A stretch of DNA of 64,000 nucleotides. Source: Natronomonas pharaonis DSM 2160. GTDB lineage: Archaea; Halobacteriota; Halobacteria; Halobacteriales; Haloarculaceae. A program made the translations under genes and the position numbers. Under the pieces are notes generated by a model that was given only the letters and a program-made list of their open reading frames with translations, was not told the DNA's origin and ran no database searches. The stretch lies in contig NC_007426.1 in NCBI RefSeq assembly GCF_000026045.1, positions 2,046,001 through 2,110,000 on the forward strand, given 5' to 3'. This document shows, in pieces, positions 1-64,000 of this stretch (the first letter of the stretch is position 1; every line of letters starts with the position of its first letter).

Positions 1-437
1 ATGCGGCGTGGGCCAACAACGCCTACGTCGCCGTCTCGAATCTCGCCGGGAGCGACGAGGTGTACTCATTTTTCGGCAACTCGAACATCGTCGGCTTCGA
101 CGGCCGGGTGCTCGGCTCCTGTGGCAGCGACGAGAACGTCTGGCAGTACGCCGAGCTCTCGGTGTCGGCCATACGGGACGCCAGAGCCAACTGGCAGAGC
201 CAAAACCACCTCTACAAGCTGCTCCACCGCGGCTACACCTCAACGGAGGATGCGGGACTCGGCGACGGTGAAGCAGAAAACCCCTTCGACTTCTACGACG
301 ACTGGGTCGAGAACCCGGAGAAAGCGGCCGAGCAGATAGAATCGATAACCCGTTCGACCCCCGGTGTCGAAGAAGCCCCCGTCGAAGGTGTCCCCACAGA
401 GACAGCGGAACCGCCCGAAGCGGCCGGCGACGACTGA
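1..437 (+). CDS. amiE: Aliphatic amidase, C-terminal part (5' end outside window)
   Basis: The open frame enters at base 3 without a start codon and gives about 144 residues. It opens [16 protein letters not shown] and continues with [15 protein letters not shown] and [14 protein letters not shown]. This matches the last 140 or so residues of AmiE-type aliphatic amidases (about 346 aa), nitrilase-superfamily enzymes that hydrolyse short aliphatic amides to acid and ammonia. The Glu-Lys-Cys catalytic residues lie upstream and cannot be checked. The C-terminal tail is rich in Glu and Pro. Ammonia release would fit the nearby nitrogen-assimilation genes, but that link is inference. Confidence 0.85.
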
Positions 438-487
438 CGGCGCTGTTCCACAAACAACCGTCGGTGCGTTCAAGGGGGAGGCGAAGT

Positions 488-509
488 ATGTGGTGGTATG
501 TCACCACAT
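488..509 (+). promoter_or_regulatory. Hairpin enclosing the acyl-CoA dehydrogenase start codon
   Basis: ATGTGGTG at 488-495 and CACCACAT at 502-509 are perfect 8-bp complements. The 6-nt loop GTATGT contains the start codon at 498. The fold is seen directly. A role in controlling initiation is inference. Confidence 0.4.
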
Positions 510-1718
510 GGGGCAGTCTCCGGGGTGAGCTTCGAAACCGACGAGGAAACGTCGCTCGTGCTGTCGAGCCTTGATGAGTTCATCGAGCAGGAAGTCAAGC
601 CGCTCGAAGCCGACCTCGGGGAGAGGTGGTCGAACCCGCGAAAGCGCCACGAGGACGACGGTCGATTCGTCCCAGACGTGCTGGAAGCCATCGAGACGGT
701 GCGGAAGAAAAGCGCCGAGGCGGGGTTCTACGCGATGAACCTCCCGCCGGAGGTCGGCGGCGACGGCGTTTCGAACGTCACGTGGTATCGGGCGATGCGA
801 CACGTCGCATCGAACGGCCCTGGGCTGACAGAACACGTGCTCGCCGGGCCGGAGGGACCGAAGCCACTGTTGGCACAGGCGGAAGGCGAGCAGGCAGAGC
901 GGTATCTCAAGCCGTGCGTCCGCGGCGAGAAGTCGACGGCTTTCGCACAGACCGAACCCGGCGCCGGCTCCGATTCGCCGAACATGGAGACGACCGCTGA
1001 GAAGGACGGCGACGAGTGGGTCCTCGACGGCCGCAAGCAGTGGATAACGAACGGCCCCTACGCCGACTTCGTGCAGGTGTTCGCCCGAACGACGCCACAG
1101 GAGGAGTTGGGCCGCTACGGCGGCATCACCTGCTTTCTCGTCGAGGACGACGAATACGAGGTCAGCACGCTGAACAACGCTGTCGGCATGGTCGGAATGC
1201 AGGCCGAACTCGTCTTCGATGCGGTTCGACTGCCCGAAAACAGGGTGCTCGGAACCGTCGACGGGGCGTTTTACGATGCGATGGAGTTCCTCTCGCTGGG
1301 CCGACTCGAAATCGGCGCGCGGGCGCTCGGCCACGCCGAGTTCCTTCTCGACCGCGGCGTCGAATACGCCGGCGACCGCGAGGCGTTCGGCCGTCCCATC
1401 GGAGCGTTCCAAGGGATTTCGCATACGCTCGCACGCGGGCGAGCCAGAACGTTCGCCGCCGACGCGGCTGGCCTCCGGCTGGCGTGGCTGCTAGACCGCG
1501 GCGAGCAGGCCATCGAGGAGTCGTCCATTGTCAAATATCTCGCGACGAACGTCCTCTTCGATGTTGCCGACGGTGTCGTCGGCGTCCACGGCGGCAACGG
1601 CGTCGCCGAGGACAATCCGTTCATGAACGAACTCCAGACAGCCAGAATCCTCCGTATCGTCGAAGGAACCGACGAGATACAGCTAAACACCATTGCGAAG
1701 GAACTCGGTGTCCGGTAG
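498..1718 (+). CDS. Acyl-CoA dehydrogenase family protein
   Basis: This 406-residue protein has the normal length for an FAD-dependent acyl-CoA dehydrogenase, which oxidises an acyl-CoA to the 2-enoyl-CoA and passes electrons to ETF. The mid-domain flavin/substrate signature FAQTEPGAGSD is near residue 155 and WITNG near 182. The C-terminal helix holds RIVEGTDEIQ, with the usual catalytic Glu near residue 389. The helix-G position seen as Glu in isovaleryl-type enzymes is Gly here (LSLGRLEIG), as in medium-chain types. The substrate cannot be told from sequence. The ATG at 498 sits in a hairpin loop and is the only good start. It stands alone, 60 bases after the amidase. Confidence 0.9.
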   Translation: MSPHGAVSGVSFETDEETSLVLSSLDEFIEQEVKPLEADLGERWSNPRKRHEDDGRFVPDVLEAIETVRKKSAEAGFYAMNLPPEVGGDGVSNVTWYRAMRHVASNGPGLTEHVLAGPEGPKPLLAQAEGEQAERYLKPCVRGEKSTAFAQTEPGAGSDSPNMETTAEKDGDEWVLDGRKQWITNGPYADFVQVFARTTPQEELGRYGGITCFLVEDDEYEVSTLNNAVGMVGMQAELVFDAVRLPENRVLGTVDGAFYDAMEFLSLGRLEIGARALGHAEFLLDRGVEYAGDREAFGRPIGAFQGISHTLARGRARTFAADAAGLRLAWLLDRGEQAIEESSIVKYLATNVLFDVADGVVGVHGGNGVAEDNPFMNELQTARILRIVEGTDEIQLNTIAKELGVR

Positions 1719-1795
1719 GTTGGGCGCCCCCGGCGTTCGTATCGCATCTCGAAGCCGAGCGTAGCGTTAATGGGCTTCGTCTGAAACGGACGTGT

Positions 1796-2866
1796 ATGCC
1801 GAGTCGACGGGAACTGCTCCGTCTCGGAGGCGCGACGCTCGCAGCAGCGTCAGCCGCCGGTATCGCCGGCTGCAGCGAGGAGGCGTTCGAGGGGCCGGCT
1901 GACGAGATTACCGGCGACGACCTCGCGCTGCCGGGCGACAGAGCAGTCCCGGCGGAGGACCCGGACGAAGAGGACCCGGACGAGGACACAGCAGACGAAA
2001 CGGAAACAGAGCCGACACCGGATGAAGACGAGTCGGAGCTGTCGGACGAAGAGATTGCAACCGCATTCGAGACCGCAATCGAAGCGCTCTCGACAAATGA
2101 CGAAGCACTCGCCGACCACGACGCCGCAGCCGCTCCGGAGGAACTCGACGTAGCCGCGGTCAACGAGCGGGCCGACACAGCGGAGACGGCGCTTGAAGAC
2201 ATCGAGCCCCACGTGGCCGGCGATGACGCCGACGACGTCGAAGCGCTGCAAGCGGTCGCGACCTATCAACGGTACGTCGCCGGCTACGAGACTGCTCGGA
2301 CGGAGCTGCTCGTCCGGCTCGACATCATCGAGGCATACGTCGCCATCGGCGAGCCGGAAAACGCCGCTGCGGAGCTTCCATCGGCGCTTGACTACCACGA
2401 TGAGGTTGAACCGGAGCTGACAGCCGCCGAACGGGCCGCCGAACACCTCCAGCCGGTCACCCGGAGCGAAACGCTCGGGGATGGGGGACACCTCGACGGC
2501 GAACGACAGACCTTCGAGCGGCTCGGAACGACGCTTGAGGCGGCCGACGAATTCCTCGACGGCGCCGTCTCGATGCGTGAGGGGCTTCGGGCGTTCGACG
2601 AGGAGCGATACGAAGACGCGCTGACGGCGTTCTCTGCGGCGTCGCCGTCGCTTGCCGCCAGCGAGCGTACGTTCGACCAGCTTGAGACGGACGAGGAAAC
2701 GCCACAGCGGCTCCGGACCAACGTTATCGAGCTCCGGTGTACCGCCGGAGCGTTCGCCGAGGCGGCGACACACTTCGAGGCGGCCGCATCGCTCGCGACG
2801 GCGGGAGAAAGATGGGAGGCCGAAGACAGGTTCGAGGACGGAGAGGCGGCGTTAGACCAGTGTTGA
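1796..2866 (+). CDS. Tat-exported lipoprotein, function unknown
   Basis: The ATG at 1796 begins a 356-residue protein with a twin-arginine signal (SRRELLRLGG) and a lipobox AGIAGC, so Cys26 would be lipidated after export by the Tat route typical of haloarchaea. A strongly acidic low-complexity linker rich in Asp, Glu and Thr follows (residues about 45-80). After that come Ala/Glu-rich helices of roughly tetratricopeptide-like character (RYEDALTAFSAASPSLAASE). I do not recognise a family. A longer in-frame upstream reading exists but runs through the preceding gene, so the signal-peptide start is preferred. It converges with the redoxin-like gene, 20 bases away. Confidence 0.8.
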   Translation: MPSRRELLRLGGATLAAASAAGIAGCSEEAFEGPADEITGDDLALPGDRAVPAEDPDEEDPDEDTADETETEPTPDEDESELSDEEIATAFETAIEALSTNDEALADHDAAAAPEELDVAAVNERADTAETALEDIEPHVAGDDADDVEALQAVATYQRYVAGYETARTELLVRLDIIEAYVAIGEPENAAAELPSALDYHDEVEPELTAAERAAEHLQPVTRSETLGDGGHLDGERQTFERLGTTLEAADEFLDGAVSMREGLRAFDEERYEDALTAFSAASPSLAASERTFDQLETDEETPQRLRTNVIELRCTAGAFAEAATHFEAAASLATAGERWEAEDRFEDGEAALDQC

Positions 2867-2886
2867 TTGCTCTCTGACCGTACTTG

Positions 2887-3363
2887 TCACAGACGCTCGA
2901 CTGCAGCCTCGATATCCTCGTGGGGCACCGGGCGTATCCAATCGTCAGCGAGCCAACGCTCTGTGACGACGCCCTCGGAGTTGAGTACGAAGACAGCCCG
3001 CTGTGGCGTCTTTGTGCCGACCATCCCATCACGCTCGACGAGCAGGTCGTATGCGGCCGCGACATCGCCGTTGAGGTCCGAGAATATCGAGAACGGACTC
3101 TCTAACTGCCTGAGAAACTCGTTGACCGAGTAGGGGCCGTCTCTGACGACACCGTAGACGGGCACGGCGTCGAACTCGTTCCAGCCGTAGGCCTCGTAGC
3201 GAGGCCACCAGTTGCGTGCGATAGCCGAGAAGACGAACCCATCGAAAACGAAGACCGCACCGCGGTCGCCGACGGCGTCGGTAAGCGATGTCGGTCGGAA
3301 CGTCTCGCCGTCACAACACAGCGCCTCGAACGCCGGGGCGTGGTCGCCGACTTCGGGTGGCAT
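2887..3363 (-). CDS. Redoxin / AhpC-TSA-like protein without the peroxidatic Cys
   Basis: The start MPPEVGDHAPAFEALCC at 3363 gives 158 residues with the thioredoxin-fold layout of AhpC/TSA proteins: G-D-x-A-P-x-F near the N terminus, a GAVFVFDGFVFSA strand, FDAVPVYGV, FSIFSDLNGDVAAAYDLL and RAVFVLNSEGVV. In true peroxiredoxins a Cys follows the second strand (P-x-x-x-T/S-x-x-C). Here that stretch reads FSAIARNWWPRYE and has no Cys. The only cysteines are the N-terminal pair in EALCCDG. It may be a divergent redox protein or a non-enzymatic fold. A longer reading to 3588 is Arg/His-rich and unlikely to be coding. Confidence 0.8.
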   Translation of the reverse strand: MPPEVGDHAPAFEALCCDGETFRPTSLTDAVGDRGAVFVFDGFVFSAIARNWWPRYEAYGWNEFDAVPVYGVVRDGPYSVNEFLRQLESPFSIFSDLNGDVAAAYDLLVERDGMVGTKTPQRAVFVLNSEGVVTERWLADDWIRPVPHEDIEAAVERL

Positions 3364-3434
3364 ACGTTCTCGTCCAGCGCGTCGAACATAAAGTACGTGC
3401 ATCCATATCACGGCAAGGCGTTCGACAGCGAGCG

Positions 3435-3548
3435 TCAGACAGCCATCTCGGCAACGTTGGCACGGAGCCTGACGGCAAGCATGAGGAGAAACGTCGCCGA
3501 CATGACGATGAAGATGGTGGAGGCACTTTGAACGAGTACAGGAGGCAC
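3435..3548 (-). CDS. Possible 37-aa membrane peptide
   Basis: In the gap between the redoxin-like gene and the gene at 3628, the minus strand carries a frame that from GTG at 3548 reads PPVLVQSASTIFIVMSATFL and ends AVRLRANVAEMAV. That is one clear hydrophobic segment followed by a basic/amphipathic tail. Upstream the frame stays open and hydrophobic (VYTVPSVGTLIGV) but offers no ATG or GTG. The composition looks like a real short membrane protein or the remnant of one. The start is uncertain. Confidence 0.25.
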   Translation of the reverse strand: MPPVLVQSASTIFIVMSATFLLMLAVRLRANVAEMAV

Positions 3549-3627
3549 GCCGATGAGTGTCCCGACGCTCGGGACCGTGTATACCCATTGTCGAAACTGT
3601 GACCGAGGGGCGGCCCGGACGGGCGAG

Positions 3628-4005
3628 TTAAAACTGATACCGACGGGCGTTGTCGTCGTTTTGCCCGAATAGGTCGGAGCCGCCGCCCATCTCCTCGAAT
3701 GTCATTCCGGAGAGATATTCGTCGTAGGTCACATCGTAACCGCTCCGGAGGTGGAAATCGAGGTTTCCGGTCTCGATTGCGGTCTGAAAGAGCATGTGGA
3801 CCGCCCGCCGGACGAGTTCGTCGGGGTCGTCCGGCTCGTAAGCGCTCTGGAGCATTGCCAGTTCGTTTCTGGTCTCGGTGTCGAGGTCGACAGAGAGTTC
3901 CTCGCCGAGGTCGCTGTAAGCCGTTTCGATGTCGTCCGAGAGGTCCTCAAGTCCCATATCGGCTGTCGGCGGGGCGGGCGGAAGTGGGTTTCGCTCGGTC
4001 GACAT
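3628..4005 (-). CDS. Conserved-looking acidic protein, unknown function
   Basis: From MSTERNPLPPAPP at 4005 the product has about 125 residues: a Pro-rich start, then predicted helices (LSDDIETAYSDLGEELSVDL, RNELAMLQSAYEPDDPDELV) and a Tyr/Gly-rich C terminus (EEMGGGSDLFGQNDDNARR). It is soluble and acidic with no Cys, and I see no catalytic motif. An upstream ATG at 4047 would add 14 residues but approaches the divergent mutY start at 4080. The helical core containing VRRAVHMLFQTAIE could be a protein-interaction domain. I do not recognise the family. Confidence 0.7.
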   Translation of the reverse strand: MSTERNPLPPAPPTADMGLEDLSDDIETAYSDLGEELSVDLDTETRNELAMLQSAYEPDDPDELVRRAVHMLFQTAIETGNLDFHLRSGYDVTYDEYLSGMTFEEMGGGSDLFGQNDDNARRYQF

Positions 4006-4079
4006 CGGCTTCGGTGTCAGGACCGCCCGGTCGTTCCGGACCGTCATATCCAAGCGCCGGCGACGGCTACGGGCTATCG

Positions 4080-5003
4080 ATGGAGGACGGTCCCGATACA
4101 CTGCCGGCGGATGTCGACGCGGTCAGGGCGGCACTCATCGAGTGGTACGAAACCGACCACCGGTCGTACCCATGGCGGGAGACCGAAGACCCCTACGAGA
4201 TTCTTGTCTCGGAAGTGATGAGCCAGCAGACACAACTCGACCGAGTTGTCGAAGCGTGGCACGCGTTCCTCGATGAGTGGCCGACCGCTGAGGCACTCGC
4301 CGAAGCCGACCGAGCGGCTGTCGTCGGCTTCTGGACCGACCACTCGTTGGGCTACAACAACCGAGCGAAGTATCTCCACGAGGCCGCTCGGCAGGTCCGC
4401 GACGAACACGACGGCGAGTTCCCACGAACGCCCGATGGGCTACAGGAGCTGATGGGTGTCGGCCCATACACCGCCAACGCCGTCGCCTCGTTCGCGTTTA
4501 ACAACGGCGACGCCGTCGTCGATACGAACGTAAAGCGGGTGTTGTACCGTGCGTTCTCCGAGTTGCACGACAAAGAGGAGCCGCCGTACCAGCACATAGC
4601 GGACGAGTTGCTGCCGAAGGGCCGCTCCCGCGTGTGGAATAACGCTATTATGGAACTCGGCGCGGTTGCCTGCGGGAAGACCCCTCGCTGCGACGAAGCG
4701 GGGTGTCCGTGGCGGGAATGGTGTGACGCCTACGACACAGGCGATTTCACCGCTCCTGATGTACCGACCCAGCCCAGTTTCGAGGGCAGTCGCCGACAGT
4801 TCCGTGGCCGGGTCGTCCGTGCACTAAACGAGTACGGCGAGCTACCGATAGACGAGTTGGGACCCCGTATCCGGGTCGATTACTCGCCTGACGGCGAGTA
4901 CGGCCGAGCGTGGCTTCGGAGCCTGTTGGAAGACCTCTCCGATGAGGGAATGGTGCAGCTAACCGAACGCGATGGTGCGGTTATTGCTAGGCTCCAGCGT
5001 TGA
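4080..5003 (+). CDS. mutY: A/G-specific adenine glycosylase (MutY)
   Basis: This base-excision repair enzyme removes adenine mispaired with 8-oxoguanine. The 307 residues show the catalytic Glu in PYEILVSEVMSQQTQ (Glu45), a helix-hairpin-helix LMGVGPYTANAVASFAF (about 124-140) and the catalytic Asp in VVDTNVKRV (Asp148). Four cysteines (198, 204, 209, 215) suit a [4Fe-4S] cluster, but the spacing C-x5-C-x4-C-x5-C differs from the usual C-x6-C-x2-C-x5-C. The C terminus looks like a winged-helix segment (IDELGPRIRVDYSPDGEYGR), not the NUDIX-like domain of bacterial MutY. ATG 4080 is about 30 bases after a weak TATA-like CATATCC. Confidence 0.92.
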   Translation: MEDGPDTLPADVDAVRAALIEWYETDHRSYPWRETEDPYEILVSEVMSQQTQLDRVVEAWHAFLDEWPTAEALAEADRAAVVGFWTDHSLGYNNRAKYLHEAARQVRDEHDGEFPRTPDGLQELMGVGPYTANAVASFAFNNGDAVVDTNVKRVLYRAFSELHDKEEPPYQHIADELLPKGRSRVWNNAIMELGAVACGKTPRCDEAGCPWREWCDAYDTGDFTAPDVPTQPSFEGSRRQFRGRVVRALNEYGELPIDELGPRIRVDYSPDGEYGRAWLRSLLEDLSDEGMVQLTERDGAVIARLQR

Positions 5004-5064
5004 CCTCTTCGCATGACTTCAGTCGTGAAATTCTTCTGTCGGTTGTGTCGGCCCCTAGTGCGGC

Positions 5065-6819
5065 CTAGTCGTCAGCACCTTGGACGCCCTTGGTGGCCTG
5101 CTTTTCTGCATCGAACGGATACCACGACTGCTTGGCGTCGTAGAGACACGGGTCGTCGTAGCTCGTCTCGACAGGCTCACACAGCTCAATCAGTTGCTCG
5201 TCGCTCGTCGCAGCAACCCACTCACGGAACGTCTGTCCCGCAAAGCGGTGGGCCGCGTACGCTTCGACGATGTTTTTGATCGCGCCAGGCACTTCGTCGG
5301 CGGGGACGCGTTGGCGAATCCAGTTGACAAACGATGGGTCCTCACCGATACCGCCACCGAGGCCGATATCTAGCGCTTCGACCATCTCACCGTCTTTCCG
5401 GGCCCGCATCCCGAGCAAGCCGATGTCGGCGGTGTTGGCCTGTCCGCAGTCGGCCGTGCATCCGGAGAAATGAATTTTAAGCTGGCACACGTCCTCGGGC
5501 AGGTCGACGTTGTCCCGCAGCCACCGGAGCATCCGGGCCATTCGGGCCTTCGTTTCGGTTAGGGCGAGTCCACAGAACTCCGTGCCGGTACAGGCGGTCG
5601 CGCCGCGGACGAATGGGTTTGGTTCGGGCGTGTGTTTGTGCAGCAAGGGCTCTCGGAGCAGGTCATCAACCCTGTTCGGGTCGACATCCATAATCAGCGG
5701 ATTCTGTCGGCGCGTTAGCCGAACTTCACCCGAACCGTACTCCGCGGCGAGTTCCGCAAGCCGAATCGCTTCCTGTGATTCGAGCCGTCCACAGGCAACA
5801 CTGAGACCGACCCATTTCTTCCCGTTTTTTTGGTCGTGGACGCCGACGTAGTCGAATGCGCCGTCTTCGCTGGGACGCCCGGCATTGTAGGTGTATCTAT
5901 CCCGCATATCCGCGCCGCTGGTTTTGAGTTCCCAGTCGACGTACTCCGCCTGCAGTGTCTCTCGGATCCATTCGGGTCCGTTATCATCGACGAAGAACCG
6001 TGACCGATTCTTGCTGCGGTTTTCGCGGTCCCCGTAATCGTGGTACAGTTCGACGAAAGCGCGCACGATGTCGACCGCACGGTCGGGGGCGACCCAGACG
6101 TCGAGCGGACGCGCAACCCGCGGCTCATGGCCGCCCAGACCGCCGCCGACGCGAACATTGAATCCGAGCTGCTCCTCGCCGTCAATCTCTTTTTGTGCTG
6201 GTTCGAGTCCGATATCGTTGATCGAGTCCTGTGCGCCGCCCTCCGGCGTCCCTGTAATAGAGATGTTGAATTTCCGCGGCATATTACAGAGCGCGTCATC
6301 ATCCCGGATCTCGTCTTGGAACCGGTCAAGAATCGGCTGGGTGTCGATGATTTCGTCGTCGGCCTTGCCGGCAACCGGGCACCCAACGATGTTCCGCATT
6401 GTATCGCCGCCCGACGAGCGGGTCGTAACACCGGCCGCTTCGAGTTTGTCCCACACATCCGGAACGTCTTCGAGCCGTATCCAGTGGAGTTGTACCGACT
6501 GCCGCGTCGTCAGGTCAATCCACCCGTTGCCGAACTCGGGGTTCGTTTCGGGACCTGTCGCGTATTCGTCGGCGACTTCGCCGATTGCTCGAAGCTGTCC
6601 CGGGTCGAGCCGACCGTTACAGTTGGTCAAGCGCATCATGAAGTAGCCTTCCTGTCCAGAGCGCTGGTGGAAGAGCCCCCAGAATTTGAACCGGCAGAAC
6701 CACTCGTCGCGCTCCGACTCGGGAATAGAATCGAACCCGCGGTCGGCGAACTCGAGGATTTTCTCCTGTACTGTGTCACCGTACAACTCCTCCTTGTACG
6801 CTTCTTTTTTATGCGGCAT
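5065..6819 (-). CDS. nirA: Assimilatory (ferredoxin-dependent) nitrite reductase
   Basis: The 584-residue protein has the two-fold nitrite/sulfite reductase architecture and reduces nitrite to ammonium with siroheme and a [4Fe-4S] cluster. The cluster ligands are visible as ACTGTEFCGLALTET and HFSGCTADCGQ. Other family blocks are the ferrodoxin-like half-domain near the N terminus (FMMRLTNCNGRLDPGQL), the siroheme-contacting MRNIVGCPVAG, and LTRRQNPLI. No flavin or NADPH domain is present, so electrons should come from ferredoxin. It is divergent from nasA over a 544-base AT-rich region. A TTTAA box about 22 bases upstream of the ATG fits leaderless transcription. Haloferax calls the equivalent gene nasD. 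Confidence 0.92.
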   Translation of the reverse strand: MPHKKEAYKEELYGDTVQEKILEFADRGFDSIPESERDEWFCRFKFWGLFHQRSGQEGYFMMRLTNCNGRLDPGQLRAIGEVADEYATGPETNPEFGNGWIDLTTRQSVQLHWIRLEDVPDVWDKLEAAGVTTRSSGGDTMRNIVGCPVAGKADDEIIDTQPILDRFQDEIRDDDALCNMPRKFNISITGTPEGGAQDSINDIGLEPAQKEIDGEEQLGFNVRVGGGLGGHEPRVARPLDVWVAPDRAVDIVRAFVELYHDYGDRENRSKNRSRFFVDDNGPEWIRETLQAEYVDWELKTSGADMRDRYTYNAGRPSEDGAFDYVGVHDQKNGKKWVGLSVACGRLESQEAIRLAELAAEYGSGEVRLTRRQNPLIMDVDPNRVDDLLREPLLHKHTPEPNPFVRGATACTGTEFCGLALTETKARMARMLRWLRDNVDLPEDVCQLKIHFSGCTADCGQANTADIGLLGMRARKDGEMVEALDIGLGGGIGEDPSFVNWIRQRVPADEVPGAIKNIVEAYAAHRFAGQTFREWVAATSDEQLIELCEPVETSYDDPCLYDAKQSWYPFDAEKQATKGVQGADD

Positions 6820-7363
6820 CGACCATCACCAGACACGTTAAATCGGAACCATTTCCGTTTTCAACCATTCGTCTGCTCATCATACACGCATATTACTTTG
6901 TATTGTTTGGGAAAAAGCTGTCTATTTAATATATTCGGAAATTCGGGCTAGAAGCGGAAACCACAATATCCGACACGCCAACCCGGTATTATTTCTCCTT
7001 CTTTCTACAGAATTTTATTTACAACTCATTCTCCGAGGTATTTTTGTCATACGTTTTTCGCTCTCCACAGGGGGCGTTTCAGTGTCCGCCCGTCGGCAGC
7101 ACATCCACCGGCCGCGATGCTCTGGCCGCTACTGTTTTGAATATCTAAACATATTCAGGAGAAACTCTGCCAATAAGCACGCCGTCGAAAGCATTATTGC
7201 ATTGATTGACTCAGTATGAGCTGGTTAACCAAACGTCGATAATGCACATGCCACAACATCTCCGGACGGGTGACAACGGACTGGCTACACTGAGTGTCGA
7301 AACAGCCGCGTCGGTGACTGTGCGGCCGATAGGGCCCGACCGACCGCCGAGGGCGAGAATCCG
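6820..7363. promoter_or_regulatory. AT-rich divergent control region between nirA and nasA
   Basis: These 544 bases hold no convincing gene. The TATA box for nirA is the TTTAA at 6838-6842 read on the minus strand. The AT content is far above the surrounding genes, especially at 6890-7070. On the nasA side there is a palindrome (7139-7156) and two tiny coupled frames (7216-7242 and 7242-7367). No TATA box lies 25 bases before the nasA ATG, so its transcript probably starts well upstream. Control by nitrogen source is expected for such genes but is inference here. Confidence 0.6.
7139..7156. promoter_or_regulatory. Palindrome GAATAT-N6-ATATTC upstream of nasA
   Basis: GAATAT at 7139-7144 and ATATTC at 7151-7156 are exact complements around CTAAAC. 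The position, about 60-85 bases before the first coupled frame leading into nasA, suits an operator or activator site. GAATAT-type sequence also occurs near 6938 on the minus strand. Confidence 0.45.
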
Positions 7364-7367
7364 ATGA
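7242..7367 (+). CDS. Possible 41-aa leader frame coupled to nasA
   Basis: The ATG at 7242 opens a 41-codon frame (MHMPQHLRTGDNG...) whose TGA overlaps the nasA start as ATGA. An 8-codon frame MSWLTKRR at 7216-7242 ends TAA, and that stop overlaps this ATG as TAATG. The peptide has no recognisable domain and its composition (Arg/Pro-rich end) is unlike neighbouring proteins. It may be a translational-coupling leader or chance. Confidence 0.25.
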   Translation: MHMPQHLRTGDNGLATLSVETAASVTVRPIGPDRPPRARIR

Positions 7368-9454
7368 GCCAGTGGACGCCGACGACCTGCATGCGGTGTG
7401 CGGTCGGCTGTGGCTTGCTACAGCGTAGCGACGGGACAGAGTTGACAGATGTACGTGGTGACCCATCACATCCGGCTACTTGCGGTGCGGACTGCAAGCG
7501 TGGCGTTCAAGAAACGCTTGCTGCCGAAAGCAAACGCCTCACAAAGCCGCTTGTTCGTCGAGGAGGGACGCTGCAGCCAACCGACTGGGATACCGCCATC
7601 GGCGTCGTTGCGACCCGGTTCATTGAGGCGGTTCGTGCCGATTCCGGCAACGTTGCTGTCTTCGGCAGCGGCCAGCAAACGAACGAAGCCGCCTACGCAC
7701 TCGGAAAGCTCGCGCGCGGCGGGCTTGGGACGCCGCATTATGACGCCAATACTGGGCTTTGTATGGCTTCAGCGATCACAGCCTACGACCACGCATTCGG
7801 GGGGAACGCTCCACCGCCGACGTACGACGATATCCCCGCGGCAGACACACATCTTATCTGGGGAGCAAACCCCGCAACCGCCCATCCGGTTCTGTTTAAT
7901 TGGGTCGTCAACAGCGCCAACGATGGCGGCCAGATAGTCGTCATCGACCCGGTCGAAAGCAAGACCGCAGCTCGCGCTGACACGCACATCCAGCTGAAAC
8001 CGGGCGCTGACCTCGCCTTGGCGCGAGGGGTGATCGCCCATATCGTCGATACCGGCGGTGTCGATACCACGTTTGTCAAGTCGAACACCACTGGGTACGA
8101 CTGTATGGCCGACGCCCTGCCGGCCGTACAGGAGGCCGCTGAGACGGCCGGTGTAACCGTGGATGACATCGAGACGATAGCCGACGCGGTCGACGCAAAG
8201 ACGCTTCTCTACTGGGGGATGGGTGTCAATCAAAACATTCAGGGGACAGCGACGGCGCGTGCGCTGATAGATCTCTGTCTCGTGACTGGCAATCTCGGCC
8301 CCGGAAGCGGCCCCTTCTCGCTGACCGGCCAGGCCAACTCGATGGGAAACCGCGTCTGTGCCTCGAAAGAGACCTGGCCCGGCCACCAGCAGTACACCGA
8401 CCAGTCGGTGCGGAAAACAGTCGCGAACACGTGGAACGTTCCGTTTAGTCGGTTGCCAACCGGCCGAGGCGACGGGTTTGTCAGCATCATCAACCGGATG
8501 GCTCGTGGCGAGATCGATATCTGCTGGACGGTCGCAACGAACCCCGCTGTCGGGTTGCCTGATGCCGACCACGTGCGCTCCGTATTAGAGGATGTTTTCC
8601 TTGTCGTTCAGGATGCCTTCCGCTCTCAGACCGTAGAGTGTGCGGACGTTGTCTTACCAGCCGCAACGTGGGGAGAAACCACCGGGACGACGATGAACAT
8701 GGAACGCCGGGTCGCTCCACTCTCGGCTGCGGTTGAACCGCCCGGAGAAGCCAGACAGGACCTCGATATCATCGCCGCTATCGGCAACCGAATCGAGCCG
8801 GAGCTGTTTGACGAGCCGCCGCTTGACCCCAGCGACGTCTTCGCGGAGCTTCGGTCGATAACGGCCGGTGCCCCTGCGGATCTCTCGGGCATCAGCTACG
8901 AGCGGTTGGAGCGGCACGGGGCCGTCCGATGGCCCGCTGCCGACACCGATTCAGAGGGCGGCTATTTGTATTTCGACGATGGTGAATGGTCATTCGACAC
9001 TGACAGCGGTCTGGCAGCCTTCTCGTCCGGCACGCATAGTGGCGTCGCCGAGCCAGTCGACGGGCAGTATCCGCTCACGTTAACGACCGGTCGGTCAGCC
9101 GGCGTTTATAATACGGGCGTCCGGAACGCCGAAACGCTCACTGACGGGCTACCGCGGGCCCGGATGCACCCCCGGACGATCACCGAGCAGCTGGCCGCAT
9201 TTGACCGAGGCCGAACGGTGGTGGAGTCCCGACGCGGCTCCGTTACGGTTGCAGTTGAACCGGACGAGGGGATTCCACGGGGACTCGTCTGGCTGCCGAT
9301 ACACAATCCTGCAGTCAACACGTTGACCCTCCCGACCGTCGATCCACAGTCCGACGAACCGAATTACAAGCAGTGTGCGGTCAGGATTCGAGCCCCGACA
9401 GAAACCGACCCTGTAGCCGAAACCGAGCAGGCAGCCGACACAGTTAACGGATGA
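7364..9454 (+). CDS. nasA: Assimilatory nitrate reductase, molybdopterin subunit
   Basis: This 696-residue molybdopterin oxidoreductase reduces nitrate to nitrite in the cytoplasm. The N-terminal [4Fe-4S] ligands are Cys9-x2-Cys12-x3-Cys16-x27-Cys44 (CMRCAVGC ... CGADCKRG). Next come the Mo-bis-MGD domains with FGSGQQTNEAAYALGKLARG, GANPATAHPVLFNWV, GPGSGPFSLTGQANSMGNR and a C-terminal TGRSAGVYNTG pterin-binding segment. There is no Tat signal and no second cluster or flavin domain, so it is the short ferredoxin-linked assimilatory type. The start ATG overlaps the stop of an upstream mini-frame. It is followed by narK after 492 bases. Confidence 0.93.
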   Translation: MSQWTPTTCMRCAVGCGLLQRSDGTELTDVRGDPSHPATCGADCKRGVQETLAAESKRLTKPLVRRGGTLQPTDWDTAIGVVATRFIEAVRADSGNVAVFGSGQQTNEAAYALGKLARGGLGTPHYDANTGLCMASAITAYDHAFGGNAPPPTYDDIPAADTHLIWGANPATAHPVLFNWVVNSANDGGQIVVIDPVESKTAARADTHIQLKPGADLALARGVIAHIVDTGGVDTTFVKSNTTGYDCMADALPAVQEAAETAGVTVDDIETIADAVDAKTLLYWGMGVNQNIQGTATARALIDLCLVTGNLGPGSGPFSLTGQANSMGNRVCASKETWPGHQQYTDQSVRKTVANTWNVPFSRLPTGRGDGFVSIINRMARGEIDICWTVATNPAVGLPDADHVRSVLEDVFLVVQDAFRSQTVECADVVLPAATWGETTGTTMNMERRVAPLSAAVEPPGEARQDLDIIAAIGNRIEPELFDEPPLDPSDVFAELRSITAGAPADLSGISYERLERHGAVRWPAADTDSEGGYLYFDDGEWSFDTDSGLAAFSSGTHSGVAEPVDGQYPLTLTTGRSAGVYNTGVRNAETLTDGLPRARMHPRTITEQLAAFDRGRTVVESRRGSVTVAVEPDEGIPRGLVWLPIHNPAVNTLTLPTVDPQSDEPNYKQCAVRIRAPTETDPVAETEQAADTVNG

Positions 9455-9543
9455 GGACGTCCGTCCGGACCTTCGGCTTTCCATCTACTGTCGTCGGGGG
9501 CGTTCATGCGGTGCTCGCTTGTTAATTTTTTCAGCGGGGGAAA

Positions 9544-9564
9544 TACGCCGTCTGAGACGGTGTA
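9544..9564. promoter_or_regulatory. 21-bp operator-like palindrome
   Basis: CCGTCT at 9548-9553 and AGACGG at 9555-9560 are exact complements around one base. Flanking TAC and GTA extend the symmetry with one mismatch on each side. It lies just before the TATA-like TTTATAATGG near 9575. Confidence 0.45.
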
Positions 9565-9727
9565 GAGCAGTTTATAATGGATCATAATAGCGTCTCTTCG
9601 CCAGAGCGGCTGTGGGTTTCCAGCTTTTTGCGCCTATCTGCCAGACGTTTTATTTTCGTTCGTTACTCGGCGGGTGATAATCCACGGACGAGTGGAACTG
9701 GTGAACGTGCGTCTCGCAGAGAATGTA

Positions 9728-9741
9728 TTGACATACGTCAA
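9728..9741. promoter_or_regulatory. Inverted repeat TTGAC-N4-GTCAA
   Basis: TTGAC at 9728-9732 and GTCAA at 9737-9741 are exact complements separated by ATAC. It is one of three palindromes in the nasA-narK gap. Confidence 0.35.
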
Positions 9742-9761
9742 TCGTTTGGTTTATTTGCTGC

Positions 9762-9782
9762 CCGTATAATCCGTCTATACGG
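9762..9782. promoter_or_regulatory. Inverted repeat CCGTATA-N7-TATACGG
   Basis: CCGTATA at 9762-9768 and TATACGG at 9776-9782 are exact 7-bp complements with a 7-base spacer. The TATA-like core could mean the site overlaps a promoter on either strand. Confidence 0.4.
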
Positions 9783-9932
9783 AATTAGAGCATGTCCAGA
9801 GAAAAAATAGGCCGTTTTGGACAACGGTTGACCAAGAATTGTTCAGACGCAGGCCGGACCGCCGACCGTTCCGACGTAACACCCACTGGCTACTGCAACG
9901 TCAGCGACCACCCCCCGGCTAGTTCCCATCTA

Positions 9933-9940
9933 AGAGGTGA
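9933..9940 (+). promoter_or_regulatory. Shine-Dalgarno site of narK
   Basis: AGAGGTGA matches 7 of 8 bases of GGAGGTGA, the complement of the archaeal 16S rRNA 3' end, and ends 6 bases before the ATG at 9947. Most genes in this window appear leaderless, so this supports a leadered mRNA and fixes the start. Confidence 0.6.
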
Positions 9941-9946
9941 ACACTA

Positions 9947-11305
9947 ATGGCGATAACCGACCTCCTGTACGGCAAATACCGGAACCTGCTGATGGCGACA
10001 GCGATGTTTAATCTCGGATTCGTCATCTGGTTCTCGTTTGCCCCATACACCGGAGAGATAGCCACGGAGTTCGGTCTTTCAGTCGCAGACCTCGGCATCG
10101 TTGCCAGTGCCGCGATCGTTGCAGTCCCGCTGGGCCGGATTGTTATCGGCCCGCTGACAGACCGGTTCGGTGCGCACGTAACGGGCTCTGTGACACTGAT
10201 TACTGTCGGTATATTCGCTGTCATCAGCGCATTCGCAACGACGTACGCAGTGTTCACCGGCTCACGGATTATCGCATCCCTCTCGGGTATCACGTTCGTC
10301 ATCGGGATCCAACACGTCGCCGAATGGTTCGAAGAAGAGAACCTCGGCACCGCTGAAGGGATTTTTGCTGGTATTGGAAACGCCGGAGCCGGACTGGGCG
10401 CGTACTTTACGCTGCCGCGAATCTTCGGCGAGGGGTACATCGACCCGATTTTTGGCCCGGAGTTTCTCGCCACATCGGCCAACTGGCGAGCGGCGTTCTT
10501 TTATACTGGACTCATCGCCATCGTGCTCGGTATCGCATACTACGTGCTCTGTGATGCGGCAAAGTCCGAGGCAAAGCGTAATGCAACCAAAGCCGGGGTG
10601 AGCTGGGACCAATGGAAGTTCATCGTCACCCGATACGGTGCCGTCGTGCTGTCAGTAGCCTACATCATGACATTCGGGCTAGAACTCGCAATGAACGGAT
10701 GGCTCGGTACCTACTACCGCGAGGCGTTCGGGCAGGGCGACATCGTCATTGCAGCCACGTTCGCAGCGACGTTCTCGATTGCTGCGGGGCTACTGCGACC
10801 GTTGGGTGGCTACATCAGCGACCTCGTCAAGCGCAAAGAGATGAATCTCTTGCCGTGGTTCCACGGCGAGTACCGGAACCAGTGGACGTTTGTGACACTC
10901 GTATACGTCATGTTGACTATGTTCGGGATGACCGCAGCGGGGCTAACCGGAAACATCTACCTCGCGGTCGTGGCAGCGTTCTTCGTCGGCCTCGGCTGTG
11001 CCTTCTCCGAAGGAGCGATTTTCGCACAGGTCCCGTCGATGTTTCCCGACAATTCCGGCTCCGTCGCCGGGATTGTCGGTGGAATCGGAACCGTCGGTGG
11101 CGTCGTCTATCCGATCGCCTTCTCACACGCGATGTTGCCGAGTCTCCACTGGGGTTACACGGTAGTCGGTGCCTCGATGATTCCGATCATCGCACTCAGC
11201 GCATGGGTCTTCCAACCCCACATCTCCGAGGTTGCAAACACGTCTGGCTGGGTCGTTCCAGACGATCTAATGAGTAAAACAAAAGGGTCTCCGAGCGACG
11301 ACTAA
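9947..11305 (+). CDS. narK: Nitrate/nitrite transporter, NarK family (MFS)
   Basis: The 452-residue membrane protein has about 12 hydrophobic segments and the NarK/NasA-family signatures of the major facilitator superfamily: FNLGFVIWFSFAPYTGEIA in helix 1, PLGRIVIGPLTDRFGAH between helices 2 and 3, GIFAGIGNAGAGLGAY (nitrate signature, helix 5) and GIVGGIGTVGGVVYP (helix 11). Such proteins import nitrate and/or export nitrite. A 40-residue loop around residues 145-170 is inserted before TSANWRAAFFYTG. Position after nasA and divergence from nirA indicate the uptake step of nitrate assimilation. The Hfx. mediterranei equivalent is called nasB. Confidence 0.92.
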   Translation: MAITDLLYGKYRNLLMATAMFNLGFVIWFSFAPYTGEIATEFGLSVADLGIVASAAIVAVPLGRIVIGPLTDRFGAHVTGSVTLITVGIFAVISAFATTYAVFTGSRIIASLSGITFVIGIQHVAEWFEEENLGTAEGIFAGIGNAGAGLGAYFTLPRIFGEGYIDPIFGPEFLATSANWRAAFFYTGLIAIVLGIAYYVLCDAAKSEAKRNATKAGVSWDQWKFIVTRYGAVVLSVAYIMTFGLELAMNGWLGTYYREAFGQGDIVIAATFAATFSIAAGLLRPLGGYISDLVKRKEMNLLPWFHGEYRNQWTFVTLVYVMLTMFGMTAAGLTGNIYLAVVAAFFVGLGCAFSEGAIFAQVPSMFPDNSGSVAGIVGGIGTVGGVVYPIAFSHAMLPSLHWGYTVVGASMIPIIALSAWVFQPHISEVANTSGWVVPDDLMSKTKGSPSDD

Positions 11306-11492
11306 CGGTTGTGTGTGGCGGATAGTGTCTATTTATTTGAATGTTAATTATCTTGCCACATTTCTGAAGTCCGCTCTGCGGTATTATTGAAAGGAGCTTT
11401 TTTCGCCTCTAGAAAATCCTTTCTGCAGATATATGTTTATCCAACAACTAAATTACATCTCGTGATATAACGGATAACATATTTTACCAGAA

Positions 11493-12164
11493 CTACCATA
11501 TTTCATTCATATTAGGCATCGTTGCCACCGCCTCACCGAGCTGCCGAACAGCTGTCGGGGCTGGCGAGGGACGCTCCGGGAGCGTCTCGACAGGACAGTC
11601 ACACATCCGTTCGAGTTCGTCCGGGTTCGTCCGTTCGGCGACCGATGCTGCCGTATAGCGGTTCAAGGCGACGCCAGCAACCGGTACCGACCGGCGTCGG
11701 AGCGTCTCGACGGTCAGTGCCGTGTGGTTAAGCGTGCCAAGTCCAGAGCGGGCGACGACGAGCGCTGGGACATCGAGCGCCGCCACGAGGTCGACGATTT
11801 CTTGGTCGCCGTCGGTCGCCAGCGGCACCCGGAGGCCACCGGCCCCTTCGACAACGCCAATATCCGCTTCAGCAAGCGCTGTCCGCGTCGCTGCAACCAC
11901 GTCATCGAAGGCGATGGTCGAATCCGCCCGACGGGCAGCAACAGCGGGAGCCAACGGCTTCTCGAACGTTCGCAATCGGGTGGCCGCCGCCGCTTCGCCA
12001 CAGATATTTCGGACGTAGTCAGCGTCGTCGTCCTCCGGATAGCCGGTTTGGACCGGCTTGACCGCGCGGGCCTTGCGACCCTGCTCGCGGAGCCATGCAA
12101 CCAGCCCAGCGGTCACAACCGTCTTGCCGACGCCCGTGTCGGTACCGACGACAGCGATAGTCAC
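11493..12164 (-). CDS. bioD: Dethiobiotin synthetase
   Basis: BioD closes the ureido ring of DAPA with CO2 and ATP to give dethiobiotin. The 223-residue protein starts MTIAVVGTDTGVGKT, a P-loop with the typical GT-x-T-x-x-GKT form, then VKPVQTGYPEDDDADY (substrate-binding Lys/Thr) and VVEGAGGLRVPL (the EGAGG signature). It is the last gene of the minus-strand biotin operon. Its GTG/ATG start region overlaps the bioF stop by 4 bases, indicating translational coupling. It is followed by about 190 bases of AT-rich sequence with T-runs suited to termination. Confidence 0.94.
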   Translation of the reverse strand: MTIAVVGTDTGVGKTVVTAGLVAWLREQGRKARAVKPVQTGYPEDDDADYVRNICGEAAAATRLRTFEKPLAPAVAARRADSTIAFDDVVAATRTALAEADIGVVEGAGGLRVPLATDGDQEIVDLVAALDVPALVVARSGLGTLNHTALTVETLRRRSVPVAGVALNRYTAASVAERTNPDELERMCDCPVETLPERPSPAPTAVRQLGEAVATMPNMNEIW

Positions 12165-13360
12165 AACAGCCCGACCTCCGTTCCGGCCACTTCAAAGGCG
12201 GCCAGACACCGGTCGATGTCGGCTGCAGTATGCGTTGCTTGAGGAGCCAATCTGATGCGGCTCGTTCCCTCCGGGACGGTCGGTGGGCGGATGGCCGGGG
12301 CGACGATGCCGGCATCCTCGAGCCGGTCGGCGAGAGCAAGGGCGTCTCCCCGGTCGCCGACGACGACCGGAAGGATATGTGTGTCGCCCCAGACCTCGTA
12401 GCCGAGAGCCTCCAACCCGGACCGGAGTCGGTCGACGTTCGACCACAGTGGCTTGCGCTGCTGTGGTGCCAGCGCAAGACCTCGTTCGGCAGCAGCCGCA
12501 GCGGGCGGGGCCAGCCCCGTCGAGAAGACGAACGAGCGGGCGGCGTTGAGCAGGTACTCCACCAGGGGCTCATCCCCGGCGACGAAACCGCCCTGTGCGC
12601 CCAGCGCCTTCGAGAGCGTACCGAGCTGTACGTCGACGCGGTCTTCGAGCCCCCGCTGGCCGACGATGCCACCGTCATAAACGCCGGTGGCGTGGGCCTC
12701 ATCGACCATCACCCACGCGCCGTACGTATCGGCAGCATCGCAGATATCCGCGAGCGGAGCCACGTCGCCGTCCATCGAGAAGACCGAATCAGTGACGACC
12801 AACCACGACTCGTCGGCAGCAGCCTCGTCGGCACAGTCGCGCATACATGCTTCGAGCGCCGCGGCATCACAGTGGTCGTACACCTCGATGTCGGCCCCCG
12901 AGAGCCGCGCGCCGTCGATGATGCTAGCGTGGTTGAGCTCGTCGGAGAAGATTCGGTCGGGGGACAGTGCCGTCAGCGTGCCGACGTTCGCCGCATACCC
13001 CGACGAAAAGACGAGCGCCCGTTCGGCCGATTTCTCCGCGGCGAGCCGACGCTCCAGCGAGCGATGAGCCGGCGTATCGCCGACCACGAGCCGTGAGGCG
13101 CCCGCGCCGGTACCAACCGCACTGGCTGTGTCTGCGGCCGCAGCAGCGAGCCGGTCGTCACCCGCGAGCCCGAGATAGTTATTGGCGGCGAAGACCAGCT
13201 TTTCGTCTCCGAACGCCGGCGGCTCGCCTTTTGGGTCGACCGCAGTACGGGCGCTGGCACCGACGCTGTCGACCGGCGCGAGGTCGCGCCGGAGGCCTGT
13301 GTCTTCCCGGTCGGCGAGGCGGGCTTCGAGGTCGAACCCGCGGGTGTCGTATCGCTGCAT
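12161..13360 (-). CDS. bioF: 8-amino-7-oxononanoate synthase (BioF family)
   Basis: This PLP enzyme condenses pimeloyl thioester with alanine to KAPA. Family blocks in the 399 residues are AANNYLGLAGDDR, GTGAGASRLVVGDTPAHRSLE, FSSGYAANVGTL, NHASIIDGARLSG, TDSVFSMDGDVAPL, VDEAHATGVYD and the PLP-lysine segment GTLSKALGAQGG (Lys251). The C terminus (IRPPTVPEGTSRIRLA) is typical. It overlaps bioD by 4 bases and lies 3 bases after the BioU-like gene. No pimeloyl-forming genes (bioC, bioH, bioW, bioI) are visible in the window, so the pimeloyl source is unknown. Confidence 0.93.
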   Translation of the reverse strand: MQRYDTRGFDLEARLADREDTGLRRDLAPVDSVGASARTAVDPKGEPPAFGDEKLVFAANNYLGLAGDDRLAAAAADTASAVGTGAGASRLVVGDTPAHRSLERRLAAEKSAERALVFSSGYAANVGTLTALSPDRIFSDELNHASIIDGARLSGADIEVYDHCDAAALEACMRDCADEAAADESWLVVTDSVFSMDGDVAPLADICDAADTYGAWVMVDEAHATGVYDGGIVGQRGLEDRVDVQLGTLSKALGAQGGFVAGDEPLVEYLLNAARSFVFSTGLAPPAAAAAERGLALAPQQRKPLWSNVDRLRSGLEALGYEVWGDTHILPVVVGDRGDALALADRLEDAGIVAPAIRPPTVPEGTSRIRLAPQATHTAADIDRCLAAFEVAGTEVGLL

Positions 13361-13363
13361 CGG

Positions 13364-14392
13364 TCAGAAGCCGGGCATCAAGTCGGTGGGGCCGAAGACG
13401 CCATACTCGCCGGCACGGTTCCGCCGAACGCCGGCCTTCAGATAACCTAGCGCCGGCCCGTTGACATTGGCTTCCATGCTGGTGTCGTCGTCGAGCTGGA
13501 AGGTGTTGGTTGCCCGCTCGCCGTCGAAGGTCCGGCCGGTGACTTCGACGGTTGTCGTCGTCGGCTTCTCGTCGGAGCGGACATCAAGGATACCACCGAC
13601 GGTGACGTCTTCGGCATCGCAGATGCCGGCGCGTTCGAGGAGTACGTCATCAGCGTGCTCCATGTCGTTGAACTCAATGCGGCCGTCGTGTTCGTCGACA
13701 ATCGCTTCGATTTCCTCGTCGGAGAGTTCGCGTGCGGTTTCGATGTCGTAGCCGTCGAGGTGGGCGATGTCCTCGCGGACGGTCCCGCGGTTGTCCTCGT
13801 AGCCGGATTTGAGCCCGACACCCCACCAAATGTCGACGGATTCGACCTCGACGAACGATTGGGCGGCAAGCGCCGCCGCACCGGTCAGGAAGCCGGGGGT
13901 CGCGCCCGCCCCACAGACGAACGTGATACCGGCGTCTTCGAAACTGTCGACCCGGTCGTCGAGCATACCGATGACACGAGAGCGCTTGAGCACATCGACG
14001 AGGACACCTTCGTAATCCGCGTCCGCGAACCGGTCAGCAACACGAGGGATGAAGTCGTGTTCGAGGTTCGGCAGCGCGATGAGCACTGCATCGATGGCGT
14101 CGGACTCGGCGATGATGTCGTCTATCGGTGTTTCAGTCGGCTCCGCCTGCGTCGAGGCGGCGACACCGCGCATCTCGCCGGACTGCTTGACCGCCACCGC
14201 GCCGCCGTCGCTGGCGATGTTGCCCTCCGTCGCGGCCAGAAGTTCGTCGACATCGAGGCCGTCGTGGTCGATTGCGACGCCGTGACGGTCACACGCCGCC
14301 ACGGGGGTCAGCGCCGTCTTCTCCGTCGCGTATTCGAGCGTTCGTCGACCGATGCCACCAGTACCGAGCACTGCGAAGTTGATGTCGTCCAT
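13364..14392 (-). CDS. bioU: Probable BioU-type DAPA synthase (dehydrogenase-like protein in place of BioA)
   Basis: The 342-residue protein has an N-terminal Rossmann motif FAVLGTGGIGRR (GxGxxG at 10-15) and resembles the saccharopine/aspartate-semialdehyde dehydrogenase group. Other marks are LIALPNLEHDFIPRVADRF, VLVDVLKRSRVIGML, FVCGAGATPGFLTGAA and an acidic C-terminal domain. It sits between bioB and bioF, exactly where the KAPA-to-DAPA step (normally the aminotransferase BioA) is needed, and no bioA is present. Cyanobacterial BioU, an NAD(P)-dependent dehydrogenase-like enzyme that converts KAPA to DAPA using its own lysine, is the best candidate family. Lys136 is conspicuous, but I cannot align the catalytic residue by eye. 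Spacing is 2-3 bases to each neighbour. Confidence 0.72.
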   Translation of the reverse strand: MDDINFAVLGTGGIGRRTLEYATEKTALTPVAACDRHGVAIDHDGLDVDELLAATEGNIASDGGAVAVKQSGEMRGVAASTQAEPTETPIDDIIAESDAIDAVLIALPNLEHDFIPRVADRFADADYEGVLVDVLKRSRVIGMLDDRVDSFEDAGITFVCGAGATPGFLTGAAALAAQSFVEVESVDIWWGVGLKSGYEDNRGTVREDIAHLDGYDIETARELSDEEIEAIVDEHDGRIEFNDMEHADDVLLERAGICDAEDVTVGGILDVRSDEKPTTTTVEVTGRTFDGERATNTFQLDDDTSMEANVNGPALGYLKAGVRRNRAGEYGVFGPTDLMPGF

Positions 14393-14394
14393 TG

Positions 14395-15507
14395 TTAGTC
14401 GTCAGTTTCCGTTGTTGCGTTCGTTCGGTTCGCGTTCGATGCCGTCTCGGCTGCCGGGGACCGGTGTCGAGCCTTGACCGACTCGGGGTCGAACGTGTTG
14501 GCCTCGCGGTTGGGTTCCAGCCCCGCCCGCTCGATAATCTCGATGTCGTCGGCGGGCGTCTGGCCGTCCGTCGTGAGGTAGTCGCCGGTGAGGAGACCGT
14601 CGGCACCGGCCTCGAAGGGTAGATGCTGTTCGTCCGGGTCAAGGTTGACCTCACGGCCGCCTGTCAGCCGCACGCGGGCCTCCGGATGGAGGAACCGGTA
14701 GACGGCGATGGTCTTGATAAGCTCCGTCCGCGAAATCGTCGCCGCCTCGCGGTCGCCGATGGGCGTTCCCTCGACCGGGTTGAGGATGTTGACCGGCAGC
14801 GACGAGACGCCGACCTCCTGCAGTTCGATGGCGGCGTCGACGCGGTCGGCCGGCGTCTCGCCCATACCGAGGATGACGCCGGCACAGAGGTCCATCCCCG
14901 CGGCCTTCGCTCGGTGGAGGGTCTTTAGCCGGTCGTCGAAGCTGTGGGTGTTGACAATCTCCGAGAAATATCGTCGGGAGGTCTCGATATTGTGATTGTA
15001 GTGGTTGAGTCCCTCCGCGGCGAGTATCTCGGCTTCCTCCTCGGTCAAGACACCGAGGGAGGCGTCGACCTCGACGTCCGTCTCGTCGCGTACCAACCGG
15101 ATGGCGCGGATGACATCGTCCCACTCGTCGGGCCGTTTTTCCTTGGAGACGCCCTTTTCGGCGACAACGATGCCGAACCGCTGGGCACCGTCGGCTTCCG
15201 CTCGCTTCGCGGCATCGAGGATGTCCTCGGGGTCGAGGAACCCATAGGTGTCGATGCCGGTGTCGAAATGGGCGGACTGCGCGCAGAACCCGCAGTCCTC
15301 GGCGCAGTTGCCCGCCTTCGCGTTGACGATGCTGCAGGCGTCGACCGTCCCGTCCGAAAAGTGCCGGCGGAGCAGGTCGGCCCCCGCAGCCAGTTCGTCG
15401 ACGGGCTGGGCGAGCAGCGCGAGCCCATCGGTCCGGTCGAGTCGCTCGCCGTCGAGCGCCCGCTGGACCGCGTCATCTACCGTCTCGTTTCCGGTCTCGT
15501 AAACCAC
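14395..15507 (-). CDS. bioB: Biotin synthase
   Basis: BioB is a radical-SAM enzyme that inserts sulfur into dethiobiotin. The SAM cluster ligands are Cys68-x3-Cys72-x2-Cys75 (GNCAEDCGFCAQS). Other blocks are RFGIVVAEKGVS, GLNHYNHNIETSRRYFSEIVNTHSFDDR, CAGVILGMGET, LPVNILNPVEGTP and RLTGGREV (the Arg ligand of the [2Fe-2S] cluster). The C terminus adds an Asn/Thr-rich tail. The GTG at 15507 gives MVYETGNE and falls about 27 bases after the TATA box. A GTG at 15516 would add three residues. It is the first gene of the operon bioB-bioU-bioF-bioD, with the operator on its start. Confidence 0.94.
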   Translation of the reverse strand: MVYETGNETVDDAVQRALDGERLDRTDGLALLAQPVDELAAGADLLRRHFSDGTVDACSIVNAKAGNCAEDCGFCAQSAHFDTGIDTYGFLDPEDILDAAKRAEADGAQRFGIVVAEKGVSKEKRPDEWDDVIRAIRLVRDETDVEVDASLGVLTEEEAEILAAEGLNHYNHNIETSRRYFSEIVNTHSFDDRLKTLHRAKAAGMDLCAGVILGMGETPADRVDAAIELQEVGVSSLPVNILNPVEGTPIGDREAATISRTELIKTIAVYRFLHPEARVRLTGGREVNLDPDEQHLPFEAGADGLLTGDYLTTDGQTPADDIEIIERAGLEPNREANTFDPESVKARHRSPAAETASNANRTNATTETDD

Positions 15508-15531
15508 GACTAGCACCTCAGTTTACGAGAC
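15494..15531. promoter_or_regulatory. Probable BirA operator on the bioB start
   Basis: GTCTCGTAAAC at 15494-15504 and GTTTACGAGAC at 15521-15531 form a perfect 11-bp inverted repeat with a 16-base spacer. The known biotin operator bound by the BirA repressor-ligase has half-sites TTGTAAACC/GGTTTACAA with a similar spacer in bacteria and archaea. The core GTAAAC/GTTTAC is identical. The repeat abuts the TATA box and covers the predicted transcription start and both candidate start codons, ideal for repression. Confidence 0.75.
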
Positions 15532-15538
15532 TATAAAT
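15532..15538 (-). promoter_or_regulatory. TATA box of the biotin operon
   Basis: ATTTATA read on the minus strand is centred about 27 bases from the GTG at 15507 and directly touches one arm of the inverted repeat. A leaderless or near-leaderless bioB transcript is expected. Confidence 0.6.
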
Positions 15539-15616
15539 CTAGTGGAGGGGCTACCGGACAGCGGATAGAGACAATAAAAAGCGTATGGCGGTGGTCGGTT
15601 GCGGCCGTCGATACAG

Positions 15617-16960
15617 CTACTGGACGGGGTCTATCTGCTCGACCCAGTCGAATGTCATCACGCCGTCCGGCGGGTTGCACTCGTGTGCGGGGATGAACTC
15701 GTAGTCGGTGAGGAGGTGGTGGTCGACCGGGTGGTCGTGGTCCGGCGTTGGCTGGCCGAAGACGGCGGGTGCGGACGCCTGCCGGCCGCCGGCCTGCGCC
15801 ATCACGTGACTACCGTGGCTCATCTCGAAGGACAGCCCCCGGATGGAGTTCATCAGTTGGCTGCCCGTCGGCCAGTTGCCAGTGACCTCAACTGCCTGCT
15901 GGACGCCCGCCTCCAGTGCTTTGAACGAAGCCCACTCGTGGTAGGCACCCCAGCCGGGCATCTCATCGTAACGGTCGAAGTAGTCGTCCACGAACGCTCG
16001 GTGGTCGGACGATATCTCGTAGCGGTAGTTGGGCTGGTAGCCGCCGCGGCCGCCCATGATGACGTTTTCCGGCATGTCGTCGCCGAGGGAATCGAGCAAC
16101 GGCGCACCGGTGTCCCCGTACAGCAGCGCCGTCCCGATGTCGTCGAAGAGGCCACCGTCGACGGCCTGGCTTGTGAACGTCGAGATGTCACCACCCCACA
16201 GGCTCGACGCGAGGAGGTCCGGCTCGAGGTCCTGTATGGCGTTTACGTGGGCGCTGTAGTCGGAGATGAACGGCTCCGGCGTCCGGGTCTCCAGTACTTC
16301 GATGTCGGGCCGGATGCGCTCTATCGCCGCGGTGAACATATCGCGGTGGTCGTGGCCCCACGCGTAATCCGGGTCGATGGTAACGACGGTTTCGACATCG
16401 TCCATCTGCTCGACGAGCCGCGCTCCGCCGACGGCACCCGCCGCGTTCGACCCCGCGGGCCGGACGACGTAGTCGAGGTCCGGGTTCTCTTCGAAGAGCT
16501 GGTACGTGCCGGGCGCGGTCACGATGAACGGTATCTGGTTTTCCTCGGCGGCCGGCGCAATGGAAAGCGAGTGGGCACTCGAAACCAGCCCCATCAGCAT
16601 ATCCGCTTCGTCGTTTTGGGCGATTTGCCGGACGCTACCGCGCATCGACTCGACGCCGACGTCCTCGTCGATTCGGTCGACAACCTCGATTTCGCGTTCG
16701 CCCAACAGCCCCCCACGGTCGTTAATCCGGTCGACCATCATGTCGACGACGTTTATCATCGGCTCACCGTAGAATGCCGGTGGCCCTGACTCGAACGTGA
16801 AATGGACGATGCGGAACGGCTCGTCCGGAATCCCCTCAACCTGCTCTTCCCCGCCGGCGTCGTCAAGCAGCGCACAGCCGGCAAACGCACCGATGCCGCC
16901 TGCCGCCGCAGCCCCCTTCAGGAAGCGACGCCGAGATGCATGCGTGGTGTTGTCAGACAT
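15617..16960 (-). CDS. Branched-chain-type ABC substrate-binding lipoprotein
   Basis: MSDNTTHASRRRFLKG is a twin-arginine signal and GAFAGC a lipobox, so the protein is a cell-surface lipoprotein. The rest of its 447 residues has the LivK/type-1 periplasmic-binding fold seen in branched-chain amino acid and amide transporters: RIVHFTFESGPPAFYGEPM, VDMMVDRINDRGGLLGERE, the VSSAHSLSIAPAAEENQIPFI region, and GGRGGYQPNYRYEISSDHRAF. No permease or ATPase genes are adjacent, so its transporter is elsewhere or it is an orphan receptor. A TATA-like AT-rich box lies at 16991-16998. A GTG at 16969 is an alternative start. Position beside acyl-CoA genes hints at branched-chain or organic-acid uptake. 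Confidence 0.85.
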   Translation of the reverse strand: MSDNTTHASRRRFLKGAAAAGGIGAFAGCALLDDAGGEEQVEGIPDEPFRIVHFTFESGPPAFYGEPMINVVDMMVDRINDRGGLLGEREIEVVDRIDEDVGVESMRGSVRQIAQNDEADMLMGLVSSAHSLSIAPAAEENQIPFIVTAPGTYQLFEENPDLDYVVRPAGSNAAGAVGGARLVEQMDDVETVVTIDPDYAWGHDHRDMFTAAIERIRPDIEVLETRTPEPFISDYSAHVNAIQDLEPDLLASSLWGGDISTFTSQAVDGGLFDDIGTALLYGDTGAPLLDSLGDDMPENVIMGGRGGYQPNYRYEISSDHRAFVDDYFDRYDEMPGWGAYHEWASFKALEAGVQQAVEVTGNWPTGSQLMNSIRGLSFEMSHGSHVMAQAGGRQASAPAVFGQPTPDHDHPVDHHLLTDYEFIPAHECNPPDGVMTFDWVEQIDPVQ

Positions 16961-17266
16961 ATCCGTCACGTCACCGGAGTCTTCTCATAGTATAATAAAA
17001 TCTTTGGTTTAACTCTAAATGTTGGAAATATAAACATGGAGACGCGGCTCTTCGAGGTGGGCTGCCGAAACGTCGCTGCTGTTTTCGGGCGTTCTTGAAT
17101 GCTACTCACACACACAGGTACATAATTGTTTTCCATGTCAGTACTGGCGCGCGGCCGAACACACCGATTAGCGGCCGCTACGCGGACGGGCACCAGCGGA
17201 GGCAGTAGAGCGACCACCGTTAGAGTAAAGCACATTCGATGGGAAACGCTGGTTGGTACGGTAGCT

Positions 17267-19234
17267 ATGCCCGCAGAGACACCCACACAGGACGAAGTAG
17301 TCCATAGACCGGACGAGGAGTTCGTCGAATCGACAAACGTCTACCAGTTCATGCAGGAGTACGGTATCGACGACTACGACGAACTCATCGAGCGAACGAC
17401 GGGGGATGTCGAGTGGTTCTGGGACGAGCTTCCGTCGTATCTCGACATCGAGTTCTACGAGGACTACGACACCGTCCGAGACAACAGCGACGGCCCACAG
17501 TTCACCGACTGGTATCCCGGCGGCGAGTTGAACGTCGCCCACAACACCGTTGACAGACACGCCGACGGTGAGCGCCGCAATACGGTCGCCTGCATCTGGG
17601 AGGGAGAAGACGGCGACGTACGGAACCTCACCTACCACGAACTCCAGCGGCAGGCCAATCAGGTCGCCAACTACCTCGAATCGAGAGATGTCGGCGTCGG
17701 CGACACCGTCGGCCTCTACATGCCGATGGTGCCGGAGGTCATCAGCATCCTCTATGGCTGCTTCAAGGCGGGCGCTATCGCGGTTCCGATTTTCTCCGGA
17801 TTCGGTGTCGATGCGACGGCAACCCGCATTGCGGACGCCGAGTGTTCGGTGCTTTTTACCGGCGACGGCTTCCTGCGCCGCGGCAGCGAGGTTACGCTCA
17901 AGGACGCTGCCGACGAGGCCATCGCCGAAGCTGGTCACGTCGAGCACACCGTCGTCTTCGAGCGGCTGGGAGCCGACGTGCCGTGGGACGACAACCGCGA
18001 CGAGTGGTGGGCCGACGCGGTCGGTACCCAGTCCGACGACTACGAGACGAAGGCACTCGGCAGCAGCCAAGAGTCGATGCTGCTGTACTCTTCTGGGACG
18101 ACCGGCAAGCCGAAGGGCATCGTGCACACGCACGCGGGAACGCAAATGCAGGCCCCCAAGGAGGTCTACTTCGGCTTCGATTTACAGCCCGACGACCGGT
18201 TCTTCTGGGTCTCCGACATCGGCTGGATGATGGGTCCGTGGACGCTCATCGGCACCCACACGTTCGGCGGAACGATGGTGATGTACGAAGGTGCACCCGA
18301 CCACCCAGAGCCGGACCGCTTCTGGGAGATGATAGACCGCCACGGAGTCACCCAGTTTGGTATCTCGCCGACGGCCATCCGCGCGCTCCGCAAGCGGGGC
18401 GACGAGTGGGTCGAGGGCCACGACCTCTCAAGCCTTCGGCTGCTCGGCTCGACCGGCGAGCCGTGGGACCCCGAATCGTGGGCGTGGTTCTACGAGGAGG
18501 TCGGCGGCGGCGACACGCCGATAATCAATATCTCCGGCGGCACCGAGATATTCGGCTGCTTCCTGATGCCGATGCCGACCCAGCCGCTAAAGCCCTGCAC
18601 GCTCGGCGGCCCCGGACTCGGCATGAACATCGACATCGTCGACGAGACGGGCGCGTCAATCAAAGCGGACAACGAACGTGGCTACCTCGTCGCCCGGGAC
18701 TCTTGTCCGGCGATGACGAAGTCGCTGTGGAGCGGCGATGACCGCTATCTCCACGAATACTGGTCGAGCTTCCAGGACCCGCCGATGTGGGACCACGGCG
18801 ACTGGGCACAGAAAGACGAGGACGGCTTCTGGTTCCTCCACGGCCGGGCCGACGACGCGCTGAACGTCGCCGGTCGAAAGGTCGGGCCCGCGGAGGTCGA
18901 AGGCGCAGCGATGGAACACGAGGCGGTCAATCAGGCCGCGGCGGTCGGCGTCCCCGACGACACGACCGGCACCGCCGTCGTCCTCTACGTTGTCGTCGAG
19001 GAGGGCGTCGAGGAAACCGACACCCTCCGGGAGGAGATTCGCGAACTCGTCGGCGAAGAGCAGGGGAAGCCGTTCCGGCCGCGCGAGGTGCTCTTTGTCG
19101 ATGCGTTCCCGAAAACACAGTCCGGGAAAATCGTTCGCCGAGCGGTCGAAGCCGCCTACACGGGCGAAGACCTCGGCGACCTCTCATCGGTCGAGAACCC
19201 GGGCGTCCTCGACGACATCGAAGACGCGCGGTAG
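17267..19234 (+). CDS. AMP-forming acyl-CoA synthetase (acetyl/acetoacetyl-CoA synthetase-like)
   Basis: The enzyme activates a carboxylate to its CoA thioester via an acyl-AMP. The 655 residues have the large-family length. There is an N-terminal extension with WFWDELPSYLDIEFYEDYD, the P-loop LLYSSGTTGKPKGIVHTHAG, GISPTAIRALRKRGDEWV, the acyl-pocket INISGGTEIFGCF, YLHEYWSSFQDPPMWDHGDWA, the hinge HGRADDALNVAGRKVGPAEVE, and the catalytic-lysine end KTQSGKIVRRAVE. The substrate could be acetate, propionate, acetoacetate or a branched acid. ATG 17267 (MPAETPTQ) is chosen over an upstream Arg-rich reading to 17126. It is transcribed toward a convergent second ligase. Confidence 0.88.
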   Translation: MPAETPTQDEVVHRPDEEFVESTNVYQFMQEYGIDDYDELIERTTGDVEWFWDELPSYLDIEFYEDYDTVRDNSDGPQFTDWYPGGELNVAHNTVDRHADGERRNTVACIWEGEDGDVRNLTYHELQRQANQVANYLESRDVGVGDTVGLYMPMVPEVISILYGCFKAGAIAVPIFSGFGVDATATRIADAECSVLFTGDGFLRRGSEVTLKDAADEAIAEAGHVEHTVVFERLGADVPWDDNRDEWWADAVGTQSDDYETKALGSSQESMLLYSSGTTGKPKGIVHTHAGTQMQAPKEVYFGFDLQPDDRFFWVSDIGWMMGPWTLIGTHTFGGTMVMYEGAPDHPEPDRFWEMIDRHGVTQFGISPTAIRALRKRGDEWVEGHDLSSLRLLGSTGEPWDPESWAWFYEEVGGGDTPIINISGGTEIFGCFLMPMPTQPLKPCTLGGPGLGMNIDIVDETGASIKADNERGYLVARDSCPAMTKSLWSGDDRYLHEYWSSFQDPPMWDHGDWAQKDEDGFWFLHGRADDALNVAGRKVGPAEVEGAAMEHEAVNQAAAVGVPDDTTGTAVVLYVVVEEGVEETDTLREEIRELVGEEQGKPFRPREVLFVDAFPKTQSGKIVRRAVEAAYTGEDLGDLSSVENPGVLDDIEDAR

Positions 19235-19358
19235 CGACTTTTTTCGCGCTTTTTATTGCGACGCCGTGGTCCGGCTTCCTGTTCTCCGCCAGCGGCACAG
19301 CCGCTCACAGGCAAACAAAAAGAAAGCCAGGAGGAGCTAGTTCGCTCGGGTGCCCGCG

Positions 19359-21041
19359 TTAGGCGTCGATGTCGGCTTCTTCCTGTGCCTCGTCGCGGAG
19401 CTCGGTGCGCCGAATCTTGCCGGTGACGGTGGTCGGCAGCTCGTCGCGGAACTCTATTTCACGCGGATACTCGTGGGCGGACATCTCCTCTTTGACGTGG
19501 GTTTTGATGTCCTCTTTCGTTTCCTCGGTTGGGTCCGCACCGTCGCTGGGGACCGCGTAGGCCTTCACGATGTTGCCCCGCTCCTTGTGGGGCTTGCCGA
19601 CGACGGCGACCTCCGCGACCGCCGGGTGTTCGCCCATCGAGCTTTCGACCTCGAAGGGACCGATGCGGTAGCCCGACGAGAGAATGACGTCGTCGGCCCG
19701 GCCCTCGAACCAGAAGTAACCGTCCTCGTCTTTGTGTGCGAGGTCGCCGGAGAGATACCACTCACCGTCGGGCCCGTCAACGAAGCAGTCTGCCGTCTTC
19801 TCCGGCTTCTGCCAGTATTCGGCGAAGAAGCACGGATAGTCGCCGCGCTGGGCGATTTCGCCGGTCTCGTCCGGCGGGAGTACCTCGCCGGTATCGGGGT
19901 CGACGATGTCGGCCTCGATGCCCGGCAGCGGCTTGCCCATCGAGCCGGGACGGACCTCCTCGGAGGGGTAGTTGTTGATAATCATGTTGCCGGTCTCGGT
20001 TTGGCCGTAGGTGTCGTGAATGGTGACGCCGAGGTTCTCTTCGCCCCACTCGACGACGCCGGCCGAGAGCGGTTCACCGATAGACAGCGCATGCCGGAGG
20101 TCGAGCGACGTATCCTCGAAGACGTCCTCGTTCTCCCGGAGCATCCGGTATGCCGTCGGCACCGAGAACAGCACCGAAATCGGGTACTCGTCGAGGAGTT
20201 CCGCCCACTCTTCGGGGTCGAACTCGCCCTCGTAGGTAAAGAGGCTCGCACCCCAGAACCACGCGCCGAGCGTGTTGATAGCGCCGGTCAGCCAGCCAAG
20301 GTCGCCGGTCGACCAGTAGAGGTCGCCGGGCTGGAGGTCGACCGAATACCGCTGGGTCGCAGCAACGCCCAGCACCCACCGGTGCTTGTGGAGAACGCCC
20401 TTCGCGGGGCCGGTCGTTCCGGAGGTGTAGTACAGCAGCGCGTCGTCTTCGCTTTCCGTGTCGGCGGCCTCGTATTCGCGGCTCGCTTCGTCGAGGCGGT
20501 CGTTGAACGCGACATCGTCGTCCGGCACGCCGGAGCCGCGGTCGACAGTGATGACGTGTTCGACAGAATCGACCTCTTCGAGGGCATCCGCGACTGTCTC
20601 ACGGTTATCGTCGGTCGTGACGACGACTTGCGCGTCACAGTCGTTCAGTCGGTAGGAGATGCCGTCCGGGCCGTACCGCTCGTTGACGCTCCCCCAGACA
20701 GCGCCGCGCTTGAGCGTCCCCACGAGGGCAATGTAATGTTCGGGGATGCGGGGCATATACGAAAAGACCCGGTCGCCCTCGTCGACACCAAGGGCCTCGA
20801 GCGTGTTCGCAAACTGGCTCGACCGGTCGGAAAGCTCCCAGAACGGCAGCGTCGTCAGCTCGCCGTCCTCGGAGACCTGGTAGAGAGCGACCTTCTCGGC
20901 GTTGTCCGCGTGTCGGTCGCAGGCTTCGTGAGCGATATTGAACGAATCGGGGTAGTCGCCGTCGGCCTCATCGGCGATGTCGTCCCACGTGAACGATTCG
21001 CACAGCTGGTCGTAGTCAGGCAGGTTGTGACTCTCGGGCAT
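19359..21041 (-). CDS. AMP-forming acyl-CoA synthetase (medium-chain type)
   Basis: The 560-residue protein from MPESHNLPDYDQLCESF has all core motifs of acyl-CoA ligases: LLYYTSGTTGPAKGVLHKHR, WSTGDLGWLTGAINTLGAWFWGAS, IHDTYGQTETGNMIINNYP, WYLSGDLAHKDEDGYFWFEGRADDVILSSGYRIGPFEVE, and TVTGKIRRTELRD with the C-terminal Lys. The WSTGDLGW block resembles medium-chain/butyrate-type ligases. The first acyl-CoA ligase converges on it. Upstream is an AT-rich box near 21070 that suits a leaderless promoter. A start further upstream at 21086 is possible but adds a Cys/Ser-rich stretch of no known use. Confidence 0.88.
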   Translation of the reverse strand: MPESHNLPDYDQLCESFTWDDIADEADGDYPDSFNIAHEACDRHADNAEKVALYQVSEDGELTTLPFWELSDRSSQFANTLEALGVDEGDRVFSYMPRIPEHYIALVGTLKRGAVWGSVNERYGPDGISYRLNDCDAQVVVTTDDNRETVADALEEVDSVEHVITVDRGSGVPDDDVAFNDRLDEASREYEAADTESEDDALLYYTSGTTGPAKGVLHKHRWVLGVAATQRYSVDLQPGDLYWSTGDLGWLTGAINTLGAWFWGASLFTYEGEFDPEEWAELLDEYPISVLFSVPTAYRMLRENEDVFEDTSLDLRHALSIGEPLSAGVVEWGEENLGVTIHDTYGQTETGNMIINNYPSEEVRPGSMGKPLPGIEADIVDPDTGEVLPPDETGEIAQRGDYPCFFAEYWQKPEKTADCFVDGPDGEWYLSGDLAHKDEDGYFWFEGRADDVILSSGYRIGPFEVESSMGEHPAVAEVAVVGKPHKERGNIVKAYAVPSDGADPTEETKEDIKTHVKEEMSAHEYPREIEFRDELPTTVTGKIRRTELRDEAQEEADIDA

Positions 21042-21177
21042 GCGCAAGCTAGACACCAGTACGGAAGGACATAATATTTGCGGCAACTGTTCGATTCGTT
21101 ATATAAAGAACCCGTCCAAAGACGGGGCATCCGTGGCAGTCGATACCACTTAGTTCCCGTCCCGACAACGGACGGGT

Positions 21178-22017
21178 ATGGCTCGCCGAAGCGTGCTGTT
21201 CGCACCGGGGGATAGCCCTGAAATCATGCGGAAGGCAGCGGCAAGTAGCGCTGACGTAGTGGTCTTCGACCTCGAAGACGCTGTCGCGCCCGGTGACAAA
21301 GCCGAGGCTCGCCGCGCGGTCGCCGACGTACTCGCCGACCTTGGAGACGGGAACGACATCGAACACTGCGTTCGTGTTAACCCGGTCGGCAGCGGGGCGG
21401 CGCGGGACGTTGCGGCCGCGTTCGCACACGCCGCACCCGACAGCGTGATGCTACCGAAAGCCGAGGGCAGCGACGACGTACTCCGGCTCCGTGAGCTCCT
21501 GCGCGGCGTGGATGCAGCACAGCCGGTATTGGCGCTCGTGGAGTCCGCCGCCGGCGTCCTCAACGCCGACGAAATCGCCGCGGCGGCCGCAACCGACGCG
21601 CTCCTCTTTGGGGCTGAGGACCTCACCGCCGACATCGGCGCGACCCGCACCGACGCGGGGACGGAGGTCCTGTACGCTCGACAGCGCGCTGTCACCGCCG
21701 CCAGCGCCGCCGGCGTTGACGCTATCGACACTGTCTACACGGACTTCGGCGACACAGAGGGGCTCCGGGCGGCGACGGAGACAGCCGCCCAGTTCGGCTA
21801 CGACGGTAAGATGGCTATCCACCCTGACCAAGTAGCGGTCATCAACGAGGCGTTCACACCCGACGGGTCGGACATCGAGTGGGCCGAACGCGTCGTGACG
21901 GCCGACAAAGAAACCGACGCTGGCGTCTTTGAGGTCGATGGCGAAATGATAGACGCCCCGCTCGTGACCCGGGCGGAGCGAATTCTCCAACGGGCGGAGG
22001 AGGCCGGGGTACGATGA
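21178..22017 (+). CDS. CitE-like (HpcH/HpaI family) beta-hydroxyacyl-CoA lyase or thioesterase
   Basis: The 279-residue TIM-barrel protein carries the CitE hallmarks SVLFAPGDSPEIMRKAA, VVVFDLEDAVAPGDK (Mg/CoA region), ALVESAAGVLNADEIA (metal Glu), LLFGAEDLTADIGATR (metal Asp) and GKMAIHPDQVAVINEAF. Family members cleave malyl-, methylmalyl- or citramalyl-CoA, or hydrolyse malyl-CoA. Haloarchaea use such enzymes in the methylaspartate cycle. The gene is followed after 19 bases by a hotdog thioesterase. Beside a MaoC hydratase and a carboxylase it could act as a 3-hydroxy-3-methylglutaryl-CoA or citramalyl-CoA lyase. The substrate is not settled by sequence. Confidence 0.85.
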   Translation: MARRSVLFAPGDSPEIMRKAAASSADVVVFDLEDAVAPGDKAEARRAVADVLADLGDGNDIEHCVRVNPVGSGAARDVAAAFAHAAPDSVMLPKAEGSDDVLRLRELLRGVDAAQPVLALVESAAGVLNADEIAAAAATDALLFGAEDLTADIGATRTDAGTEVLYARQRAVTAASAAGVDAIDTVYTDFGDTEGLRAATETAAQFGYDGKMAIHPDQVAVINEAFTPDGSDIEWAERVVTADKETDAGVFEVDGEMIDAPLVTRAERILQRAEEAGVR

Positions 22018-22036
22018 GCCGCTCGGAGCAACGACA

Positions 22037-22495
22037 ATGACGACCCACAACGCCCCCAGCGCGCTCGTCGGAGCGACCGGCACAACGACGTTTACCGTCG
22101 CGGCGGCACACACGACGGTGGTCTTCGGTCACCAGCAGTCCCCGCCGGGCGTGCCAGCAGCCACCGACAGCAGCCCGGACGAGGCTATCAGGCTGCTCGG
22201 AACGGCGCATCTGCTTGCCCGCGTGGAGTTCACCGGTCGGGAATCGATAGCCGGCGAGATTCCGCCGGGAACCGGTGTCGTCGGGAAGACAGCGACGGTT
22301 GCTCACCGCGGTGCTGCACCGGTCGGGACGGAGGTGGTGGTCGAAACGGAGGTCGTAGGCGTCGACGGTGCCGACATCCGAATCGACGGCGACGCCAACG
22401 CCGACGGCCGGACAGTCGGCCGCGCCGAGGTGACGCTACAGTTGGTCGACAGAGAACGGTTCCGGGACGGCCTCGAAGCCGCGCCCGACGGGTAG
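22037..22495 (+). CDS. Hotdog-fold thioesterase (FlK-like)
   Basis: The 152-residue protein fits the FlK/TBuA2-type hotdog thioesterase pattern. FTVAAAHTTVVFG comes first, an Asp/Glu-containing helix EAIRLLGTAHLL next, then GTGVVGKTATVAHRGAAPVGTEVVVETEVVGVDG (the His of the G-x-x-x-x-V-x-H block) and GRAEVTLQLVDRERF at the end. These enzymes hydrolyse short acyl-CoAs. It likely forms a transcription unit with the CitE-like gene upstream (gap 19). Its stop codon abuts the stop of the convergent MaoC gene with no bases between. Its role may be to release an acyl-CoA product or protect CoA pools. Confidence 0.7.
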   Translation: MTTHNAPSALVGATGTTTFTVAAAHTTVVFGHQQSPPGVPAATDSSPDEAIRLLGTAHLLARVEFTGRESIAGEIPPGTGVVGKTATVAHRGAAPVGTEVVVETEVVGVDGADIRIDGDANADGRTVGRAEVTLQLVDRERFRDGLEAAPDG

Positions 22496-22954
22496 TTACT
22501 CGGGGCGCTTCAACGATAGGGCCGTCCGGTCGAACGAGCAGACGAGTTCCTCTTCTTTGCCGTTTACTTTGAACACCTCGACGTGCATCGTGACGATGCC
22601 GCGTTCGCCGTCACTCGTCTCCCGCTTGTCAGTCACAGTCGACTGGACGCGGATGGTGTCGCCGTGGAAGACCGGATTGGGGTGTTCGACGTTATCGTAC
22701 GAGAGGTTGGCGACGATGGTGCCGTCTGTCGTCTCCGGAATCGAGAGCCCGACGGCGAGGCTCATCGTATAGAGCCCGTTGACCAGCCGCTCGCCGAACT
22801 CCGTGTCATCGGCGAAGTCGGCATCAAGGTGCAGCGGCTGCTGGTTCATCGTCATGTCGCAGAACTGCTGGTTGTCGGCCTCGGAGATGGTCCTGCGCTT
22901 GTCGTGTTCGATGGTTTCTCCGACCTCGAAGTCCTCGTAGTATCGTCCTGTCAT
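22496..22954 (-). CDS. MaoC family acyl-CoA hydratase
   Basis: From MTGRYYEDFEVGETIEH the protein has 152 residues of a single-hotdog MaoC hydratase. The active-site block reads MTMNQQPLHLDADFADDTEFGERLVNGLYT, with His in PLHLD. The position of the catalytic Asp of R-hydratases (D-x-N-P-x-H) is Asn, as I recall for the mesaconyl-CoA hydratase-like subgroup. IRVQSTVTDKRETSDGERGIVTMHVEVFKVNG is the usual second half. It would hydrate a 2-enoyl-CoA such as mesaconyl-, 3-methylglutaconyl- or itaconyl-CoA. The longer reading to 23017 is not needed because the ATG at 22954 begins the family's conserved start. Confidence 0.85.
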   Translation of the reverse strand: MTGRYYEDFEVGETIEHDKRRTISEADNQQFCDMTMNQQPLHLDADFADDTEFGERLVNGLYTMSLAVGLSIPETTDGTIVANLSYDNVEHPNPVFHGDTIRVQSTVTDKRETSDGERGIVTMHVEVFKVNGKEEELVCSFDRTALSLKRPE

Positions 22955-23059
22955 GGGTGTGTAATCGGGTGGGTGGGTGTTAATCATAGCGTCGAGCGCA
23001 TTCGAAAGGCGATGCATTGGGGGCGACCCCCGATACGTTGGGAAGCGTTTCGCGGCCGG

Positions 23060-24790
23060 TCAGATGATGGTGCCGTGTTTCTTGTCCGGGAGGTCTTTCT
23101 CGATGCCCTCATAGAAGGCAAAGCGGTTCGTGAGTTCCTCACGTAGCGTCGAGGGCGGCACGATTTCGTCGATAACGACTTCGCTTGCCATCCGGTGGAC
23201 ATCGATGTCCTCGCGGTACTCCTCGCGGAGTTCCTGTTCCTTCTGCTTTCGTTCCGCTTCGTCGTCGATTTCCGCCAGCTTGCGGGCGTAGACAGCGTTG
23301 ATGGCCGCCTCCGGACCCATAATGGCGATTTCGCCGGACGGAAGCGCGATGGTCGACTCGGGGTCGTATGCCGGGCCGGACATCGCGTAGATGCCGGCTC
23401 CGTAGGCCTTCCGGACGACGACACACTGCTTCGGCACGGTCGCCGACGAGGTGGCGTAAATCATCTTCTTGCCCTTCTCGAGGATGGCGTCCTTCTCGAC
23501 CTGTGAGCCGGCCATGAAGCCGGGCGTGTCAGCCAAGTACAGCAGCGGGATGTTGTAGGCGTCGCACTTCCAGATGAACTCCGCGGCCTTCTCGGCGGCG
23601 TCGGGGAAGATGGCCCCGGCTCGCTGGTCGGGCTGGTTGGCGACGATGCCGACCGGCCGGCCGTCGATGCGGGCGAAGCCGGTCAGAATCTCCTTGCCGT
23701 ACTCGGGCTGGAGTTCGAACCACGAGTCGGCGTCGACGACCCGGCGTATCAGGTCGGTCATGTCGTAGCCGCGGTTCGGCTCCTGCGGAATGATGCCATC
23801 GATTTCCTCGGCAGGGTGTTCCGGGGCGGTGCCATCGGTTTTCGGCGGCTGGTTGTCGCTGTTGTCCGGGAGGTAGCTGACAAGCTGGGCAACCAGCTCG
23901 CGGGCGTGTTCTTCGTCGTCGGCGACGAGGTCGGCGCTCCCCGAATACTGGGCGTGAACGTCGGGACCGCCGAGGTCTTCGAGGCTGATGTCTTCGCCGG
24001 TGACCATCTCGACCATTCGGGGGCTGGCGATTGCCATCGCACTCATATCCCGGACCATCACCGTGAAGTCGGCAAACACCGGCGTGTAGGCCGCACCGGC
24101 GATGCAGGGACCGTAGAGGACACAGATTTGCGGCACCCGGCCGGAGAGCATCGAGTGGTTGTAGTAGTATTTCCCGATGCCCTCGCGGTTGGCGAAGAAG
24201 CCGGTCTGCTGGTCGATGCGGCCGCCCGAGGAGTCCATCAGGTAGAGTACCGGCTGGCCCGTCTTCAGCGCGCGCTGCTGCATCCGGAGGAACTTCTCGA
24301 CGCCCTTGGCAGCCATGCTGCCGCGTTTGACCGTGTAGTCGTTGGCCATGAAGTGGACGTCACGGCCCTCAAACTCCGCCGCACCGGTGATGAGACCGTC
24401 GGCCGGTAGCCGGTCGTCGGCGTCGAACTCCGCGAACTTGCCGTCCTCGAAGAGGAAGCCGTCGCCGAACCAGAGGTCGATACGGTCACGGACGAACTTC
24501 TTGCCCTGTTCGGGGAGCTGCTCTTTGTATTTTTCCGGGCCGCCGAGTTCGATGTCCTCGATTTCCTTCCAGAGCGTTTCTTCACGCTCGGTCGGGCCGA
24601 GGTCACGGTCCGGCTCGCTCCGGGTGCTGCCAGCGCCGGCGGCTCCGGCACCGCCGTCGTAATCGGCGGCTGCAAGCCGCTCGCCGTCCTGTGAGCGGAC
24701 GGTCACGTCGTCTTCGAACCGGGTTGCAAGCGCCTCCGCGATGGCGCGGGCCTGTTCTGCCGTCGTATCGGCTGCGACTGTTACTTTCAT
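23060..24790 (-). CDS. pccB: Acyl-CoA carboxylase, carboxyltransferase subunit with N-terminal PccX-like segment
   Basis: The C-terminal 510 or so residues are the two crotonase-like halves of a propionyl/methylcrotonyl-CoA carboxyltransferase: FMANDYTVKRGSMAAKGVEK, YLMDSSGGRIDQQTGFF, GPCIAGAAYTPVFADFTVM, LADTPGFMAGSQVEKDAI, VVVRKAYGAGIYAMSG and SGEIAIMGPEAAINAVY. The first 55 residues (MKVTVAADTTAEQARAIAEALATRF, given in part) resemble the small separate PccX/epsilon-like subunit of haloarchaeal and actinobacterial carboxylases, followed by a Gly/Ala linker. The enzyme carboxylates an acyl-CoA with biotin-bound CO2. It lies 5 bases after pccA. A GTG at 24799 overlapping the pccA stop is an alternative start. 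Confidence 0.9.
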   Translation of the reverse strand: MKVTVAADTTAEQARAIAEALATRFEDDVTVRSQDGERLAAADYDGGAGAAGAGSTRSEPDRDLGPTEREETLWKEIEDIELGGPEKYKEQLPEQGKKFVRDRIDLWFGDGFLFEDGKFAEFDADDRLPADGLITGAAEFEGRDVHFMANDYTVKRGSMAAKGVEKFLRMQQRALKTGQPVLYLMDSSGGRIDQQTGFFANREGIGKYYYNHSMLSGRVPQICVLYGPCIAGAAYTPVFADFTVMVRDMSAMAIASPRMVEMVTGEDISLEDLGGPDVHAQYSGSADLVADDEEHARELVAQLVSYLPDNSDNQPPKTDGTAPEHPAEEIDGIIPQEPNRGYDMTDLIRRVVDADSWFELQPEYGKEILTGFARIDGRPVGIVANQPDQRAGAIFPDAAEKAAEFIWKCDAYNIPLLYLADTPGFMAGSQVEKDAILEKGKKMIYATSSATVPKQCVVVRKAYGAGIYAMSGPAYDPESTIALPSGEIAIMGPEAAINAVYARKLAEIDDEAERKQKEQELREEYREDIDVHRMASEVVIDEIVPPSTLREELTNRFAFYEGIEKDLPDKKHGTII

Positions 24791-24795
24791 CTGAA

Positions 24796-26544
24796 TCACT
24801 CCAAGACGAGCAGGGTGTCACCCATGTCGACGGAGTCGCCTTCCGAGACGGGGACCTCGGAGACGGTCCCGCCGGCCGAGGCGACGACATCGTTTTCCAT
24901 CTTCATCGCTTCGAGCACGCAGACGACATCACCCTCCGATACCTCGTCGCCCTCCGACACCTCGACGGAGAGTACGGTTCCCTGCATCTCGGCGGTGACC
25001 GCGCCCGCAGCGACCTGTCCGCCGCCGGAGCCGCCGGAGCTTGACCCCGAGCCGCCCGCGGGGGCCTCCGGTAGCCCGTCCTCGACGACGACATCGATGC
25101 GCTTGCCATCGACCTCGACGGCGAGTTCGTGGGTCGACGTGTCGCTGCCGCCGGCTGCCGGACCGTCGCCGCCCCAGCGGTCGACAGCGTCGGCCAGTGC
25201 TTCGGGGGCGAGCTCCTCGTCGAGGTACTTCGTCGTGTGGCTCCCGTCGACGAAGGCGTCGTCTTCGAGCATCAGCCGGTGGAACGGAATCGTCGTTCCG
25301 ACACCGGAGACGTCGAAGTGTCGGAGCGCGCGCTTCGAGCGTTCGAAACACTGCTCGCGGTCTTCGGCGGCGACGATGAGCTTCGCAATCATCGAGTCAT
25401 AATCGCCGCTTACCGTATCGCCCTGTGAGACCGCGTGGTCGAGACGGACGCCGATGCTGCTCGGCGGGTTGTAGGTTTCGAGATGACCGGGGGCGGGCGC
25501 AAACTCCTCGGCCGGGTTCTCGGCGTTGATGCGGTACTCGATGGCATGGCCGTCGATTTCGACGTCGTCCTGCTCGAAGGCCAGCTCCTCGCGGGCGGCG
25601 ATACGAATCTGCCAGCGGACGATATCGATACCGGTCACTTCCTCGGAGACGGTGTGTTCGACCTGAATCCGGGTGTTGACCTCCATGAAGTAAAACTGGC
25701 CGTCCTCGACGAGGAACTCGACGGTGCCGGCGTTCGTGTAGTCGGTGGCAGCGACCCCCCGACGGGCGGCCGCACCGATTTCCTCCCGGAGGTCGTCCGA
25801 CAGCGCCGGACTCGGGGCCTCCTCGATGACCTTCTGGTGGCGGCGCTGCAGCGAGCAGTCCCGCTCGCCGAGGTGGCGGACGTTGCCGTGCTCGTCGGCC
25901 AGTACCTGAACCTCGATGTGCTTGGGGTCGTCGAGGTATTTTTCGACGTAGACGGAGTCGTTGTCGAAGTAGGCCTCGCCCTCCCGCTTTGCGCTTTCGA
26001 GGGCGTCTTCGACCTCCGACTCGCTCCGGACGATTTTCATGCCGCGGCCGCCGCCGCCGCCCTCGGCCTTGATAGCGACCGGGTAGCCGTACTCGTCGCC
26101 GAGTGATTTGACCTCCTCGGCTGACTCGACGGGGTCTGTCGTTCCCGGCACGACGGGGACATCGGCCTCCTGCATGACCGTCCGGGCCTTCGTCTTCTCG
26201 CCGAGCCGTTCCATCGTATCGCCCGCGGGACCGACCCACGTGATGCCGTCGGCCGACTCGACGCGGCGGGCGAACTCGGCGTTCTCCGCGAGGAAGCCGT
26301 ATCCCGGATGGATGGCGTCCGCGCCGGCGTCCTTTGCGGCCTCGATAATCGCCTCCTGGTCGAGGTAGGAGTCGCTTGCCGGTGCGGGGCCGATATTGTA
26401 CGCCTCGTCGGCGTAGTCGACGTGGCCGGCGTCGCGGTCGGCGTCGCTGTAGACGGCGACGGTGTCGACACCCAGTTCCTCGCAGGCGGCCATCACTCGA
26501 ATCGCGATTTCGCCACGGTTGGCAACGAGTAGCTTGTCGAACAT
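24796..26544 (-). CDS. pccA: Acyl-CoA carboxylase, biotin carboxylase plus biotin carrier subunit
   Basis: The 582-residue protein begins with a biotin carboxylase: [16 protein letters not shown], the ATP-grasp [33 protein letters not shown] and [18 protein letters not shown]. It ends with a biotinyl domain whose target lysine is in [13 protein letters not shown], about 35 residues from the end. A Gly/Ser-rich linker (about residues 485-500) joins them. It charges biotin with bicarbonate using ATP. The gene is sandwiched between the acyl-CoA dehydrogenase (3 bases) and pccB (5 bases), so all three are one operon. No birA biotin ligase is visible in the window. Confidence 0.94.
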
Positions 26545-26547
26545 GGG

Positions 26548-27714
26548 TCAGTAGGATTTCGGGAAGCCGATTTCCTGGCTGAGGTGGTTGTACGCCATCT
26601 GCTGTGAGACGGGGGCGAGTCGCGTCAGGTTAATCTCGCGCCACCAGCGCTCGACATCGTACTCGGTCGCATACCCCCAGCCACCGAAGGCCTGCATCGA
26701 CTGTTTGACAGTCTCGATGCCGGCTTCGACGGCGGTCGCCTTGGCGATGTTCGTCTCGTAGCCACAGTCTTCGCCCTGGTCGTAGAGCCACTCGGCCTTC
26801 TGACGCATGAGTTTGGCAGCCTCGAGCCGGGCGTAGGGCTTGGTTATCGGGAACGAGACCGCCTGATGGGTGCCGATGGGGTCGCCGAACACCTCGCGGT
26901 CGTTGGCGTAGTCGATAGCGGTGTGGGCCGCGAGCTTGCCGATGCCGACGCCAGCGGCGGCAAAGCCGATGCGCTCGGGATTGAGCATGCTGACCAGCGC
27001 CCGCCACCCGTCGCCCTCCTCGCCGAGAAGGTCGGCTTCGGGGACGCGAACGTCTTCGAGGAAGACCTCACAGGACTTGGAGTAGTTCATCGCGTGCTTT
27101 TCGATGGGCGAGACCTCGATGCCGGGCGAGTCCATGTCGACGATGAAGAGGCTGATGCCGTCGGTGCCACGGTCGACTTCCGACCGCGGCGTCGTCCGCG
27201 TCACCAGAATCATGTTGTCAGCGCGGTCGGAGAAGGTAATCCACGCCTTCTGTCCGTTGAGGACGTACTCGTCGCCGTCCTTTTCGGCAGTCGTGGCGAC
27301 GTTGAGCGTGTTCGTTCCGGCCTCCGGTTCGGTGATGCCGATGGAGAAGTTCCGGTCGCCGGTCGCGATGTCAGTCAGGTACGTTTCCTTCTGTTGCTCG
27401 TCGCCGTGCTGTTTGATACCGACCGCAGCCATGCCGGCGGTCAGGACCAGATACCACGTGCCGGCCATCCCACAGCCCTCGGCACAGAGCGTCTCCATCG
27501 CCAAGCCGAGTTCCTGCATTCCCATGCCGGCCCCGCCGTACTCCTCGGGAACGGCGAGTCCGTGGAAGCCGGCCTCACCGAGTTCGTCCCAGAAGTCCTC
27601 GGCGAACGCCTCGTTTTCCTCCTTCTGCCGCCAGTATTCCGGCCCGAACTGCTCGGCGATTTCGGTCGCAGTCGACGCTATCATCGAGTGTTCGGGGCTG
27701 GTCTCGAATGTCAT
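26548..27714 (-). CDS. Acyl-CoA dehydrogenase, branched/long-chain (isovaleryl) type active site
   Basis: The 388-residue FAD enzyme has GITEPEAGTNTLN, AWITFSDRADN and QAFGGWGYATEYDVERWWREI. The usual C-terminal catalytic Glu (E-G-T) is absent: that segment reads TRLAPVSQQMAYNHL. Instead helix G reads LNPERIGFAA, placing Glu247 where isovaleryl-CoA and long-chain dehydrogenases carry their catalytic base. With the adjacent biotin carboxylase and hydratase this suggests isovaleryl-CoA or another branched acyl-CoA as substrate (inference). ATG 27714 follows a TATATGC box by about 18 bases. Confidence 0.9.
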   Translation of the reverse strand: MTFETSPEHSMIASTATEIAEQFGPEYWRQKEENEAFAEDFWDELGEAGFHGLAVPEEYGGAGMGMQELGLAMETLCAEGCGMAGTWYLVLTAGMAAVGIKQHGDEQQKETYLTDIATGDRNFSIGITEPEAGTNTLNVATTAEKDGDEYVLNGQKAWITFSDRADNMILVTRTTPRSEVDRGTDGISLFIVDMDSPGIEVSPIEKHAMNYSKSCEVFLEDVRVPEADLLGEEGDGWRALVSMLNPERIGFAAAGVGIGKLAAHTAIDYANDREVFGDPIGTHQAVSFPITKPYARLEAAKLMRQKAEWLYDQGEDCGYETNIAKATAVEAGIETVKQSMQAFGGWGYATEYDVERWWREINLTRLAPVSQQMAYNHLSQEIGFPKSY

Positions 27715-27790
27715 ACGTTGCTCCTACTGTATATGCTTGGCCGACAGCATTAGTAGTTTACCCTCGGAAAAGGGAGCCGGTGTCAGACGG

Positions 27791-29392
27791 CTACCGACTG
27801 AATTCGTACCCGCTGTCGCGGTCCCACGTCGCGGCCGGGTCGGTCCGTCTGAGCGGCGCTTTCCGGACCTTCCCGGTCGGGTCGCGGGGCAGTTCCGCAC
27901 GGAGCTCGACGTACCGGGGAACCTTCACGTACGGCAGCGACCCCCGGCAGTGCCGATACACGTCAACCGGGTCAAGGGAAGCGTCGGCGTCAGGGACGAC
28001 GACGGCTTTGATTTCCTCCGTGCCGGTAACGTCCTCGACGCCGACGACAGCCGACTCAGCAACGCCCGGGACGGCGTCGATGACGCTTTCTATCTCCAGC
28101 GAGGAGATACGGCCGGCAACCCGCCCGCGGTATATCGAGTTGTCCTCGTTGGCGACAAAATGCAGATAGCCGTCTTCGTCCATGTAGCCGATGTCACCCG
28201 TGTGTATCCACTGGTTCCGGCAGTCTTCGATTGTTGCCTCGGGGTCGCCGCGGTAGCCCTGCATCATCGTGTTCGGCCGCGTCGGCCGGATGACGATTTC
28301 GCCCGCTTCGCCGGCATCGACCGGCCAGTCGTTGTCGTCGACGACCGCCACCTCGGCGTGGGAGACCGGACGCCCGGCACTGCCGACCGTGCGGTCGTCG
28401 GCGGTGTTGTACGTCGCCAGCGTCGCCGTCTGGGTCACGCCGTACCCTTCGAGGACGGTGATGTCGAAGCGCTCCTCGAAGTTCTCGATGAGCGCCTCAT
28501 CGGTTCCAAAGCCGAACCCGTGCCCGATGGCCGTCTCGACTGCGTTGTCCGCTCCGTCAGCGTCGTCATCCTGATTGTACAGTACCGACAGCATCCGCCC
28601 CAGATACAGCACCACGGAGGCGTCATAGCGGTCGACCTGCGACCAGAAGACATCGGGGTCAAAGGGGTCTTCAAAAGCGAAGGCGGCGTCGGTCACAAGC
28701 GAGCCGACAACGCCGATATGGAAGGCAAAAATGCTGTACAGCGGCAGCGTTGTGAAGATGCGGTCCTTGCCGGAGAAATCAAAGAGGTGCTGGCTGGCTT
28801 CCCAGCCGGTGTTGAGATACGAGTACTGTGGAAGCTCGATACCCTTCGGCTGCTCGGTGGCGTGTCGCTGAACGAACGTTACAGAGAGCGTATCGGCTTC
28901 GGAGACAGCAACGTCAGGGGGCGTCTCGTCGCCGTCAAGCAGCGGCGCGAACGGTCGGTAGGGACCACCGTCCTGCTGTGGGCCGACGAAGTACTCCGTC
29001 GGCAGCCCGGAGACGTCTTCGCGGACGGCTTCGTACTGCTCGCGGGTGTCGGTGTCGACAAACACCGCCTCCGCGTCGGCCGTCTCCAGCACCGTGGCAA
29101 GCGTTTCCCCGGTAAACCGGGTGTCCACCGGCGCGACAACGGCTCCGAGCTTTGCGAGCGCGAAGTAGAGGTAGATGTACTCCATCGAGTTGTACAGGAA
29201 CAGACAGACGGTGTCGCCCGTCCCGATGCCGTTTGCCTGCAGACGGCCGGCGATGGCGTTGGCCATCCGGTTGACCTCGCCGTAGCTCGCGCGGGCGTCC
29301 TTGTACTGGACAAACGGGGCAGCGCCGTCGCGGTCGGCGCGGCGTTCGAGCGCTTCGCCGACGGTCCGGACCGAATCACGCGGCAGTGACAT
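27791..29392 (-). CDS. AMP-binding acyl-CoA ligase family protein with degenerate P-loop
   Basis: From MSLPRDSVRTVGEALERRAD the protein has 533 residues and resembles CaiC/long-chain acyl-CoA ligases: CLFLYNSMEYIYLYFALAKLGAVVAPVD, TTLPLYSIFAFHIGVVGS, LEGYGVTQTATLATYN, WIHTGDIGYMDEDGYLHFVANED, GRISSLEIESVIDAVPGV, and a C-terminal DPTGKVRKAPLR with Lys. The phosphate-binding loop, normally S-G-T-T-G-x-P-K-G, reads VQRHATEQPKGIEL and so keeps only T and PKG. The motif is confirmed codon by codon. Activity may be altered or lost. It starts 1 base after the IclR stop, so the two are cotranscribed. A longer frame upstream is only the shadow of the IclR gene. Confidence 0.85.
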   Translation of the reverse strand: MSLPRDSVRTVGEALERRADRDGAAPFVQYKDARASYGEVNRMANAIAGRLQANGIGTGDTVCLFLYNSMEYIYLYFALAKLGAVVAPVDTRFTGETLATVLETADAEAVFVDTDTREQYEAVREDVSGLPTEYFVGPQQDGGPYRPFAPLLDGDETPPDVAVSEADTLSVTFVQRHATEQPKGIELPQYSYLNTGWEASQHLFDFSGKDRIFTTLPLYSIFAFHIGVVGSLVTDAAFAFEDPFDPDVFWSQVDRYDASVVLYLGRMLSVLYNQDDDADGADNAVETAIGHGFGFGTDEALIENFEERFDITVLEGYGVTQTATLATYNTADDRTVGSAGRPVSHAEVAVVDDNDWPVDAGEAGEIVIRPTRPNTMMQGYRGDPEATIEDCRNQWIHTGDIGYMDEDGYLHFVANEDNSIYRGRVAGRISSLEIESVIDAVPGVAESAVVGVEDVTGTEEIKAVVVPDADASLDPVDVYRHCRGSLPYVKVPRYVELRAELPRDPTGKVRKAPLRRTDPAATWDRDSGYEFSR

Positions 29393-29393
29393 C

Positions 29394-30173
29394 TCAGGCA
29401 CCTCCCTCGGTGGTATCGTTCTGCCCTGCGGCCGCGAGTTCGTCGGCGGCGGCTGAAAGTGCCGCCGTGATGTCGGATTCGGGCGGTATTCCGAAGTCGT
29501 GGGAGTACCCGAACACGCCGAGGCCGTGGGTGTACCCGCTCGGGCCCTCAAAGGCCACCCCGACAGACCGGACGCCGAGGGCGGCCTCGCCGTCGGCCAC
29601 GGCGAAGCCCCGCTTGCGAGCCGTCTCAATGTCTTCACGAAGGGAATCCAGGTCAGTGTGGGTTCGTTCAGTGTGGCCCGGTAGCCCGTGGAAGTCGACG
29701 ATGTCCTCGATATACTCGTCCGACAGGGCCGCGAGTATCGCTTTCCCCGGCGCGTGGGTATGGAGGTACGAGCGCTTGCCGACGCGACCGTAGATGCGTC
29801 GTGTCCCCGGCGGTATCGCGCTCTCAACGAAGATGCCGCGACCGTGTTCTTCGACGACCCACCACGTTGGCTGACCGACGGTTTCGGCGACGGAACCGAT
29901 GACCTCGGCGACAGCCGGCCGCAGCCGAAGGCTACTCTGGGCGGCCATCCCCTCGGTCAGAAACCGGAGGCCGAGCCGGTAGCTGCCGTCACGCTCGACG
30001 ACGTACCCCATCCCGCGCAGCGTCGAGAGATAGTTATGGACGGTGCTTTTGGCTAGCCCGAGCCTGTCTGCCAGTTCGTCAATGTCGACCCCGTCGTAGT
30101 CACGGAGAATATCGATAATTCTGAACGCCGTACGGACCGACTTGACCTCCCGGGACGACGTATCGGGAATCAT
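29394..30173 (-). CDS. IclR family transcriptional regulator
   Basis: The 259 residues show an N-terminal winged helix (VKSVRTAFRIIDILRDYDG, LADRLGLAKSTVHNYLSTLRGMGYV) and a C-terminal IclR ligand-binding domain (GQPTWWVVEEHGRGIFVESA, YLHTHAPGKAILAALSDEYIEDIV, RGFAVADGEAALGVRSVGVAF). Such regulators sense small acids and commonly control the catabolic genes beside them. It heads the unit with the ligase and probably the downstream acyl-CoA genes. TATATAT at 30198-30204 lies about 27 bases before the ATG, and the surrounding sequence has repeated TATCG and TGGCA/TGCCA elements that could be its own operator. Confidence 0.92.
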   Translation of the reverse strand: MIPDTSSREVKSVRTAFRIIDILRDYDGVDIDELADRLGLAKSTVHNYLSTLRGMGYVVERDGSYRLGLRFLTEGMAAQSSLRLRPAVAEVIGSVAETVGQPTWWVVEEHGRGIFVESAIPPGTRRIYGRVGKRSYLHTHAPGKAILAALSDEYIEDIVDFHGLPGHTERTHTDLDSLREDIETARKRGFAVADGEAALGVRSVGVAFEGPSGYTHGLGVFGYSHDFGIPPESDITAALSAAADELAAAGQNDTTEGGA

Positions 30174-30220
30174 ACCATGGCATTTCGGCGGCTATCGTAT
30201 ATATGTATCCCATATCGTGC
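30174..30220 (-). promoter_or_regulatory. IclR-gene promoter with possible auto-operator
   Basis: The TATA box TATATAT (30198-30204) is flanked by TATCG at 30193-30197 and again near 30215. ATGGCATTTCGG just downstream and GTGCCATTTTGG upstream repeat a GCCATTT-like element. The leaderless distance to ATG 30173 is right. Confidence 0.45.
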
Positions 30221-30351
30221 CATTTTGGGTCGCCAATGCCGGTTGAATCGCCATTTCTATTCACACATCGTGAATACAGAGACAGCAGTAGCGAAGCGCC
30301 TCTAGACAAAAGGTGAATTTTTGCTACAAAGGGCGTCCGATAGCCTTCTAT

Positions 30352-30365
30352 AACATAGTTATGTT
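30352..30365. promoter_or_regulatory. Palindrome AACATA-GT-TATGTT
   Basis: These are perfect 6-bp complementary arms with a 2-base centre in the AT-rich gap between the divergent IclR and rdfA genes, about 90 bases before the rdfA ATG. It could serve either promoter. No function is shown. Confidence 0.35.
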
Positions 30366-30455
30366 TGTTATTGAATCCGTTCACTGCAGCCACAGGACAG
30401 CGGCAGCCGTCGAACAGCACAAGATACTAACCACCACCGGACGGATAGGTCAGGT

Positions 30456-31097
30456 ATGAGCGAGCCAGAAAAGAAATCGTCGGAAGCCGAACGTGAGTCC
30501 TCACGGGGGCGACGAAGCAAGGTCGCCCGCCTGCTTGATGACTACGACATGGCCGGCGTCGGGGCTGAACTGGAGCGGCAGTGGACCGCCGATGAAGACC
30601 GAATGAGCCTCCGAGACCTGGCGTCGTATTTTAACCGCCAGCTCCTCCAACAGCGGCTCGAGGCGGCGAACGTCCGGCCCGTCGATGGAGAAGTGGCGAA
30701 CATCTATCGAATACTGACTGACGACGACGACGTTGCCGAGGCCGACAAGACCCGCGTGCGCCGGCGGCTCGAACGGGACGGCATCGATGTGGAAACGCTG
30801 GAGAACGATTTCGTCACGTATCAGGCAATCCGGACATACTTAAAGAGCTATCGAGGGGCCGAGTACAGCCCCGACGAGACCGACCCCATCGAACGGGAGA
30901 TAACCAACCTCCAGAAGCTCCGCGGGCGGGTCGACGCAGCCACCACCGGCAAACTCGAACAACTGGGGCGGAGTGGGGACCTCGATATCGGAGCGTTCAG
31001 AACGCTCGTCGATATCCGTGTCGTCTGTGAGGACTGTGGAACCCAATACGAGGCTGTCGAACTGCTCGAACGTGGCGGCTGTGACTGCGCTCAGTGA
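30456..31097 (+). CDS. rdfA: Rod-determining factor RdfA
   Basis: The 213-residue protein matches the haloarchaeal RdfA family, implicated in cell-shape control (rod versus disk) in Haloferax volcanii. Visible family blocks are RRSKVARLLDDYDMAGVGAELERQW, SLRDLASYFNRQLLQQRLEAA, VANIYRILTDDDDV and a C-terminal zinc-like cluster CEDCGTQY ... GGCDCAQ. An Arg-rich start and helical core are consistent with a cytosolic regulator. It is followed after 36 bases by an SMC/Rad50-like gene, the standard partner in haloarchaeal genomes. The start ATG 30456 lies after an AT-poor stretch with a TACTAACC-like element. Confidence 0.82.
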   Translation: MSEPEKKSSEAERESSRGRRSKVARLLDDYDMAGVGAELERQWTADEDRMSLRDLASYFNRQLLQQRLEAANVRPVDGEVANIYRILTDDDDVAEADKTRVRRRLERDGIDVETLENDFVTYQAIRTYLKSYRGAEYSPDETDPIEREITNLQKLRGRVDAATTGKLEQLGRSGDLDIGAFRTLVDIRVVCEDCGTQYEAVELLERGGCDCAQ

Positions 31098-31133
31098 CCA
31101 GTATTTATATACGAGGTCCGAGTATCGGTAGGT

Positions 31134-33068
31134 ATGAGTTCCGAGCAACGGGCCACAGGCGCGGAGATTTCGGTCCGGAACATCGGCGGTATCGACGAGA
31201 CGACGGTCGCGTTCGAGCCTGGCGTGACCGTCCTCGCCGGGGAGAACGCGACAAACAGGACCTCGCTGCTGCAGTCGTTGATGGCTGTCCTCGGTAGCGA
31301 CGACGTGTCGATGAAAGCCGACGCCGACAAAGCGTCCGTCGAACTGCGAGTTGACGGCGAGACCTACACCCGGACGCTCACGCGACAGGGGTCGACAATC
31401 GCTACCGGCGGCGACCCCTACCTTGCGGATTCGACACTTGCCGACCTGTTTGCGTTCCTCCTGGAATCGAACGAAGCGCGTCGGCGGGTCGCCACGGAGG
31501 GTGACCTCAGGGAACTCATCATGCGGCCGGTCGACACCGAGGAGATACAGCGTGAAATCGACCGACTCTCCGAGCGACGGAACGAAATCGACGATGAGCT
31601 GTCGACGCTCGATTCCCTGAAAGACCGGCTCCCATCGTTGGAGGAACGCCGCACGCAGCTCCGCGGGGAGATAGAGGAGACGGAGGCGGAGCTGGCAGAC
31701 GTCGAGGCGCGACTCGACGAGCGAGACGCGGATATCGAACAGACACGCGAAGAGAAGGCTGAACTCGAAGAGCGGCTCACGGAGCTCCGGACCAAGCGCT
31801 CGGAACTCGAAGACGTTCGGTACGACCTCGAAACCGAGCGGGAAAGTCTCGAATCGCTACAGACACAGCGCCGCGAGGTCGAGTCGGAGCTGGAGTCCCT
31901 TCCGGAGACGCCGGTCGGCGAAATCGACGACCTCGAAGCCCGTATCAGCAGCCGCCGCGAGCGAAAGGCCACCCTCGAATCAGCGGTAAACGAGATACAG
32001 AGCGCGGTCCGGTTCAACCAGGAGATGCTGGAAGGCGACGAAGCGGCGGTTTCGCTGCCCGCCGAAGACGACGGCGACCTCACAGACGAACTACTGCCGT
32101 CCGAGACAGTCACCTGCTGGACCTGCGGCAGCGAGGTGCCACAGGACCGCATCGAGGAGACGGTCGGCCGGCTCAGAGAGCTCAGCCAGTCGAAGCTCGG
32201 CGACATCGACGACATCGAGTCGGAGATAACGGAGCTTCAACAGGAGGTCGAAGACCTCCGTGAGACACAACGCCGCCGCGAGACGCTCCAGCGACAGCTG
32301 TCGGACCACAAGGCAGACATCGAGCGGAGCGAGACTGCTATCGACCGGCTTACCGACCGCCGCGAGGCGCTCCGGTCGGAGATATCAGAACTGGAAGAAG
32401 AAATATCGGAACTGGAGTCGGACAGCTACGAGGAGATACTTGACATCCACCGGGAGGCCAATCAGCTCGAATACGAACTCGGTCGGCTCGAAGGCGACCT
32501 CGAATCCATCGAGGACGAAATCGCCGACATCGAGTCACGGCTCGACGAGGAGTCGACCCTGCAGGAGGAACGCGATGCAGTCGAAGCAAAGCTCCAAGAG
32601 CTGCGAACAAAAATCCACCGCATCGAGCGGGAGGCAATAGACGCCTTCAACGAGCACATGGAGACCGTACTCGGGATTCTCGGCTACGAGAACATCGAAC
32701 GCATCTGGATAGAGCGGCTCGAACGCGAGGTCCGTAAGGGTCGTCGGACAGAAAGTGAGGCCACCTTCGAGCTTCACATCGTCCGGCAGACCGACGGCGG
32801 CGCAACCTACGAAGACACCATCGACCATCTCAGCGAGAGCGAACGAGAGGTCACCGGGCTGATATTCGCGCTGGCCGGCTATCTCACCCACGAGGTCTAC
32901 GAGACGGTCCCGTTCATGCTCTTGGACTCGCTGGAGGCGATCGACTCCGAACGCATTGCCGCGCTCGTCGAATACATCGCGGGCCACAGCGACTATCTCG
33001 TCGTAGCGCTGTTGCCGGAGGATGCTGCAGCGCTGCCGGAGACGTACCCACGGGTGACCGACATCTGA
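31134..33068 (+). CDS. Archaea-specific SMC/Rad50-like ATPase
   Basis: The 644-residue protein has N- and C-terminal ATPase halves joined by two long heptad coiled coils (about residues 140-325 and 335-530). Between them is a Rad50-type zinc hook CWTCGSEVPQ (Cys328, Cys331). Walker A reads GENATNRTSLLQ, with Asn-Arg where G-K is canonical, a change I recall as shared by this archaeal subfamily. The ABC signature is HLSESEREVTGLIFAL and Walker B is VPFMLLDSLEAID. It probably acts with RdfA, possibly in nucleoid or envelope organisation. The two genes are 36 bases apart in the same orientation. Confidence 0.85.
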   Translation: MSSEQRATGAEISVRNIGGIDETTVAFEPGVTVLAGENATNRTSLLQSLMAVLGSDDVSMKADADKASVELRVDGETYTRTLTRQGSTIATGGDPYLADSTLADLFAFLLESNEARRRVATEGDLRELIMRPVDTEEIQREIDRLSERRNEIDDELSTLDSLKDRLPSLEERRTQLRGEIEETEAELADVEARLDERDADIEQTREEKAELEERLTELRTKRSELEDVRYDLETERESLESLQTQRREVESELESLPETPVGEIDDLEARISSRRERKATLESAVNEIQSAVRFNQEMLEGDEAAVSLPAEDDGDLTDELLPSETVTCWTCGSEVPQDRIEETVGRLRELSQSKLGDIDDIESEITELQQEVEDLRETQRRRETLQRQLSDHKADIERSETAIDRLTDRREALRSEISELEEEISELESDSYEEILDIHREANQLEYELGRLEGDLESIEDEIADIESRLDEESTLQEERDAVEAKLQELRTKIHRIEREAIDAFNEHMETVLGILGYENIERIWIERLEREVRKGRRTESEATFELHIVRQTDGGATYEDTIDHLSESEREVTGLIFALAGYLTHEVYETVPFMLLDSLEAIDSERIAALVEYIAGHSDYLVVALLPEDAAALPETYPRVTDI

Positions 33069-33418
33069 GCGGCCCATCCGTTGGGCTGTCAGCCTGTGGG
33101 TAGCACGCCCCCACCTGTTGGAGGACGTATGCTAAGAAATATATTCATTCTATTTCTCGGACCGTTTCAAGAAGCTACTTTAATCTCTACCCGGATAGAC
33201 AATCATACGACCATTGATATCTATTATAAAACTTAATACTGAGTTTTTAGGGAAAGTTCTTTGTTTTTGTAGACTATATATACTCTATTTCATTACTGTA
33301 TTATTATGTTTTTTAGATAAAGTCGATTCCATGTCAATATACACCTTGTTACGAAAGCAAACTACACACGGCACTCCCCGGCCGAGAAAAGCAAAAGCAG
33401 CGCGCTAAGCGGGGGTCG
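33069..33418. other. AT-rich intergenic spacer, no gene seen
   Basis: The gap between the SMC-like gene and sdhA is 350 bases. Positions about 33120-33345 are strikingly AT-rich with T-runs (GAGTTTTTAGGG, ATTATTATGTTTTTTAG). This suits termination of both converging units. A 64-codon frame starting at 33214 is hydrophobic and Lys/Phe-rich, unlike haloarchaeal proteins, and is not called. I see no RNA gene. Confidence 0.5.
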
Positions 33419-35254
33419 TTAGTAGGAGCGGACTTTCGGCTCGTATTCTTTGTTTTCGCCTTCAAGGATGACGGGCTTGTAGTAGAGCTTCGGGCTGCCG
33501 TCGTTCCACGAAATCATCGTGTGCTTGAGCCACTCGTCGTCGCGTCGCTCCTGGTACTGTTGTCGCCAGTGTGCACCGCGGAACTCCTCGCGGGCGAGCG
33601 CACCGAGGGTGATGGTCTCGGCGACATCGATGAGGTTCCGCGTCTCGATGGTGTGGATGAGGTCCGTGTTGAACGTTCGCGAGGGGTCGGAAACGGCGAC
33701 GTTCTGGTACCGCTCGCGGCACTCACGGATGACCTCAAGGGCCTCTTTCAGGCCTTCTTCCTCCCGGAAGACGTTGACGTTCTCCGTCATCGCCTTCTGG
33801 AGGTCCTCGCGGATTTCGGCGTGGTTGATGCCGTCGCTTTCGAGCAGTTCCTCGACCCGCTGCCGTTCGGTTTCGACGGCCTGCTCGACGAGTTCGTCGG
33901 GTTCGACGAGCGCGCCGTCGGCGGCGACATCGCTGTCGCCGGTATCGAGCGCACCGGGGTCGACAGGGGTTTCGAGGCCCTCCTCGCGTTCGGTTTCGGC
34001 GGAGGGACCGGTGGGGACTTCGGCGGTGCCGAGGTCCCGTCCGGCGGCGTGGTGGCCCGCGCGGGCCCCGAAGACGATGAGCTCCGGCAGAGCGTTGCCG
34101 CCGAGCCGGTTCGAACCGTGGACCGACGCACACGCACATTCGCCGGCCGCGTAGAGACCGTCAATACAGGTCTCGCCGTGCTCGTTGGTCTCGACGCCGC
34201 CCATGTGGTAGTGCTGGCCGGGCTTGACCGGCATCGGCTCCTCGACGGGGTTGACGCCCTCGAAGTCCTCCGCGAGGTGGATGATGTTTTCGAGGCGGTC
34301 GTTGATGCGCTCATCGCCGAGGTGACGCATGTCGAGGAAAACGTACTCGTCGTTGATGCCGCGGCCCTCGTTTACCTCGGTGAGTTCTGCACGGGAGACG
34401 ACATCACGGGAGGCGAGTTCGCCGTCGTTGTTCGCGTAGCCGTACTCGAACATGAAGCGCTCGCCCTCGCTGTTGTAGAGGATACCACCCTCGCCCCGGA
34501 CACCCTCAGAGATGAGGACGCCGGTCGACGGCAGCGTTGTCGGGTGGAACTGGACGAACTCCATGTCCTCGACGGGAACGCCGGCGCGGTAGGCCATCGC
34601 CGGGCCGTCACCGGTGTTGGCAACAGCGTTGGTCGTGTGGTCGAAGACCTGCCCGTCGCCACCGGTCGCGAGAATGACGCCACCGGTCGCGCGGAAGCCA
34701 ACGATATCGCCGGACTTGATGTCGTAGGCGACACAGCCGTGACACTCGCGGTCCTCGGGGTCGTCGTGGTCGGTGACTGCGAGTTCGCTGACGTAGAACT
34801 CGTCGTAGACCTTGATTCCCCGCTTGACGACCTGCTCGTACATCGTATGCAGCAGGTGGTGGCCGGTCTCAGCGCCGGCGTAGGTGGTTCGTGGGAACGA
34901 GAGGCCGCCGAACGGCCGCTGTGAAACGCGGCCGTCGTCCTCACGGGAGAACGGCATTCCCCAGTGTTCAAGCTGGATGACTTCTTCAGGGGCGTCTTGG
35001 GCCAGCGTCTCGATGGCCGGGGCGTCCCCGAGGTAGTCCGAGCCCTTCATCGTGTCGTAGGCGTGCAGTTCCCAGTCGTCGCCGTCGCGGATGGCGGCGT
35101 TGATGCCACCTTCGGCCGCGCCGGTGTGTGACCGGACCGGATGCAGTTTCGTGACCATCGCTACGTCGGCGCCTTCCTCGTGGGCCGCGATGGCCGCACG
35201 GAGGCCAGCGCCGCCGGCGCCGACCACGATTACGTCGTGTTCGTGTATCGTCAT
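33419..35254 (-). CDS. sdhA: Succinate dehydrogenase flavoprotein subunit
   Basis: SdhA oxidises succinate to fumarate in the TCA cycle and respiratory complex II. The 611 residues open with the FAD dinucleotide fold IVVGAGGAGLRAAIAAHEEG, then RSHTGAAEGGINAA containing the His that binds FAD covalently, ALATGGDGQVF-like VILATGGDGQVFDHTTNA, the active-site HPTTLPSTGVLISEGVRGEGG, the MRHLGDERIN block and HYHMGGVETNEHG. A Glu/Asp-rich stretch at about residues 420-445 is inserted. The last gene of sdhCDBA, it begins 43 bases after sdhB and ends in the AT-rich spacer. Confidence 0.96.
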   Translation of the reverse strand: MTIHEHDVIVVGAGGAGLRAAIAAHEEGADVAMVTKLHPVRSHTGAAEGGINAAIRDGDDWELHAYDTMKGSDYLGDAPAIETLAQDAPEEVIQLEHWGMPFSREDDGRVSQRPFGGLSFPRTTYAGAETGHHLLHTMYEQVVKRGIKVYDEFYVSELAVTDHDDPEDRECHGCVAYDIKSGDIVGFRATGGVILATGGDGQVFDHTTNAVANTGDGPAMAYRAGVPVEDMEFVQFHPTTLPSTGVLISEGVRGEGGILYNSEGERFMFEYGYANNDGELASRDVVSRAELTEVNEGRGINDEYVFLDMRHLGDERINDRLENIIHLAEDFEGVNPVEEPMPVKPGQHYHMGGVETNEHGETCIDGLYAAGECACASVHGSNRLGGNALPELIVFGARAGHHAAGRDLGTAEVPTGPSAETEREEGLETPVDPGALDTGDSDVAADGALVEPDELVEQAVETERQRVEELLESDGINHAEIREDLQKAMTENVNVFREEEGLKEALEVIRECRERYQNVAVSDPSRTFNTDLIHTIETRNLIDVAETITLGALAREEFRGAHWRQQYQERRDDEWLKHTMISWNDGSPKLYYKPVILEGENKEYEPKVRSY

Positions 35255-35297
35255 TGGTTGTATCTAGAGTTTGGTCTTGAGAGACTTTAGCGTGCTG

Positions 35298-36161
35298 CTA
35301 CCAGAACTTGAGGTTGTTCTTGACCGCTTCGCGTTTTAGCTCCTGAATGTGCTCGGTGAGCGGGATATCCTTCGGACAGACCTCAGTACAGGAGAACTGG
35401 GTCTGACAGCGCCAGACACCGTGTTCCTGCTCGATGATGTTGAGCCGGTGTTGTTTCATTTCCTCGCCTTCCCGCTTGTCCATCGCAAACCGGTAGGCCT
35501 TGTTGATGGCCGCCGGGCCGAGATACTCGTTGTCGCCGGCAGCGATGTTACAGGAGGACATACACGCGCTACACCAGATACAGCGCGTGGACATCTTGAC
35601 CTTCTCGCGGTTCTCTCGGGTCTGGCGCTGCTCTTCGAGGTCGCCGTCCGGGAGCTCGTTCGTCTGGAAGTACGGCTCGACGGACTCCATTTGGTCGTAG
35701 AAGTGCTCCATGTCGACGACCAGGTCTTTGACGACCTCCGCGTGCGGCAGCGGTTCGATGCGGACCGGCCACTCGAGGTCGACCATCTGGGTCTTGCAGC
35801 CGAGGCGCTGTGCGCCGTTGACAAAGAGCGCATCGGAGCCACAGATAGCCTGCCGACAGGAGTGTCGGAAGGTAAGCGTCGAGTCGAAGTGGTCCCGCGC
35901 GTAGATGAGCGCGTCAAGCACCGTCATCCCCTTCGTGAAGGGGATTTCGAAGGTGTCGAAGCGCGGGTCCTTTTTGCCCTCGACTTCGGGGTCATAGCGG
36001 AACACCTTGATCTGGACCGTCTCGTCGGCATCGGAGAGGTCCGATTTGGCTCGCTCCGACATATCCGCCCGCTCGCGCTTCTCCGAAAGGCGTCGTTCTT
36101 GATGTTCAGATGTCTGTTCGGGTTCCGTCTCTTGTTCTTGTTCGGTGACTTGCGTACTCAT
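35298..36161 (-). CDS. sdhB: Succinate dehydrogenase iron-sulfur subunit
   Basis: The protein has 287 residues from MSTQVTEQEQETEPEQ. The N-terminal ferredoxin domain has FRHSCRQAICGSDALFVNGAQRLGC: the third [2Fe-2S] ligand is Asp, as in E. coli SdhB. The C-terminal domain has CIWCSACMSSC and CQTQFSCTEVCPKDIP for the [4Fe-4S] and [3Fe-4S] clusters. It passes electrons from FAD to quinone. An unusually long acidic/Gln-rich N-terminal extension (about 45 residues) precedes the domain. Extending the frame to 36488 only reads sdhD in another frame. It lies 2 bases after sdhD. Confidence 0.95.
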   Translation of the reverse strand: MSTQVTEQEQETEPEQTSEHQERRLSEKRERADMSERAKSDLSDADETVQIKVFRYDPEVEGKKDPRFDTFEIPFTKGMTVLDALIYARDHFDSTLTFRHSCRQAICGSDALFVNGAQRLGCKTQMVDLEWPVRIEPLPHAEVVKDLVVDMEHFYDQMESVEPYFQTNELPDGDLEEQRQTRENREKVKMSTRCIWCSACMSSCNIAAGDNEYLGPAAINKAYRFAMDKREGEEMKQHRLNIIEQEHGVWRCQTQFSCTEVCPKDIPLTEHIQELKREAVKNNLKFW

Positions 36162-36163
36162 GG

Positions 36164-36529
36164 TTAGAACAGCCCCGTCATAGCGATTGCAACGCGAATG
36201 CCCTGCACGATGAGCAGCGCGCCCGCAACGATGAGCAGCCACTTGACGACGGTTTTCTGAGTTCCCTTGAGGCCCTGGTTTACCAGAGCGTTGTAGACGC
36301 CGTTGACGCCGTGGAACGCACCGGCGATGAGGAACAGTACCATCGTGATGAAGTAGCCGACCTCGCTCATCCGGGCCTGCGTCCCGGCGAAGGTGATTTC
36401 GGCCGCGTGGTTCACGAAGTGCAGCAGCATAAAGTGATACGCCAGCACGGCGACGAGGAACACCGCCGTGATTCGCTGCAGCAGCCATCGGGTGCCTTTC
36501 GGTTCGAACGAGGAGTAGTGTTCAGCCAT
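36164..36529 (-). CDS. sdhD: Succinate dehydrogenase membrane anchor SdhD
   Basis: The 121-residue protein has three hydrophobic helices (about 18-38, 58-80, 93-115). The first contains LLQRITAVFLVAVLAYHFMLLHFVNHAAEI with a His typical of heme or quinone contacts, and the second reads FLIAGAFHGVNGVYNAL. The sequence RWLLQRITAV near the start is the conserved anchor motif. It is packed between sdhC (1 base) and sdhB (2 bases). Confidence 0.92.
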   Translation of the reverse strand: MAEHYSSFEPKGTRWLLQRITAVFLVAVLAYHFMLLHFVNHAAEITFAGTQARMSEVGYFITMVLFLIAGAFHGVNGVYNALVNQGLKGTQKTVVKWLLIVAGALLIVQGIRVAIAMTGLF

Positions 36530-36530
36530 C

Positions 36531-36923
36531 TTAGAACGCCCCCATCAGGAAGGTCGGGATGCTGGCGACCGTGATGGCCGCAGTTACTATCAAGGCGGCG
36601 TAGAACGCCTTGTCCTGTGCTTCAAGGCCGACACCGAGGTCGACGAATAGCAGGCGGATACCGTTCAGGATGTGGAAGACGGCGACCGCCAGCAGGCCGA
36701 CTTCGAGGAAACGGACGACGAGCAGACTCTCAAGCCCTTGGAGAGTCTGGGTGTACGTCGCCGCGTCCACCGTCGCGGTGCTCAGTACGGCAACGTGCGT
36801 AAACAGGTAGCCGATGAGCACCCAGCCGGTGAACTTGTGGAATATCCAGGCCCACATGCCGGCGGAGAACTCCTGCCACCGCCCGAAGTCTTCGACCAGA
36901 CCTCGGTCGTACGATTGACTCAT
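36531..36923 (-). CDS. sdhC: Succinate dehydrogenase cytochrome b subunit SdhC
   Basis: From [16 protein letters not shown] the protein has 130 residues. The family motif [29 protein letters not shown] (heme-binding His in helix 1) is followed by two more helices, [24 protein letters not shown] and [18 protein letters not shown]. It anchors complex II and binds heme b and quinone. It is the first gene of the sdhCDBA operon. A TATAC box (minus strand, about 36949-36955) sits about 28 bases before the ATG at 36923, so the message is probably leaderless. Confidence 0.93.
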
Positions 36924-37021
36924 GCAGCGTAAGGTGAGGACCCCGCTGGTATAGTAGTTACTACCTGCGAACGTCTCACAGGCCGAAGCGGCAGAAATAT
37001 CCGGGTATCGACGCACAGAGG

Positions 37022-38032
37022 TCAACGGCGCGTTTCCGACCGGGAGGCACGCGCCGCGCGCGTCGTCGGGTCGTCAAGCGCGACAAGATGACACAGCGGA
37101 TTGCCGGGATAAACGAGCGGATTCTCCAGAACACCGACCAACAGCCCGGTAAAGGGAGCCTCGACGACCGTCGATTCGGTTTTGAACGGCGTCGTAATCG
37201 TACAGATCCGGTCGCCCGCTTCGACGATGTCGCCGCGGTCGTGGTACATTTCTACGAGGCCGCCCGCATCCGCGCGAAGCCACGTTTTTTCGTCGGACCC
37301 GTCGATGACCGTCCGCCACCCCGGCCACTTTACCGGTGCGGAGTCACGCATGCCGAGTTCGGCCATCACCGAGAGTACACCCTCAAGCGCCGCATCGATG
37401 AGTTTCCGCTGGAATCGATGGGCTTCACCGAGTTCGACGGTAACTGTCGGCGTCGCCGCATCGGTCGCTTCCCGGCGAAGCGTTCCACTCGGGCCATCAC
37501 TGGAGATGACGACATTAGAGCCGAACGCATACGCCAGCCGTGCGGCGTCGGCATCGTCTACGTCGGCACGGACATGGAGCATATTCGTCCGACCGCGGGT
37601 CGAGGTATGGAAATCGAGGCCGAAATCACACGGCGCAATGAAATTGCTGAAAATACGGTCGGCGATGCGCTTGGCACTCGTTCCGGAATCGTTGCCGGGA
37701 AACGAGCGGTTGAGGTCGCGGTCGTACACCGGTAGATAGCGCTCTTGGGCGATGAAGCCGGGGACGTTGAGCACCGGCAGACAGACCAGCGTCCCGGCGA
37801 GGTCGTCGTGGTTCCATTCGTGAGCGACTTCACGGACGATTTCGATGCCGTTCAGTTCGTCGCCGTGGATGGCAGCCGAGAGAAACAGCGTCGGCCCCGG
37901 TCGCTCGCCGTTGATAATCGTGACCGGTATCCGGGCCGGGTCGCCGAGATACGTTTCGCTGACCGTGTACCTGATATTCGCCGTCTCCCCGGGGACGACG
38001 GCCCCGCCATCGTAGGTGAATGTCTCGGTCAT
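37022..38032 (-). CDS. Succinylglutamate desuccinylase/aspartoacylase family (M14-like) hydrolase
   Basis: The 336-residue zinc enzyme has [19 protein letters not shown] (His-x-x-Glu ligands), [10 protein letters not shown] (the N-R-x-F-P-G motif), [17 protein letters not shown] (third ligand His) and a catalytic Glu in [12 protein letters not shown]. The C-terminal third is a lipoyl/biotinyl-like barrel ([23 protein letters not shown]). Family members remove an acyl or amino-acyl group from an amide. It is divergent, 80 bases away, from a RimK-type ligase fused to a RimB-like domain, a pairing that suggests it trims what the ligase adds (inference). Confidence 0.87.
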
Positions 38033-38112
38033 GCACGACCTGTCGCGGCGACCACCTAAGGCTCTTGGTGGCCGGGCGGTAGCGTTTTGTCGTCAACAGA
38101 CGAATGGCATCC

Positions 38113-39462
38113 ATGTCAGATGTGCTTTCCGTCGGCGTGTTGAGCCTGCACAGCTCCAAGGAGTCGAAAGCTATTCTCAACGCTGTCGACGACCTCGGAT
38201 ACGACACCGAGTGGCTACGAACGGAAAACACGGCCGTTGATATCACCGATGGGTCGGTAACACTCGAGCCGGATGTCGATATCGTCGTCAATCGGCTGTT
38301 GCTCTCAAAAGAGGAACAGCCCGCGGAGGCGCTCGGGTTAGCGACGATGCTCGAACGGGCGCGGCCGATGCTCAACACGCCGACAGCGACGATGACGGCG
38401 ATGCATAAATTCGCCACCGGGACGGCGCTTGCCGAAGCGGACATCCCGGTACCTGACGCCTACATGGCGCTTTCTTCGGACCTGCTCAACGAGCGCCGGG
38501 GGCAGTTCGGGCCAGAGGTCGTCTACAAGACGGCTATCGGCACTCACGGCGGCGGCACGTGGAAACTCGACACCGAAAGCACCGTCAATCCGATGGTCGG
38601 GTCGCGACAGGCGTTTCTACAGGAACTCATCGAGCACGACGAACACCGCCACCACGACCTTCGGGTCTACGTCGTCGGCGAGCGCATCGTCGGCGCGATG
38701 AACCGCTATGCGCCCGACGGCGAGTGGCGAACGAACGTCGCACTGGGCGGGTCGGTCGAGGATGCGACCGACGAGCTGCCCGACGAGGCCGTTTCGATGG
38801 CCAAGCGCGCGGCCGACGAGGTCGGTCTCGATTACGCCGGCGTCGATATCGTACAGGGCGAGGACGGGTATTACGTACTGGAAGTGAACCCGACGGCCGG
38901 GTTCCGCGGTCTGTATAAAGCGACGGGGCGGTCGCCAGCCCCCCACATCGCCCGGCTCGCAATCGAGCGCGCCGGTGGTGATGTCGACGCCGAGCGTGTC
39001 GCCGAGCTTTCGGCGACGCTCGATGACTCCCGGCCGGCCTGTATGCCGCCGAAGCGGCAGCCGGAGCCTGTCGACCCGCCGGTCATCGGGTACACCGAGG
39101 AGGTTGTCGTGATGGGAACGTCGGGACAGGAGACGGTAACCGCAAAGTCCGACACCGGCGCGACCCGAACGAGCATCGACGCCCGGCTGGCGGCCGACAT
39201 CGGCACCGGGCCGATAAAGGATATCGTGAAAATCAAATCCGGGAGCCTCAAGAGCGGCAAATCCCGCCCCGTCGTCGATGTCGTCGTCGGCATCGGCGGC
39301 AAACAACACACCGTCAGCGCAAGCGTCGAGGACCGAAGCCATATGGACTATCCACTGTTGCTCGGCCGCGATATTCTCGAACACTACCACGTCGACGTTC
39401 GCAAACGCATCGACGACGGCGAGCGGTCGGCCCCCGACGGAACGACACTCGAAGAGGAGTAA
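38113..39462 (+). CDS. RimK-type ATP-grasp ligase fused to a RimB-like retropepsin domain
   Basis: From MSDVLSVGVLSLHSSKE the protein has 449 residues; ATG 38104 would add three. Residues about 1-290 are an ATP-grasp alpha-L-glutamate ligase: MHKFATGTALAEADIPVPDAY, VVYKTAIGTHGGGTWKL, RVYVVGERIVGAMNRYAPDGEWRTNVALGG and LDYAGVDIVQGEDGYYVLEVNPTAGFRGL. Residues about 320-430 are the RimB/retropepsin-like domain with AKSDTGATRTSIDARL (D-T-G-A catalytic motif) and YPLLLGRDIL. In bacteria, RimK and RimB are separate proteins that add and process glutamates on ribosomal protein S6. The archaeal substrate is unknown. GlmU-like and aspartoacylase-like genes flank it. Confidence 0.86.
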   Translation: MSDVLSVGVLSLHSSKESKAILNAVDDLGYDTEWLRTENTAVDITDGSVTLEPDVDIVVNRLLLSKEEQPAEALGLATMLERARPMLNTPTATMTAMHKFATGTALAEADIPVPDAYMALSSDLLNERRGQFGPEVVYKTAIGTHGGGTWKLDTESTVNPMVGSRQAFLQELIEHDEHRHHDLRVYVVGERIVGAMNRYAPDGEWRTNVALGGSVEDATDELPDEAVSMAKRAADEVGLDYAGVDIVQGEDGYYVLEVNPTAGFRGLYKATGRSPAPHIARLAIERAGGDVDAERVAELSATLDDSRPACMPPKRQPEPVDPPVIGYTEEVVVMGTSGQETVTAKSDTGATRTSIDARLAADIGTGPIKDIVKIKSGSLKSGKSRPVVDVVVGIGGKQHTVSASVEDRSHMDYPLLLGRDILEHYHVDVRKRIDDGERSAPDGTTLEEE

Positions 39463-39511
39463 CGCGACGGGGGACCCGATAGCTTTTGCTTTCGGGTCGC
39501 GACCGGCCGGT

Positions 39512-40708
39512 ATGCAGACGGTGATTTTGGCCGCCGGGAAAGGAACGCGGATGCGGCCGCTGACGGAGGCGGTCCCCAAACCGATGTTGCCCGTCGCCGA
39601 CCGGCCGCTGTGTGCCCACGCCGTCGACGCCGCAGTCGAGGCAGGAGCCTCGGAGCTCGTATTTGTTGTCGGCTACGGAGCCGACACCGTCCGTGAGTAT
39701 TTCGGCGACCAGTATCGTGGGGTCGAGGTGTCCTATGCGGTGCAGACGGAGCAACGCGGCACGGCCGATGCGCTTTCGGCGGCAGTAGAGCTCCTCAGCG
39801 GCGAGTTCGCCGTCCTCAACGGCGACTCTCTGTATCCCGCGGCGGGACTCCGGCGGCTCTTCGAGTCCGGGCCGGCGATTGCGACAGCGACAGTCGAGGA
39901 CCCGACAGCGTACGGCGTCGTCTCGACGGCCGCTGGCGACCGCGTGACGGAAATTGTCGAGAAGCCGGACGACCCACCGACGCGGCTCGCCAACGCCGGG
40001 GCGTACGTGTTCCCCGCGTCCGCCCGCTCGTGGCTCGATGTCGACGCCAGCGAGCGCGGCGAGTTCGAACTGACCGATGTTGTCGCCCACACCATTGAGG
40101 AGACGGCAGTGACTGCTGTACAGCTATCACGGTGGCTCGATGTCGGCCATCCGTGGGAGCTTTTAGCCGCAAACGAACAGGAACTCGACACACTCGACCG
40201 CCGCATTGCGGGGACCGTCGCTGACGATGCCACTCTGGAGGGGTCCGTGGTCGTCGAACAGGGCGCGACAGTCGAGTCCGGTGTCGTCATCGAGGGGCCG
40301 GCACTGGTCCGGAAGGGAGCGTCGGTCGGGCCGAACGCATACGTTCGCGGTGCGACGGTAGTCGGCGAGGGCTGTCACATCGGCCACGGTGTCGAGGTCA
40401 AAAACACTGTTATGCTGCCGGAGGCAGCGGTGCCCCACCTCAGCTACGTCGGCGATAGCCTCATCGGCCACGGGGCAAACCTCGGTGCCGGAACGCAGGT
40501 CGCGAACCTCCGACACGACGGAGCGACAGTCAAACAGACCGTCGCCGAGACACGTCGCTCAACCGGCCGGCGAAAGTACGGTGCTGTCGTCGGCCCCGGT
40601 GCGAAGACCGGCGTTAATACCAGCATCGCCCCCGGCGTCGTGCTCGGTGCAGACGCTCGGACCGACCCCGGCGAATCGGTCTGTCGGGACCGGCGGCCGG
40701 ATACCTGA
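39512..40708 (+). CDS. glmU: Bifunctional sugar-1-phosphate nucleotidylyltransferase / acetyltransferase (GlmU-like)
   Basis: The 398 residues start MQTVILAAGKGTRMRPLTEAVPKPMLPVADRPL, the classic nucleotidyltransferase signature (G-x-G-T-R-x(4)-P-K). FAVLNGDSLYP carries the metal Asp. From about residue 250 a left-handed beta-helix of hexapeptide repeats appears (GSVVVEQGATVESGVVIEG, LSYVGDSLIGHGANLGAGTQVANLRHDG). This is the archaeal GlmU/glucose-1-phosphate thymidylyl type that makes UDP-GlcNAc or a related sugar nucleotide for glycans. It begins 49 bases after the RimK fusion and may share its message. The upstream in-frame extension to 39278 overlaps that gene and is rejected. Confidence 0.9.
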   Translation: MQTVILAAGKGTRMRPLTEAVPKPMLPVADRPLCAHAVDAAVEAGASELVFVVGYGADTVREYFGDQYRGVEVSYAVQTEQRGTADALSAAVELLSGEFAVLNGDSLYPAAGLRRLFESGPAIATATVEDPTAYGVVSTAAGDRVTEIVEKPDDPPTRLANAGAYVFPASARSWLDVDASERGEFELTDVVAHTIEETAVTAVQLSRWLDVGHPWELLAANEQELDTLDRRIAGTVADDATLEGSVVVEQGATVESGVVIEGPALVRKGASVGPNAYVRGATVVGEGCHIGHGVEVKNTVMLPEAAVPHLSYVGDSLIGHGANLGAGTQVANLRHDGATVKQTVAETRRSTGRRKYGAVVGPGAKTGVNTSIAPGVVLGADARTDPGESVCRDRRPDT

Positions 40709-40789
40709 AAACTGATAGCAACATCAAACTCGTGTATCGGCTGTCGAATATCTCCGGGGTTTATGGTCGCCGGCACGGACATGCCCGGT

Positions 40790-41656
40790 ATGTCAGTTGA
40801 CGCGCCCGACCTCTCGGGACAGACCGCATTTATTACGGGAACGACCCGCGGTATCGGAAAGGCTATCGCGCTGGCGCTGGCCGAGCAGGGCTGTAACATC
40901 GTTTCGACCGGGAAGACGAGCGAAGCGGACGATTACGGCGAGGACAAGGACCTCGAAGGCACCATCGAGCAGACCGCACGGGAATGTGAGGAAAAAGGCG
41001 TAGAAGCGCTGCCGATTCAGCTGAACGTCCGCGATGAGGACCGCGTTGAGGCGGCCGTCGAGGAGGCCATCGACCACTTCGGCGAAGTCAACATCGTCAT
41101 CAACAACGCCAGCGCCATTCAGTTGGCGAACGTCGAAGACCTGCCGGCAAACAGGTTCGACCTGTTGACCGATGTCAACGTTCGCGGGACGTATCTGGTC
41201 TCGCGAGCGTTCATGGACCACCTCAAGCAAACCGACGAGGACGCCTGGATACTGACGAACGCGCCGCCAGTGACGGTCGACCGCGCCCCCGGCGAAGCCC
41301 CTTACGCGTGGTCGAAGATGGGAATGTCGTTTTTGACGCTGTCGCTGGCGACCGAGCTGAGCGGACACGACATCGGCTGTAACTCCTTTTGGCCGGTGAC
41401 GGCTATCGACACCCGCGCGACGCGGTACTTCGGGCTTGGGACCGAAGACGACTGGCGTTCCCCGGACATCGTCTCCGACACGGTCCTCGAAATCCTCTCG
41501 CGGGACCCCGCCTCCTATACCGGCAACGCCGTCTACGACGAGGAGCTGCTCGCTGCGGCTGGCGTCGAGGACTTCTCCGAGTACAACCTTACTGAGGGCA
41601 ACCCGGCACCGATGTCAGCACAGATGTTCGACCCCGACTACGAGCGGTCGATATGA
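40790..41656 (+). CDS. Short-chain dehydrogenase (HSDL2-like), catalytic Ser replaced
   Basis: From MSVDAPDLSGQTAFITGTTRGIGKAIA (given in part) the protein has 288 residues. The NAD(P) motif T-G-x-x-x-G-I-G is present, NNASAIQL follows strand 4, and the active-site Tyr-Lys are in PYAWSKMGMSFL. The Ser of the catalytic triad, expected just before, is in ILTNAPPVTV, where HSDL2-type proteins have N-I-S-P-P. Here it is Ala. TTTATGG near 40760 is about 25 bases before the start, so starts at 40781 or 40763 are alternatives. The stop codon directly meets the right end of the TnpB element. Confidence 0.86.
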   Translation: MSVDAPDLSGQTAFITGTTRGIGKAIALALAEQGCNIVSTGKTSEADDYGEDKDLEGTIEQTARECEEKGVEALPIQLNVRDEDRVEAAVEEAIDHFGEVNIVINNASAIQLANVEDLPANRFDLLTDVNVRGTYLVSRAFMDHLKQTDEDAWILTNAPPVTVDRAPGEAPYAWSKMGMSFLTLSLATELSGHDIGCNSFWPVTAIDTRATRYFGLGTEDDWRSPDIVSDTVLEILSRDPASYTGNAVYDEELLAAAGVEDFSEYNLTEGNPAPMSAQMFDPDYERSI

Positions 41657-41662
41657 CATCCT

Positions 41663-41682
41663 CCGCGCCGTGAATGGCGCGG
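41663..41682 (-). repeat. Right-end hairpin of the TnpB element (probable 3' part of the guide RNA scaffold)
   Basis: CCGCGCC at 41663-41669 and GGCGCGG at 41676-41682 form a perfect 7-bp stem with loop GTGAAT. In TnpB systems the RNA overlapping the tnpB 3' end terminates in such a stem at the element boundary and continues into flanking DNA as guide. Here the guide would be antisense to the last codons of the dehydrogenase. Confidence 0.65.
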
Positions 41683-41707
41683 TTTCTCCGTGGGAGTCTC
41701 AGCCGGT

Positions 41708-43060
41708 CTAAGAATCGCCGGAGACAACATTCCCGTCACGGGGGACGGTACTCGGGTCTGTGCGCTGTTCTTTGGGACTTTCCCTCGCGGGAGAGCGTGG
41801 TGACTCCGACCATTCGTGGTCGTCCCACTCGAACCGCACGGGCCGTGCCATCGGCCTGACTGCTTTCTCTGTGTGCCGCTCTAAGAACGTTTCTGACGCC
41901 GTAACGTCGGCGTGCCCTTCGAATCCACACGGACAGGTGAGCGTGTCCTGCTGCCGTGTCGTTCGGTCTGTCGAACCGCACTGTGGGCACTCCTGACTGG
42001 TCCATGCCTCTGACCGCACTTCGACCGAGATGCCGTATTCGTCGGCGGTCCACGCCAGTCGCTCGGTGAATTGCTTGAACGCCCAGAAGTTGTGTGTCTT
42101 GGCGTTCGTCTCAGCCGACCAGTGCGTCTCGAGTACATCGGTCAACCCGCCGATATACACCGTGTCCACACCCTCGCCGTACAGCTGTTCGAGCAAGTCA
42201 CGACACAGTGTCTCTTGTGCGTGGTCGCGGCGACGAGTCCGTTTCCGGTACAGTCGCCGGATACGCTTGCTACTGTATCGGCCTTCCGGTAGCTTGGACT
42301 GCAACCGGGCTATTTCTCGTGTCGTCTCACGGAATCGCTGAAACAACTCGCGGCCTTCATACAGGTACTGCTGGCCGGTTGTGGTGGTACAAGCGACGAG
42401 GTTGTTTGCACCAATGTCTAGAGCGGCCTTCTCGTTGGCCAGTGGAGTGGCCCGTGCATCGTCAGAAACAGTCACGGGTTGCGAAGCTCGGAAGGTGCAA
42501 TCAGTCTCGTCGTACCACAGTTCTAGTCGGCCTTGGTCCTCGTAGTCAGACCAGTTCGGGTCGCCAACAATTTCCAACCGGAGGCGACTTTTCGGGCTGT
42601 TGTGCCTGTCTCGGAGTTGTTCTCCGACGACCATCTCGAGTCGGGAGCGGTCGCCCCATTCGACGCTGTATGCGTCCTTACGGACAACGCCTTTGAGGAC
42701 GCGCCCGTCGTCTTTGTTTCCACGGAAGCCCGGCGGTTCTGGGTGTTCCGTAACCGACGTGTTTGACTCGTCGTGAAACTGCTTTTTCAATCGAAAGAAC
42801 GACCGCCACGCTTCGGTGTTTGCTCGCCGGACAGTTTGAGCGGTTGACGCACCGAGAACGGCTTTGTATTTGCCTTCGAGAGCGCCGGTATCGGCGTCCC
42901 ACACGTCCTCGTCCTCGAAGCCGTCCTTGTCGTTGTAGCGCATGAGCCGCTGGTAATTGATTTCGTTCCAGAGAGCGGCGGAAGCGTCCAACAGGTCGCG
43001 TAGCACCTGTTCATCGTCGGCGGTGAGCGGTCGCATAGCGAACGTGTTGGCACGCTTCAC
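41708..43060 (-). CDS. tnpB: TnpB family RNA-guided endonuclease, RuvC-II acidic residue apparently lost
   Basis: The 450-residue protein starts at GTG ([20 protein letters not shown]), the usual haloarchaeal TnpB opening. RuvC motif I is [14 protein letters not shown] (Asp215). The zinc finger is [20 protein letters not shown] then CPCGF (Cys358, 361, 376, 378). RuvC-III Asp385 is in GHADVTAS. Motif II, where TnpB proteins have Glu or, as I recall for haloarchaea, Asp before L-T-D-V-L, reads [11 protein letters not shown] with Gly305 at that place. The C-terminal 60 residues are Arg/Ser/Pro-rich. A TATA-like GTATAAG lies at 43073-43079. The element's guide-RNA region overlaps the stop. Confidence 0.88.
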
Positions 43061-43101
43061 GACAACAGATTCTTATACTTTTAGTCTTAAAGTCTTTTCG
43101 T

Positions 43102-43245
43102 ATGCGACCGAACATCGACATTTCACACACGCTCGGTGGCCGAGTCAAAGACTACGCAGAAGCAAACGATTTGGACCTTTCGGAAGCCTATACAGAGGTG
43201 TTAGAAGCAGGTCTTGAAGCATTGGAGACTCAGGACCAGCCGTGA
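43102..43245 (+). CDS. Small ribbon-helix-helix-like protein inside the TnpB element
   Basis: The 47-codon gene encodes MRPNIDISHTLGGRVKDYAE, then an amphipathic helix ANDLDLSEAYTEVLEAGLEA and a short tail. The short strand followed by two helices is the layout of MetJ/Arc-type DNA-binding proteins or antitoxins. It is divergent from tnpB with only 41 bases between starts. The shared promoter has a TATA-like TTATACTTTT at 43073-43082 and ACTTT/AAAGT dyads. The stop codon lies inside a sequence resembling the element's right end. It could regulate tnpB (inference). Confidence 0.65.
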   Translation: MRPNIDISHTLGGRVKDYAEANDLDLSEAYTEVLEAGLEALETQDQP

Positions 43246-43260
43246 CGTGGCGGTTTCTCA
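43236..43260. repeat. Imperfect second copy of the element's right-end motif
   Basis: The segment CCAGCCGTGACGTGGCGG then TTTCTCA aligns with the right end CCGCGCCGTGAATGGCGCGG followed by TTTCTCC in the same orientation. The GCCGTGA and GGTTTCTC blocks are shared. It may mark the edge of a nested or decayed element lying at 43236-43347. Confidence 0.45.
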
Positions 43261-43281
43261 CCGGAGCGTACGCGATTCACT

Positions 43282-43347
43282 CCCGCCCTGTTCGCTCCTC
43301 GGTTCCGACTAAGCGTCGGAACGCTCGTCACTCACGGGAAGGGCGGG
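43282..43347. repeat. Nested hairpins at the left side of the TnpB element
   Basis: Outer arms CCCGCCCT (43282-43289) and AGGGCGGG (43340-43347) are perfect complements. Inside them GTTCCGAC (43302-43309) and GTCGGAAC (43315-43322) form another 8-bp stem with loop TAAGC. Such subterminal palindromes are typical of IS200/IS605 ends. Confidence 0.6.
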
Positions 43348-43425
43348 ATTCTCTCGCTGTATCAAGATAGCGGATATCTGCCGGAACAGGACAGCTCTTT
43401 TTGTCTCCACTGTCAGTGGTCGACA

Positions 43426-43602
43426 ATGGTTGACCCGACATCCGACCTCTGTGAGAACGTCGCTGAAGCGGACGCGCCACGGTGTACGGCGTGTTCGGAG
43501 CCGATAGTCGCCGACCCGGGCCATCGGGTCGTGACCGAAGTGGTCGACAGCCGCGTCGAGACAGCCCACTTCTGTGGCGGCTGTCTGAGCGCAGGCAAGT
43601 AA
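43426..43602 (+). CDS. Small zinc-finger protein (two CxxC pairs)
   Basis: The 58-residue product contains RCTACSEPI and HFCGGCLSAGK, two C-x2-C knuckles separated by about 27 residues with GHRVVTEVVDSRVET between. This is a compact treble-clef or zinc-ribbon-like fold like many haloarchaeal micro-proteins. An extra Cys lies at position 9 (DLCENV). A start at 43426 gives a plausible acidic N terminus. It converges on the bat-type regulator, with 6 bases between the two stops, and sits just outside the TnpB element. Confidence 0.75.
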   Translation: MVDPTSDLCENVAEADAPRCTACSEPIVADPGHRVVTEVVDSRVETAHFCGGCLSAGK

Positions 43603-43608
43603 CCCCGG

Positions 43609-44265
43609 TCAGGGGGTCGGGGCGACGCTTGATTTGTCCTCGTGGTTCGAGAGGAACCGCTTGATTATTTGCTCTTCTGCCCGGTGGAGCGTTTCGCTAC
43701 AGGTCGATTTCGCTATCCCCAGCTCGTCGGCGAGCTCCTCCTGTGTACAGCTCCGGGGGGTGTCGTAGTAGCCGCACTCGACGGCCGCCGACAGCACGTC
43801 CCACTGGTGGTCGGTGAGGAGCTGTTCGGACTCAACCTGCTGGTAGATTGACTCGACAGTAAAGGAGATGCCGAGCGATTCGAGCTGGTCGCCGAGCATC
43901 GAAAGGCGCTCTCTGGAGGTCGTAACCTCCCAGACGACCTCGCCGTCCTGCACGTTGAACGGCATCTCCAGCGGAACCCCGGAGCGCTGTAGCGGCTCCA
44001 AGAGCAACGGCATCGTCGTCTCAAGCTGGAGCAGCAGCCCCTCGGCCTCGTCGTTGAGCACTTCGACTGCGGCGACGCTGTCGTACTCGCGGGCCGCCGA
44101 AATGACGGCCTCTTCGTGTGGGGACGTGAGCTCAACGAGCGCGACGCCGCCCTCGTCGTTCTTGACGGCGGAGAGCACCCGGAGTCTCGTCTCCGGGTAC
44201 GTCCGCGAAAGCTCCCCCATCCAGATTGCCTCCGGAATCGTTAGCGTGAGTGTCGCTCGTGGCAT
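43609..44265 (-). CDS. Bat-type (HTH_10) transcriptional regulator
   Basis: From MPRATLTLTIPEAIWMGELS the protein has 218 residues. The C terminus has the HTH_10 block of bacterio-opsin-activator-like regulators: LLTDHQWDVLSAAVECGYYDTPRSCTQEELADELGIAKSTCSETLHRAEEQIIKRFL (given here as the region at about residues 150-205). The N-terminal 140 residues are a sensory half without PAS or GAF hallmarks. It is divergent, 247 bases away, from the heme O synthase and oxidase genes, so it may respond to oxygen or redox (inference). The upstream Arg-rich extension to 44370 is not used. Confidence 0.87.
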   Translation of the reverse strand: MPRATLTLTIPEAIWMGELSRTYPETRLRVLSAVKNDEGGVALVELTSPHEEAVISAAREYDSVAAVEVLNDEAEGLLLQLETTMPLLLEPLQRSGVPLEMPFNVQDGEVVWEVTTSRERLSMLGDQLESLGISFTVESIYQQVESEQLLTDHQWDVLSAAVECGYYDTPRSCTQEELADELGIAKSTCSETLHRAEEQIIKRFLSNHEDKSSVAPTP

Positions 44266-44512
44266 AGTTCGTTGGTCCGCATTGGACCGGGTTCGGGAAT
44301 CACGAAGCCGAGCGACGTGTCGCCGACGCCGCCGGCCAACCGTGGTGCAGTTCTCGAAGCCGGTCCACACTGCTTCCTTATCATAGCCTTACAAATACAG
44401 CTTTGCCATGTCCCATGGGCTTGGATTTGCCGCAAGGGGGCGGCGACCGCGGCGCGGGGCAAAAACATATTCGGGGGAAGGACATCGAAGGCGGGAGAGC
44501 CATGCTCCGTGT

Positions 44513-45814
44513 ATGCAGCGGTTCACCGGTCTCGTGACGGCGACGACGCTCGCGACGTACCTCCTCGTTGTGCTGGGTGTAGCGACGGAACTGACCGGCG
44601 GCGTCAGCCCCGCCGCAGTCGCCCACTACGTTACCGCAGGAGCCGTCTGGCTCCTGCTGGTTGCGGCTGCGGCACTGGCGTGGCGCGACAGTCGACTGCC
44701 ACGCGTCAAGTGGGGCGTGACCGCCGCGGCGGTTGCCTATCCGGCGCAGGCGGCGGTCGGGATGGCCGTCCTCGCTAGCGGCGGTCCGGGACAACTCCAC
44801 CTGTTCGGGGGTGTCGGTGTCTTTGCACTGTTGCTTATCACACTGACATGGCATCTCGACCGTGAGGTTGAGCCGCGCGAACGGGCTGCGGCGACGGCGT
44901 TCAACCGCGAGGGCGACGGCGACGACAGCGTGCTGCTGTACCGGCTTCCCGACGGCCTCCGGCGATACGTCGAACTCACGAAGCCGCGGCTGATGTGGCT
45001 ACTCTGTCTGCTGGCGCTGTCGGGGATGGCGCTTGCGACGGTTACCGGCGCGGCGCTCGATGGGGTGACCATCGCGGCAACGCTTTTCGGCGGTGTGCTG
45101 GCTGTCGGCGCGGCAGGGACGTTCAACCACGTCTACGAGCGCGACCGCGACCGGCGGATGAACCGAACCGCAGACCGGCCGGTCGCGACTGACGCCGTCG
45201 GTGTCGGCCGGGCAACGGCGTTCGGCGTCGGCCTGCTCGTCGTCTCGATGGCTGTGTTGGTCTGGCTCGTCAACCCGCTCGCTGCGGCGCTGACTGCGGT
45301 CGCCGTCGTCTACTACGCCGTCGTCTATACCGTCGTGCTGAAGCCGACGACGACATGGAATACCGTCATCGGTGGCGGCGCGGGCGCGCTGCCGGCGGTC
45401 ATCGGCTGGGCGGCAGTGGCCGGAAGCATCGGGCTGCCGGCGCTCCTGCTCGCAGCAGTGGTGTTTTGCTGGACGCCGGCCCATTTCTACAATCTCGCTA
45501 TCGCATATCGGGACGACTACGCCCGCGGTGACTACCCGATGTTGCCGGTCGTCGCCGGCGTGGCGGCGACCAGACGGCGGATACTCTACTGGCTTGGAGC
45601 AACGCTGCTGGTCGCCGGCGCCCTCGGCGCGGTCGCCGGTTTCGGCCCCGTTTATGCGCTTACTTCAGCGGTGGTTGGCTTCGGGTTCCTTTGGACCGTC
45701 GTCGTCCAGTTCCGGACGGAGTCGGACCGCGACGCCTATCGGAGCTTTCACGCCTCAAACGCGTATCTCGGTGCGCTGCTTGTGGCGATTCTCGTCGAAA
45801 CGATGGTGATATAA
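44513..45814 (+). CDS. ctaB: Heme O synthase (protoheme IX farnesyltransferase) with CtaA-like N-terminal domain
   Basis: The 433-residue membrane protein has two parts. Residues about 1-125 contain four hydrophobic helices (FTGLVTATTLATYLLVVLGVATEL, HYVTAGAVWLLLVAAAALAW, QLHLFGGVGVFALLLITLTWH) like half of the heme A synthase CtaA. From about 150 it is a UbiA-type prenyltransferase: YVELTKPRLMWLLCL, the first Asp motif NHVYERDRDRRMNRTADRP and the second YRDDYARGDYPMLPVV. It farnesylates heme B to heme O for the oxidase encoded downstream. The reading from 44408 includes an Arg-rich non-conserved start. The next gene follows after 1 base. Confidence 0.9.
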   Translation: MQRFTGLVTATTLATYLLVVLGVATELTGGVSPAAVAHYVTAGAVWLLLVAAAALAWRDSRLPRVKWGVTAAAVAYPAQAAVGMAVLASGGPGQLHLFGGVGVFALLLITLTWHLDREVEPRERAAATAFNREGDGDDSVLLYRLPDGLRRYVELTKPRLMWLLCLLALSGMALATVTGAALDGVTIAATLFGGVLAVGAAGTFNHVYERDRDRRMNRTADRPVATDAVGVGRATAFGVGLLVVSMAVLVWLVNPLAAALTAVAVVYYAVVYTVVLKPTTTWNTVIGGGAGALPAVIGWAAVAGSIGLPALLLAAVVFCWTPAHFYNLAIAYRDDYARGDYPMLPVVAGVAATRRRILYWLGATLLVAGALGAVAGFGPVYALTSAVVGFGFLWTVVVQFRTESDRDAYRSFHASNAYLGALLVAILVETMVI

Positions 45815-45815
45815 T

Positions 45816-46235
45816 ATGCTGAGCACCCGCTACGCCGACCGGTGGACGGTTTCAGTCCGTCGGACAGCGCTTGTCGCGGTCGGCGACATCGTCGCCATCG
45901 CCGCATTCTTGCTGTATGGGCTGTTGATACACGCAGTCAACCCGCTTTTCTTCCCGCAACACACTGTCTTGGCGGCAGCGCCGTTCATTTTCGCATGGGT
46001 GATTACAGCGCCGCTGGGCGGTCTCTACCGACCGGAGACGGTCACGTCAGTTCGCTCGGCGCTGACTAAAACGACGGCCGTCTGGGTCGTTGCCTCTCTC
46101 GCCGGCGGGGCGATTCGGGGCACCGAGTATTTCCCCGGAGAAGCACCGGCCGTTTTCCTTGTCGTGAACATCGTCTTCGGGCTGGCGTTCCTGCTGCCGT
46201 GGCGGCTCGCGGTCGCGTACACGCTCGGCCGGTAA
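45816..46235 (+). CDS. DUF3054 family membrane protein
   Basis: The 139-residue protein has four hydrophobic helices (about 18-40, 50-68, 83-100, 112-132). The DUF3054 block begins RTALVAVGDIVAIAAFLLYGLLIHAVNPL, followed by FIFAWVITAPLGGLY and WVVASLAGGAIRGTEYFPGEAPAVFLVVNIVFG. Function is unknown, but the family is widespread in haloarchaea and actinobacteria. It lies 1 base after ctaB, so the two are cotranscribed and a role in heme or oxidase assembly is possible. Confidence 0.85.
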   Translation: MLSTRYADRWTVSVRRTALVAVGDIVAIAAFLLYGLLIHAVNPLFFPQHTVLAAAPFIFAWVITAPLGGLYRPETVTSVRSALTKTTAVWVVASLAGGAIRGTEYFPGEAPAVFLVVNIVFGLAFLLPWRLAVAYTLGR

Positions 46236-46321
46236 CATTTTTTATGCTACTTAAGTTAGATAGTTGAACATGTGCGCGCTAAGCTTTAGGCTTGTATATA
46301 GGTAAGTTGCCGACGTGACAC

Positions 46322-46471
46322 ATGAGCAGCGACACATCACCGGAAGAGATACCCGTGATGCAACGGCTATACAACCGAATCTGGCTACTGGCAGCGGTAG
46401 CGCTCCTGTTTTTCATCGTCGTCTACGTCGGCTGGGGCGTCGCCGACCTACTTTCGGTTCCATCGAGGTGA
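46322..46471 (+). CDS. Small single-helix subunit of the terminal oxidase cluster (CbaD-like)
   Basis: The 49-residue protein MSSDTSPEEIPVMQRLYNRI continues with the membrane helix WLLAAVALLFFIVVYVGWGVADLL. It is directly followed by the CuA subunit, and its last codons contain that gene's Shine-Dalgarno sequence. Small one-helix proteins are known subunits of ba3-type oxidases, including the one from Natronomonas pharaonis (CbaD), which this position matches. TATATAGG near 46294 precedes the ATG by about 27 bases, so the oxidase operon promoter is here. Confidence 0.72.
   Translation: MSSDTSPEEIPVMQRLYNRIWLLAAVALLFFIVVYVGWGVADLLSVPSR
46465..46471 (+). promoter_or_regulatory. Shine-Dalgarno site of the CuA subunit gene
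   Basis: GAGGTGA overlaps the stop codon of the 49-residue gene and ends 6 bases before ATG 46478. An internal operon gene with an SD match is consistent with translation on a polycistronic message. Confidence 0.6.
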
Positions 46472-46477
46472 ATACGT

Positions 46478-47023
46478 ATGTCTGATCCACTCGACGAGCC
46501 AGAGGGCAACTGGTGGGACGAGAAAGTAAACCGCCGAGAGACGATGTGGCTCGGCATCGCTGGGCTGTGGTCGCTCGGTATCTTCGGCTGGATGAGCGGC
46601 TTTACCCGCTTCGGCGACCAGAACCCGGTCGGCGAGACCTATGAGGTAACGCCCGAAGAGTTCCAAGCGGCCGTCGACGAATACAAAGAGGCCGCCGACG
46701 AGACCGAGGACGGCCATCTGATTCCACCGGGCGACTCAGTCTACATTGCTGGCCGACGGTTCGACTGGGATGGGCTCCCGGTCGTTCTCGAAGCCGGCCG
46801 TGAGTACGACATCCACCTGGGGGCCTACGACGTCCAGCACGGGTTCTCAGTCCGGCCCGAAGAGACGCTGAGCAAGCAGATCAACCTGCAAATTTTCCCC
46901 GACCATGAGTGGGTTATCCCGATGACCTTCGAAGAGCCGGGAACCTATCAGGTCATCTGCAACGAGTTCTGTGGCCGCGGGCACAACGGGATGCAGGGCA
47001 AATTCATCGTGGAGGAACCGTAA
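46478..47023 (+). CDS. cbaB: Terminal oxidase subunit II (CuA)
   Basis: The 181-residue protein has one N-terminal helix (TMWLGIAGLWSLGIFGWMSGF) and a cupredoxin domain. The CuA ligands are a His in YDVQHGFSV and the block VICNEFCGRGHNGMQGKF with C-x3-C-x3-H-x2-M. It takes electrons from a copper protein such as halocyanin and passes them to subunit I. The long acidic insert around residues 60-75 is typical for a surface-exposed haloarchaeal domain. The gene ends one base before the start region of subunit I. Confidence 0.93.
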   Translation: MSDPLDEPEGNWWDEKVNRRETMWLGIAGLWSLGIFGWMSGFTRFGDQNPVGETYEVTPEEFQAAVDEYKEAADETEDGHLIPPGDSVYIAGRRFDWDGLPVVLEAGREYDIHLGAYDVQHGFSVRPEETLSKQINLQIFPDHEWVIPMTFEEPGTYQVICNEFCGRGHNGMQGKFIVEEP

Positions 47024-47024
47024 G

Positions 47025-48752
47025 ATGGTGGTTTCGAAGCTCTTCAGCAACGACTACGGCGACGACGGGGTCCGGACATGCTCGGTTACCGGCCTCGATA
47101 TCCATCGCTCAGCCGAGAGACACGTGAAGCTCTTCGGGCTTACGGCTGTCATCGCACTCGTCATCGGTGGCATCTTCGCGGTCTCGGTCGCACTAACCCG
47201 GTGGGAGCTCATCAGTCTCATCCCCGAGGACGGCTACTACACCCACCTGAGCCTCCACGCGTGGAACATCCTCATCTTCTGGATGGTGTTCATGGAGATA
47301 GCCATCCTCTACGTTGGCGGGCTGATAGTGCTGGGCCGTCGTCTCCCGCTGACAAAGCTCGCCAAGGCCGGCTGGATTACCATGGTCGCCGGCGCGGTCG
47401 GCGTCAACTGGTCGATATGGACCGCCACTCAGAGAGGACAGGAAGCACCGCTGTTGACGGCATATGTGCCACTCGACATACCCGTTGAATTCTACGCCTC
47501 CGCTATCGTCTTCCTGCTCGGAGCGACAATCGCTGCGCTGCCGTTCTTCGTTGCCATTTGGAAAGAAAAGCGTGGCGCGCCGAACAAGACCCTGCCGCTT
47601 GTGGCCTTCGGGGCCTTCATCACGAGCATTATCGCTGTTGAGGCCATTCTCGGTGGCCTCGTTGCGTTCGGCTACGCGCTCGTTTGGCAGGTCGGTATCA
47701 TCGATTCCATCAACACCGGCATTTACCGACAGCTCTACTGGATTATCGGCCACGGGAGCCAACAGATCAACCTGCTGGCGCTGATTACGGTCTGGTATTT
47801 CCTGACCCACGTCGTCGGTGGGGCGGTCGTCGTCTCCGAGAAAGTCTCCCGGTCGGCGTTCGTGCTCTACCTGTTTTTCATCAATCTCGGCGCGGCCCAC
47901 CACCTGATGGTCGACCCCGGTGTCTCCGTCGGCTGGCGTATCTTCAACACTTCGTATGCCTTCTACGGAGCCGCCTTCGCCAGCATGATTCACGCCTTCG
48001 CCATTCCGGCGGGGCTGGAGGCCGGACGCCGGCAGCGGGGTCTCGGCGGCGGCCTCTTCGGCTGGCTCACGTCCGGGCCGTGGAAGAACCCCGTCTTTTC
48101 GGCGACCATCTTCAGTATCATCCTCTTCGGATTCATGGGCGGTATTACCGGCGTTCTGATGGGCCAGCTCCAGCTTAACATGACCTGGCACAACACCTTC
48201 GCGACGGTCGGCCACTTCCATGGGACGGTCGCCCTCGGGACGACGCTGGCGTTCATGGGGCTGGTGTTCTTTGTCATCAGAACCATGTTCCAACGGAGCT
48301 TCGTCACCAACAAGCTCGCGTCGCTGGTGCCGTACTTCTACGCGGGCGCGATGGGTATCGCCGTGCTGATGATGATGTACGTCGGCATCCTCTACGGTGT
48401 CCCACGGCGGACCTCCAGCGTCGTCCGCGACATCCCGGGGACTGACTTCAGCCTCGCTGCTGCTGAGCCGCTGTTCCTCATTCTCGGCCCAGCCGCCGTG
48501 CTCGCTATCATCGCCGGTGCGCTCTTTGTCGTCGTCGCCGTGCTATCGTTGCTCTTCGGTGACCGTCTCGAAGAAGGGGACAACGACGACATGCTTCCGG
48601 ACGGCGGCCTTCGGCCCGACGGCGGCGTCGATGTCCACGCCGTCGAGATGCGCGGGACCTTCACGCTGTGTCTCATCTTCATGGCGACGTTCATCGTCCT
48701 CTATGTCCTGAACTGGTATCTGCTCACACAGGTCTGGCACATCGGCGCCTGA
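47025..48752 (+). CDS. cbaA: Heme-copper terminal oxidase subunit I (ba3-like)
   Basis: From MVVSKLFSNDYGDDG the protein has 575 residues and 12-13 membrane helices. The low-spin heme ligand is in YYTHLSLHAWNILIF. WHNTFATVGHFHGTVALG holds the high- and low-spin heme histidines (H-x-H). GAAHHLMVDPG carries the CuB His pair. The third CuB His lies in WIIGHGSQQINLLALITVWYF, where the usual H-P-E/I-V-Y with the cross-linked Tyr is missing. It reduces oxygen to water and pumps protons. The 54-base longer reading starts inside cbaB and is rejected. Confidence 0.92.
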   Translation: MVVSKLFSNDYGDDGVRTCSVTGLDIHRSAERHVKLFGLTAVIALVIGGIFAVSVALTRWELISLIPEDGYYTHLSLHAWNILIFWMVFMEIAILYVGGLIVLGRRLPLTKLAKAGWITMVAGAVGVNWSIWTATQRGQEAPLLTAYVPLDIPVEFYASAIVFLLGATIAALPFFVAIWKEKRGAPNKTLPLVAFGAFITSIIAVEAILGGLVAFGYALVWQVGIIDSINTGIYRQLYWIIGHGSQQINLLALITVWYFLTHVVGGAVVVSEKVSRSAFVLYLFFINLGAAHHLMVDPGVSVGWRIFNTSYAFYGAAFASMIHAFAIPAGLEAGRRQRGLGGGLFGWLTSGPWKNPVFSATIFSIILFGFMGGITGVLMGQLQLNMTWHNTFATVGHFHGTVALGTTLAFMGLVFFVIRTMFQRSFVTNKLASLVPYFYAGAMGIAVLMMMYVGILYGVPRRTSSVVRDIPGTDFSLAAAEPLFLILGPAAVLAIIAGALFVVVAVLSLLFGDRLEEGDNDDMLPDGGLRPDGGVDVHAVEMRGTFTLCLIFMATFIVLYVLNWYLLTQVWHIGA

Positions 48753-48807
48753 CCGCACTCTCCGTACAGCTTTCCGACCGGCCCCGATTTCCGACCCCAG
48801 ATACCGA

Positions 48808-49491
48808 ATGTCAGAATCCACCGCAGAAAGCATCGTCCGACGCTACGTCAAGCAGCCATGGCGCGACCTGATACGCATCTACTACACCAACACGCCGGTC
48901 TGGCGGTGGCTCAAAAGCGGTGCGCTCGTCGTACTTGGCTTCTGCCTTTGGACAGGAGGGAACGTCCTGCTGTCCGTACAGCCGGACTGGACGTTCCTCC
49001 ACTACGTGATGTCGTACGGGCTCATCGTCGTCGTCTGGGGACCGCTGACCCATTTCGTCATCGTCCCGTTGACGATACGCCTCCGGCGGACTGCCGAACA
49101 CCCGGCAGTCAGGTGGCTTGCCAAGAGGTCCGGAAAGATTCAGTTCAGCCTCTTCGTGCTGGTCGTCATCGTCGTTGGAGCCGCTGCGCCGGGGGTTATG
49201 TTTCTTGATTTCTCCGTATCAATCGAGGGTGGCGGGACCGCAGTCGGCGGCGAGTTGACCTGCGAAACAGCCGACGGCCTCGTCTCATGTCACGTCGCCG
49301 ACCCGCAAGGAATCGACCACGTTGTCGTTACGTCCGGGGGCGAGACGCTGGCGACTGTCGAGGAAGAACCCTTCGCCTTTGAACTCGATACCGACGACAT
49401 CGCCGAGACGCGGACCGGAAAGGAGTTCCGGGTCGACTACCGGAACGCCGACGGCGAGACCGTCTACCGACAGGTCGAACACGTCGGCTAG
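48808..49491 (+). CDS. Membrane protein of the oxidase cluster (CbaE-like)
   Basis: The 227-residue protein has three hydrophobic helices in its first half (SGALVVLGFCLWTGGNVLLSV, VMSYGLIVVVWGPLTHFVIVPLTI, IQFSLFVLVVIVVGAAAPGVMFL) and an exported beta-rich domain with GELTCETADGLVSCHVADPQG, where two Cys could form a disulfide. It ends with FRVDYRNADGETVYRQVEHVG. It follows subunit I by 55 bases in the same orientation and corresponds in place to the extra subunit of haloarchaeal ba3-type loci. The exact role is unknown. Confidence 0.72.
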   Translation: MSESTAESIVRRYVKQPWRDLIRIYYTNTPVWRWLKSGALVVLGFCLWTGGNVLLSVQPDWTFLHYVMSYGLIVVVWGPLTHFVIVPLTIRLRRTAEHPAVRWLAKRSGKIQFSLFVLVVIVVGAAAPGVMFLDFSVSIEGGGTAVGGELTCETADGLVSCHVADPQGIDHVVVTSGGETLATVEEEPFAFELDTDDIAETRTGKEFRVDYRNADGETVYRQVEHVG

Positions 49492-49658
49492 TACGTCCAG
49501 CCCCGGCGTAGCAGCCTTTTGTACTGAGAAGTTTCCGCGCCGCACCAACGGAGCCGGGAGGCGTCCACAGGTCTGTTACGAAGCGCTACCGCTGCTTTCT
49601 ATCGGTATCCGGGCGAACGCAAACACCGTAGGCCGGACAGCGGAGGAACCGCTGCCGG

Positions 49659-52100
49659 CTACTCCCCGACAACCGGCCGCCGGGAGTTCGAGACGACAAT
49701 GATGCTGCTTGCGGCCATCGCCACCGCCGCAAAGAGCGGGTTGATGAGCCCAACAACGGCCAGCGGTATCGCTACAGCATTGTAGAGAAACGCCCAGCAG
49801 ATGTTCTCACGGATGCGTCGCCGGGTGCCGTCAGCGACATCAAAAACATCCTCCAGCGTAGTGAGGTCGCCGTCAGTAATGACGGCATCGCCGGCATCGA
49901 CAGCGCGTGCGGTCCCGCTGCTCATCGCGACGCCGAGGTCGGCGGCCGCAAGCGCCGGCGCGTCGTTTGTCCCGTCACCCACCATCACCGTCGTCCCGTC
50001 GGCGGCGAACCGACGGACGGTTTCGACCTTCCCATCCGGAGGAACGCCGGCAAAGACCTGGTCGACTGCAGGGTGGTCGGCGAACCGGTCAGTGTCGGCC
50101 GACTCGTCGCCGGTAAGGATGGCGACATGTCGGTCAGCAACCGCATCGAGAGCTTCCGACCACGCGGCCCGCTCGCGGTCGGCGACAGCGACAACGCCGC
50201 GGGCCGTTCCATCCCAACCAACGACGACCGGACGGCCGCCCGCAGCGTCGATTTCGTCGACCCGAGCGGCCAGTGTCTCGGAGAGCGGGCCGACACGGTC
50301 GGCAACGAGATCCGCCGTCCCGACAACAACGCGGGTACCGTCGACGGTACCGGAGACGCCGGCTCCCGGATGGCGGGTAAACGCTTCCACATCAGGGAGC
50401 GGTCGGTTCGCGGCCGTGGGGTGGGTACCGCCGGTTGTATCCGTAGTCACCGTTCCCCCATCGGTAGCAACCGGGTCTGCACTTTCGCTTGCGGCATCGA
50501 GAAGGGCGTCGGCGACCGGGTGGTCCGAAAGACATTCGACGGCTGCAGCACGCCGAAGTGTCGCCTCGTGGCCGTAGACATCGGTCACTTCCATCGTGCC
50601 CGCAGTGAGCGTGCCTGTCTTGTCGAAGACGACCGTATCGGCATCGGGTGCGAGTTCGAACACCGACTCGTTGGCGACGATGAGGCCGTCCTGCAGCGCG
50701 TCCCTGAGCCCCCCCGCGACCGCAAGCGGCGTCGCAAGCCCCATTGCACACGGACAGGAGACGACAAGGACGGTTAGCCCAGCGAGAAGCGCCGCCGCGA
50801 CCGGCTCGCCCGAAAGGAGCTGCCATGCCGTGACGACGGTTCCAAGGCTCAAAACGACCGGCACGAAAACCGTCGCCAGCCGGTCGGCCAACCGCTGGAC
50901 ACCGGGGCGGGAGCTCTGTATCTCCCAGAGCGTCGTCGCAATCCGGTCGACAGTGCTCTCGGCCTCAGGACCGACCGCAACGACGAGGGCGTCATCAGCG
51001 ACGACAGCCCCGCCGATGACATTGTCACCCGGCCGTTTCGTGACCGGCAGCGACTCGCCGGTCAGTACCGACTCGTCGACATCGGCGATGCCCTCGATGA
51101 CAGTACCGTCGACCGGAACCCGCTCGCCGGGCGCGACGACCAGCCGGTCGCCGGGCTCGATGTCGTCAACAGACACCGTCTCGCGGCCGTCATCGGTAAG
51201 CCGGGTCGCCTCGCTGACACGAATCGCCGTCACCGACGAGAGGAGGTCCGTCGCCCGGGAGCGAATGCGCCCCTCGTAGTAGCGACCAAGGGTGACAACC
51301 ATGACGACGGCGACGCTGACATCATAGTAGAGGTGTGTGCTGCCGGTCGCCAGCGCGACGGTGCTGTACCCGTACGCCGAGAGGGCCGCCACCGACACGA
51401 GTAGGTCCATATTGGGACGCCGTGCGCGGATGCTTGTCCACGCGCCGCGGAGCACCGGGAAGCCGACGTAGAACAGCACAATAGTCGTCAGCAGGCCGAT
51501 GATACTGAGCGGGAGGTAGATGCCGATGGGTGTCGTCGTGTCGATATCGAGAAGCCCCGTCTCGATGCCGACGTAGCTGGGGTAGAGGTAAAACAGGTAC
51601 CACGGCATGATGAGCATGCTGAGAAAGCCGCCGATGACGAGCCGTTCGACGGTTTCGTGCTGCTGGCGCGTGGCCGGTCCGTCGTCGGTTTCGGCGGGCG
51701 AACGAAAACGGGCCGTATAGCCGTAGCCGGAGAGCCGCTCGGGGAGGTCGGCCTCGTCAATCCGGTCGGGGTCGTATCGGACCCGTGCGGTTTCGGTCGC
51801 GTAGTTCGCTTCGATGCTGTAGACGCCGTCGACGGCGTCGGCACGAATGCCGAGGAAGGCCTCACATGTCGTACAGTGCATGCCGTCGATGGCGACGAAG
51901 GTCTCAGCCGCGTCGTCAGGAACCGACACAGCCGTTGTCTCGTCCGTGGAGCCGTCGACAGGGACGGATTCAGCGTCGACGTCGTCGAGCGTCCGAGCGA
52001 CTTCCAGACAGCCGCGACAGCAGAACGTCCCGTCGACGCCGTCGTCAGCTACCGGCGGGTCAGGGGTCGGAAGGTCACAGAGCGAACACTCGTCCATCAA
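49659..52100 (-). CDS. Copper-translocating P1B-type ATPase (CopA/CcoI-like)
   Basis: The 813-residue pump has an N-terminal cysteine-rich domain (CSLCDLP and FCCRGCLEV), as in CcoI/FixI-type ATPases. Next is a heavy-metal-associated domain with [12 protein letters not shown], the transport motif [19 protein letters not shown], the phosphorylation site [10 protein letters not shown], the HP motif [13 protein letters not shown] and [22 protein letters not shown]. The C-terminal helices contain [12 protein letters not shown] and [12 protein letters not shown]. Its position, convergent with the oxidase genes, and the CcoI-like N terminus suggest it delivers copper for oxidase assembly instead of simple detoxification (inference). 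Confidence 0.92.
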
Positions 52101-52162
52101 AGGACGATTCGGTGACCCACAGCATAGCCGTTGGGCGGAACATATTCAGCCGCAGGGTAGCC

Positions 52163-53152
52163 TCAATCGACTCGGGCGAGCCACGCCTCGGGGGCGTCCA
52201 GTTCGTCGTCGGTCGGGAGGTTCTCCGGGTGCTCCCAGACCGCAGCGGCCCCGGCGACACCCCGCTCGTCGGCGATGGCATCGAAAAACGCCTTGCCGCG
52301 CTCGTACTGGCGGCGTTTCATGCCGAAGCCGAGCAGCCGACGGACGAGTCGCGAGACGGGACCTGCCTCCTGTCGCCGGGCATCGAGCTTCGCCCGCAGG
52401 TCCGCATACTCGTCGTCGAACGCACGGTCCATGACGAGTTCAGCGTATCCTTCCACCGCCGTCATCGTGACGTTGAGTTCACCGAGAGCATCGCGGTCGA
52501 GGCTTCCCGACGCCAGATCCGAGACGGCGGCTTCCATCTGCGATTCGAGGTGGTCTGCGAGCCACGGGGCCGAGCCGAATTCGGCGGCGTGGGCGACCTC
52601 GTGGAACGCGATCCAGCGACGGAACCGGTCGCGGTCGACTTCGAGAGCGTCGGCGACGGCCTCGATGTTCGGGTGGACGAAGTAGAGTTCGTGGTCGTCG
52701 TCGCCGAGCAACAGCGGGTCGTACTGCCCGAGGACGTTCCGGGCGAGAAAGCCGAGTGTGACCGCCATCGAACCGGTGTTGGCGGTGCGTGCCAGCGACG
52801 GCGTCGCCGACACCTGTGCTTCAAGCGGTCCGAGAAGCCGCTGGAACGTGTCGACGTTGGCGTCTATCCAGTGATGACGGGTCTGTACCTGAACGGTGTC
52901 GGGCAAATCGAAATCGACGCCAGCGGCCGCCCGGATACCGTCGCGGGCGTCGGCAACGTCGTCGGCATAGCCCTGCCGTTCGGCGGTCGAAAGGGATAGC
53001 TCACCCGAGTCGGTCGCCGAGCGGGCGGCGTTCCCGACGGCGCTCCAGTCGATGGCACCGTCGCCCTCGGCGTCGGCGACGGCACACGCGGCGCGGAAGA
53101 GACTCACATGTGTAGTATCGCGGGCCAGGCCAAAGGCCTTCCGGGCGGTCAA
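52163..53152 (-). CDS. Zinc-dependent metalloprotease family (COG5282-like)
   Basis: The 329-residue protein has the zinc motif WIAFHEVAHAAEFGSAPWL (H-E-x-x-H) and the family blocks LGQYDPLLLGDDDHELYFVHPNIEAV and TMTAVEGYAELVMDRAFDDEYADLRAKLDARRQ, where the Glu in EGYAE may be the third ligand. This family is often called putative F420-biosynthesis-associated hydrolase in actinobacteria and haloarchaea, and its true role is unknown. The C terminus (RRLLGFGMKRRQYERGKAFFDAI) is typical. It is 8 bases upstream-adjacent to the 85-residue membrane gene and probably cotranscribed with it. Confidence 0.82.
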   Translation of the reverse strand: MTARKAFGLARDTTHVSLFRAACAVADAEGDGAIDWSAVGNAARSATDSGELSLSTAERQGYADDVADARDGIRAAAGVDFDLPDTVQVQTRHHWIDANVDTFQRLLGPLEAQVSATPSLARTANTGSMAVTLGFLARNVLGQYDPLLLGDDDHELYFVHPNIEAVADALEVDRDRFRRWIAFHEVAHAAEFGSAPWLADHLESQMEAAVSDLASGSLDRDALGELNVTMTAVEGYAELVMDRAFDDEYADLRAKLDARRQEAGPVSRLVRRLLGFGMKRRQYERGKAFFDAIADERGVAGAAAVWEHPENLPTDDELDAPEAWLARVD

Positions 53153-53160
53153 CCGCCCGA

Positions 53161-53418
53161 CTAGAGGTCGTCTGCGATGGCGGTATCGTCGTCTGTTGCC
53201 CCCTCGCCGCCGACGGCCTTTTTGACCGCGTAGGCGACAGCGGCGAGGAAGAAAACACCGATAAGTGCCGCGAGAACGGCTCCGAGCCGGGAGCCATCAG
53301 AGTCCGGTTCGAGCTGTTCTGCGGACTGACCCACCGGCTGGTCTGCCGTCTCGTCTGACCGACCGGCATGGAGGTTGGCATCGCGGAGGTGGACTTCGAG
53401 GAAGGTGAACTCAGCCAT
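53161..53418 (-). CDS. Single-helix membrane protein, unknown function
   Basis: From MAEFTFLEVHLRDANLHAGR the protein has 85 residues. An acidic soluble N-terminal half is followed by one membrane helix (LGAVLAALIGVFFLAAVAYAVKK) and an Asp-rich tail. The ATG at 53418 is 24-27 bases after the TATA box TATATAAAT, so it is leaderless. Earlier starts would lie upstream of the promoter and are rejected. It heads a short unit with the metalloprotease gene. Confidence 0.75.
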   Translation of the reverse strand: MAEFTFLEVHLRDANLHAGRSDETADQPVGQSAEQLEPDSDGSRLGAVLAALIGVFFLAAVAYAVKKAVGGEGATDDDTAIADDL

Positions 53419-53448
53419 ATACTCGCTTCGTCGCACGAGTATATAAAT
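53419..53448 (-). promoter_or_regulatory. Promoter with inverted repeat between TATA box and start codon
   Basis: ATACTCG at 53419-53425 and CGAGTAT at 53436-53442 are perfect complements with a 10-base spacer. They lie between the TATA box (about 53440-53448, minus strand) and the ATG at 53418. A protein bound there would block transcription start. Confidence 0.5.
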
Positions 53449-53503
53449 ACCGGCGACCGCCGCTGTCGGGACGTTCTTGTGGGTGCGGAACCGAACAGAG
53501 CGC

Positions 53504-54568
53504 ATGGACGAGACGCGACGAGCGTTCCTCGATGAGTTGCTTTCGGAGTCGACTCCCTCCGGATTCGAAACCGCTGGCCAGCGCCGCTGGCTCGACTACG
53601 TCTCGGAGTTCGCCGACGAGACGCGCGTCGATGACTACGGCAACGCGGTCGCGGTTTACGAAGGCGACCCCGACGCCCCGTCGATTGCGGTCGCCGGCCA
53701 CAGCGACGAAATCGGGCTGATGGTCAGAGACATCACCGACGACGGGTTCCTGAAGCTGACGCGCATCGGCGGTTCCGACCGGACGGTCACTCGCGGCAAA
53801 CACGTTACCGTACACGCCGACGACGGCCCCGTCTCGGGTGTTATCGGACAGGTCGCTATCCACCTCAGAGACACCGGCAGCGAGGAGTACGACGACATCA
53901 ACGAGCAGTACGTCGACATCGGTGTCGAGGACGGCGACCGCGCCGAAGAACTGGTCGATATCGGCGACCCAATCACGCTCAACACCGAAATCGCGGACCT
54001 CGAAGACAGTCGGGTCGCCGCCCGTGGCATGGACAACCGGGTCGGCGTCTGGACGGCCGCCGAGGCGTTCCGCCGAGCGGTCGAACAGGAGCCGGACGCG
54101 ACCATCTATGCCGTCTCGACAGTTCAAGAGGAGGTTGGCCTCAAGGGTGCCCAGATGGTCGGTTTCGATGTGGCACCTGATGCGGCTATCGCCGCCGACG
54201 TGACACACGCGACCGACCAGCCCGAGTCGCCGGGCGACAAGGGCAGCGGCATCGAACTTGGTTCGGGACCCGCCGTCGCCCGCGGGAGCACCAACCATCC
54301 GAAGCTCGTCGAAGCAGCACGCACAGCAGCCGATGATGCGGATATCGACATCCAACTGGCAGCCGCGGGGAGCCGAACCGGGACTGACGCCGATGCCTTC
54401 TACATCAGCCGCGGCGGTATCCCGTCGCTGAACCTCGGTCTGCCCAACCGCTATATGCACACGCCGGTCGAGGTCATCGACCTCGACGACTTGGATGCCG
54501 CTGCGGACCTGCTCGCGGCCGTCGCTGCACGGGCCGACGAGTTCGCGCCGTTCAGCGTCGACATCTGA
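53504..54568 (+). CDS. M42 family aminopeptidase (TET-like)
   Basis: From MDETRRAFLDELLSESTPSG the protein has 354 residues. Metal and catalytic motifs of M42 peptidases are visible: IAVAGHSDEIGLMVRDI (His-x-Asp), ARGMDNRVGVWTAAEAF (bridging Asp), YAVSTVQEEVGLKGAQM (catalytic Glu pair), IAADVTHATDQP (Asp), and SRTGTDADAFYISRGGIPSLNLGLPNRYMHTPVEV (last His). Such cobalt/zinc aminopeptidases form dodecamers and finish proteasome-generated peptides. It is divergent from the 85-residue membrane gene. ATG 53477 would add nine residues without support. Confidence 0.92.
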   Translation: MDETRRAFLDELLSESTPSGFETAGQRRWLDYVSEFADETRVDDYGNAVAVYEGDPDAPSIAVAGHSDEIGLMVRDITDDGFLKLTRIGGSDRTVTRGKHVTVHADDGPVSGVIGQVAIHLRDTGSEEYDDINEQYVDIGVEDGDRAEELVDIGDPITLNTEIADLEDSRVAARGMDNRVGVWTAAEAFRRAVEQEPDATIYAVSTVQEEVGLKGAQMVGFDVAPDAAIAADVTHATDQPESPGDKGSGIELGSGPAVARGSTNHPKLVEAARTAADDADIDIQLAAAGSRTGTDADAFYISRGGIPSLNLGLPNRYMHTPVEVIDLDDLDAAADLLAAVAARADEFAPFSVDI

Positions 54569-54647
54569 GTTCGGCGTCGCCGCCGGCAGTCACCGTTCCC
54601 GACGACATGCCGGTGCGTTTATACTGTCGGCGTGAGCGGCCAGTCGT

Positions 54648-54833
54648 ATGTCGAACCGTCCACTCGATGTTCTCGAAGAGACGCTCGGTGCGGAAGTACA
54701 CGTGACGCTGAAAGGCGGCGAGACCTACGAGGGAACGCTTTCCGGCTACGACCAGCATATGAACCTCGTCTTGGAGGAAGGCGACAACGTAACCATTATC
54801 CGCGGTGACAACGTCGTCTCGATAGAACCATGA
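54648..54833 (+). CDS. lsm: Lsm (Sm-like archaeal) RNA-binding protein
   Basis: The 61-residue protein is a minimal Sm fold: Sm1 motif [30 protein letters not shown] (positions about 15-43) and Sm2 [11 protein letters not shown] at the end. Haloarchaeal Lsm proteins form heptameric rings that bind U-rich RNA, small RNAs and tRNAs. It is shorter than most Lsm proteins because of compact loops, as in Haloferax. The stop codon overlaps the start of rpl37e (ATGA), the classic conserved archaeal pair. Confidence 0.95.
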
Positions 54834-55003
54834 CTGGCGCCGGGACCCCGAGCCAAGGCAAGAAGAACAAGACGACGCACGTCAAATGCCGACGCTGCGG
54901 CGAAAAGTCCTACCACAAGCAGAAGAAGGTCTGTGCCTCCTGCGGCTTCGGCAAGAGCGCGAAACGACGCGACTACGCCTGGCAGTCGAAGCAGGGCGAG
55001 TAA
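54830..55003 (+). CDS. rpl37e: Ribosomal protein L37e (eL37)
   Basis: The 57-residue basic protein contains [11 protein letters not shown] and [20 protein letters not shown], the two C-x2-C pairs of the eL37 zinc finger, and a Lys-rich N-terminal GKKNKTTH for rRNA binding. Its length is normal for archaea. Its ATG overlaps the lsm stop by four bases, so translation is coupled. After the TAA come about 260 bases before purF, including a GCCGGC-ATAGGTA-GCCGGC hairpin near 55047. Confidence 0.95.
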
Positions 55004-55174
55004 CCGTTCTCAGAGACGTTCTCTGCTCTCAGTAGCGACCCGATAGCCGCCGGCATAGGTAGCCGGCAGCACACACAGCAGCGGGAGGGACCCGCGCTTT
55101 GTCTGCCGCTGAACACACGCTGCTCTGCTCCCCACCCCGAATAGCGTCAGCCGCCGTCGCGTCGTTCCCTGTAG

Positions 55175-55192
55175 TATCCACGAACGTGGATA
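55175..55192. promoter_or_regulatory. 18-bp palindrome TATCCACG-AA-CGTGGATA upstream of purF
   Basis: The two 8-bp arms are exact complements around a 2-base centre. It lies about 45 bases upstream of the purF TATA box, a position suited to an activator or repressor. No other copy was noticed in the window. Confidence 0.6.
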
Positions 55193-55235
55193 TTCAGGGC
55201 CATATTTACCGCGGTGTCACTCACGATGGAGTGGG

Positions 55236-55242
55236 TTTTTAT
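55236..55242 (+). promoter_or_regulatory. TATA box of purF
   Basis: TTTTTAT is centred about 27 bases before the ATG at 55266, the normal spacing for a leaderless haloarchaeal message. Confidence 0.55.
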
Positions 55243-55265
55243 CGCTGGACGTTCGAGAGACGCCC

Positions 55266-56750
55266 ATGCCAGACGGGCGGCACTCGGACGAACCGACCGA
55301 AAAATGCGGCGTCGTCGGAGTCTCGCTGGATGGGCGGGACGCCGCGCGACCGCTATACTACGCGCTGTATGCGCTGCAACACCGCGGACAGGAGTCCGCC
55401 GGCATCGTTACCCACGACGGCTTCCAGCAGCACAGCCACGTCGAGATGGGCCTCGTTGGGGACGCCTTCGAGGAAGGCGACCTCGATTCGCTGAACGGCC
55501 CGACGGGTATCGGCCACGTTCGCTACCCGACGGCCGGCAGCGTCAACTCCTCCTGTGCACAGCCGTTCTCGGTGTCGTTCAAGTCCGGGTCGCTCGGACT
55601 GAGCCACAACGGGAACCTCGTCAACGCCGACGAACTGCGGCAGGACCTCGCCGCAAGCGGCCACGCCTTCACAAGCGACGGCGACACCGAGGTCATCGCC
55701 CACGACCTCGCGCGGAACCTCCTCGAAGAGGACCTGATTCGTGCGGTAAAGCGGACAATGAACCGGATTCACGGCTCCTACTCGCTGACGATAACCCACG
55801 ACGACACCGTCCTCGGGGTTCGGGACCCACAGGGCAACCGGCCGCTCTGTATCGGTGAACTCGACGACGGCTACATACTCGCCTCCGAGTCGGCGGCCAT
55901 CGATGTCCTCGACGGAGAGTTCGTCCGGGATGTCAATCCCGGCGAGCTCGTCGTCCTCGACGACGATGGGGGCGGATACGACAGCTATCAGCTCGTCGAT
56001 GCCGAAAACAGCGCCCACTGCTTCTTCGAACACGTCTACTTCGCCCGACCCGATTCGCGCATCGACAGCAAGCTCGTCTACGATGTCCGCCGCGAACTCG
56101 GCCGGAAGCTCTGGGAGGAGGCTGGCGTCGAAAGCGATGTCGTGGTTCCGGTGCCGGACTCCGGTCGGGCGTTCGCATCGGGGTACGCCGAGGCCGCCCA
56201 GGAGGACGGCACGAACGTCGAGTTCGCAGAGGGGCTCATGAAGAACCGCTATGTCGGCCGCACGTTCATTATGCCGACACAGGACGCCCGCGAGCGGGCC
56301 GTCCGGCTGAAGCTCAACCCCATCAAGGATGTCATCGAAGGCAAGACGGTCACTGTCATCGACGACTCTATCGTTCGCGGAACGACCTCAACGCAGCTTG
56401 TCGAGTTGCTGAAGGACGTGGGTGCCGAATCCGTCCATATGCGCATCGGCGCGCCTGCCATCGTTGCCCCCTGTTACATGGGTATCGACATGGCTTCCCG
56501 TGATGAGCTCATCGCCGCCGGCCGGGACGTCGAAGAGATTCGGGAGGAAATCGCGGCTGACTCGCTTTCGTATCTCTCCGTCGACGCAGTCGCCGAGGCG
56601 CTCGGCGAGTCGGAAGACGACCTCTGTTTGGGCTGTGTCACCGGGGAATACCCCTACGATATCGAGGGCGAGCCGACCGACCGGGACATTGCGCGCCCCG
56701 AAGTCGGCGGCGACCAGCCGGAAGCCGGCGTGGCTGGCAGCGACGACTGA
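55266..56750 (+). CDS. purF: Amidophosphoribosyltransferase
   Basis: PurF makes phosphoribosylamine from PRPP and glutamine, the first step of purine synthesis. The 494 residues begin with a short propeptide and the N-terminal glutaminase nucleophile Cys14 in TEKCGVVGVSL. HRGQESAGIVTHDG, HVRYPTAGS and SHNGNLVNADEL follow. The PRPP loop is VIDDSIVRGTTSTQLVELLKDVG. Cysteines in CFFEHVYFARPDS and DLCLGCVTGEYPYD match the [4Fe-4S] type seen in Bacillus PurF. The C terminus has an acidic tail. It is preceded by a striking palindrome and is monocistronic. Confidence 0.95.
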   Translation: MPDGRHSDEPTEKCGVVGVSLDGRDAARPLYYALYALQHRGQESAGIVTHDGFQQHSHVEMGLVGDAFEEGDLDSLNGPTGIGHVRYPTAGSVNSSCAQPFSVSFKSGSLGLSHNGNLVNADELRQDLAASGHAFTSDGDTEVIAHDLARNLLEEDLIRAVKRTMNRIHGSYSLTITHDDTVLGVRDPQGNRPLCIGELDDGYILASESAAIDVLDGEFVRDVNPGELVVLDDDGGGYDSYQLVDAENSAHCFFEHVYFARPDSRIDSKLVYDVRRELGRKLWEEAGVESDVVVPVPDSGRAFASGYAEAAQEDGTNVEFAEGLMKNRYVGRTFIMPTQDARERAVRLKLNPIKDVIEGKTVTVIDDSIVRGTTSTQLVELLKDVGAESVHMRIGAPAIVAPCYMGIDMASRDELIAAGRDVEEIREEIAADSLSYLSVDAVAEALGESEDDLCLGCVTGEYPYDIEGEPTDRDIARPEVGGDQPEAGVAGSDD

Positions 56751-56795
56751 GAAAAAGCGCTCGCGTGCCGATTCGAGCAGCCGACAGTATCCGTA

Positions 56796-57200
56796 TCAGT
56801 TGCCGGCGGGCGACCGCGCGCCGCAGGCCTCACACCGCAGTACCTCCGCGCCGTTTTCTTTTTCAAGCCGCGTGTCGGGGAGACCACACTCCGGACAGAT
56901 GACGTACCCCTCTACGTAGTCGTTGATGGCTTCTTCGACGCGGGCTTGGCGGAACTCGCCGGTCAGCCGGAGCCGGCCGCGTTCGTCGATGTTGGCGCTT
57001 GTACCCAGCTCGTTTTGCAGGAACTTCATTACGTGGGACTCCTCGCGGTCGAGGCGGTCGATTGTCGGCTGGAAGTTCTCGTAGACAGTCGCGTTGCCCT
57101 CTTGGCGCACGTCAGGGTCGGGCACCGAAAAGCGGGCGGCAGTGCCCTCGATATCCGGCGTCTCTTCGAGCGCTCGGTCGAGTTGCTCTTCGTATCCCAT
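56796..57200 (-). CDS. Translation initiation factor aIF2, beta subunit
   Basis: The 134-residue protein matches aIF2-beta. VYENFQPTIDRLDREESHVMKFLQNELGTSANID is in the middle domain, GRLRLTGEFRQARVEEAINDYVEGYVICPECG follows, and the second zinc knuckle is LRCEACGARSPAGN (two C-x2-C pairs). With alpha and gamma it brings initiator tRNA to the small ribosomal subunit. The N-terminal helix YEEQLDRALEETPDI binds the gamma subunit. It is convergent with purF (45-base gap) and divergent from the UPF0058 gene. Confidence 0.95.
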   Translation of the reverse strand: MGYEEQLDRALEETPDIEGTAARFSVPDPDVRQEGNATVYENFQPTIDRLDREESHVMKFLQNELGTSANIDERGRLRLTGEFRQARVEEAINDYVEGYVICPECGLPDTRLEKENGAEVLRCEACGARSPAGN

Positions 57201-57368
57201 ACCGCTGGTTGCCCCCCCATGAGGAAAAAAGTTTCACGGCGCGACGGTCATCCCCACGCCCGCTGTGGAAACGAAATCCCGTGTGAGCGGCCAGCACAGG
57301 CCGCCTGCGGGAGAAACGTGTTAACCAGTGTCAGGATACTACTATATGCCCTCAGTCGTTACGCGAAG

Positions 57369-57611
57369 ATGACTATGAAGAAGCAGGAGCTCATTCATCT
57401 CCACGGCCTGCTTGCAGAGGTATGCAACCACTACGAGCAGATTGCAGAGTGTAACGTCGAACACGCTAAATACACCGAACTCGGCGTCCGGCCGACATCG
57501 ATCCACAAATCGAAGACCGACCACAAGGCGGCTGTTTTTGCGCTGGCTGACGGCATCACCGAAGAGATGGAAAGCGAGACGGAGACGGCTGTCTCCGCCG
57601 CTGCCGACTGA
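57369..57611 (+). CDS. UPF0058 family protein
   Basis: From MTMKKQELIHLHGLLAEVCN the protein has 80 residues and is all-helical: HYEQIAECNVEHAKYTELGV then TSIHKSKTDHKAAVFALADGI and an acidic C terminus. UPF0058 proteins are short conserved archaeal proteins of unknown role, several with solved helical-bundle structures. ATATG-containing ACTATATGC about 25 bases upstream serves as TATA box. An alternative ATG at 57375 removes two residues. Confidence 0.87.
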   Translation: MTMKKQELIHLHGLLAEVCNHYEQIAECNVEHAKYTELGVRPTSIHKSKTDHKAAVFALADGITEEMESETETAVSAAAD

Positions 57612-57688
57612 GCTTCTCTCGACGTCACCTCCCGCAAACTGGCGCGTCCGACAACGATAGCGCTGGGTGAAAAAAAGCGACCGCGCAG

Positions 57689-58210
57689 TTACTCGTCAAT
57701 TAGCTCCTCGAACTCCGGCAGGACCTCGTCGTCATCGTCCGTGCGGCGGCCGCCGTCAGTTCTGTCCTCGCCGTCCGCGCCCGCTGTGGCCCCGTCATCG
57801 GCCGCTGGCGGCTCGTCGGCGTCGTCTTCGACGGCGGCTTCGTCGTCTGCCGCTGTCTCGTCGAGGTCTTCTTCTTCGACCGTTTCGACCTCAATGACCT
57901 CAAGCGGGATGTTTTCGAGCCGCTGGCCGATTTCCTTGCGTGCGATCCGGGAGGCGTGTTCCTCCCGTTCGACGTTGAACACCGTCATCTCCAGTTCCAG
58001 CGCCACGAGGCCTTCGTCAGCTGCGATAAATGCCGGGTCTTGGTCGGCCCCACACTCCGCACAGGACCGGGAACCCATGTCGATTTCAACGTAGTTGAGG
58101 TCGGGGTTCAGCATCTCGCCGGTCTTCGAGATGGCGATGCGAACCGCCTCGTCGGTCGTTTCGACGTCGTATACTGGGACCGCAGCTTCGACGACAACTC
58201 GGCAGTTCAT
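57689..58210 (-). CDS. UPF0212 (DUF555) family protein
   Basis: The conserved domain (about residues 1-115) starts NCRVVVEAAVPVYDVETTDEAVRIAISKTGEMLNPDLNYVEI (given in part), has a C-x2-C in RSCAECGADQDPAFI and ends RKEIGQRLENIPLEVIEVE. The family occurs throughout euryarchaea and is of unknown function. The last 55 residues are a haloarchaeal low-complexity tail of Asp, Glu and Ala with DDGATAGADGEDRTDGG. It is convergent with UPF0058 (77-base gap). Confidence 0.88.
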   Translation of the reverse strand: MNCRVVVEAAVPVYDVETTDEAVRIAISKTGEMLNPDLNYVEIDMGSRSCAECGADQDPAFIAADEGLVALELEMTVFNVEREEHASRIARKEIGQRLENIPLEVIEVETVEEEDLDETAADDEAAVEDDADEPPAADDGATAGADGEDRTDGGRRTDDDDEVLPEFEELIDE

Positions 58211-58254
58211 GTGTGACTATTACACGCGCTTCGACAAGAAGGTTCGGCCGGGGG

Positions 58255-59517
58255 CTACAACAGCACGACGAGTCCGGTCACAGCCCCTGCACCGACCAAG
58301 AGAACGGCGCTCCAGACAACAACCCCCCGGGCGAACTCCCGGTTCGGCGAGAGTGCCGACAGCCCGGCCTTCACCGCGATACTCGCCGCGGAGGCGAGCA
58401 GGATGGCGACGACGGCCTGGTCGGCCGTGATCTGGCCGTTCGAATAGAGGATGACCGCCGACGCCGTCGCGCCGGCGCTGGAGACAAGCCCCGAAATCGC
58501 CGCGGCGGCGTAGAGCCCCTCGGTGCCGAAAAGCGCCTCTGCGAAGCCACCGGCCAACAGCACGACGAGAAAGAGCCCCCCAACACCGAGGGCATAGCGG
58601 AGCGTGAAGGGGGCACCGAGGTCCATCTCGACGCTTTCCGACCACTCTGCGGTGAATGCTGCAACCACAATCGCTCCGACTACGACTGCACCGAGCGGGA
58701 TAACCGCTTCAACGAGCACGCCCGCGCCGATTGTGAAGACGACAGCGATAGCGAGGTTCCGCATCGCCATCGCGGCGTTCGAGAGGACGACGGCGGCGAT
58801 ACCGTACCGGGAGGCATCGGGCTGCTGGCTGACGTGGTCGAGCATCGCGCCGACAACGCCCGTCGAGGAGGCGAATCCACCGAAAAAGCCGGTGACGGCG
58901 ATGCCGCGGCCGCCGTAGAGTTGGACGATAGCGTAGTTGGCGATACCGATGCCCGCAACGAAGACGACCATGAGCCAGACGACCCGTGGTTCGACAGCGA
59001 CGGCAGCATCGCCGACAGCGATGGTCCGTTCCTCCGGCGGCAAGAGCGGATAGATAACGAACGCGAGGATAGCGAACTCGGTGCTGGACCGGACTTCCTG
59101 TCGCGACAGCGACCCCGCAACGGCGTGGAGTTCCTGTTTCAATACGAGCAACAGCGAGGAGACCACAGTGACAGTAACGCCTTCGAGAACGTGGCCGGAG
59201 GCGACAAGCGACCCGACGCCGTAGGCGACAAGCAACGACGCCGAAGTGGTAAGCGAGAGCGTCTCCGTCTGGCCGACCAGTCCGCGGATGCCGAGGATGA
59301 CGCCCACAACCACGACAAAGGCCGCACCGACGAACAGCAAGAGCGGCTCGCCGAGTATCGTAAACACCGCTGCGATGAGGCTGACAAGCGCGAACGTCCG
59401 GATGCCGGCGACCTTATCCGACCACTCCCGTTCGAGGCCGAGAAAGAGCCCGAGAAGCGCCGCTAAAACGAGCGCCGCGACGTTGTCGTCCAGCATCGCC
59501 GGGCCGAGTTCGCTCAT
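58255..59517 (-). CDS. MgtC/SapB-DUF4010 membrane protein
   Basis: From MSELGPAMLDDNVAALVLAAL the protein has about 420 residues and 12-13 hydrophobic helices. The N-terminal quarter is an MgtC-like domain (LLGLFLGLEREWSDKVAGIRTFALVSL with the conserved G-x-E-R-E). The remainder is DUF4010: ELHAVAGSLSRQEVRSSTEFAILAFVIYPLLP, GFFGGFASSTGVVGAMLDHV, and AAAISGLVSSAGATASAVILY. A role in Mg2+ homeostasis or small-molecule transport has been suggested for the family. The TATA-like GTTTATCC near 59545 is 26 bases before ATG 59517, so the upstream ATG at 59538 is disfavoured. Confidence 0.87.
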   Translation of the reverse strand: MSELGPAMLDDNVAALVLAALLGLFLGLEREWSDKVAGIRTFALVSLIAAVFTILGEPLLLFVGAAFVVVVGVILGIRGLVGQTETLSLTTSASLLVAYGVGSLVASGHVLEGVTVTVVSSLLLVLKQELHAVAGSLSRQEVRSSTEFAILAFVIYPLLPPEERTIAVGDAAVAVEPRVVWLMVVFVAGIGIANYAIVQLYGGRGIAVTGFFGGFASSTGVVGAMLDHVSQQPDASRYGIAAVVLSNAAMAMRNLAIAVVFTIGAGVLVEAVIPLGAVVVGAIVVAAFTAEWSESVEMDLGAPFTLRYALGVGGLFLVVLLAGGFAEALFGTEGLYAAAAISGLVSSAGATASAVILYSNGQITADQAVVAILLASAASIAVKAGLSALSPNREFARGVVVWSAVLLVGAGAVTGLVVLL

Positions 59518-59596
59518 CGGGCGGGGCAACTCGGCCACGGCGGATAAACGCGTCGCTGCTGGCAGCCGGCGAAAAGAAAACGAGAGCGCCGCTGGC

Positions 59597-61564
59597 TTAC
59601 TTGCCTTCGAACTCGGGCTCGCCGTCGCCCATGAAGGCGGTGATACCTTCCATGAGGTCGTCGGTCTCCATCAGGTGACCGAAGGCCTGCGCCTCGATTT
59701 CGAGGCCGGCATCGATGTCTTCCCAGCCGCGGAGCATTGCTCGCTTTGTGAGTCGCTGGGAGATGGGCGGTCCGGCGGCGAGGTCGGCAGCGAACTCGTG
59801 GGCTCGCTCCTCGAAGTCCTCGTTGTCGACGACTTCGGTGACGACATCGTAGTCGTACATCGTCTCGGGGTCGAACCGCTCGGCCGTGAAGACGACCTCT
59901 TTCGCGCGGCCGAAGCCGGCGATACGCATCAGCCGCTGGGTGCCGCCCCAGCCCGGCAGCAGGCCGAGGTTGTGCTCGGGGGTACCGAGCTCGGAGCGTT
60001 CGGAGGCGATGCGGAAGTCACAGCAGAGCGCAAGCTCGAAGCCGCCGCCAAGCGCGAAGCCGTCGATGCCGGCGACGACCGGCATATCGCATTCTTCGAG
60101 CTTGCCGAACGTCGACTGGCCCTTCCGGGAGAGGTCGATGGCATCGAGCGGGTCGGCGCTGCCGGCCATGGAGGTAACGTCGGCACCGGCCGAGAAGGCA
60201 CGGTCGCCGGCTCCGGTGATGAGCAGCGCACGGACCTCATCGTCGTCTTCCAGCAGGTCGATGGCCTCGGAGAGTTCGTCGAGGAGGTCCTCGTTGATGG
60301 TGTTCATCCGGGCTTCACGGTCGAGGACGATCTGTCCGACCATGTCGCCGGGGTAGGTGATTTCGATGTTGGTGAAGTCGACGCCGCCATCGTCGTCGCC
60401 GCCGTGGAAGCCGCCTTCGTCAGCGGCCGCACGCAGGCCGTCGGAGACTTCGAAGCGCGGGTGGTCGACTTCGTCTGCCAGCTCTTCGAGCGTCTCGACG
60501 AGCGTGTCGAGACCGGTCTCGTCGGCGATTTTCGCCGGGCCGTCCGGGAAGCCAGCACCGAGCATGACCGCTTCGTCGATGTCAGCGGGGTCGGCAACGT
60601 CGTTGCCGACGAGGTTGCCGACCTCGTTTGCCATCACGGCGATGAGCCGGTTGGCAATCGCCTCGCTGCCGGCGTCGGTCGGAACGTCGGCTCCGTCGCC
60701 GTCCTCGTAGTCGTAGACGCCTTCGCCGGACTTCTTGCCGTAGCGCTCCTCTTCGATAAGCTCTTCGAGGAACGGCGCAGGCTCGTAGGCCTCGCCGAGG
60801 ACATCGTTCATATACTCAAGGACGTGGTAGGTCACGTCGTGGCCGACCTGGTCGCCGAGTTCGAACGAGCCCATCGGCAGGCCCATGTCGAACTTCGTCG
60901 TCGAGTCGATTTCCTCGACGGTGGCGGCGTCTTCGCTGACCATCCAGCAGGCCTCGTTCATCAGGGGGACGAGGATGCGGTTGACGATGAAGCCCGGCGA
61001 GTCCTTGCGGACGCGGACGGGCGTCTTGTCGAAGTCCTCTGCGAGGGCCTCGGTGACCGCAAGCGTCTCCTCGTCGGTGTGTTCACCGGAGATGACCTCG
61101 ACGAGCTGCATCCGCACCGGCGGGTTGAAAAAGTGCATACCGGCGAACTGCTCGGGCCGCTCGGTGACCTCCGAGAGGTCCGTGATAGAAAGCGAGGACG
61201 TGTTGGAGGTGACGATGGCGTGTTCGGGAAGGTGCTCTTCGACGTCGGAGTAGACGTCCTGCTTGATATCCATCTGCTCCGGGACGGCCTCGATGACGAA
61301 GTCAGCGTCGCCGACAGCTTCCTCGACGTCGACGTACGGCGTGACGTTATCGAGGGCATCTTCGGCCTTCTCGTCGGTTATCTGGTCCTTTTCGGCGAGC
61401 TTTTCGAGCGACCACTCGATCTGCTCGTAGCCGTCCTGGACGAACTCCTCTTTGATGTCACGAAGGTTAACCGTATACCCCGAAAGGGCGGCGACCTCAG
61501 CGATGCCGTGGCCCATGTTACCGGCCCCAAGCACCGCGATGGTCTCGATGTCGTCGATTTCCAT
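59597..61564 (-). CDS. 3-hydroxyacyl-CoA dehydrogenase / enoyl-CoA hydratase fusion
   Basis: From MEIDDIETIAVLGAGNMGHG the protein has 655 residues. The first 400 are a 3-hydroxyacyl-CoA dehydrogenase: G-x-G-x-x-G fold, VIEAVPEQMDIKQ, SNTSSLSITDL, GMHFFNPPVRMQLVEVISG (catalytic His/Glu region), GFIVNRILVPLMNEA and a duplicated C-terminal helical domain. The last 240 are an enoyl-CoA hydratase: ALLITGAGDRAFSAGADVTSM, GGFELALCCDFRIASE and GTPEHNLGLLPGWGGTQRL with the two oxyanion/acid Glu sites. The order dehydrogenase-then-hydratase is the reverse of bacterial FadB but usual in haloarchaea. It performs two steps of beta-oxidation. A GTG/ATG at 61579 is an alternative start. Confidence 0.94.
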   Translation of the reverse strand: MEIDDIETIAVLGAGNMGHGIAEVAALSGYTVNLRDIKEEFVQDGYEQIEWSLEKLAEKDQITDEKAEDALDNVTPYVDVEEAVGDADFVIEAVPEQMDIKQDVYSDVEEHLPEHAIVTSNTSSLSITDLSEVTERPEQFAGMHFFNPPVRMQLVEVISGEHTDEETLAVTEALAEDFDKTPVRVRKDSPGFIVNRILVPLMNEACWMVSEDAATVEEIDSTTKFDMGLPMGSFELGDQVGHDVTYHVLEYMNDVLGEAYEPAPFLEELIEEERYGKKSGEGVYDYEDGDGADVPTDAGSEAIANRLIAVMANEVGNLVGNDVADPADIDEAVMLGAGFPDGPAKIADETGLDTLVETLEELADEVDHPRFEVSDGLRAAADEGGFHGGDDDGGVDFTNIEITYPGDMVGQIVLDREARMNTINEDLLDELSEAIDLLEDDDEVRALLITGAGDRAFSAGADVTSMAGSADPLDAIDLSRKGQSTFGKLEECDMPVVAGIDGFALGGGFELALCCDFRIASERSELGTPEHNLGLLPGWGGTQRLMRIAGFGRAKEVVFTAERFDPETMYDYDVVTEVVDNEDFEERAHEFAADLAAGPPISQRLTKRAMLRGWEDIDAGLEIEAQAFGHLMETDDLMEGITAFMGDGEPEFEGK

Positions 61565-61782
61565 TGTTAGCGTTCGCACAGTCTTTCGGCATCCGTTTCA
61601 ACGTTTCCCTATCGGTTCGGTTTCACATGGACCACGTCCGGGAGTTCGCCACAGCGGCCGTAAAGACGGGAACAGGGAAAGCGGCGAAACCGGTGAAACG
61701 AATACAATGTTAAACCAAGTTTTGATTTCGTTGGTCGCGCTGTGACGGGAGGCTTTTGCGAGGACGGGCCGACGTATCGGCT

Positions 61783-62067
61783 ATGAGCGCTGACCTCGAG
61801 GAAAAAACCGACCGATACGAGCGGCTGCTCGCGGAGGCGCTCGCAGCCGCCGAAATCGCACCGCAGGAGGGAACACCGCTGTATGAGGCGGCAGTTGAGT
61901 TTCGGGAGATGGCCCAATCGTATCTGGAGGACGGCCGACATTTTCGCGACAACGACGACCCGGTCAACGCTTTGGCGTCGTTTTCATACGGACATGGTTG
62001 GATGGACGCCGGCGCGCGCGTCGGTATTTTTGAGGTACCGACCGACGGTCACCTGTTTACCCAGTGA
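61783..62067 (+). CDS. DUF357 family protein
   Basis: From MSADLEEKTDRYERLLAEAL the protein has 94 residues: two long helices (KTDRYERLLAEALAAAEI and LYEAAVEFREMAQSYLEDGRHF) and the conserved end DPVNALASFSYGHGWMDAGARVGIF. DUF357 proteins are conserved in euryarchaea and have unknown function. The C-terminal SFSYGHGWMDAGAR block is the family hallmark. It is divergent from the beta-oxidation fusion and 218 bases upstream of TFB in the same orientation. Confidence 0.87.
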   Translation: MSADLEEKTDRYERLLAEALAAAEIAPQEGTPLYEAAVEFREMAQSYLEDGRHFRDNDDPVNALASFSYGHGWMDAGARVGIFEVPTDGHLFTQ

Positions 62068-62091
62068 GGAAACGTTTATTACCCACCATCC

Positions 62092-62109
62092 GTGTGAACA
62101 CGTTCACAC
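62092..62109. promoter_or_regulatory. 18-bp palindrome GTGTGAAC-AC-GTTCACAC upstream of tfb
   Basis: The 8-bp arms are exact complements with a 2-base centre, about 75 bases upstream of the TFB TATA box and 25 bases after the DUF357 stop. It has the form of a dimeric repressor or activator site. Confidence 0.6.
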
Positions 62110-62182
62110 ACGTGATGCGATATACCGGTTAGCGCCTGAGAGCGGCTAACACCCCGCTTTAGGGAGCCAGCTCGGCGAAAGG

Positions 62183-62188
62183 TTTAAG
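62183..62188 (+). promoter_or_regulatory. TATA box of tfb
   Basis: CGAAAGG followed by TTTAAG looks like a strong BRE-TATA pair. Transcription would start near 62210, leaving a leader of about 75 bases before the ATG at 62286. Confidence 0.5.
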
Positions 62189-62225
62189 TAGCTTTCGGAC
62201 TAACATTGTATTAGGAGTTAGGCCC

Positions 62226-62256
62226 CTCCGAGTTCTTTGGTTTTCCTCCCTCGGAG
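62226..62256 (+). promoter_or_regulatory. 5' leader hairpin of tfb mRNA
   Basis: CTCCGAG at 62226-62232 and CTCGGAG at 62250-62256 form a perfect 7-bp stem with a pyrimidine-rich loop, within the predicted 75-base leader. Most genes here are leaderless, so the structured leader may have a regulatory role. Confidence 0.4.
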
Positions 62257-62285
62257 CCGGCTGTAACCGACCCATCAATCCAACC

Positions 62286-63269
62286 ATGAGTGACACCGGA
62301 ATCCGAACCTACACCGAGAAGAGCCGCACCGAAACGACCGAACAGACCGACGAGACGGAGCGCAACGAGGGCGTAGCGACGTGTCCGGAGTGTGACGCCC
62401 GGCTGCAGGCGGATACCGAGCACGGCGAAACCGTCTGTAGCGACTGTGGCCTCGTCGTCGAGGAGGACGAAATCGACCGCGGTCCCGAATGGCGTGCCTT
62501 CGACAGCGCCGAAAAGGACGAAAAATCGCGTGTCGGTGCCCCCACGACCAACATGATGCACGATAAGGGGCTCTCGACGAACATCGGCTGGCAGGACAAA
62601 GACGCCTACGGCAACTCCCTGTCGAGCCGCCAACGCCAGAAAATGCAGCGACTCCGCACCTGGAACGAGCGGTTCCGCACCCGCGACTCCAAAGAACGCA
62701 ACCTCAAACAGGCCCTCGGCGAAATCGAACGCATGGCCTCGGCGCTCGGCCTCCCCGAAAACGTCCGCGAAACCGCCTCGGTCATCTACCGCCGCGCGCT
62801 CAGCGAGGACCTGCTCCCCGGACGCTCCATCGAAGGCGTCGCAACCGCCGCGCTCTATGCGGCGGCCCGGCAGGCCAACGTTCCGCGGAGCCTCGACGAA
62901 GTCGAGCACGTCTCCCGCGTCGACCGGATGGAGCTGACCCGGACCTATCGGTACATCATCCGGGAGCTGAACCTCGAGGTCCAGCCCGCCGACCCCGAAA
63001 GCTACATCCCCCGGTTCGTCAGCGACCTCGACCGCTCGGACGAAGTCGAACGACGCGCCCGACAGCTCATCGACAACGCCCGGGAAGCGGGCGTCATTTC
63101 GGGCAAGTCGCCGGTCGGCCTCGCTGCGGCCGCCGTCTATGCCGCCTCGCTGCTCTGCAACGAGAAGGTCACCCAGACCGAGGTCAGCGAGGTCGCCGAG
63201 ATCTCCGAGGTCACCATCCGCAACCGGTACAAGGAGCTGCTCGAAGCCAGCGAAGTCGCCACCGCCTGA
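62286..63269 (+). CDS. tfb: Transcription initiation factor TFB
   Basis: This 327-residue archaeal TFIIB homologue recruits RNA polymerase to TBP-bound promoters. The N-terminal zinc ribbon is CPECDARLQADTEHGE then TVCSDCGLVVEE. The B-finger/linker is GPEWRAFDSAEKDEKSRVGAPTT. Two cyclin-like repeats follow: EIERMASALGLPENVRETASVIYRRALSEDLLPGRSIEGVATAALYAAARQ at about 140-200 and YIPRFVSDLDRSDEVERRARQLIDNAREAGVISGKSPVGLAAAAVYAASLL at about 240-290 (both given as regions). The C-terminal helix-turn-helix contacting BRE is EVSEVAEISEVTIRNRYKELLEA. Haloarchaea have several TFBs; which one this is cannot be told. Confidence 0.96.
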   Translation: MSDTGIRTYTEKSRTETTEQTDETERNEGVATCPECDARLQADTEHGETVCSDCGLVVEEDEIDRGPEWRAFDSAEKDEKSRVGAPTTNMMHDKGLSTNIGWQDKDAYGNSLSSRQRQKMQRLRTWNERFRTRDSKERNLKQALGEIERMASALGLPENVRETASVIYRRALSEDLLPGRSIEGVATAALYAAARQANVPRSLDEVEHVSRVDRMELTRTYRYIIRELNLEVQPADPESYIPRFVSDLDRSDEVERRARQLIDNAREAGVISGKSPVGLAAAAVYAASLLCNEKVTQTEVSEVAEISEVTIRNRYKELLEASEVATA

Positions 63270-63398
63270 GCGCCGCGCGAGCAGAGCGGTAGGCGTCCAT
63301 CGTCCCCGTACGGGTGGTCCGGGTCGGCGGCCGGTCACGGCGGCCACGCCGTCAGACAGCAACAAAGGTTTTCATAACGGGGCGTCGTTGTGCTGAGT

Positions 63399-63572
63399 AT
63401 GGAAACGTATGTCAGACTGCTGTGTCCCGAGTGCGGCAAGAACTGGCAGAAATCACCCAGCGACCTCCCGGAGCCGTCGACGACGTTCCACTGTCCCGGC
63501 TGTCATGCGAGCCGCCGGCTTTCGGAGTTCACCCGGACCGAACAGGATCTGAAGACGCTCAAGGAGCTGTAG
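63399..63572 (+). CDS. Small zinc-ribbon protein
   Basis: The 57-residue protein from METYVRLLCPECGKNW has two C-x2-C knuckles (CPECG and CPGCH) and a short helical C-terminal segment (TRTEQDLKTLKEL). It is probably a structural zinc protein or nucleic-acid-binding micro-protein of a kind common in haloarchaea. I do not know its function. A GTG at 63390 would add three residues. It lies between TFB and a CBS-domain gene. Confidence 0.8.
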   Translation: METYVRLLCPECGKNWQKSPSDLPEPSTTFHCPGCHASRRLSEFTRTEQDLKTLKEL

Positions 63573-63623
63573 CACTCCGCGGGCGGGCGTAGGCTTATTG
63601 CGGTTCGGACGGTGGGTCGAACC

Positions 63624-64000
63624 ATGGCGGAACACGACACCAACGTCGAATCGCTGATGACCTCTCCGGTGGAGACAATCGCGCCGGATGCGTCGCTGGC
63701 CGACGCCGCGACGCGACTCACCGAACAGAGCATCGGTTCGCTCGTCGTCGGCGAGGGGCAGTTGCGCGGTATCATCACCGAATCCGACATCGTGACCGCA
63801 GTGAGCGAAGAGCTTGACCCCGAAACGCCGGTCACCGAGCTGATGTCCGACCCCGTCGTGACAATCCGGCGGACGGAGACGCTGCAGGCGGCCGCCGAGC
63901 GAATGGGGCACAACGGGGTCAAGAAGCTCCCGGTGGTCGAAGGCGGCTCCGCAATCGGTATCATTACCACGACGGACCTCGCGCTCCACCTGCCGAACTA
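63624..64000 (+). CDS. CBS-domain protein (3' end outside window)
   Basis: The visible 125 residues contain two CBS motifs. The first is VESLMTSPVETIAPDASLADAATRLTEQSIGSLVVGEGQ followed by LRGIITESDIVTAV. The second is VTELMSDPVVTIRRTETLQAAAERMGHNGVKKLPVVEGG followed by AIGIITTTDLALHLPN (both given as regions). CBS pairs bind adenine nucleotides or S-adenosylmethionine and regulate partner proteins. The gene runs off the end, so a short tail or additional domain may follow. It is probably a stand-alone CBS pair of about 140 residues. Confidence 0.9.
   Translation, partial: MAEHDTNVESLMTSPVETIAPDASLADAATRLTEQSIGSLVVGEGQLRGIITESDIVTAVSEELDPETPVTELMSDPVVTIRRTETLQAAAERMGHNGVKKLPVVEGGSAIGIITTTDLALHLPN

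Follow-up and report, generated by a model that had tools for sequence, protein, structure and literature searches.

A BioU homologue probably takes the place of BioA in the biotin operon of Natronomonas pharaonis and other haloarchaea

The biotin cluster of the haloarchaeon Natronomonas pharaonis raises the question of which protein converts 8-amino-7-oxononanoate (KAPA, also AON) to DAPA (DAN), the step that is performed by BioA elsewhere. N. pharaonis is reported to grow without added biotin and to have three or more biotin genes (PMC3403918), and such prototrophy implies a complete pathway, so some protein must perform this conversion; the product of bioU, a gene of the biotin operon, is the best candidate. 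A 2018 survey of 31 Halobacteria recorded bioF in 18, bioD in 14, bioB in 19 and bioA in none, and concluded that possible biotin clusters are confined to Methanococcales and Thaumarchaeota (PMC6138646). BioU has been characterized in Synechocystis, where Lys124 is the amino donor, the reaction employs CO2 as well as NAD(P)H/NAD(P)+, and the enzyme acts once (PMC12915131, PMC9302846, PMC7133116). Our analyses left very little doubt that the product of this bioU fills the KAPA-to-DAPA step.

The biotin operon and the search for bioA

The window, which is the whole stretch of 64,000 nucleotides of N. pharaonis DNA analysed here, carries the biotin operon in the order bioB-bioU-bioF-bioD, with all four genes on the minus strand (Table 1). 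Only 2 bases separate bioB from bioU and 3 separate bioU from bioF, while bioF and bioD overlap by 4 bases, and bioB, bioF and bioD matched NCBIfam families of biotin synthesis, in agreement with the tight packing of these genes given in the preliminary description. For bioF, TIGR00858 was the best NCBIfam match, though its score lies slightly under the family's own curated cut-off.

Table 1. Features of the biotin operon and its upstream region, in positions of the window
Feature	Position	Strand	Description
bioD, dethiobiotin synthase	11493..12164	-	TIGR00347, 129 bits vs cut-off 83.3
bioF, 8-amino-7-oxononanoate (KAPA) synthase	12161..13360	-	TIGR00858, 390 bits, E 7.7e-117, cut-off 426
bioU	13364..14392	-	342-aa ORF; BioU homologue, Lys136 = Synechocystis K124, His246 = H233
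bioB, biotin synthase	14395..15516	-	leads the operon; TIGR00433, 345.8 bits vs cut-off 225
BirA-type operator GTAAAC-N16-GTTTAC	15499..15526	-	perfect inverted repeat over the bioB start
TATA-like TTTATAG	15531..15537	-	about 25 bases before GTG 15507; read from sequence

Several other genes lie close to the operon. Two AMP-forming acyl-CoA synthetases are encoded at 17126-19234 (plus strand) and 19359-21086 (minus strand), and a relative of the former also adjoins a lone bioB in another haloarchaeal locus (L058); a link of both enzymes to pimeloyl-CoA is possible. The stretch 7364-11305, which adjoins the operon, contains a molybdopterin oxidoreductase ORF and an MFS transporter ORF, which were identified by reading alone and resemble a nitrate-assimilation set.

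The preliminary description had reported bioA as missing and had proposed a search of the rest of the genome. No bioA was found within the biotin cluster of the window, and none exceeded the criterion of 405 bits with TIGR00508 in the whole genome (2.75 Mb, or 2,749,696 bases, in 3 contigs, 98.7% complete), where the best match reached 269 bits on a 131-kb contig. The genome carries three Aminotran_3 proteins, whose best NCBIfam families are the aspartate aminotransferase family/acetylornithine/GABA group, LysJ/ArgD and HemL, respectively; none of the three adjoins bio genes, and since all of them fall under the bioA cut-off, a bioA elsewhere in the genome was rejected. Likewise, no bioA over the cut-off was found in any of 60 relatives; when run as a control on 14 known genomes, the same search passed the cut-off in 6.

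Sequence, fold and conserved residues of the bioU product

The product of bioU matched the NCBIfam BioU model NF047886 over positions 2-321 of 323 (E 1.3e-97, 326.7 bits). The curated cut-off of this equivalog model, 600 bits, is missed by N. pharaonis BioU and by all 60 relatives; as a threshold for annotation, it does not define a property of function. It is probably tuned to cyanobacteria, and the model probably needs widening. In a phmmer search against the PDB, entries of Synechocystis Slr0355 were the sole matches (best E 3e-82, residues 5-342), with E values of about 1e-81 for 6ir4, 6itd, 6k36, 6k37 and 6k38. The two proteins share 143 of 320 aligned positions (44-45% identity), and BioU homologues of other haloarchaea are 64-90% identical to that of N. 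pharaonis. Such a full-length match, together with the haloarchaeal homologues, demonstrates that the bioU ORF is not a chance one.

The predicted structure pointed in the same direction. An AlphaFold2 model built from an alignment of 26 haloarchaeal homologues reached a pLDDT of 84.8, vs 33.8 from the single sequence. When this model was used as the query, the five BioU structures ranked first in Foldseek (best E 8e-41, range 1e-38 to 1e-41, TM 0.87-0.91), and VIA-align superposed the predicted fold on them with Z of 40.7-41.3 and 2.2 A over 322 residues, the next fold being that of amine dehydrogenases at Z 19. The similarity to BioU, the lack of which in profile searches the preliminary description had named as a refutation, was strong by profile, sequence and structure searches, whereas the saccharopine dehydrogenase-like Rossmann kinship that it had put forward proved real but distant (Z 16-19 vs 41 for BioU). 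Saccharopine reductase and the L-lysine, meso-diaminopimelate and amine dehydrogenases share with BioU the Rossmann fold and the reduction or oxidation of a C=N bond; they show only 10-21% identity to it in structural alignments and are not suicide enzymes.

The residues named in the PDB titles of the Slr0355 mutants, K124A (6itd, 6k37) and H233A (6k38), allowed the catalytic positions to be placed. Where the K124A chain has 'DALART', N. pharaonis BioU has 'DVLKRS', so that K136 falls without a gap in the column of the mutated lysine, which carries Ala in that chain; the preliminary description had proposed Lys136 for this comparison with the catalytic lysine. Similarly, 'DMEAADD' of the H233A chain stands opposite 'DMEHADD', with H246 in the same column. 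K136 and H246, as well as D133, R137, T165, R206, H211 and E245, did not vary in any of 204 haloarchaeal loci, some of which overlap and which yield 165 distinct aligned proteins; none of these loci encodes a BioU lacking the lysine, and 75 positions were invariant across 93 haloarchaeal sequences together with Slr0355. The invariance of K136 favours, short of proof, the lysine-donor trick over a free amino acid, as judged from sequence. Some related dehydrogenases have a lysine after the same strand that takes part in catalysis but donates no amino group, so conservation of K136 alone is not proof of an amino-donor role. A BioU that lacks the lysine and draws on free lysine instead would be a conceivable variant; neither a paper on it, in the literature searched, nor such a sequence was found, and we do not rely on it.

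Residues 57-73 of the protein form a low-complexity, hypervariable loop that is predicted to be disordered, and the segment between residues 57 and 86 is 14-78 residues long in relatives. The loop is short in Synechocystis and in the two most divergent haloarchaeal homologues, and the aligned segment has 28 residues in N. pharaonis vs 19 in Synechocystis. Haloarchaeal BioU, known from sequence and model, further differs from that of Synechocystis sp. PCC 6803 in its place within a compact bioBUFD operon and in its acidic halophilic composition; the two are alike in full-length homology, in fold and in the retention of K124 and H233 as K136 and H246, and the Synechocystis genome is likewise without bioA (PMC7133116).

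Distribution of bioU and probable regulation of the operon

Among 60 relatives, 20 have both bioU and bioB, 1 has bioU only, 5 have bioB only and 34 have neither (Fisher p 2e-10 for co-occurrence, with kinship not corrected); in the single genome with bioU only, the contig stops at bioU. Every bioU in the neighbourhoods of these genomes is accompanied by bioF, and by bioD where the contig extends far enough. Four of the five genomes with bioB only carry neither bioF nor bioD beside it, as expected for dethiobiotin users, and in the fifth (G056, L062) bioF comes immediately after bioB, and neither bioU nor bioD lies in the vicinity. The order bioB-bioU-bioF-bioD on one strand was kept in 68 of 80 named haloarchaeal loci, and in one more with a split bioF; most of the remaining loci are cut by contig ends, and L080, L132 and L140 show only bioB-bioU within 6 kb. 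A wider sample of the class, comprising 292 genomes, contained bioU in 107, approximately one third. Thin sampling across the phylum yielded bioU in 4 of 120 genomes, all of the same order, a sample that is silent on other phyla, and no BioU was found in viruses in IMG/VR or phage records. BioY occurs in 51 of the 60 relatives, and with BioY nearly universal, uptake does not complement bioU.

Among other archaea, the Methanococcales set of biotin genes comprises bioW, bioF, bioA, bioD and bioB and thus uses BioA and BioW (PMC6138646), whereas haloarchaea have BioU in place of BioA and mostly lack BioW. BioW is absent from the N. pharaonis genome, and among the 60 relatives it was found only in a divergent haloarchaeon (G045), whose locus (L037, 1-4625) has the order bioB-bioW-bioU-bioF-bioD.

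Copy number and location of the genes also vary. The complete bioBUFD cluster is present twice in one genome (G010; L038, L039), and Halorientalis salina carries a bioB-bioU pair in addition to a complete cluster (L076, L080); extra copies of bioU would increase the dose of a single-turnover enzyme. Plasmid records (among them L145 and L146) include the bioBUFD cluster of Haloferax larsenii and of Natronococcus occultus as well as bioU homologues from Haladaptatus and Natrinema, a distribution that suggests spread among haloarchaea. The cluster occurs in Haloferax elongans too. In three further loci (L184, L185 and L186 of G286, G378 and G394), bioU is broken over two or three frames, and these are either pseudogenes or sequencing errors. 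In Haloferax mediterranei starved of nitrogen, an Lsm mutant shows a joint response of HFX_5076 (bioD), HFX_5077 (bioF) and HFX_5079 (bioB) (PMC10779274); we infer from its position that HFX_5078, missing from the co-responding list, would be bioU.

The start of the operon carries a putative regulatory site. BirA boxes have a form like GTAAAC-N16-GTTTAC, and the perfect repeat over the bioB start is the sole match to it in the window, with 0 in 100 shuffles, and the sole site in the 2.75 Mb genome. When 96 distinct upstream regions of haloarchaeal bioB were compared, 87 contained the site with at most 1 mismatch in 12, vs about 0.02% of shuffles; its offset is nearly constant among the 87 except for four in which it sits 123-150 bases upstream, and it was found also in haloarchaea having bioB alone. 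Its right arm coincides with the first bioB codons, so that the conservation of this arm may be partly coding, and its left arm lies upstream of the probable start. The genome also encodes a ligase of the BirA type (L147, 1132-2178), which contains an HTH domain. The site is apparently a haloarchaeal biotin-repression site, and the operon is probably repressed there by a BirA-type biotin ligase.

As for the start codon itself, GTGGTTTAC is conserved at the same bioB codon in relatives, on which basis the true start of bioB is probably GTG 15507. The TATA-like element about 25 bases before this GTG, together with an arm whose position does not shift among relatives, suggests that bioB has a leaderless start there.

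Proposed chemistry, alternative readings and significance

BioU and BioA would act on the same KAPA step as unrelated proteins, the latter with PLP and with S-adenosylmethionine as donor. By orthology with Slr0355 and from the invariant residues, it is likely that haloarchaeal BioU works by the suicide mechanism with Lys136 as amino donor. Lys136 would condense with KAPA, the imine would be reduced by NAD(P)H to a BioU-DAPA conjugate, this conjugate would be carboxylated, and re-oxidation by NAD(P)+ would release DAPA-carbamate for BioD. BioU would then be left without the amino group of its lysine, and each protein would perform one reaction. No assay of any archaeal BioU was found in the literature searched, and we infer the chemistry and the single turnover from the orthology. 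Taken as a whole, bioU acting at the KAPA-to-DAPA step by Slr0355-like single-turnover chemistry, in an operon that is probably repressed by BirA, is very likely the best explanation of the locus.

The alternative that deserves most attention is a multi-turnover BioU. In this case, either ammonia or a free amino acid would supply the amino group of DAPA, or K136 would be re-aminated in the cell, with K136 serving as an ordinary acid/base or Schiff-base residue. The folds nearest after BioU, those of amine, meso-diaminopimelate and lysine dehydrogenases and of saccharopine reductase, do use free ammonia or amino acids; yet the BioU structures match at Z 41 vs 19 for these free-donor folds, many segments are highly conserved with Slr0355, and the invariance of K136 and H246 across all 204 loci, with no lysine-free homologue among the haloarchaeal genomes searched, makes this reading unlikely. 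If it were true, a family known for single turnover would include a true catalyst.

Much less probable is that the BioA step falls to a class-III aminotransferase that is encoded elsewhere and has escaped recognition, while the BioU-like protein has a different function. The genome does offer three Aminotran_3 proteins, one of which provided the 269-bit match to the bioA model, but they stay under its cut-off, match other families best and stand apart from the bio genes, and across haloarchaea it is bioU that accompanies bioF and bioD, which leaves this possibility very improbable. Public annotation offers still another role, since in plasmid records six close homologues go under the name 'transcriptional regulator' and another is entered as a 'hypothetical protein'. 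A search of the bioU product for DNA-binding domains found none, and a regulator, or a protein of some other role, is contradicted by the BioU fold match, by the full-length similarity and by the position of the gene between bioB and bioF, so that its probability is close to nil.

The single-turnover BioU thus remains the preferred reading. The BioU family and its mechanism were already known from cyanobacteria, and the well-supported addition made here is the archaeal branch. BioU fills the gap that the missing bioA leaves in the biotin pathway of haloarchaea, and the wrong gene names in public records can be corrected accordingly. With the archaeal mechanism judged from orthology, the suicide-enzyme route would extend to a second domain of life, and whether archaea spend one protein per vitamin molecule is a question directly testable with genetics, for example in Haloferax.
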